DNA from: a virus
DNA length: 22,413 bases
Reading direction: 5' to 3' (one strand)
Virus record (IMG/VR): IMGVR_UViG_3300028423_000374
Location: 1-22,413 of that record
Part shown: piece after piece, positions 1 to 22,413 of the stretch
Layout: the number at the start of each line of letters is the position of its first letter
Position numbering within the stretch: the first letter of the stretch is position 1
Position numbers and translations under genes: made by a program
Notes under the pieces: model-generated
What the model saw: the letters and a program-made list of their open reading frames with translations, nothing else
What the model was told of the DNA's origin: nothing
The model's database searches: none

Positions 1-252
1 TCTTTAGTTGGTAACGGCAGTATTGCTAACATTAAGACGCTTGCTTATAAGAACCAAGATGAAGAATGGAATATGCAACTTGCTCTATTACAAGTTACTA
101 ACCTGATCGAATATGAGTCTGATGGTGAAGTAGCTGATGACGTGTTGGGCGTAAGTTATGGCGTATCCAGTGCTAAGTCTGATGACAATGATTCTGGCGA
201 TGACGTTCCATTCGACACAGGTGACGACGACGATGACGGTGAAGAGTATTAA
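1..252 (+). CDS. ssDNA-binding protein, gp2.5/DUF2815-like (C-terminal part)
   Basis: The gene enters from the left edge in frame 1 and ends with TAA at 250-252, so only the last 83 codons are present. The start of the fragment (VGNGSIANIK, then a strand ending NLIEYESDGE) resembles the OB-fold core of T7 gp2.5/DUF2815-type phage ssDNA-binding proteins. The last ~35 residues are very acidic (a run of five Asp, then GEEY), as in the flexible tails through which phage and bacterial SSBs contact polymerase, helicase and exonuclease. The final residue is Tyr, where T7 gp2.5 has a functionally important terminal Phe. An intrinsic terminator follows and then a 5'-exonuclease gene, which fits a replication module. 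The family assignment is by pattern only and the N-terminal half is not visible. Confidence 0.68.
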   Translation, partial: SLVGNGSIANIKTLAYKNQDEEWNMQLALLQVTNLIEYESDGEVADDVLGVSYGVSSAKSDDNDSGDDVPFDTGDDDDDGEEY

Positions 253-279
253 TCGTCAATAGCATTTACCCTAATAATT

Positions 280-305
280 GGGCGGCATTGTGTCGCCCTT
301 TTCGT
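280..305 (+). terminator. Intrinsic terminator after the SSB-like gene
   Basis: GGGCGGCA (280-287) pairs with TGTCGCCC (291-298) in an 8-bp stem with one G·U pair and a 3-base loop, followed by TTTTCGTTT. It separates the SSB-like gene from the exonuclease. A longer reading of the exonuclease that starts at TTG 278 would lie inside this hairpin and is unlikely. Confidence 0.8.
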
Positions 306-322
306 TTATGTGGAGGTATAAT

Positions 323-1378
323 TTGAAACCTAAAAATAAGCCCAGAGTATGTTACTTAGACGGTGACGGAATATTATTTAAATCTGCTAGTAGTGGTGAA
401 ATCGTGTGGCGTGTGGCGAAGGACAAAGATGGCAACGAAATAGCACGATTTGATTCTGTGTCAGCATATAATAACTGGATATTTGAAATAGAAACTTTCG
501 AGACCGATATTCACTATGGTTACAAAGGTGACGTTGCTGACATAACCCGTGAGACAGAATATGAGTTAAAAGACCCGAAAGAGTGTGAGAAAGTATTTAA
601 ACGGGAGGTTAAAAAGGTTCTCAAAGCAACAGGGTGTGATGAAATTCGGGTGTACATAAGTAAGAAAGCTGGTACAAAAGTATTTCGTCATAAATTGGCT
701 ACACTGCATGAGTATAAGAAAGGACGCAGTAATCAGCGCAAACCTTATTACTTAGAATATGTGCGTAAGTTTGCCAGAGGATTGAATGGCGTAGTTGTTG
801 TACGTGGTGATATTGAAGTGGATGACCGTGTTGTGGAGTTAGCCGAGAAAGGTGGACGTAATGCTTGTCTAGCTGCTGAGGACAAGGATTCATTACAAGC
901 GAAAGGTTGCTGGGTGTACCACATTGGTAAGCATGAGAAGCCCGTTTGGTCTAATCCTAAGATTGTTGGGCGAATTGGTAAGCGGGATAATGGCTCAACA
1001 AAGATGCTCGGTTGGCTTTCACTTATGTACCAGATGATGAAAGGTGATAAGCAAGTTGACGGTATTGTTGGTTTGCCTAAATATGGCGACAAGAAAGCGT
1101 ATGAATTACTCAAGGAGTTTGATAATAAACCTATTAATGTGCTACCAGAAGTCGTCAGGACAGTTTTAAGAGAGTATTATCGTGTATATGGTGAATCACA
1201 CGAGTATGAACATTGGGACGGCTCTGTGGTTGTCTCAGGCTCTTATAAGAGCATATTTGAGGAGAACCTGCTGTTACTTTATATGCGTAGGTTTAAAGAT
1301 GATAATTGTCGTGTGATTATGAATATTGTTGATAATATTACAATAGAAGAGTTGGAGAAGGAGGCACAGGACCTATGA
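323..1378 (+). CDS. 5'-3' exonuclease / flap endonuclease (FEN/T7 gp6-like)
   Basis: Predicted metal-dependent 5' nuclease of the FEN/5'-3' exonuclease family (T5 D15, T7 gp6), which would degrade host DNA and remove RNA primers or flaps during phage replication. Visible motifs in order: an N-terminal YLDGDG metal-binding strand; a basic stretch (FRHKLATLHEYKKGR) like the helical arch that threads DNA; DIEVDD followed by AAEDKDSLQ, matching the EADD...D.D..Q acidic cluster; and GDKQVDGIVGLPKYGDKKAYELL, which matches the helix-hairpin-helix-type GD..D.I.G.P..G...A..LL signature. The start is taken as TTG 323, six bases after GGAGG (312-316); this gives 351 residues. Its last four bases overlap the next gene (ATGA), so the two are probably translated together. 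Confidence 0.85.
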   Translation: MKPKNKPRVCYLDGDGILFKSASSGEIVWRVAKDKDGNEIARFDSVSAYNNWIFEIETFETDIHYGYKGDVADITRETEYELKDPKECEKVFKREVKKVLKATGCDEIRVYISKKAGTKVFRHKLATLHEYKKGRSNQRKPYYLEYVRKFARGLNGVVVVRGDIEVDDRVVELAEKGGRNACLAAEDKDSLQAKGCWVYHIGKHEKPVWSNPKIVGRIGKRDNGSTKMLGWLSLMYQMMKGDKQVDGIVGLPKYGDKKAYELLKEFDNKPINVLPEVVRTVLREYYRVYGESHEYEHWDGSVVVSGSYKSIFEENLLLLYMRRFKDDNCRVIMNIVDNITIEELEKEAQDL

Positions 1379-1872
1379 AGAAACGCTACTTTGCAAAACG
1401 ACCAAAAGGTTTACCCAAAGGTTATGACAGTAAACTTGAGTACAGATTACACGAGAATTGTTTGAAAGGTACACAGCATCATGTTCCTAAAGAAGATCGT
1501 GTACCGTACAAAGTTGAGCATACTTACGAACCTGATTACATTTTCTCACATTATAGTACGCTATTTGTTATAGAGGCTAAAGGTCGTGCGAGAGAGCAAG
1601 CAGAATTACGTAAACTGTGCTATGTCCGTGACCATTTCGACGAATGGCAATATTACAAAGATTCAGGTTGCACTGACATAGAGCTTGTGCTAATATTTGA
1701 GAATAGTTCAACACCTATGCCTTTTGCTAAGAAACGTAAGGACGGAACTAAGCACAATCATGGTGAATGGGCTACTAGAAATGGATTCAGATGGTTATGC
1801 GAGAAACGTGGTGACTTAGAAGATGTCGTTACTCGTACTGACTTAATCAAGAAACTTGACGAACTAAACTAA
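1375..1872 (+). CDS. Endonuclease I, Holliday-junction resolvase (T7 gp3-like)
   Basis: A 165-residue protein with all catalytic features of T7 endonuclease I. Glu22 lies in DSKLE (T7 Glu20), Asp54 in YEPDY (T7 Asp55), and Glu67/Lys69 in IEAKG (T7 Glu65/Lys67), which is the PD-(D/E)xK core of this family. The C-terminal HGEWATRNGFRWLCEK matches the YGEFCEKHGIKF region of the T7 enzyme. In T7 the enzyme is a dimer that cuts branched DNA, resolves replication and recombination junctions and helps break down host DNA. The ATG overlaps the stop of the upstream exonuclease as ATGA, so the two nucleases form one translational unit. Confidence 0.93.
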   Translation: MKKRYFAKRPKGLPKGYDSKLEYRLHENCLKGTQHHVPKEDRVPYKVEHTYEPDYIFSHYSTLFVIEAKGRAREQAELRKLCYVRDHFDEWQYYKDSGCTDIELVLIFENSSTPMPFAKKRKDGTKHNHGEWATRNGFRWLCEKRGDLEDVVTRTDLIKKLDELN

Positions 1873-1885
1873 AGGAGAAACAATT

Positions 1886-2101
1886 ATGACACAACTCATT
1901 CTAGGCGGTATTCTAATGGTAATCGGCTATCTTGCCGTAGCTGCTTCAACATTTGTATGGGCAGGTAAAGCTATCTATGACTTTGTTAATTTAGACGCAG
2001 GGTTCTGGGCAATAGCTTTGACTAACTTCGGTATGTGGGCGCTGACTATTGTGGTGGGATTACTCCTGCTGATTGTTGGCAAAGTGTTAGCGGATAAATA
2101 A
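1886..2101 (+). CDS. Small two-pass membrane protein
   Basis: A 71-residue hydrophobic protein preceded by AAGGAG about 8 bases upstream of the ATG. Two likely transmembrane helices are visible, roughly residues 4-26 and 46-68, joined by a short segment rich in aromatic residues, with a C-terminal Lys/Asp/Lys end. It follows the endonuclease I gene by 13 bases and is probably co-transcribed with it. Size and topology would be compatible with a holin-like or other inner-membrane phage protein. No lysis gene is adjacent, so no function is assigned. Confidence 0.72.
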   Translation: MTQLILGGILMVIGYLAVAASTFVWAGKAIYDFVNLDAGFWAIALTNFGMWALTIVVGLLLLIVGKVLADK

Positions 2102-2104
2102 CTT

Positions 2105-2320
2105 ATGCGAGTATTTGTAGACCAAGACGACAGCGTAAAACCTACCGAGTTTGCTTACCTTGATGAGTATGGTAACTCTGAATATGTAAAACTTGGTGTT
2201 CATAATGCAGACATTTATGATGCAGCAGGAAACATGGTGAGGATTTACAAAAGTGATGTCCTAAAACTCATCAAAGCACTTGAAGCAGCTTACGACCAGA
2301 TCACTAAGGAGAAATCTTAA
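2105..2320 (+). CDS. Hypothetical 71-residue protein
   Basis: Unrecognised small soluble protein. The first half is acidic and looks beta-rich; the end (SDVLKLIKALEAAYDQITKE) looks like one amphipathic helix. The gap to the upstream gene is three bases and no strong ribosome site is visible, so it is probably translated by coupling. It ends with TAA overlapping the next ATG by one base. Confidence 0.7.
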   Translation: MRVFVDQDDSVKPTEFAYLDEYGNSEYVKLGVHNADIYDAAGNMVRIYKSDVLKLIKALEAAYDQITKEKS

Positions 2321-2550
2321 TGCAACAACCCAGCGAATTACAACAAACTCAAGCTGAGCTAAACGATACCGCACTAACACTTGTGCGTGAACAACGTAAG
2401 CTCAAGCAATCGCAGAACAATCTCCAGTCATTATTACAGGCTGTATTGAACTTAGCCAAAACTGATGACGTAGAGATTAAGTCATTAGACGATGCGCTAA
2501 ATTATTTGAACAGTAAAGCTATTCCAGATAGTGAGGAGGAATCAGTATGA
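2320..2550 (+). CDS. Hypothetical coiled-coil protein, 76 residues
   Basis: Start is ATG 2320 with AAGGAG at about 2307-2312. Residues ~5-50 are Gln/Leu-rich with heptad-like spacing (LQQTQAELNDTAL, then LKQSQNNLQSLL), suggesting one long coiled coil. The C terminus is acidic. It overlaps its neighbours on both sides (TAATG upstream, ATGA downstream), so it belongs to a tightly packed operon. Function unknown. Confidence 0.7.
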   Translation: MQQPSELQQTQAELNDTALTLVREQRKLKQSQNNLQSLLQAVLNLAKTDDVEIKSLDDALNYLNSKAIPDSEEESV

Positions 2551-2711
2551 TGGTACAATGTTGCCCGTTTTGCAGCAGCAAGAACTTTAAACTGGTTGTA
2601 GAGGGCATAGATAAATACTATGAATGCTTAGAGTGTGAAGAACAGTGGTACACATACGAGCAACTTAAAGAGCGGGAAGAAGCAAGGAACCTAGATAATG
2701 ACAGCAATTAA
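2547..2711 (+). CDS. Small zinc-ribbon protein, 54 residues
   Basis: A gene too short for many gene finders. ATG 2547 overlaps the preceding stop as ATGA (a second in-frame ATG is at 2550), with GAGGAGGA about six bases upstream. The product begins MMVQCCPFC and later has YYECLECEEQW, giving two knuckles of CxxC type (CPFC and CLEC) about 20 residues apart, the pattern of a zinc ribbon. The charged C-terminal helix is Glu/Lys/Arg rich. Such mini zinc ribbons are common in phage early regions and often bind nucleic acid or a polymerase subunit; that role is inferred only. Its end overlaps the next gene by 14 bases. Confidence 0.72.
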   Translation: MMVQCCPFCSSKNFKLVVEGIDKYYECLECEEQWYTYEQLKEREEARNLDNDSN

Positions 2712-2883
2712 ATTTAACTCAAACCGCTACAGCATAACACCTGTGGCGGAATTTCACGAAGTATTTGATTGGCAAGAACGTGAAACAGTATTTGCGTCAG
2801 AGAAGCGACATAAGGCTGAGTTTGCACTTGCACAATTAATTAAGACTGGACGTATTGATAAAGCTATGATGGAGGTAAAATAA
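2698..2883 (+). CDS. Hypothetical 61-residue protein
   Basis: Unrecognised. The ATG at 2698 lies inside the end of the zinc-ribbon gene and the stop TAA shares a base with the next ATG (TAATG). The product is a mix of basic and aromatic residues followed by a helix (KAEFALAQLIKTGRIDKAMMEVK). The overlaps on both sides support it as a real member of the operon. Confidence 0.65.
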   Translation: MTAIKFNSNRYSITPVAEFHEVFDWQERETVFASEKRHKAEFALAQLIKTGRIDKAMMEVK

Positions 2884-3569
2884 TGACAGAAATGGAGCGA
2901 GTAGGCTTATGGAACACTACTGCTGGTAAACATTGTGGCGATAGTAATGGCGAAGATGAATTGATGCGTTCACAGGTACTATTTATCGCTGAGGAAATTA
3001 CAGGCACAAGCGAGTTGTACGAATCATTTCGTCGTGGTAAGGAGCATGGGTTACTGGACGGGTGTGGTGACGTACTTGTTACTGCTGCGGGTGTTTTGCA
3101 CCTAATTGGGCATGATTCCTTTAAGCGATTACCTGCTGAGAACGATACGAGCGATAAGGATATTATGGAGGTCATTGACGAACTCTATTTCCTCGGATTA
3201 TCACTCAAAGAAGATCCGCTCAGGCTTGACCCAGTTTCCGTTGCAAATGCTTGTATCCAATATGTATGCGACATTCTTCATATCAAAGGTTATGACCCTG
3301 AGGCTGTGCTGGAGATTGTTAACGACAGTAACTTTAGTAAGTTCTGTAATAGCGCAGAAGAAGCTAAGGCTAGTGTACGAGCGTATATGTCTAAGAAGCG
3401 TTACAAGAAGGTTAATTACAAGAAAGTAGGTAAATACCGAATCGTATTTGGTGATGACGTTGTGAATAATACTATGGCTAAGACATTGAAGAGTATTCAT
3501 TTTAAAGAACCTTGTTTCTTAGATATGATTAAAGAAGTTAACCCTGAATTATTGGAGGGTAAATTATAA
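2883..3569 (+). CDS. MazG/HisE-like nucleotide pyrophosphohydrolase
   Basis: A 228-residue protein that resembles phage members of the all-alpha NTP pyrophosphohydrolase superfamily (MazG, HisE, dUTPase-2). Helices with FIAEE (Glu37/Glu38), Glu44 and then LLDGCGD (Asp59, Asp63) reproduce the ExxE...D..(x)D metal-binding pattern. A second region, IVNDSNFSKFCNSAEEAKASV, followed by a Lys/Tyr-rich beta segment, is typical of the longer phage versions. These enzymes hydrolyse (d)NTPs or alarmones to monophosphates and so adjust nucleotide pools or signalling during infection; the substrate here cannot be read from sequence. GGAGG precedes ATG 2883. The gene sits near the nuclease and RNR genes, which suits a nucleotide-metabolism role. 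Confidence 0.72.
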   Translation: MTEMERVGLWNTTAGKHCGDSNGEDELMRSQVLFIAEEITGTSELYESFRRGKEHGLLDGCGDVLVTAAGVLHLIGHDSFKRLPAENDTSDKDIMEVIDELYFLGLSLKEDPLRLDPVSVANACIQYVCDILHIKGYDPEAVLEIVNDSNFSKFCNSAEEAKASVRAYMSKKRYKKVNYKKVGKYRIVFGDDVVNNTMAKTLKSIHFKEPCFLDMIKEVNPELLEGKL

Positions 3570-4183
3570 TGAATGGTAGGAGAAGGGGAATTTGTGGAGT
3601 GGGGATAAATGATGCTGATTACTTAACGAACAGGAGAGTTAAAAAGGCTGACGGAACTACTAAGGTGATCAGTTGTCCCTATTACCAAGTTTGGAGGGAT
3701 ATGCTATACAGGTGTTATTCCAAAGGGGGCAAAAATTTAACATATAAAAATTGCTGGGTTGATGAGGAGTGGTTTTATTTTTCTAACTTCAGAAAATGGA
3801 TGCTATCCCAAGACTGGGAAGATAAGTTTTTAGATAAAGATTTGTTATTTATAGGAAACAGAGTTTATTCAAAGAATCGCTGTCTTTTTATCGACAGAAG
3901 ATTAAACAATTTTTTAACAACATGTACTGAGAGGAGAGGTCAATATCCTCTTGGTGTGACATCAAAGAAGTCAAGATCTGGTTATAGAGCCTCTTGTAGC
4001 GATCCTTTTCTAGGTAAGCCGATAGTGCTTGGTTACTATGATACTACTATTGAAGCACACGAGGCTTGGCAGGAATATAAACACCATATATCCTGTGAGT
4101 TAGCAAGGGATTACTCTGACCCGCGTATCAAAGAAGCCCTGATGGACAGATATGCGCCAGATAAAGATTGGTCTAATTTTTAA
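3569..4183 (+). CDS. Free-standing HNH/AP2-type homing endonuclease
   Basis: A 204-residue protein of the phage HNH-like family. It has YYQVWRDMLYRCY, then NCWVDEEWFYFSNFRKWM, then the divergent HNH core LDKDLL..GN.VYS...CLFI...LNNF. The C-terminal ~50 residues (YPLGVTSKKSRSGYRA...LGYYDTTIEAHEAWQEYK) look like an AP2-type DNA-binding domain. Members of this family are selfish genes that nick or cut phage DNA and spread into intergenic sites. Almost all Arg codons are AGA/AGG (about two CGN), unlike the CGT-rich neighbours, which marks recent transfer. It has inserted between the MazG-like gene and the exonuclease with a TAATG junction. It could act for the nearby ORF-less introns in trans, but that is speculative. 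Confidence 0.83.
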   Translation: MNGRRRGICGVGINDADYLTNRRVKKADGTTKVISCPYYQVWRDMLYRCYSKGGKNLTYKNCWVDEEWFYFSNFRKWMLSQDWEDKFLDKDLLFIGNRVYSKNRCLFIDRRLNNFLTTCTERRGQYPLGVTSKKSRSGYRASCSDPFLGKPIVLGYYDTTIEAHEAWQEYKHHISCELARDYSDPRIKEALMDRYAPDKDWSNF

Positions 4184-4200
4184 AATAAGGAGTTTAAACA

Positions 4201-5196
4201 ATGAACAGTAATTACCCAAAGTGGCTACCAGAAGCAATTCAATTACTCAACACAGGAATCAGTAAACGCGCTGTTGCTAGAGAGTTAGATATTGGACGAA
4301 CTTGTTGCAGACAATGGTTGAACAAGTATGAGGATGGTGATGTTATTATTGATGAGAATGACACTAATTATATTGGGTCATTTATTGATGACTTTAGTAA
4401 ACCCAAAGTGTTGTTGTTCGACATAGAAAGTTCTTTAATACTTGGATATTTTTTCTCTCCGTTCAAACCTGTAATCCCCATTTCCTGCATAAAAGAAGAT
4501 TGGTATGTGTTATGTTGGTCAGCTAGATGGCTTGGTGAGGACACTATCCTAAATGCGTCTGTCCATGACCACCCTAAAGTAGACGGTAGATTTAAAAATA
4601 ACGAGGAGTATGTTGTAAGGGAATTGTGGAAGCTACTTGATGAGGCTGATGTAGTTTGTGCTTATAATGGTAAGAAGTTTGACAAGAAGAAGATGAACTT
4701 TAAGTTTCTTGAATATGGCTTACCCGAACCTTCTCCATATAAACTAACAGACCCATATTTAACAGTCAGAGGTAACTTTGCACCAACTAGCGGAAAAATG
4801 GACTTCATTGCTAAGTATGTAAATGATAGAGAAAAAGAGTTCAAGCATGATACTAACATGCAGTTGTGGGTAGATTGTATGAACGACGATATTTTTGCTC
4901 TACAACGTATGCAAGATTACTGCGATCAAGATATTGAGGTACTTGAGAAAGTTTATATGTTAGTAAGGGCTTGGGATAAGAATCATCCAAATATGGCACT
5001 ATATTACAAAGATGATAAAGTTCGCTGTAATGTTTGTGGGTCAGACGAACTAACAGTCATTGAGGGTAAAACAGATAATACTAATGTTAGTAAGTTCCAG
5101 CTAGTACAATGTAATAATTGTCAAGCTAATTTATCAGAACGTGTTAATTTGTTATCCAAAAGTAAACGGCAATCCTTGCTGCGTAAAGCTCGATAA
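4201..5196 (+). CDS. DEDDy 3'-5' exonuclease (RNase H-like) with HTH and zinc ribbon
   Basis: A 331-residue, three-part protein. Residues ~8-45 form a resolvase-like helix-turn-helix (AIQLLNTGISKRAVARELDI, then CRQWLNKY). Residues ~70-255 are a PolB-type proofreading exonuclease domain: FDIES (Asp74, Glu76), AYNGKKFD (Asn156, Asp161) and YCDQD (Tyr240, Asp244), the complete DEDDy set for two-metal 3'-5' cleavage. Residues 276-307 hold two CxxC pairs (CNVC and CNNC), a zinc ribbon. It likely degrades or edits DNA ends during replication or recombination. No polymerase domain is present, so it is a stand-alone nuclease. AAGGAG lies about seven bases before ATG 4201. The HTH plus zinc ribbon suggest site or partner binding. 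Confidence 0.83.
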   Translation: MNSNYPKWLPEAIQLLNTGISKRAVARELDIGRTCCRQWLNKYEDGDVIIDENDTNYIGSFIDDFSKPKVLLFDIESSLILGYFFSPFKPVIPISCIKEDWYVLCWSARWLGEDTILNASVHDHPKVDGRFKNNEEYVVRELWKLLDEADVVCAYNGKKFDKKKMNFKFLEYGLPEPSPYKLTDPYLTVRGNFAPTSGKMDFIAKYVNDREKEFKHDTNMQLWVDCMNDDIFALQRMQDYCDQDIEVLEKVYMLVRAWDKNHPNMALYYKDDKVRCNVCGSDELTVIEGKTDNTNVSKFQLVQCNNCQANLSERVNLLSKSKRQSLLRKAR

Positions 5197-5244
5197 TTGT
5201 AGTGTCTAACCTATCTTCCCAACCTCAGATAAAAGGAGGTGGAC

Positions 5245-6168
5245 TTGATTGAATTAAGGTGTATTATGGAAGCTGAAACTGGTGATGACTCTGTGACAAA
5301 ATCATACAGTCGTAAGTTTCCGCAAGAGCATATCACCAAAGAAGATTTGCGAGATTTCTTCAAACGTGCTGAGTTAGAATTTACAGGCGTTAGCCCACAA
5401 CAATCTTTCGCTAGGGCAGCTACGTGCTATTCATTTGGTGATAAAGAGTTTGCACAGCGTATTTACGACTATGCTTCTAAAGGTTGGTTTACTTTCGCTA
5501 GTCCTGTACTGACTAACGCACAGGAAGTAGAATGGCCTAACTTCGCAGAGTCAGATTTTGAGTATGCCTCTGCTTGGCTACAAGACACAATCGAACCAGA
5601 TGGTATGCCAATAAGTTGCTACCTAATAAGCATACCTGATACTAAAGAGGGGCTTGTCGAAACTAGGAAGGAAGCCTCGTGGCTATCAATGATGGGTGGT
5701 GGTGTTGGCGTGTATGCTGGGATGCGTAGTCCTGATGAGAAGTCCACAGGTGTAATGTCACACATGCGTGGTTATGATGCCGATACTTTGAGCTACAAGC
5801 AGACGGAAAATCGACGCGGTTCTATGGCGGCATATCTTGACATTGACCACCCAGAAATTATGTCATTCATTGACATGCGTAACCCTGTTGGTGGTGATCA
5901 AAACAAGAAATGCTACAACCTGAATAACGCTGTGAATGTAACGGACAACTTCATGGAAGCTGTAATTAAAGGAGAGAAATACGAATTGGTTGATCCTAAA
6001 CATGGCGCTACTGGTCGATTCTTAGATGCCCGTGAAGTATGGGAACATCTATTAGAAACTCGTTATGAAACAGGTGAGCCTTATATTATGTTTAAGGACA
6101 CGGTTAATCGTAACATTCCATCTTGGATTACTCACCCGTTATATGATGTTAGCCAATCCAACTTGTGT
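5245..6168 (+). CDS. nrdA: Ribonucleotide reductase large subunit NrdA, exon 1
   Basis: First exon (308 codons) of a class I RNR catalytic subunit, which reduces ribonucleoside diphosphates. Seen: PISCYLISIPD with the first redox-active Cys (E. coli Cys225), the MMGGGVGVYAGMRS segment, a YKQTENRRGSMAAYLDIDHPEI strand and, at the exon end, QSNLC, where Asn306 and Cys308 match E. coli Asn437 and the thiyl Cys439. Colinear reading runs into TAA directly after this Cys because a group I intron begins there. Start: TTG 5245 follows the strong site AAGGAGGT by about five bases; an in-frame ATG at 5266 with a weaker site is the alternative. The ~95-residue ATP-cone of E. coli NrdA is absent, so dATP feedback at that site is probably lost. 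Confidence 0.93.
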
Positions 6169-6398
6169 TAATTTAGCATAAGTAAAACCCATTGAAAACG
6201 GGGGAACTCTCTAGCAGACAATCCCGTGTGAAGCCTAGCAATAGGAACATGTAACGACTAGGGCGCAAGCCCGTACACTCAAGCGAGTGGAAGCGGTGGG
6301 GCTGTTTTAACAGTATGATATAGTCTGAACTGTGTGGTGACATACAGAAGTTCATAAGAGAACTGGTGTAGATTAGCGACCTACATTGAACATATTTG
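6169..6398 (+). ncRNA. Group I intron (IA2, T4 td-like), ORF-less, in nrdA
   Basis: A 230-base self-splicing intron. P1: exon CUUGUGU (6162-6168) pairs with intron GCAUAAG (6176-6182), seven pairs ending in the obligatory U·G at the 5' splice site. The core has the blocks known from T4 td: ACTCTCTAGCAGACAATCCC, AACGACTA (6253-6260), GTGGTGACATACAG and the P7/P3 strand GATATAGTCTGA (about 6317-6328), then GATTAGCGACCTACATTGAAC near the end. The last base is G (omega-G, 6398). Splicing joins ...SNLC to SEITLRT in frame and restores the NLCxE active-site motif. There is no internal endonuclease ORF, so mobility would need help in trans. Confidence 0.92.
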
Positions 6399-7325
6399 AG
6401 TGAAATTACATTACGAACAACACCTAAGCGTACTGCTGTTTGTTGTTTATCCTCTATCAACTTGGAGAAATATGAAGAGTGGAAGGACAGTAATATTGTG
6501 GCTGATTTAGTTCGCTTGCTAGATAATGTTTTAGAATACTTTATCCAACTAGCACCACCAACATTAAAGCGTGCGGTACACTCTGCTAGAAAAGAGCGTG
6601 CTATCGGTTTAGGGACACTAGGTTGGCATTCTTATCTACAAAGCAAAATGTACCCATTTGAGTCGGAAGAAGCTATATCTGAAACTCATAGGCTCTATGG
6701 AGATATTCAGAATAAGGCTATTGGTGAAAGCCAGCGGTTAGCTAAATTAAGAGGTGAACCTGATGACTGCCGAGGTTCCGGCATGAGGCACAGTCATCTC
6801 ATAGCTATAGCCCCGAATGCCTCTAGCAGTTCTATGGTTGGCGTTAGTCCTAGTATTGAGCCGTGGAATGCTAATGCCTTCAACGCGCAAGGGCGTGCTG
6901 GTAGTTTCTTGATTAAAAATAAATACCTGAAGCGGTTACTTGCAGAAAAGGGTTTGGACAATAAAGAAATTTGGCATGATATAATCACCAATGAAGGTAG
7001 TGTACAACACTTGGACTTTTTAAGTTCACATGAAAAACGGGTGTTCAAAACTGCTACGGAGATTGATCCTGACTGGATTGTTGAGCTTGCTTCTGTTCGG
7101 CAAAACTACATCTGTCAGAGTCAGTCGCTTAATATTTTTGTACCTAGTGGTATTAGCTTACAGAAAATGTCCGACATTCATATTAAAGGTTGGTTAAAAG
7201 GTGTTAAAACTTTCTATTACTGTCGTAGTAAGCCAGCGACAAGGGCTAATTTGGGAACAGGTGGTAAGAAGCCACTGAATAGTGTTCCTGTCGAAGATTC
7301 AGAATGTAAAGCATGTGAGGGGTAA
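6399..7325 (+). CDS. nrdA: Ribonucleotide reductase large subunit NrdA, exon 2
   Basis: Second exon, beginning AGT GAA right after the intron; Glu310 here corresponds to E. coli Glu441. AVCCLSS contains the partner redox Cys (E. coli Cys462), MRHSHLIAIAPNASSSSMVGVSPSIEPW is the conserved barrel segment, GVKTFYYC holds the Tyr pair of the radical path (E. coli Tyr730/731), and the C-terminal ECKACEG carries the CxxC pair that is re-reduced by glutaredoxin or thioredoxin. Together the exons give about 616 residues, compared with 761 in E. coli, mostly through loss of the N-terminal ATP-cone. A separate reading from TTG 6396 starts inside the intron and is not the real product. nrdB follows after six bases. 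Confidence 0.93.
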   Translation, partial: SEITLRTTPKRTAVCCLSSINLEKYEEWKDSNIVADLVRLLDNVLEYFIQLAPPTLKRAVHSARKERAIGLGTLGWHSYLQSKMYPFESEEAISETHRLYGDIQNKAIGESQRLAKLRGEPDDCRGSGMRHSHLIAIAPNASSSSMVGVSPSIEPWNANAFNAQGRAGSFLIKNKYLKRLLAEKGLDNKEIWHDIITNEGSVQHLDFLSSHEKRVFKTATEIDPDWIVELASVRQNYICQSQSLNIFVPSGISLQKMSDIHIKGWLKGVKTFYYCRSKPATRANLGTGGKKPLNSVPVEDSECKACEG

Positions 7326-7331
7326 TCATAA

Positions 7332-7925
7332 ATGAGTATATTTGAACAAAGCAAAGCCTATCGTCCTTTTAAGTATTCTTGGGCGGTAGACACCGAAAAG
7401 AAACATCGTATTGATATGAACTGGTCAGAGGTTAGTGTAGACCTACAGGATGATTTACGCCAGTTCTCAACAAAGGGTGGATTAGCTACTAAGAATGTTA
7501 GTCACGACTCTAATAAGAATATGTTAGAGAAGTTAATCATGTTGTTCACTGAAATGGACGTACAAGTTGGCTCTGGTTACGCCAAACTGTTGCCTCATGT
7601 TGGTAATAACGAAATCAAGACTATGTGGTTCACCTTTGCTTCTCGTGAAGTTACACACCAGCGAGGTTATGCGCTGGCTGCTGAAACCTTTGGTTATACC
7701 TCATCTGACTGGTCTGAGTTCAAGAACTACAAGGAGATGGCTGATAAGGTTGACTTACTGACAGAGGACTTAGGTGATTTATCTAAACCTTTAAACTTCT
7801 GCAAGCAATTATCAGTTGTACTACTAGGCGAAGGCATTTCATTATTCGGTGCTTTTGCCTGTTTGCTGAACTTGCGTAGATTTGGATTAATGAACGGTTT
7901 TAATACCGTCAATGAGTGGTCGCTT
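7332..7925 (+). CDS. nrdB: Ribonucleotide reductase small subunit NrdB, exon 1
   Basis: First 198 codons of the radical-generating class I subunit. Visible ligands: Asp76 (TEMD, E. coli Asp84 position), Glu106 and His109 (REVTH, E. coli Glu115/His118), radical Tyr113 four residues after that His (HQRGY, as E. coli Tyr122) and Glu167 (GEGIS, E. coli Glu204). The reading frame then reaches ...NEWSL and a TAA that lies in the intron. GAGGGG precedes ATG 7332 and the gene follows nrdA by six bases, so both subunits come from one transcript. Confidence 0.92.
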
Positions 7926-8182
7926 TAACTTTAGAGCCTTTGTGGAGTAATCTGCATAGCAAACCCATTGAATTCAGGGGAAGCCCTAACGTAAAGACGA
8001 GGGTAATCCTGAGCGAAGCCTGATAACAGGAACGTGCAACGACCAGAACGAGAGTTCGTAGAGTCAAGTGGCTCGAAGCGGTGGGAATCCTACGGGATTA
8101 TGATATGGTCTGGACTTATGTGAAAGCATAAGACGCAGGTAACGCTGCTGGCGTAGATTAACGACCTACGTTGAACTAATCG
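7926..8182 (+). ncRNA. Group I intron (IA2, T4 td-like), ORF-less, in nrdB
   Basis: A 257-base intron homologous to the one in nrdA. Shared blocks include AAACCCATTGAA, GAAGCCT..AACAGGAAC, the R-strand region AACGACCAG (8039-8047), GTCAAGTGGCTCGAAGCGGTGGG, the S strand GATATGGTCTGGAC (about 8102-8115) and TAGATTAACGACCTACGTTGAAC. Exon GCUU (7922-7925) pairs with intron GAGC (7934-7937), giving U·G at the 5' splice site; the last base is G 8182. Splicing joins WSL to KDEQEHV in frame. P1 is shorter than in the nrdA intron, so the 5' boundary is slightly less sure than the 3' one, although the reading frame supports it. No internal ORF is present. Confidence 0.9.
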
Positions 8183-8827
8183 AAAGATGAGCAAGAGCAT
8201 GTCAAGTCAAATATGCGAGTGTTATCTGAGGCTCGTAAGGACTTGACGGAAGCAGAAAATGAAGAGCTAGATAAGTTTGTTCGACTAACTGTTCAAAAGT
8301 ATGTAGAAGCAGAACACAAGTTCTTAGACTTGGTTTTTGAAATGGGTGATCAGGAAGGCATGTCACTATCTGATGCTAAAACTTTCATCAACTATTTAGG
8401 CGAATTACGTCTGTATCAAATGGAACTGTTATCGCTAGAAGATGTGCGTGAAAACCCTTTGGAGTGGATTGATTATATTTTAACAGCGTCAACTCACACC
8501 TCATTCTTTGAGAATAAAGTGGTGGACTATTCACACGATGGTTTAGCTGGTGAAGCTAATTACTCTAAGTTTGAGGACAAGCTGTTATCTCGACTAGGTG
8601 ACGACAAGCCTAGTTTTGTGATTTGGGGTAAGCAAGGATGTCCGTACTGTGATAAAGCTAAGAACTTGTTAGCTAGTAAGCGTCTACAGTACCGATACAT
8701 AGACATAGAGGAAGATGAAGCATGCTATAGTAAATTCAAGGAGCAAGAGTTTAAGACAGTACCTCAAGTTTGGTCTGACGGTGAACATATCGGCGGTTAC
8801 ACCGAGCTACTAGCCCAGCTAATCTAA
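8183..8827 (+). CDS. nrdB: NrdB exon 2 with C-terminal glutaredoxin domain (NrdB-Grx fusion)
   Basis: Exon 2 begins AAA GAT GAG, giving KDEQEH with Glu201 and His204, the last metal ligands (E. coli Glu238/His241). The four-helix ferritin-like domain continues to about residue 310 (ASTHTSFFENK). After a short linker the protein becomes a complete glutaredoxin: strand FVIWGKQGCPYC with the redox pair Cys351/Cys354, TVPQV with the cis-Pro (Pro392) and the GGYTELL glutathione-binding turn. The total is 412 residues against ~375 for E. coli NrdB, which has no such domain. The fused Grx probably re-reduces the NrdA C-terminal CxxC directly, making the phage RNR less dependent on host reductants. 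Domain fusion is seen; the function of the tether is inferred. Confidence 0.9.
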   Translation, partial: KDEQEHVKSNMRVLSEARKDLTEAENEELDKFVRLTVQKYVEAEHKFLDLVFEMGDQEGMSLSDAKTFINYLGELRLYQMELLSLEDVRENPLEWIDYILTASTHTSFFENKVVDYSHDGLAGEANYSKFEDKLLSRLGDDKPSFVIWGKQGCPYCDKAKNLLASKRLQYRYIDIEEDEACYSKFKEQEFKTVPQVWSDGEHIGGYTELLAQLI

Positions 8828-8836
8828 CCCAAACAC

Positions 8837-8862
8837 AAGCCCCTTAACTGGGGCTTTCTTTT
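8837..8862 (+). terminator. Intrinsic terminator after nrdB
   Basis: AAGCCCC (8837-8843), loop TTAACT, GGGGCTT (8850-8856), then TCTTTT. A perfect 7-bp stem located ten bases after the nrdB stop. It ends the replication/RNR transcript. Confidence 0.9.
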
Positions 8863-8924
8863 GCCATATTCCATTCCGTTATATCTCGCCCCAATTTCCT
8901 GCCAAATTATTCTAAGCAAAATGC

Positions 8925-8953
8925 TTGCAACCTAAATCTTATTCCTCTAGTAT
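8925..8953 (+). promoter_or_regulatory. Sigma70-type promoter, TTGCAA-N17-TAGTAT
   Basis: -35 TTGCAA (8925-8930), 17-base spacer, -10 TAGTAT (8948-8953), about 32 bases before the ATG of the next gene. It sits in the 157-base gap (8828-8984) right behind the terminator and would start the next operon. TTCTAAGCAAA lies just upstream at 8910-8920. No other gene is seen in this gap. Confidence 0.62.
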
Positions 8954-8984
8954 TAATCATGTAATCACAACGGAGGAATAACTT

Positions 8985-9338
8985 ATGAAAATTGATATTG
9001 AAAATCCAACACAGTTTTTGAGCCATCTCTTATTACAGAACAGCGATGTAGCTAAAGATGTAGCTAGATCTGGTAATTGGCAAAATGGAGGCGAAATCAC
9101 TTGCACAGTCCAATTTAACGGAGTACAAGTTCCGGCTGAAACTTTGGAAGAATTGCTTGCTCGCTTCATGCGCCATGTTGAAAAGCAAGTAGACCTAGAT
9201 TCTTTCAACGAAAAAGTGGAAGAACGCGCTAAGCAGATATTGTCTGAACACGCAGATAACGCTTTGGAGAAAATCCAGTGGTTAACTGACATGGTAGATT
9301 CTCCTGATATGTACATTAAACCAGAATGGGAGCGGTAA
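8985..9338 (+). CDS. Hypothetical 117-residue protein
   Basis: First gene of the operon behind the 8925 promoter; the leader CGGAGGAATAACTT ends at its ATG. The middle (NGGEITCTVQFNGVQVPAETLEELL) looks like a beta-hairpin followed by a helix, and the C-terminal half is one or two long charged helices (EKVEERAKQILSEHADNALE). Not recognised; soluble, acidic and probably oligomeric. Confidence 0.75.
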   Translation: MKIDIENPTQFLSHLLLQNSDVAKDVARSGNWQNGGEITCTVQFNGVQVPAETLEELLARFMRHVEKQVDLDSFNEKVEERAKQILSEHADNALEKIQWLTDMVDSPDMYIKPEWER

Positions 9339-9341
9339 TCT

Positions 9342-9602
9342 ATGAGTGGCGGATTGGTGATTTTGTTGGTGATTATTGTTACAGGAATAGGTACGGCTAT
9401 TTTGTATTATCTTCACCCTCACTGTAAACATAGTTGGGAAATTAAAGACCATGTTATTATCCCATCAAAACTTGAAGTGATGAATAAGAATGGGTTTGCA
9501 CCGGAAAGAGTCAGTAGTAATATACTTGAAGAGAAACATATAGTGAGTTATTATTGCAAAGGTTGTGGCAAACTGAAAATAGTTAAAGAAACTAATAAGT
9601 AA
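9342..9602 (+). CDS. Membrane-anchored zinc-finger-like small protein
   Basis: 86 residues. Residues ~3-24 form one transmembrane helix (LVILLVIIVTGIGTAILYYL). This is followed by HCKHSW and, near the end, YYCKGCGK: a Cys-x-His plus CxxC set that could bind one zinc ion. The architecture, an N-terminal anchor with a cytoplasmic zinc ribbon, is widespread among small phage proteins of unknown role. It follows the upstream gene by three bases. Confidence 0.7.
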   Translation: MSGGLVILLVIIVTGIGTAILYYLHPHCKHSWEIKDHVIIPSKLEVMNKNGFAPERVSSNILEEKHIVSYYCKGCGKLKIVKETNK

Positions 9603-9618
9603 CTCGGAGGAATAACTT

Positions 9619-9780
9619 ATGAAAGGTTATATTGTAAAAGATAAGGCTCGTTCGACTGTTCTTCATTTTACTTTTAGTGCTACAATAGATGGTACAAGAA
9701 AACTTGCAGAAGAGTGGTGTGAAGATTGGTTTATGGATGATAACTTTGAAATTATCGCAGTAAATTTAACGGAGGGATAA
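9619..9780 (+). CDS. Hypothetical 53-residue protein
   Basis: Small gene with the leader CGGAGGAATAACTT directly before ATG 9619, identical to the leader of the gene at 8985. The product (starting MKGYIVKDKARS and ending EIIAVNLTEG) looks like a small alpha/beta domain with a Trp-rich helix (AEEWCEDWFM). Its last bases (ACGGAGGG) form the ribosome site of the next gene. Function unknown. Confidence 0.72.
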   Translation: MKGYIVKDKARSTVLHFTFSATIDGTRKLAEEWCEDWFMDDNFEIIAVNLTEG

Positions 9781-9783
9781 ATC

Positions 9784-10062
9784 ATGAAAACTATCACACG
9801 AGAACAAGCGGCTAAATTAATTCGCTCAATTAAAGGCAATAGAGCATTCACGGTTGAGTTTACCAAGAAGTCTGACGGTACTGTTCGTAAACTCAACGCT
9901 ATTTTAAAATGCACTAAGCATCTGAAAAATGGTAAGTCCACTATTGCTCATAAACCAGAACTAATCGGTTGTTATGATATGCAGACAGGTGGTTATCGTT
10001 CATTTGACTATAACACGCTTCTATCATTGAAAATGAATGGTCAAGAGTATAGGGTGATCTAA
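9784..10062 (+). CDS. SH3 beta-barrel fold phage protein
   Basis: 92 residues. The pattern FTVEFTKKSDGTVRKLNAIL...KHLKNG...YDMQTGGYRSFDYNTLLSLKMNGQEYRV resembles the widespread phage family annotated as SH3 beta-barrel fold-containing proteins (FxVxFxKkDGsxRkm...YDmq..gYRs.n..tl..lk.nGqeY.V). The role of this family is not established; a nucleic-acid or protein-binding adaptor is plausible. The gene follows its neighbour by three bases with GGAGGG as ribosome site. Confidence 0.7.
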   Translation: MKTITREQAAKLIRSIKGNRAFTVEFTKKSDGTVRKLNAILKCTKHLKNGKSTIAHKPELIGCYDMQTGGYRSFDYNTLLSLKMNGQEYRVI

Positions 10063-10079
10063 ACTAGAGGTACTATATT

Positions 10080-10916
10080 ATGAAAGAATTAAGAAAGGGA
10101 GACACTCATGGTGACACTACCATCTTGGGCTACTCTCACTCGGATAACGGGGTAGTGTATGACGCTTTATGTAAGTGTGGCGTTACTTTTAAAATACGTG
10201 GCAGCAGGTATAGAAGTGCTAAGAGAAATAATAAAAATATTGGGTGTGGGTGTTTAAGGGGTAAAGGTAACAAGGGTAATTACTCTAACCACAGACTCTA
10301 CCCAACATACAAGGCAATGATAGCTAGGTGTTATAATAAGAAAAATGCAGGCTATCCTAACTATGGCGGAAGAGGAATAAAGGTTTGTAGTAGATGGTTG
10401 GAATCCTTTGATAATTTTTTAGAGGATATGGGTGGATCTTATGAAGAAGGACTGTCTATAGACCGTATAAATAACGAAAAAGGATATCACCCTAATAATT
10501 GCAGATGGGCAAATATCTATGAACAAGCTTGGAACAAAAGGAGTACTCTTAATTCTTTAGGTATAGGTAAGATAGAGGGTTATGACAGGTGGAAGGTGAG
10601 TAGGAGTGTATTTGGGAGGAAGATATACTTAGGGTCTTTTTTAGACTTCTTTGAGGCGTGTTGTGTTTCTTTGTCTTTCAAGAACAAAGTTGTCAATGGG
10701 GAAGTAACGAAGGACAACTTGAGCGACTACCACATTAAAGTATCAGCTAGAAACAAATCTGGCAAGAATGGTGTGTCTTGGGATAAGTCTAGAGGTAAAT
10801 GGAAGGCTCATGCAAGAAAAGATAACACGGTTTATAATTTAGGAAGATACACATTAAAAGAGGATGCAATTATGGCTCGTAAAAAGTGGGAAAAAGAACA
10901 TTTAACCAACGAATAA
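10080..10916 (+). CDS. HNH homing endonuclease with two AP2-like repeats
   Basis: 278 residues. The N-terminal part carries CKCG and GCGC cysteines, then the typical phage HNH core: LYPTYKAMIARCYN, YPNYGGRGIKVCSRWL, DNFLEDMG, LSIDRI, GYHPNNCRWA and EQAWNKR. Two C-terminal AP2-like DNA-binding repeats follow (RWKVSRSVFGRKIYLGSF and GKWKAHARKDNTVYNLGRY with KEDAIMARKKWE). A free-standing selfish endonuclease that would cut phage genomes lacking it. Arg codons are almost all AGA/AGG, unlike the neighbours, supporting transfer. It lies between an SH3-barrel gene and a coiled-coil gene in the operon that follows nrdB. Confidence 0.85.
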   Translation: MKELRKGDTHGDTTILGYSHSDNGVVYDALCKCGVTFKIRGSRYRSAKRNNKNIGCGCLRGKGNKGNYSNHRLYPTYKAMIARCYNKKNAGYPNYGGRGIKVCSRWLESFDNFLEDMGGSYEEGLSIDRINNEKGYHPNNCRWANIYEQAWNKRSTLNSLGIGKIEGYDRWKVSRSVFGRKIYLGSFLDFFEACCVSLSFKNKVVNGEVTKDNLSDYHIKVSARNKSGKNGVSWDKSRGKWKAHARKDNTVYNLGRYTLKEDAIMARKKWEKEHLTNE

Positions 10917-10929
10917 GGGAGGAATAACC

Positions 10930-11196
10930 ATGCCAAACGAATTTGACCAATTATCTTGTCCAGACGCTTTACGTAAAGAATGTGAGAACTTATTAGCACA
11001 GGTGCGTTTTCACCAGCGTCAGGAGCAAGAGCTACGTAAGCAATTATATAAGACTAAATTAGAGAGCCTGAGACAAGCGTATGAGGAATTATTCTTCTAT
11101 ATTGACCCAGCATCAGGGTCTAAGGAAATAATGCCTGTGACGCTCTCTAGCTTAGACTTTTACGATTATATCCAGCGTTTGGATTTGGAGGGATAG
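10930..11196 (+). CDS. Hypothetical helical protein, 88 residues
   Basis: GGGAGGAATAACC precedes ATG 10930. Residues ~12-55 are a charged, heptad-like helix (LRKECENLLAQVRFHQRQ, then ELRKQLYKTKLES), probably a coiled coil; the rest is short and acidic. Not recognised. Confidence 0.7.
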   Translation: MPNEFDQLSCPDALRKECENLLAQVRFHQRQEQELRKQLYKTKLESLRQAYEELFFYIDPASGSKEIMPVTLSSLDFYDYIQRLDLEG

Positions 11197-11199
11197 GTT

Positions 11200-11415
11200 G
11201 TGGAGATTTATTGGAACGTAACTTACAGCATCTTAATCTTATGTGCTGCCTTCTTTTTACTATATCTAGCTTTTAGTCAAAGTGAATATGAAAAGTGTGG
11301 TGGGTACGCCAAGATGAACATTGTTGACAGATTTATCACAAGCACAATGGCATACAGTATGATTGCTTCATTCTTTACTGTGTTGGTTGGACTAATCCTT
11401 GAGGTATGGTTATGA
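11200..11415 (+). CDS. Small two-pass membrane protein (GTG start)
   Basis: 71 residues starting at GTG 11200, seven bases after GGAGGG. Two hydrophobic segments at about residues 6-25 and 47-69 flank a charged loop (SQSEYEKCGGYAKMN). The stop overlaps the ATG of the methylase gene (ATGA). Function unknown. Confidence 0.62.
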   Translation: MEIYWNVTYSILILCAAFFLLYLAFSQSEYEKCGGYAKMNIVDRFITSTMAYSMIASFFTVLVGLILEVWL

Positions 11416-12215
11416 AAGATAAACACGACAAAATAACAACGGAGATGAATTTGGGCGATACATTCCTTCGTCCACCATTCCATTACACAGGCAACAAGGC
11501 TAAAGTATTGCCACAAATATTCAGCCGTATTCCTGATGGATGTAATCGTCACATCGACCTATTTGGCGGCATTGACCAGCGTATTGCCCAATTATTTGAG
11601 TTATGTGTTCACGAGACAGAGCTATTTGCAGATAGTTGTAGCGCAATTAATCGTGCATACAGAGATAACAAGTTTAACTATCTATATTTGCGTGAACATT
11701 ATAATCAGCTACGTGATCGCTCAAAGTACAAGGCAAGTGCTATGCTCTACAATTTGATTTGTCGTAGCTTTAGCAACGGTGTTCGGTTCAATTCTAAGGG
11801 TGAATTTAATCTACCTTATGGTGAACGTAATCATTTTGATAAAAAATGTATCCTAAATTGTGAAGGTTTAGATGTGCAAGTTGTTGATGGTGATTATGAG
11901 GACTTTAATTTTGAACGCAATGATTGGGTATTTTGTGACTCCCCATATAGAGGAACCGTGGTATCTGGCTACGGATATGACTGGACAGAAAATGATGACA
12001 TAAAGCTATTAACAGATTTAGACTTGCTAGACCGTTCTGGCGTAAAGTTCTGCTACACTAATGTCCTACGTAACCGTAACTTTGACAATGAATTACTACG
12101 CGAATGGCTGACACAGCGAAACTACCGTGTAGAATCTACAGTGAGTGATTTCCGCAACACTTCGTTCAGGAAGTCGGACAAAGCTACTGACGAAGTTATT
12201 GTGACTAATTATTAA
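11412..12215 (+). CDS. dam: DNA adenine methylase, D12/Dam class (divergent motifs)
   Basis: 267 residues; predicted N6-adenine methyltransferase of the D12 (Dam, T4 Dam) class acting on phage DNA with SAM. Seen: FHYTGNK (Tyr25-Lys29), the SAM-site strand of this class; HIDLFGGID (motif I); SFSNGVRFNSKGEFNLPYG, the FSN..R.N..G.F..P.G block of T4 Dam; CDSPY (Asp176-Tyr179, motif IV); then LLTDLDLLDRSGVKFCYTNVL and TDEVIVTNY at the end, both as in T4 Dam. Motif IV reads DSPY instead of DPPY, and motif I lacks one residue of the usual DLFCGG. The target is probably GATC, but activity is uncertain. ATG 11412, seven bases after GAGG, is preferred over ATG 11406. Confidence 0.82.
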   Translation: MKDKHDKITTEMNLGDTFLRPPFHYTGNKAKVLPQIFSRIPDGCNRHIDLFGGIDQRIAQLFELCVHETELFADSCSAINRAYRDNKFNYLYLREHYNQLRDRSKYKASAMLYNLICRSFSNGVRFNSKGEFNLPYGERNHFDKKCILNCEGLDVQVVDGDYEDFNFERNDWVFCDSPYRGTVVSGYGYDWTENDDIKLLTDLDLLDRSGVKFCYTNVLRNRNFDNELLREWLTQRNYRVESTVSDFRNTSFRKSDKATDEVIVTNY

Positions 12216-12229
12216 GGAAGGAGAATATT

Positions 12230-12406
12230 ATGACACACAATGAACGAGTAATGTTAAACGTAATGGAAACTATGCAGAAGATTCGTGATGACTTTGATGA
12301 CCCAATGTTATTCTTAGATTATTGGATGGAAGGTGATTATGAAGCATGTGCTGAATGGTCAGAGTTTACTGACGTGAATTTACTAGAACCGAAGTTGGAG
12401 GATTAA
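12230..12406 (+). CDS. Hypothetical acidic 58-residue protein
   Basis: GGAAGGAG lies a few bases before ATG 12230. The product (starting MTHNERVMLNVMETMQK) is helical and strongly acidic (IRDDFDDPMLFLDYWMEGDYEACAEW is split over two helices). It continues the operon after dam. Not recognised. Confidence 0.7.
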   Translation: MTHNERVMLNVMETMQKIRDDFDDPMLFLDYWMEGDYEACAEWSEFTDVNLLEPKLED

Positions 12407-12407
12407 T

Positions 12408-12512
12408 ATGAAATGGGTGTTAGTCTACATAGTTCTAACCTTTTCTTTTGTACTCTTTGACTACTTCAAGTATTTTATGAAGCCAGTGTATACTAGAAAT
12501 GATAAATTTTAA
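12408..12512 (+). CDS. Single-pass membrane mini-protein, 34 residues
   Basis: ATG 12408 lies six bases after GGAGG (12397-12401). The product starts MKWVLVYIVLTFSFVLFDYF, one transmembrane helix, and has a short basic tail ending RNDKF. The same frame stays open after its TAA up to the next gene (see 12513-12626), so it may be the first part of a gene cut by a nonsense mutation. Confidence 0.55.
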   Translation: MKWVLVYIVLTFSFVLFDYFKYFMKPVYTRNDKF

Positions 12513-12626
12513 GGTATTCTTGAGCGTGACGGTGTGGACGAACATTGTACAGTTGAATGTTGGAAGAAAGAGAATACGGTGTATTTGCATATAAGAGGTT
12601 TTAAAACAGAGGGGATTATATTATGA
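12513..12626 (+). pseudogene. Open remnant downstream of TAA 12510, possible broken gene
   Basis: In the frame of the preceding mini-gene, directly after its TAA, 37 codons stay open (GILERDGVDEHCTVECWKK, then ENTVYLHIRGFKTEGIIL). They end in TGA 12624-12626, overlapping the next ATG exactly as real genes here do. The residue mix looks like a real beta-rich domain, but no ATG begins it; GTG 12531 would give a 31-residue product with a poor ribosome site. It is either the 3' part of a gene interrupted by the TAA or a short gene with an unusual start. Confidence 0.35.
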
Positions 12627-12889
12627 GTGAATTACGGTATTCTGACCACAATTATGGAAAACTAAAGAACGTGATTGATTTGCATCAAAGTTCTTGTGAA
12701 GTAGATAGGAAAGCACTAAATGAGTACATACAATTTCTTCGATCTATCTTTGGTGAAGAATATGATTATGAAACTAATGGTTTTCAATGTGACTTTTGGG
12801 TGACTTTTAAAGCCAATAATGGTAAGTACACTCTTGCTGGTGATTTATGGTTTGATGAGAATTTTTCATTTTATTATGAGGGAGATTAG
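12623..12889 (+). CDS. Hypothetical 88-residue protein
   Basis: GAGGGG precedes ATG 12623. The first half (DHNYGKLKNVIDLHQSSCEV) looks helical, the second is acidic and aromatic, with predicted beta strands (CDFWVTFKANNGKYTLAGDL). Not recognised; soluble. Confidence 0.7.
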   Translation: MSELRYSDHNYGKLKNVIDLHQSSCEVDRKALNEYIQFLRSIFGEEYDYETNGFQCDFWVTFKANNGKYTLAGDLWFDENFSFYYEGD

Positions 12890-12892
12890 ATT

Positions 12893-13126
12893 ATGACAGA
12901 TGTAACTTTATTTGAATTACGTGAAGAGTTGGATAAACTGATTGAACAAGGTTATGGTAAGCTACCAGTACGATTAGAGTGTGACCACGGACAAACGGCT
13001 ATGTCATTAAATGGGTTAGAGTATGCCTGTATTGAAGCTGATGAGTATATGTCTACAACTTTACACCCAGATGACTATGATCAGTATGAGGACAAAGTTC
13101 CTGTTATGTTACTTTCGGCATATTAA
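12893..13126 (+). CDS. Hypothetical 77-residue protein
   Basis: GAGGGAGAT precedes ATG 12893; last gene before the next terminator. The pattern of an N-terminal helix with LREELDKLIEQGYGKLPVRL, then a short beta core, is common among small phage proteins in which a helix leads into G.G.LPV....., but no function is known. Acidic end with DDYDQYEDKVPV. Confidence 0.7.
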   Translation: MTDVTLFELREELDKLIEQGYGKLPVRLECDHGQTAMSLNGLEYACIEADEYMSTTLHPDDYDQYEDKVPVMLLSAY

Positions 13127-13151
13127 TATAACTATTCGTTCTAAATAAATT

Positions 13152-13180
13152 AGCCCCGATCATATTGACGGGGTTTTTAT
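13152..13180 (+). terminator. Intrinsic terminator at the end of the dam operon
   Basis: AGCCCCG (13152-13158) pairs with CGGGGTT (13169-13175), including one G·U pair, over a 10-base loop, followed by TTTTAT. The descending arm overlaps the -35 box of the next promoter. Confidence 0.82.
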
Positions 13181-13193
13181 TATCCGCTATTAT
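13165..13193 (+). promoter_or_regulatory. Sigma70-type promoter overlapping the terminator, TTGACG-N17-TATTAT
   Basis: -35 TTGACG (13165-13170), 17-base spacer, -10 TATTAT (13188-13193), 35 bases before ATG 13228. The -35 box lies in the loop and descending arm of the terminator hairpin and the spacer holds its U-tract. The same arrangement recurs at 17815. Confidence 0.68.
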
Positions 13194-13227
13194 GAAATTG
13201 TATCGTTAACAAATAAGGACAAAGATT

Positions 13228-13425
13228 ATGTTCAGTATCAAAATAGAAATAGGTAGAAAGTCTAAGAATCGCAAGTCATTAGGTTGGGTAAATGTTTATA
13301 AGCGCAGTGATGGTAGTTTACACTTGAGTAACATACCTAAGAAATCCCGTGACGAATCTTTAGCTAGTAAAACACCGTATACTGCTAGTAAATATCTTAA
13401 AACAATAGAACTATTTGAAGAGTGA
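13228..13425 (+). CDS. Hypothetical basic 65-residue protein
   Basis: First gene behind the 13165 promoter, with a weak site AAGGAC before ATG 13228. Rich in Lys and Ser (GRKSKNRKSLGWVNVYKRSD), with a likely small beta-sheet start (MFSIKIEIG). Its charge would suit nucleic-acid binding, but no family is recognised. Confidence 0.68.
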   Translation: MFSIKIEIGRKSKNRKSLGWVNVYKRSDGSLHLSNIPKKSRDESLASKTPYTASKYLKTIELFEE

Positions 13426-13436
13426 GGACACAGATT

Positions 13437-13646
13437 ATGAAAAATACAAAATCAAATCGTTTTGGCGTAAGTGAATATGCAGATTGTGTAATTACAAACA
13501 AAGATGGTCAGAAACGAATTGGAAGAATCGAGAAGGGCAGCAACTACTTCACCCTAGCTTCTTATCAGATGTGTAAGACAAACGTAGTATGGTCTTTTGA
13601 TGATGTAGTAGAAGCTGTTGAAGTAATCCCTTCGTTTAATAGTTAA
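13437..13646 (+). CDS. Hypothetical 69-residue protein
   Basis: ATG 13437 is chosen because GAGG (13424-13427) is nine bases upstream; an in-frame non-ATG start 15 bases earlier would lie in the previous gene. The middle (DCVITNKDGQKRIGRIEKGSN) looks like a small beta-barrel, and the C terminus has WSFDDVVEAVEVIP. Not recognised. Confidence 0.65.
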   Translation: MKNTKSNRFGVSEYADCVITNKDGQKRIGRIEKGSNYFTLASYQMCKTNVVWSFDDVVEAVEVIPSFNS

Positions 13647-13657
13647 GGAGAATTTAT

Positions 13658-14128
13658 ATGACTAAACATACTAACCCAGATTCATTACCAGACCCAGTTG
13701 GAATGTTTGAGCCACCAGTATCGGAAGAAGTACCTGCTGAATGGATTGAAGATAACAAAGGCGAAATCATTGACGGACTTATTGACATGGGATTTCACCA
13801 TGAGATTATCGAGTGGTATTTGGATGAATATGCTGACGACATGGAATGTACAGATAAGTTGATGAATGGACTTATATATGATGTTGCCCGAACCTACGCG
13901 CTAGATAATCCGCTGCTGGATTTGTCAGAGATTATTGAAGAATATTATCTGAAAATAGAATCTACGTTGTTATTACATAAGCGTACAATTACTGGACATT
14001 TCCTTAATGAACATATTATTGGGTCAGAATACTTGCCTGAATTTATTGGCAAAGTAGTTGACCATAAGATTAATGAAGAGTATGCTGAGTATATTGAGGA
14101 AATGGAGATTAATGATGCTATTGACTAA
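13658..14128 (+). CDS. Hypothetical acidic 156-residue protein
   Basis: TAAGGAG precedes ATG 13658. After a Pro-rich N terminus (NPDSLPDPVGMFEPPVSEEV) the protein is mainly helical and very acidic (WYLDEYADDMECTDKLM; EYAEYIEEMEINDAID). Strong overall negative charge is typical of phage proteins that mimic DNA or bind basic host factors, but this is only a resemblance. The next gene starts inside its end. Confidence 0.7.
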   Translation: MTKHTNPDSLPDPVGMFEPPVSEEVPAEWIEDNKGEIIDGLIDMGFHHEIIEWYLDEYADDMECTDKLMNGLIYDVARTYALDNPLLDLSEIIEEYYLKIESTLLLHKRTITGHFLNEHIIGSEYLPEFIGKVVDHKINEEYAEYIEEMEINDAID

Positions 14129-14291
14129 AGACAGCATCAAAGCCGAGTGTCAAGGATTACCCCGAAAAGACTTGGCATACTTGCATGACATAGGTAATGA
14201 CCGTATAATAGAGTTAGAACGTGAGCTTGATTATTTGAAGCAACGTAGAGATTATATTCGTGAATTAATGAAGGAGGTAAGATATGAGTAA
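14115..14291 (+). CDS. Hypothetical helical protein, 58 residues
   Basis: Start taken as ATG 14115, seven bases after GGAG (14104-14107); ATG 14112 is the alternative and longer readings lie inside the upstream gene. C-terminal residues ~28-55 form a charged coiled-coil-like helix (ELERELDYLKQRRDYIRELM). It overlaps the genes on both sides. Confidence 0.62.
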   Translation: MLLTKDSIKAECQGLPRKDLAYLHDIGNDRIIELERELDYLKQRRDYIRELMKEVRYE

Positions 14292-14781
14292 ATTCAAAGC
14301 GGGTGATAAGGTTATTAAAATTAGTGACGAAACAGATTGTATCAAGATTGGAGATATTGTCACTGTCAAACGTTATAAAGAATCTACCAAATCCCTTTGG
14401 TTTGAAGAATCACAGGGTGAGTATCTTTCAACTACCTATAGATTATATAGACCTGTCAAACTTAGCAAAGACGACTTGAAAGATGGTGACAAAATCTATA
14501 TGGAAAAAGGTTCTGTAGATGAATTTGGTGAATATAATGACCACATTAACCCATTCTATGTTTGCGGCGAACTTGCGGTACAGTTTAAGATTAATTTTCC
14601 TTCTACTTATATCAGGTTAAGTGAGTTGACAGATAACCTTGTGACGGAAATGGGTCAGAGAATTAGTAAGATAGTTCGAGATAAAGATGTCCTATTCCAA
14701 CGAGAAGATGAGGTCAAAGAAGTTACGCTTAAATTAACACAGGCTCAAATTGACAGTCTAAAAGAGCAAGGAGTAATTTGA
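14284..14781 (+). CDS. Hypothetical 165-residue protein with an SH3/KOW-like start
   Basis: AAGGAGG precedes ATG 14284. The first ~55 residues (FKAGDKVIKISDE...IKIGDIVTVKRYKE) have the F..GD.V.........GD..TV.. layout of SH3-like/KOW beta-barrels. The centre is beta-rich, and the C terminus ends in a helix with KLTQAQIDSLKEQGVI. Probably a small binding protein; no function assigned. Confidence 0.68.
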   Translation: MSKFKAGDKVIKISDETDCIKIGDIVTVKRYKESTKSLWFEESQGEYLSTTYRLYRPVKLSKDDLKDGDKIYMEKGSVDEFGEYNDHINPFYVCGELAVQFKINFPSTYIRLSELTDNLVTEMGQRISKIVRDKDVLFQREDEVKEVTLKLTQAQIDSLKEQGVI

Positions 14782-14782
14782 T

Positions 14783-14938
14783 ATGAACCTAACACCTGAA
14801 TATTTACTTGGCTATAAAGCCGCTAAGGATTCGTACACACTCTTGTCCGAGAATTATGAGCGTGTTGAGCAGGAAGATGTGCTGGATGAAATCTATGAGA
14901 GTTATGTACCGTATATGTTGAATGAGATGGAGGGGTAG
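14783..14938 (+). CDS. Hypothetical 51-residue helical protein
   Basis: AAGGAG (14768-14773) lies nine bases before ATG 14783. The product (starting MNLTPEYLLGYKAAKDSYTL) consists of two acidic helices. Its end (ATGGAGGGG) supplies the ribosome site of the Prs-like gene, so it is the gene directly upstream of the NAD-related pair. Function unknown. Confidence 0.68.
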   Translation: MNLTPEYLLGYKAAKDSYTLLSENYERVEQEDVLDEIYESYVPYMLNEMEG

Positions 14939-14941
14939 ATT

Positions 14942-15841
14942 ATGAGTGTTCAATTAATTGGTGATAATGATGTCATCGAAACTAAACTGATAACTTTTAG
15001 TGATGGTGGAATTAACCTGAAAATTGATACAGTTAAGGTGGTAGATGTAGAAAAATATGTATGCTTCACAATATTACCAGATACACCTGTGTGTCAGTAT
15101 GAATTAATCATTGATTTAGCCGAAGCTATTGTTGGTGAACACCTCAGCCCAAGTGCTAGGTGTGTACTGAATTTGAGCTATTTCCCCCATGCTCGTGCAG
15201 ACAGGGTTTTTGAGAAAGGTATGAGCAACCCGCTGGAAAACTTCTGTGCGAGGCTATCAACTTGTGAGGTTTTTGATAAAGTTTTAGTGAATGACTTACA
15301 TAACAGTGAAGCAGTAAATAATTTTACTTGTGGTGATATAAAAATTGTTGAAGCAAGTCAGTCAGAGTTATTAAAGACAGAAATCGGACGAAATAAACAG
15401 TTGAAAGGTTTGACACAAGACGAGTCTTTGATTATTTGCGCCCCAGATAAAGGAGCAAAGGACAAGATTAAAGATATCTCGATGATGTTAGAGCGCAACT
15501 ACATCCAACTTAATAAAGAACGTGACGTAAGTACAGGTTGGATTAAGTCTGTCACCATAGATGGGGATGAAAGCGTAGAAGGTAAGGATATCTTAATTGT
15601 AGATGATATTTGCGATGGTGGTATGACATTTATTAAGTCTGCCCAAACCTTGAAGGATTTAGGCGCTAAATCTGTTAGCTTGTATGTCACCCACGGTATT
15701 TTCTCGAAAGGACTTGACGTGTTCAATGGAGTAGTAGATAATTTGTTCTGCTATCAGATTGTAATGAATTACGTTACACGTCAACAATTAGTAAATTTCA
15801 ACAAAGGAGAACAGTATGAATCCATTAGTACAAACAGATAG
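14942..15841 (+). CDS. Prs-like pyrophosphokinase; candidate ADP-ribose pyrophosphate synthetase (NARP1 Adps)
   Basis: 299 residues with the two-domain phosphoribosyltransferase fold of PRPP synthetase. Seen: YFPHARADR (Tyr80-Arg88; canonical YF.YARQDR), IICAPDKGAKDKI, LNKERD in the catalytic flexible loop, VDDICDGGMTF (Val220-Phe230; canonical VDDMIDTGGTL) and YVTHGIFS (canonical YATHPIFS). Prs makes PRPP from ribose-5-phosphate and ATP. The phosphate-binding DTGGT loop is changed to DGGMT, so a different sugar substrate is possible. In the NARP1 pathway, Prs-like Adps pyrophosphorylates ADP-ribose for a NAMPT-like partner, and here the next gene is exactly such a partner, overlapping by 26 bases. 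Ordinary Prs supplying PRPP to NAMPT is the alternative. Confidence 0.85.
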   Translation: MSVQLIGDNDVIETKLITFSDGGINLKIDTVKVVDVEKYVCFTILPDTPVCQYELIIDLAEAIVGEHLSPSARCVLNLSYFPHARADRVFEKGMSNPLENFCARLSTCEVFDKVLVNDLHNSEAVNNFTCGDIKIVEASQSELLKTEIGRNKQLKGLTQDESLIICAPDKGAKDKIKDISMMLERNYIQLNKERDVSTGWIKSVTIDGDESVEGKDILIVDDICDGGMTFIKSAQTLKDLGAKSVSLYVTHGIFSKGLDVFNGVVDNLFCYQIVMNYVTRQQLVNFNKGEQYESISTNR

Positions 15842-17315
15842 TTACAAACTTTCACACAAAGGTTTTATGAATGAAGGTACGCAGGTTATTTATTCAAACC
15901 TAACGCCTCGTAGTAGTAAGCACCTACCTATCCCAGAAGAAGATTATAACGGTAAAGTTGTTGTATATGGGCTACAACACACTATTATTGACTTTCTGAT
16001 CAATGATATGAATGAAAATTTTTTCAATGTTGATGAAGATGTTGCTGTAGGTTATTTAGGTCGTTTCTTTGATGCTTACTTGGGTAAAGGTAGTGTTGGT
16101 ACAGAACATTTCCGTGAGCTTCATCAACTGGGTTACTTACCTGTTGAAATTAAAGCATTACCAGAAGGCACTTTATCACCAATTAAAGTTCCGATGTATA
16201 CTATTAAGAATACAGATGAGCGTTTTGCGTGGTTGACTAATTACTTGGAAACTGTGATGAGTTGTGAAACTTGGAAGTCATCTACTGTAGCCACGCTTAT
16301 TTACCATTATCGTAAGATGGTTAATGACTGGGCTATTAAGACAACAGGCTCAACAGCAGGAACAGAATTTCAAGTACATGACTTCTGTTTTCGTGGGATG
16401 GCTAACCGTTTTGATGCAGCTAAATCAGGCAGTGCATTCCTATTATCAAGTAACGGCACAGACAATGTTCCTGCCGTTCAGTTTGTCGAGGATTATTACA
16501 AAACAAGTTGGGCTGATGAGTTTATTGCTACAAGTGTTCCTGCTAGTGAGCATAGCTTAGCGTCTACAGGTACAGCAGTGGACGGAGAGCTTGCTACGAT
16601 TAAACGGTGGATCACCGAATCATATCCTACTGGTATCGTCAGCGTAATCAGCGATACATTTGACTTCTGGCAAGTTATTACTGAATATGCGTCAGAGTTA
16701 AAGCGGGACATTCTTAATCGTCAGCCTAATGGATTAGGTTTAGCTAAGGTAGTATTTCGTCCTGATTCTGGCAACCCTGATGATATTATATGTGGTGATC
16801 CAAATGCACCAGAAGGAAGCCCACAGAGTAAAGGTGCGGTTGAATGTTTGTGGGAAACCTTTGGTGGAACTACAACCGAACAAGGTTATCGTGTACTGCA
16901 CGAACGAGTAGGACTAATCTATGGTGATAGTATGACTTATCCTCTTATCAAAGAAATCTGCGAACGACTAGCCGCTAAAGGTTTTGCGACAACTAATATT
17001 GTCTTTGGTATTGGTAGTTATACTATGACATACATGACCCGTGATACACTAGGTATGGCTGTTAAGGCTACTGCTGCTAAGGTTAATGGTGAGTGGTATG
17101 AGCTTTTCAAAGACCCTATCACTGATGATGGTACTAAGAAATCAGCCAAAGGTTTGTTGCGTGTAGATTACAACGAACAGGGTAGTATTACTTTATACGA
17201 CCAACAAACCGAGGAACAGGAGCAACAAGGTTTACTTGAAACTGTGTTCTTAAATGGTGAACTGGTTAAAGAGTGTAGTTTCACTGAAATTCGCAATAAG
17301 ATTTGGGGAGAATAA
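15816..17315 (+). CDS. NAMPT-like nicotinamide transferase; candidate NARP1 Namat (NadV-like)
   Basis: 499 residues, full NAMPT length. Seen: TDSYKLSH at the N terminus, VHDFCFRGMANR (human HDFGYRG), SVPASEHS with His246 (human catalytic His247), VISDTFDFW, FRPDSGNP (Arg315, Asp317; human Arg311, Asp313), GLIYGDSM, FGIGSY.. and FKDPITDD. Classical NadV/NAMPT joins nicotinamide to PRPP, giving NMN. The NARP1 enzyme Namat joins nicotinamide to ADP-ribose pyrophosphate and gives NAD+ in one step. No NMN adenylyltransferase is visible in the window, which fits NARP1 or use of a host enzyme. AAAGGAG lies a few bases before ATG 15816, inside the end of the Prs-like gene, ensuring coupled translation. 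Confidence 0.88.
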   Translation: MNPLVQTDSYKLSHKGFMNEGTQVIYSNLTPRSSKHLPIPEEDYNGKVVVYGLQHTIIDFLINDMNENFFNVDEDVAVGYLGRFFDAYLGKGSVGTEHFRELHQLGYLPVEIKALPEGTLSPIKVPMYTIKNTDERFAWLTNYLETVMSCETWKSSTVATLIYHYRKMVNDWAIKTTGSTAGTEFQVHDFCFRGMANRFDAAKSGSAFLLSSNGTDNVPAVQFVEDYYKTSWADEFIATSVPASEHSLASTGTAVDGELATIKRWITESYPTGIVSVISDTFDFWQVITEYASELKRDILNRQPNGLGLAKVVFRPDSGNPDDIICGDPNAPEGSPQSKGAVECLWETFGGTTTEQGYRVLHERVGLIYGDSMTYPLIKEICERLAAKGFATTNIVFGIGSYTMTYMTRDTLGMAVKATAAKVNGEWYELFKDPITDDGTKKSAKGLLRVDYNEQGSITLYDQQTEEQEQQGLLETVFLNGELVKECSFTEIRNKIWGE

Positions 17316-17318
17316 ATT

Positions 17319-17771
17319 ATGAGTGTTATTATTTTTATTATTGGACTATCTGCTGTGTTAATATTTCTGTGGGCAACTTTAAGCTATGGGGAGGTAGAAG
17401 GTGCTGCTTTCTTTTTCATCTGCTTCCTGCTTTCCACCACCTTGTTCTTTGCTTTGCCATATTATTCACTAAATTCAGACGTACACACCGTCTTAACTGA
17501 ACGTGAGTACATTGAAATGGAGCAAGAGTACATTAGCGACTTACGTGGTCAACTGGATTCATTTCCAGAGTTTGATGCAGCATTACTCAACGCAGATACA
17601 CCTGTCGCTACCATTACGACCAACTTACATGATGCACAGAAAACTCTGCGTGAACGTAAGGTGAAGATATTAGATGCTAAGCGTGAGATCAGAGAACGTG
17701 AGAACGGATTAACGTCATACATCTTCTGGTTTTATAGTGACGAATTATTAAAGCAAGCGAATAAGGATTGA
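17319..17771 (+). CDS. Two-pass membrane protein with coiled-coil domain
   Basis: 150 residues; GGGGAG precedes ATG 17319, three bases after the NAMPT-like gene. Residues ~2-22 and ~28-48 are transmembrane helices. The rest is hydrophilic with long helices (REYIEMEQEYISDLRGQL; KTLRERKVKILDAKREIRER) that look like a coiled coil. Last gene before the 17803 terminator. A cytoplasmic coiled coil held at the membrane is a layout found in some phage exclusion or membrane-remodelling proteins, but no family is recognised. Confidence 0.7.
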   Translation: MSVIIFIIGLSAVLIFLWATLSYGEVEGAAFFFICFLLSTTLFFALPYYSLNSDVHTVLTEREYIEMEQEYISDLRGQLDSFPEFDAALLNADTPVATITTNLHDAQKTLRERKVKILDAKREIRERENGLTSYIFWFYSDELLKQANKD

Positions 17772-17802
17772 GGTTCTTATAACAAATCATTCTAAGCAAA
17801 TT

Positions 17803-17829
17803 AGCCTGTCTATGTTGACGGGCTTTTTA
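17803..17829 (+). terminator. Intrinsic terminator at the end of the NAD operon
   Basis: AGCCTGTC (17803-17810) pairs with GACGGGCT (17817-17824), 8 bp with one U·G, 6-base loop, then TTTTAT. Same position and design as the 13152 terminator; it too shares sequence with a promoter. Confidence 0.88.
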
Positions 17830-17843
17830 TTATCCATTACACT
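17815..17843 (+). promoter_or_regulatory. Sigma70-type promoter overlapping the terminator, TTGACG-N17-TACACT
   Basis: -35 TTGACG (17815-17820), 17-base spacer, -10 TACACT (17838-17843), 26 bases before ATG 17869. The -35 lies in the hairpin and the spacer contains the U-tract and TTATTATCC, as at 13165. Confidence 0.66.
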
Positions 17844-17868
17844 GTAATTATTACTTAGGAGAAATATT

Positions 17869-18117
17869 ATGAAAATCATCGGAACAGCGTACACGACACC
17901 ACCAGAGTATGAACACGACAACGAGTATTTGCGTGATATTATTGAGTCTACTATTAACAATATTATTAAGGCTGGTGAATTTGAGGAGTTTCTTGAGCAG
18001 TATTTTGGTGAAGTAGATTACCGTAATAAGGATACACTTGTGGACTTCTTCTACGACGGAGTTGCACCAGAAGATATTGAAGAAATCTTTAGCGACTATG
18101 AGGAATATATCGCTTGA
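17869..18117 (+). CDS. Hypothetical acidic 82-residue protein
   Basis: First gene behind the 17815 promoter; TAGGAG precedes the ATG. Mostly helical and strongly acidic (EYEHDNEYLRDIIEST; EDIEEIFSDYEEYIA). Not recognised. Confidence 0.7.
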   Translation: MKIIGTAYTTPPEYEHDNEYLRDIIESTINNIIKAGEFEEFLEQYFGEVDYRNKDTLVDFFYDGVAPEDIEEIFSDYEEYIA

Positions 18118-18163
18118 CGATGATGATTTGATGGATTATAGTGAAGAAGAATTGAGCAAATAA
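18098..18163 (+). other. Possible 21-codon acidic mini-ORF
   Basis: ATG 18098 opens a frame inside the end of the upstream gene and ends in TAA 18161-18163. The product would be very acidic (starting MRNISLDDDDLMDYSEEE). No clear ribosome site; it may be chance, translationally coupled, or the trace of a longer C terminus that was shifted out of frame. Confidence 0.22.
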
Positions 18164-18179
18164 CTAAGGAGAAATACTT

Positions 18180-18497
18180 ATGAAAAAACTATTACTAACA
18201 ATCACAGCAACAGTGTTTATGACGTTATCGCCTGTTACAGTGGCACAGGAACAAGAGCAAGAGTCTATGTGTGAAACTTACGCAGGATTAGCTGAAGATA
18301 TTATGTGGGCGCGTCAGAATGGTAAACCTATGGTAGAAACTATGAAGATAGTTGAGTTTGACGGATTCCTGAAGAAAGTTACGCAGTGGGCGTATGAAGA
18401 GAATCTTTACACCACAGATGAATATAAGCAACGTGCTATTACAGAGTTCAGTAATAATATTTATGCGGGTTGTCTTGCGGCACAAGATGAGGAATAA
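18180..18497 (+). CDS. Exported (periplasmic) small protein with Sec signal peptide
   Basis: 105 residues. MKKLLLTITATVFMTLSP... followed by VTVA-QE is a standard Sec signal peptide with probable cleavage after Ala22. The mature part is helical, about 83 residues, with just two cysteines (Cys31 and Cys98) that could form a disulphide in the periplasm, and an ARQNGKP turn followed by a central helix and an acidic end. Similar small secreted proteins occur in proteobacteria, so the gene may be of host origin. An early exported phage protein could change the host envelope or block superinfection; this is inference. AAGGAG precedes ATG 18180. Confidence 0.78.
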   Translation: MKKLLLTITATVFMTLSPVTVAQEQEQESMCETYAGLAEDIMWARQNGKPMVETMKIVEFDGFLKKVTQWAYEENLYTTDEYKQRAITEFSNNIYAGCLAAQDEE

Positions 18498-18501
18498 TGT
18501 T

Positions 18502-18726
18502 ATGAAAAAACTACAAAGAAAAGTCACGATAGATAATAAAGTTGTGGAGTTTGTCAATGCTTTCTGTGGCATAGAAGTTTATCAGTGTATGCAGGGTGAT
18601 AATAGTTATCTCACCACCTACTATGTAAAAGATGATGCTGTGGTTGCCGAACACTTCTTATCTGCTGAAATGGGACAAGGTTTCGGTTTCATTGATGACA
18701 ATAATTGGAAGAAAATGGAGGGATAA
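18502..18726 (+). CDS. Hypothetical 74-residue protein
   Basis: ATG 18502 with GAGGAAT upstream is chosen; longer readings lie in the signal-peptide gene. The product (starting MKKLQRKVTIDNKVVEF) looks like a small alpha/beta domain with VYQCMQGDNSYLTTYYVKD. Not recognised. Confidence 0.65.
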   Translation: MKKLQRKVTIDNKVVEFVNAFCGIEVYQCMQGDNSYLTTYYVKDDAVVAEHFLSAEMGQGFGFIDDNNWKKMEG

Positions 18727-18729
18727 CCT

Positions 18730-18972
18730 ATGAAACAAATATCCTTACCAAACCCTTTTGACGTAGGTGATGTACCAGACGATTTACGCCGACACCTATC
18801 CGTAACAGTTGACGGTGAAAAGGTGGGGAAATGTTTTGAGGTATATCTTGGTGAAAGTGGGTATGCTTTATGTTATGTCACACACAGTGGGTTTCTAAAC
18901 AAAAAGATTTATGACGGATTAGTTGAGTTATGGTATGACGACGAAAAAGTGGAGGTGAATTATGAAGATTGA
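18730..18972 (+). CDS. Hypothetical 80-residue protein
   Basis: GGAGGG lies shortly before ATG 18730. Mostly beta by appearance (LSVTVDGEKVGKCFEVYLGE, then GYALCYVTHSG), slightly acidic. Overlaps the next gene by 11 bases. Not recognised. Confidence 0.68.
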   Translation: MKQISLPNPFDVGDVPDDLRRHLSVTVDGEKVGKCFEVYLGESGYALCYVTHSGFLNKKIYDGLVELWYDDEKVEVNYED

Positions 18973-19438
18973 TGCTGGTGATTTTATTTGGACAGGTGAA
19001 TTTTCTGAGGAAGAGTGGGGTATATTCTATCAACTTATGATTGATAATGGTTATACCAAAACAGATCAAACACCAATAGAGTCAGATGGTGAAGTGTGGG
19101 GAGTGTTTGGTGTTCATATCAATAATAAGGATACTTATGCTTACAAGGGTGATGATGAAGAGCTAGTTAACGACATCTCGGTTAAGTTTCATAGATATTT
19201 GGACAATAACAAGCCTGAGCAAACCGTCAGCCCATCTATCTCACCTAAGCCTATTGTCGCTATTCATAAGGAAGATAATGTCTCTGAGCACGTGTACAAC
19301 GTCCGAGTTTACTATGCCAGAGATTTGAAGCATTTATTGGAGCAGATGGATAACGACCAAGAATCTTTAGCAGATTATGGTCTATTTAATCTTGGGGAAG
19401 AATTGGAGATGACTTTACGGGAGAAATCAGGTGAGTGA
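18962..19438 (+). CDS. Hypothetical acidic 158-residue protein
   Basis: GGAGG precedes ATG 18962. N-terminal half with WTGEFSEEEWGIFYQLMIDN and GVFGVHINNKDTYAYKGDDE. A Pro/Ser linker follows (VSPSISPKPIVAI), then a second domain with YNVRVYYARDLKHLLEQMDN. Two-domain soluble protein; not recognised. Overlaps the next gene, which starts with GTG. Confidence 0.7.
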   Translation: MKIDAGDFIWTGEFSEEEWGIFYQLMIDNGYTKTDQTPIESDGEVWGVFGVHINNKDTYAYKGDDEELVNDISVKFHRYLDNNKPEQTVSPSISPKPIVAIHKEDNVSEHVYNVRVYYARDLKHLLEQMDNDQESLADYGLFNLGEELEMTLREKSGE

Positions 19439-19655
19439 TAAATTCGCAGAACACCTTGTCCTAGCTGCTCAGGGTAATTGGGATATACTGCCGACAGGTG
19501 ATACTGACGGATATATGTCATTTGACTGTAGCACAGGTTATATCGGCAAGGTGGTTGATGACCTATTTTCAGGACAAGTTATCCATGAGGGGCAGCTTTG
19601 GATTGGTACTTGCAGCAAAGATTATTTTGAATATGTTAAGGAGAAAGACTTATGA
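19431..19655 (+). CDS. Hypothetical 74-residue protein (GTG start)
   Basis: GTG 19431 is seven bases after GGGAG (19419-19423) and lies within the end of the upstream gene. The product (SDKFAEHLVLAAQGNWDILP...) is small and acidic. Its stop overlaps the next ATG (ATGA). Not recognised. Confidence 0.62.
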   Translation: MSDKFAEHLVLAAQGNWDILPTGDTDGYMSFDCSTGYIGKVVDDLFSGQVIHEGQLWIGTCSKDYFEYVKEKDL

Positions 19656-19993
19656 CAGAATCAAATAACCTAAATATCCTAGCGTGGTATGTTGACGCTA
19701 TTATGCAAAAACATGGGACATATTGTAACGTAACAATTAAGCCTAAGTTTTGCCGAGAAACTAATAAGTATGTTTCTGGTACAGATATTCAGACCTATAT
19801 TTCTGGACTACCTGCTGGATACTTGTGCCATATCACTCACGACAGCTATGAGGACGCTGAAGCTAGGCTCAGGGAATACTTCAACGGTGGCCCGCTTGAG
19901 CTGTATGAGGAATTACGCCGAGAGAAGATTGCTGATATTAAGAATGAGATGGAATATTTGCAGGAACAGTTGAACGAGTTGAGGGAGGGATGA
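19652..19993 (+). CDS. Hypothetical 113-residue protein
   Basis: AAGGAG precedes ATG 19652. Mixed alpha/beta first part (YVDAIMQKHGTYCNVTIKPK) and a C-terminal coiled-coil helix (REKIADIKNEMEYLQEQLNE). Not recognised. Confidence 0.7.
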   Translation: MTESNNLNILAWYVDAIMQKHGTYCNVTIKPKFCRETNKYVSGTDIQTYISGLPAGYLCHITHDSYEDAEARLREYFNGGPLELYEELRREKIADIKNEMEYLQEQLNELREG

Positions 19994-19995
19994 TT

Positions 19996-20262
19996 ATGAA
20001 CAAGAACTTAGACAATATGACTTTAGCAGAAATCAAGAGCTATGTATCTGAACTGGAATCTGGTAATACCAAAGATTCTTACAAGGCAACTCTAATGTAC
20101 ATCTTCCAAGAGCTTAATGAAGTTATTGATAAGCAAGATGTTTGCGCTATGAGATGGGAAGTGGATAATTCGGATAAATTACGCATGTATGGACACGGAA
20201 CTGCACCAGACATTAAGCCAAGAAGAGCTTGGTCGCATATCACTATTAGTGTTTATAGCTAA
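19996..20262 (+). CDS. Hypothetical 88-residue protein
   Basis: ATG 19996 is seven bases after GGAGG (19984-19988); ATG 19990 would be too close to that site. The N-terminal half is helical (LDNMTLAEIKSYVSELESGN), the end is basic with WSHITISVYS. Last gene before the 20269 promoter. Not recognised. Confidence 0.66.
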   Translation: MNKNLDNMTLAEIKSYVSELESGNTKDSYKATLMYIFQELNEVIDKQDVCAMRWEVDNSDKLRMYGHGTAPDIKPRRAWSHITISVYS

Positions 20263-20268
20263 ATAATG

Positions 20269-20297
20269 TTGACAACAACTTAGGCCTAGATTATAGT
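20269..20297 (+). promoter_or_regulatory. Strong sigma70 promoter, TTGACA-N17-TATAGT
   Basis: A perfect -35 TTGACA (20269-20274), 17-base spacer and -10 TATAGT (20292-20297, one mismatch), the best match in the window. It begins seven bases after a stop codon and has no terminator in front, so it boosts the downstream genes on top of read-through. Confidence 0.82.
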
Positions 20298-20328
20298 GAA
20301 GGTGTGTTTAATTGGATGGAGAGATATT

Positions 20329-20643
20329 ATGGATATTGAACAAATAAAACAAGTGCTTGCTGATAAAGACAGTAAAAACAACTGTACCGTTGATGTGTCT
20401 GATAAGTATTTCATATTTTCGGATATAGGTTACGGGCAGCATAACCTCGGTGATTTACACAAAATCCTAGCTCAGCATGGGGAAATTGAGCGGTTGCGTG
20501 AAGTTATAGAAAATGGTGGATATTCAGAAAATTATAACGATCAATGTAACCATGATTTTTCCGTTACCAATAAGGATATACAGGGTATAAAGCTATGCTC
20601 TAAGTGCGGATGTTTGGAGCCACCAAAGGAGCAGAGCAAATGA
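20329..20643 (+). CDS. Hypothetical protein with C-terminal zinc-knuckle, 104 residues
   Basis: ATG 20329, with GGAGAG upstream, is the only start compatible with the 20269 promoter. The end has CNHDF and, about 17 residues later, LCSKCGC: Cys, His and CxxC that can bind zinc, as in many short phage and prophage proteins that end ...G.K.CSKCG. The N-terminal part (EQIKQVLADKDSKNNCTVDV) is unrecognised. Confidence 0.7.
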   Translation: MDIEQIKQVLADKDSKNNCTVDVSDKYFIFSDIGYGQHNLGDLHKILAQHGEIERLREVIENGGYSENYNDQCNHDFSVTNKDIQGIKLCSKCGCLEPPKEQSK

Positions 20644-21113
20644 GTGATTTAGTTTGGAGATTGCGCGACAACGGAAAGAGCTCAGCATGGTCGCTTTATG
20701 ATGAAGCCGCCGACCGAATCGAGCAGTTGGAGCGGGAGGTTGCAGAGCTAACCAAATGTAACCACAGACTCAATAAAGAGTTCGATGACGTTGCTAGTGA
20801 GAATCATGCACTGACGGCTCACGTTGAGCAACTGCAAGGGTGTGGGAATACATTAGAAAGTTTGTCGGGTGGAAATATAGCTGTTAACTTGGCTCGGGCT
20901 GAATGGCGCAAACTGGAGTCTCAATCACCACAATCAAGCCTAGCCGAAGTAATTGCTAAAGCAAAAGAAGAACAGGCGGAGGAAAGTTATGCCGACGCTC
21001 TTTGCGATGTACCGAATTTACTAGATTCAGAATATGGAATAGGCGATATTGTTGCAATGTGTCATATTTTAGCAGAATACTACGCCAACAAAATCCGCAA
21101 CCGGAGGGGCTAA
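20640..21113 (+). CDS. Coiled-coil protein of Ea22-like type, 157 residues
   Basis: ATG 20640 overlaps the upstream stop (ATGA) and follows AAGGAGC. The start LVWRLRDNG...LYDEAADRIEQLEREVAEL is typical of variable lambdoid/enterobacterial Ea22-like phage proteins. It is followed by a long coiled coil and a C-terminal domain with LAEVIAKAKEEQAEE and GDIVAMCHILAEYYANKI. Codon and base use (GCCGCCGACC, GCTCGGGCTG) look more GC-rich than the neighbours, suggesting recent transfer. Function unknown. Confidence 0.66.
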   Translation: MSDLVWRLRDNGKSSAWSLYDEAADRIEQLEREVAELTKCNHRLNKEFDDVASENHALTAHVEQLQGCGNTLESLSGGNIAVNLARAEWRKLESQSPQSSLAEVIAKAKEEQAEESYADALCDVPNLLDSEYGIGDIVAMCHILAEYYANKIRNRRG

Positions 21114-21146
21114 GGATTTTAGTGAAATTGATAAGGAGGAATAATT

Positions 21147-21578
21147 ATGAGTGAAATATACATAAAGTTTACACAAGATATCACCCAAGAAGAGTATGAA
21201 GATAAACCTTATGGTGATTGGTGGGAACAGTGGAGATTCTCTGTTGATTCCGTAAACCTATCGGATTCTGCCAGTTTAAATGTTGAAAAATATAACCTTC
21301 CTGATATTGACGTAGGTGACGAGGTGTATGTAGTTTGCCTGCGATATTCAGACGGAGATAGTTTTGGATATTCGCAAGGGAAGGGTGAAATAGTATGGGC
21401 ATTTAAGTCAAAGGTTCTAGCAGAGGGATTAGTTAACATAATTAAAATACATAAGGATGAGGTTAACTTTAGTTTCATCAATGACTGTGGTGAAGATGTC
21501 AAGCTAAGTAATCCTGCGTTTGGTTATTTTGAATGCTTAGACGACGTTTATATTGAAACATTTATTGTGGAGGAATAA
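21147..21578 (+). CDS. Hypothetical acidic 143-residue protein
   Basis: AAGGAGGAATAATT directly precedes ATG 21147. Mostly beta by appearance: DVGDEVYVVCLRYSDGDSFG followed by GEIVWAFKSK suggests a small barrel. Acidic throughout. The stop overlaps the next ATG (TAATG). Not recognised. Confidence 0.72.
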   Translation: MSEIYIKFTQDITQEEYEDKPYGDWWEQWRFSVDSVNLSDSASLNVEKYNLPDIDVGDEVYVVCLRYSDGDSFGYSQGKGEIVWAFKSKVLAEGLVNIIKIHKDEVNFSFINDCGEDVKLSNPAFGYFECLDDVYIETFIVEE

Positions 21579-21763
21579 TGCCAGAGTCTAATGTAACAAT
21601 GCCTTTCACTGGAGAATCACAAGAGGATTTACACAAAGTGTTGTCTTATATTGCTAATTCGCCATTGAGTGTAGAGTTATTTGACGTATTCATAGCTGCA
21701 TACGCTAGAACAAGTAATCTACATGAATCCTTGTTCATGGCACGAAGCGAATGGGACTGTTAA
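21578..21763 (+). CDS. Hypothetical 61-residue protein
   Basis: GGAGGA precedes ATG 21578. Single helical domain (EDLHKVLSYIANSPLSVELF, then ARTSNLHESLFMAR). Last gene before the 21787 terminator. Not recognised. Confidence 0.66.
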   Translation: MPESNVTMPFTGESQEDLHKVLSYIANSPLSVELFDVFIAAYARTSNLHESLFMARSEWDC

Positions 21764-21786
21764 CGAATAACTCTCACCGAACTTCT

Positions 21787-21824
21787 ATCCCCAGTAAATC
21801 TAGCCTAAAATACTGGGGATAATT
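21787..21824 (+). terminator. Intrinsic terminator, 10-bp perfect stem
   Basis: ATCCCCAGTA (21787-21796) pairs perfectly with TACTGGGGAT (21811-21820); the 14-base loop is large and the U-tract (AATTT) is short, so it may be leaky. It separates the gene at 21578 from the promoter at 21855. Confidence 0.7.
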
Positions 21825-21854
21825 TCCCTCCCTTAAAATATTCCAACAATTAAT

Positions 21855-21883
21855 TTGACAAGGTTTATACCGAGTGATACGCT
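21855..21883 (+). promoter_or_regulatory. Sigma70-type promoter, TTGACA-N17-TACGCT
   Basis: Perfect -35 TTGACA (21855-21860), 17-base spacer and a weak -10 TACGCT (21878-21883), which resembles the TACACT of the 17815 promoter; 37 bases before ATG 21921. The gap 21764-21920 holds only this promoter and the terminator. Confidence 0.6.
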
Positions 21884-21920
21884 TATGGTGTATTGAGTAA
21901 TTGATTGGAGGACTAATATT

Positions 21921-22244
21921 ATGAAAATCAGAGTATGGCACAAACTACTAGAACAGTATGTACCCGCGCATAAGCACGTCGTTATTGATCAGAACGGAGA
22001 GATTGGTAATGATAATGTTTTTGTGGAGAGGTTTACTGGAACTATTGATAATAAAGGTAAGGAAGTATTCCAAGAAGATATTGTACAGTGTTATGATGGT
22101 GAACTCAGGGTTGTTGAGTGGTGTGACGAATCAGGAGCATTTGTTATGCGCCACTTACCAGATTCAGACTATATAGATAATCTGTTTATTGAGGATGGAA
22201 GTTTGCTGGTTGTAGGTAACACAAATGAAGGCGTAGGAGGATAA
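21921..22244 (+). CDS. YopX-like protein, 107 residues
   Basis: MKIRVWHK at the start, FTGTIDNKGKEVFQEDIVQC in the centre, VVEW and the end LLVVGNTNE match the YopX family layout (KfR.W....., FTGl.DknGkeIyegDIv, ...ViGNi.en), a beta-rich family common in phages and prophages whose molecular role is not established. GGAGGAC lies upstream of ATG 21921, behind the 21855 promoter. Confidence 0.75.
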   Translation: MKIRVWHKLLEQYVPAHKHVVIDQNGEIGNDNVFVERFTGTIDNKGKEVFQEDIVQCYDGELRVVEWCDESGAFVMRHLPDSDYIDNLFIEDGSLLVVGNTNEGVGG

Positions 22245-22247
22245 ATT

Positions 22248-22413
22248 ATGAAACAAACAATCGTCAAAATGGGTATTTCCCGAACAAGCAATGACGTGGT
22301 TATCTTAGAGGCACATGACGCACACTCTGGTGACATCATCTTACGCACAGAAATGACGCTGGAGGCCTACGCTCTATTACTTACAGGCTTACACGGTGTG
22401 AACGGTAAAGCTA
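22248..22413 (+). CDS. Hypothetical protein (5' part, runs off the window)
   Basis: GTAGGAGGAT precedes ATG 22248. Fifty-five codons are visible, beginning MKQTIVKMGISRTSNDVV and continuing with DAHSGDIILRTEMTLEAYA and LLTGLHGVNGKA. The frame is open at the right edge. Small phage proteins with this start exist, but no function is known. Confidence 0.68.
   Translation, partial: MKQTIVKMGISRTSNDVVILEAHDAHSGDIILRTEMTLEAYALLLTGLHGVNGKA

Follow-up and report, generated by a model that had tools for sequence, protein, structure and literature searches.

A 22,413-base virus record, hereafter the window, very probably carries a NARP1 operon that would rebuild NAD+, judging from sequence comparison, predicted structures and analogy with characterised phage systems. 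The first gene, adps (14942..15841; both genes, with their overlap, ribosome-binding sites and motif codons, are on the + strand), encodes a predicted ADP-ribose pyrophosphate synthetase of 299 aa with a Prs fold, and the second, namat (15816..17315), encodes a predicted nicotinamide ADP-ribose transferase of 499 aa with a Nampt fold. The pair is a divergent example of the known NARP1 system and not a new kind of system.

Adjacent Prs-like and Nampt-like genes, by which NARP1 is recognised, are present in the window. Both genes begin with ATG, and a strong ribosome-binding site lies just upstream of each start: GGAGGGG at approximately 14930..14937 for adps and AAAGGAG at 15804..15810, within adps, for namat. 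The original prediction had described a Prs-like gene whose end overlaps a full-length NAMPT-like gene by 26 bases; both open reading frames are exactly as it gave them, and the overlap spans 15816..15841. This overlap is not a choice of annotation, because later Met codons, if taken as the namat start, would drop the invariant residues Asp8, Tyr10 and Lys11. Because the genes overlap and the namat ribosome-binding site is located inside adps, the arrangement suggests that expression of the two is translationally coupled. A 51-aa open reading frame at 14783-14938 ends just upstream of adps and is tightly packed against it, as in a single operon.

By analogy with the systems studied to date, we infer both the enzyme activities of the pair and its anti-defence role. 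Adps would transfer the pyrophosphate of ATP to ADP-ribose, yielding ADPR-pyrophosphate (ADPR-PP), which Namat would join to nicotinamide to form NAD+ directly. Within Namat, Tyr402, Tyr406 and Lys35/His36 are predicted to grip the adenine, while the conserved core residues Asp216, His246, Arg315 and Asp317 would perform Nampt chemistry. Bacterial NADase defences (TIR, SIR2 and SEFIR effectors) release ADP-ribose and nicotinamide, so that the phage could restore NAD+ without blocking the defence itself. An alternative that concerns role and not chemistry, and is compatible with the proposed enzyme steps, is that the pair mainly serves metabolism, supplying extra NAD+ for DNA replication together with the nrdA and nrdB genes of the window. 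Its position in a region of replication and nucleotide metabolism fits such a role, as does the finding that bacterial adps-namat pairs adjoin the NAD regulator NrtR, which suggests housekeeping use in bacteria. We nevertheless consider this unlikely, given that phage NARP1 pairs have been tied to defences that deplete NAD or act through NAD-derived signals, and that NrsAB, the NARP1 pair of Vibrio phage ICP1, is a fitness burden to the phage in the absence of the defence (PMC11559045, PMC13232231, PMC12774641). When ICP1 infects V. cholerae that carries Nezha, NrsAB increases NAD+ (PMC11559045).

By sequence, the first protein is remote from true, housekeeping Prs. It matches PHROG 619 (ribose-phosphate pyrophosphokinase) at 1.9e-64, but scores 102.7 bits against the NCBIfam Prs model, missing the cut-off of 113, and its best PDB Prs match reaches 57 bits. 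The predicted structure (pLDDT 88) has the Prs fold, with Z of 22 to Prs structures. As originally predicted, the substrate loop is changed: alignment places DDICDGGMTF (codons 221-230, 15602..15631) opposite DDMIDTGGTL of E. coli Prs, and the D-T-G-G-T that forms the ribose-5-phosphate loop of Prs is absent, with D-G-G-M-T in its place. This loop agrees with those of Adps from the Escherichia phage Bas63 (JohannRWettstein; DDICDGGRTF) and from DyoEdafos (DDICDGGGTF), less closely with that of ICP1 (DDICDGAASF), and not with the housekeeping Prs loops of E. coli and Acinetobacter. It is supportive and not definitive, because the proven Adps of the Bacillus phage SPbetaL1 has a divergent loop, DDLSSFGGTF. 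A careful tree, read without its deeper Adps/Prs branch order, unites the window protein with those of Rheinheimera phage Barba19A, Alteromonas and Vibrio phages and ICP1 NrsA in one clade (100/98). Compared with Adps on one side and true Prs on the other, the window protein thus resembles Adps in its loop and clusters with ICP1 NrsA, the closest experimentally studied Adps (36-40% identical).

NCBIfam, Pfam and PHROGs all assign the second gene to the Nampt family, with matches that, like that of the first protein to PHROG 619, lie far beyond chance: PHROG 448 (2.9e-181), NCBIfam PRK09198 (3e-153) and, in the PDB, the Namat chains 9w5x/9w5w (1e-135). Such family names fail to separate Nampt, which converts PRPP to NMN, from Namat, which converts ADPR-PP to NAD+, and most genes of this kind are still annotated as nicotinate or nicotinamide phosphoribosyltransferase. 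The solved structure of SPbetaL1 Namat with NAD+ defined a selectivity clamp (Lan et al. 2026, PMC12774641), composed of a helix, GSX.X.X.TRD, whose positions 3 and 7 hold aromatics that stack on the adenine, and a loop that bears either Arg or a Lys/Tyr with a stacking residue directly after it (PMC12774641). Mapped on that structure, the window Namat has the helix GSYTMTYMTRD (codons 400-410, 17013..17045), which supplies Tyr402 and Tyr406, and Lys35-His36 at the loop position (codons 35-36, 15918..15923), where SPbetaL1 has Arg40; the proven Bas63 enzyme has Tyr, Tyr and Lys-Trp. Lys35-His36 agrees with the published form of the loop, and by alignment His36 is a plausible stacking residue. 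Among the sequences compared, Met is uncommon at motif position 5, as is His as the stacking residue of the loop, and this variant clamp is a test of the extent to which the published signature is required.

Beyond the clamp loop, the window Namat fits the SPbetaL1 contact map at D8, Y10, F190, R193, D216, A243, H246, R315, D317, G370, D371, G400, S401, Y402, Y406, T408, R409 and D410. Contact residues that change from SPbetaL1 to the window are S190 to C191, A362 to S372, F392 to Y402 and R40 to K35; the position of C191 is occupied by Ala in the proven Bas63 enzyme. The Nampt catalytic core is retained, including the phospho-acceptor His (H246) and the nicotinamide- and ribose-binding residues F190, R193, D216, R315 and D317. 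An AlphaFold model (pLDDT 92.6) found as its best PDB matches the two Namat crystal structures 9w5x/9w5w (Z 48.5/48.4; 1.4 A over 479 residues), ahead of Haemophilus ducreyi NadV (HdNadV; Z 45.8) and human NAMPT (Z 42.8). In the Namat tree, the window protein falls in the clade of characterised Namats (100/99), apart from the GG-type Nampts.

Clade membership alone is no proof of Namat activity, because HdNadV (plasmid pNAD1; PDB 9ke8) lies inside the Namat clade, yet has no clamp. This protein has the same fold as the window Namat and is 44% identical to it, but its motif reads GAQTYQRNTRD, with Q/R at the clamp positions, and no adps gene was found in the flanks read. The clamp is likewise lacking from the GG-type phage Nampts of L042, L053, L054 and L055, the last of which adjoins a NadM adenylyltransferase gene. 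An Adps-type loop alone is no proof either, because viral contig L042 has one beside its clampless Nampt, and we rejected both clade and loop as sole markers. Namat and Nampt are therefore not separable by clade; since it is the residues that carry the information, clamp residues should serve for annotation.

Ordinary nicotinamide salvage, by a PRPP synthetase and an NMN-making NadV/Nampt with a host or phage NMN adenylyltransferase completing NAD+, would accommodate the database names of the genes (PRPP synthetase and Nampt types), the crystallisation of HdNadV, a Nampt, with NMN, and an adenylyltransferase elsewhere in a genome of which the record is a 22-kb fragment, but we regard it as improbable, because the window Namat carries an aromatic clamp, absent from HdNadV and GG-type Nampts, and its partner, only distantly similar to true Prs, has an Adps loop. 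The clamp itself indicates added and not exclusive use of ADPR-PP, because in vitro the SPbetaL1 Namat forms NMN from PRPP as well (PMC12774641), a capacity that salvage could draw upon. The original preference for NARP1 over plain NMN salvage is thus backed by the Namat clamp and structure match together with the Adps loop and clade. It had also cited the lack of a visible NMN adenylyltransferase; indeed none occurs among the window open reading frames of 60 aa or more that we scanned, an argument of little weight given that the record is a 22-kb fragment.

The pNAD1 NadV of H. ducreyi (L154), within the clade and without both clamp aromatics, is consistent with reversion of a Namat to a plain Nampt once separated from adps. 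In viral contigs L042-L044, a clampless GG-type Nampt is accompanied by an Adps-type gene (DDICDGGMTF) and a gene for a macro domain; either the transferase of a NARP1 pair has been exchanged, or the Adps-like enzyme in fact produces PRPP.

The order adps-namat is common to the window, SPbetaL1, Bas63 and Barba19A. SPbetaL1, whose Namat is 47% identical to that of the window by structural alignment, also has the same fold, catalytic core and clamp architecture, and differs in its Adps loop and in its clamp-loop Arg. Bas63 resembles the window in its Adps loop, the Lys plus aromatic of its clamp loop and its two clamp-helix tyrosines, but identity is only 40% for Namat and 27% for Adps, its Namat has 593 aa and its genes do not overlap. 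The nearest relatives are an uncultured viral contig, L014 (50% Adps, 70% Namat), and Barba19A (38% Adps, 62% Namat), which has a macro-domain gene directly upstream of adps-namat, unlike the window. Over a dozen further viral loci likewise have a macro-domain gene near NARP1. In ICP1 2018_Mat_002 (L047), namat has an in-frame stop and adps is seemingly truncated, which fits the reported cost of NrsAB without defence.

The two genes of the window have different closest relatives, and the pair therefore appears, from the trees, to be reassorted. Its nearest Namats are those of L014 (70%), Barba19A (62%) and LAh_6 (53%), which group together with it at 100/99, whereas the Namat of ICP1 belongs to a different branch. 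Constraining the window to L014, Barba19A and LAh_6 was rejected in the Adps tree (p-AU 6e-60) and constraining it to the ICP1-type group was rejected in the Namat tree (p-AU 0.01), values that overstate the case because the groups were picked after the trees had been viewed. The halves of NARP1 may, tentatively and with the odds somewhat against it, be exchangeable modules, the window pairing an ICP1-type Adps with a Namat of another branch and L042 pairing an Adps with a clampless Nampt. If so, the specificity of Adps would evolve separately from the transferase, the two having free ADPR-PP as their common currency. Genes for homing-type (HNH or related) endonucleases occur between adps and namat in three loci (L051, 4827-5618; L052, 4827-5360; L015, 6579-7271), and a window open reading frame at 3569-4183 is related to the L015 endonuclease (39%).

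Transferases found through Namat alone were paired with an adps gene in nine of ten viral loci. A scan of 84,980 species gave a lower bound of more than 570 bacterial loci, of which we analysed the best 80 (L074-L153; 45-55% identical to the window Namat). Among these best 80, the aromatic clamp was present in all, an adps-like gene lay within 3 kb in 73, and the fetched flanks of 71 contained an NrtR-like gene; when a phage NadM served as query, none of the 80 yielded an adenylyltransferase domain. NrtR is an ADP-ribose-responsive repressor. Seven NrtR-like open reading frames, six of them from the 80 loci, were checked with Pfam and have Nudix and NrtR winged-helix domains. An apparent counter-example, an Acinetobacter homologue whose neighbour is annotated as an NMN adenylyltransferase/ADPR pyrophosphatase and which would have placed an enzyme of Namat type in an NMN pathway, was rejected, as Pfam identifies that neighbour as NrtR (Nudix plus NrtR winged helix). 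As a lead only, these loci suggest that bacterial NrtR-adps-namat is an ADP-ribose-induced, ADP-ribose-consuming NAD+ operon; none of the papers searched mentions NrtR together with NARP1. Clamp-bearing bacterial pairs look widespread, occurring in Acinetobacter, Marinomonas, Citrobacter, Klebsiella, Achromobacter and Bacteroidota. One record filed as an Acinetobacter phage (L049, CAKLQF020000015.1) looks like bacterial chromosome at this locus, and its NrtR gene bears the annotation NMN adenylyltransferase/ADPR pyrophosphatase.

A megablast search of 50,697 phage records with the window as query gave no match, and the pair extends NARP1 by a divergent member whose phage lineage is without close matches in the phage DNA searched. 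The scanned open reading frames include an exonuclease, an endonuclease, a DNA polymerase exonuclease subunit, split nrdA and nrdB, a glutaredoxin and a Dam-like methylase, together with many small unknown genes. No Nudix gene was found among them, and the queries used detected no macro, RyR-type (RyDEP) or NrtR gene in the window. A short group I intron interrupts nrdB at 7891-8132 (80.4 bits), and another short one probably interrupts nrdA at 6115-6347 (49.2 bits against a family cut-off of 50; E 7e-11).
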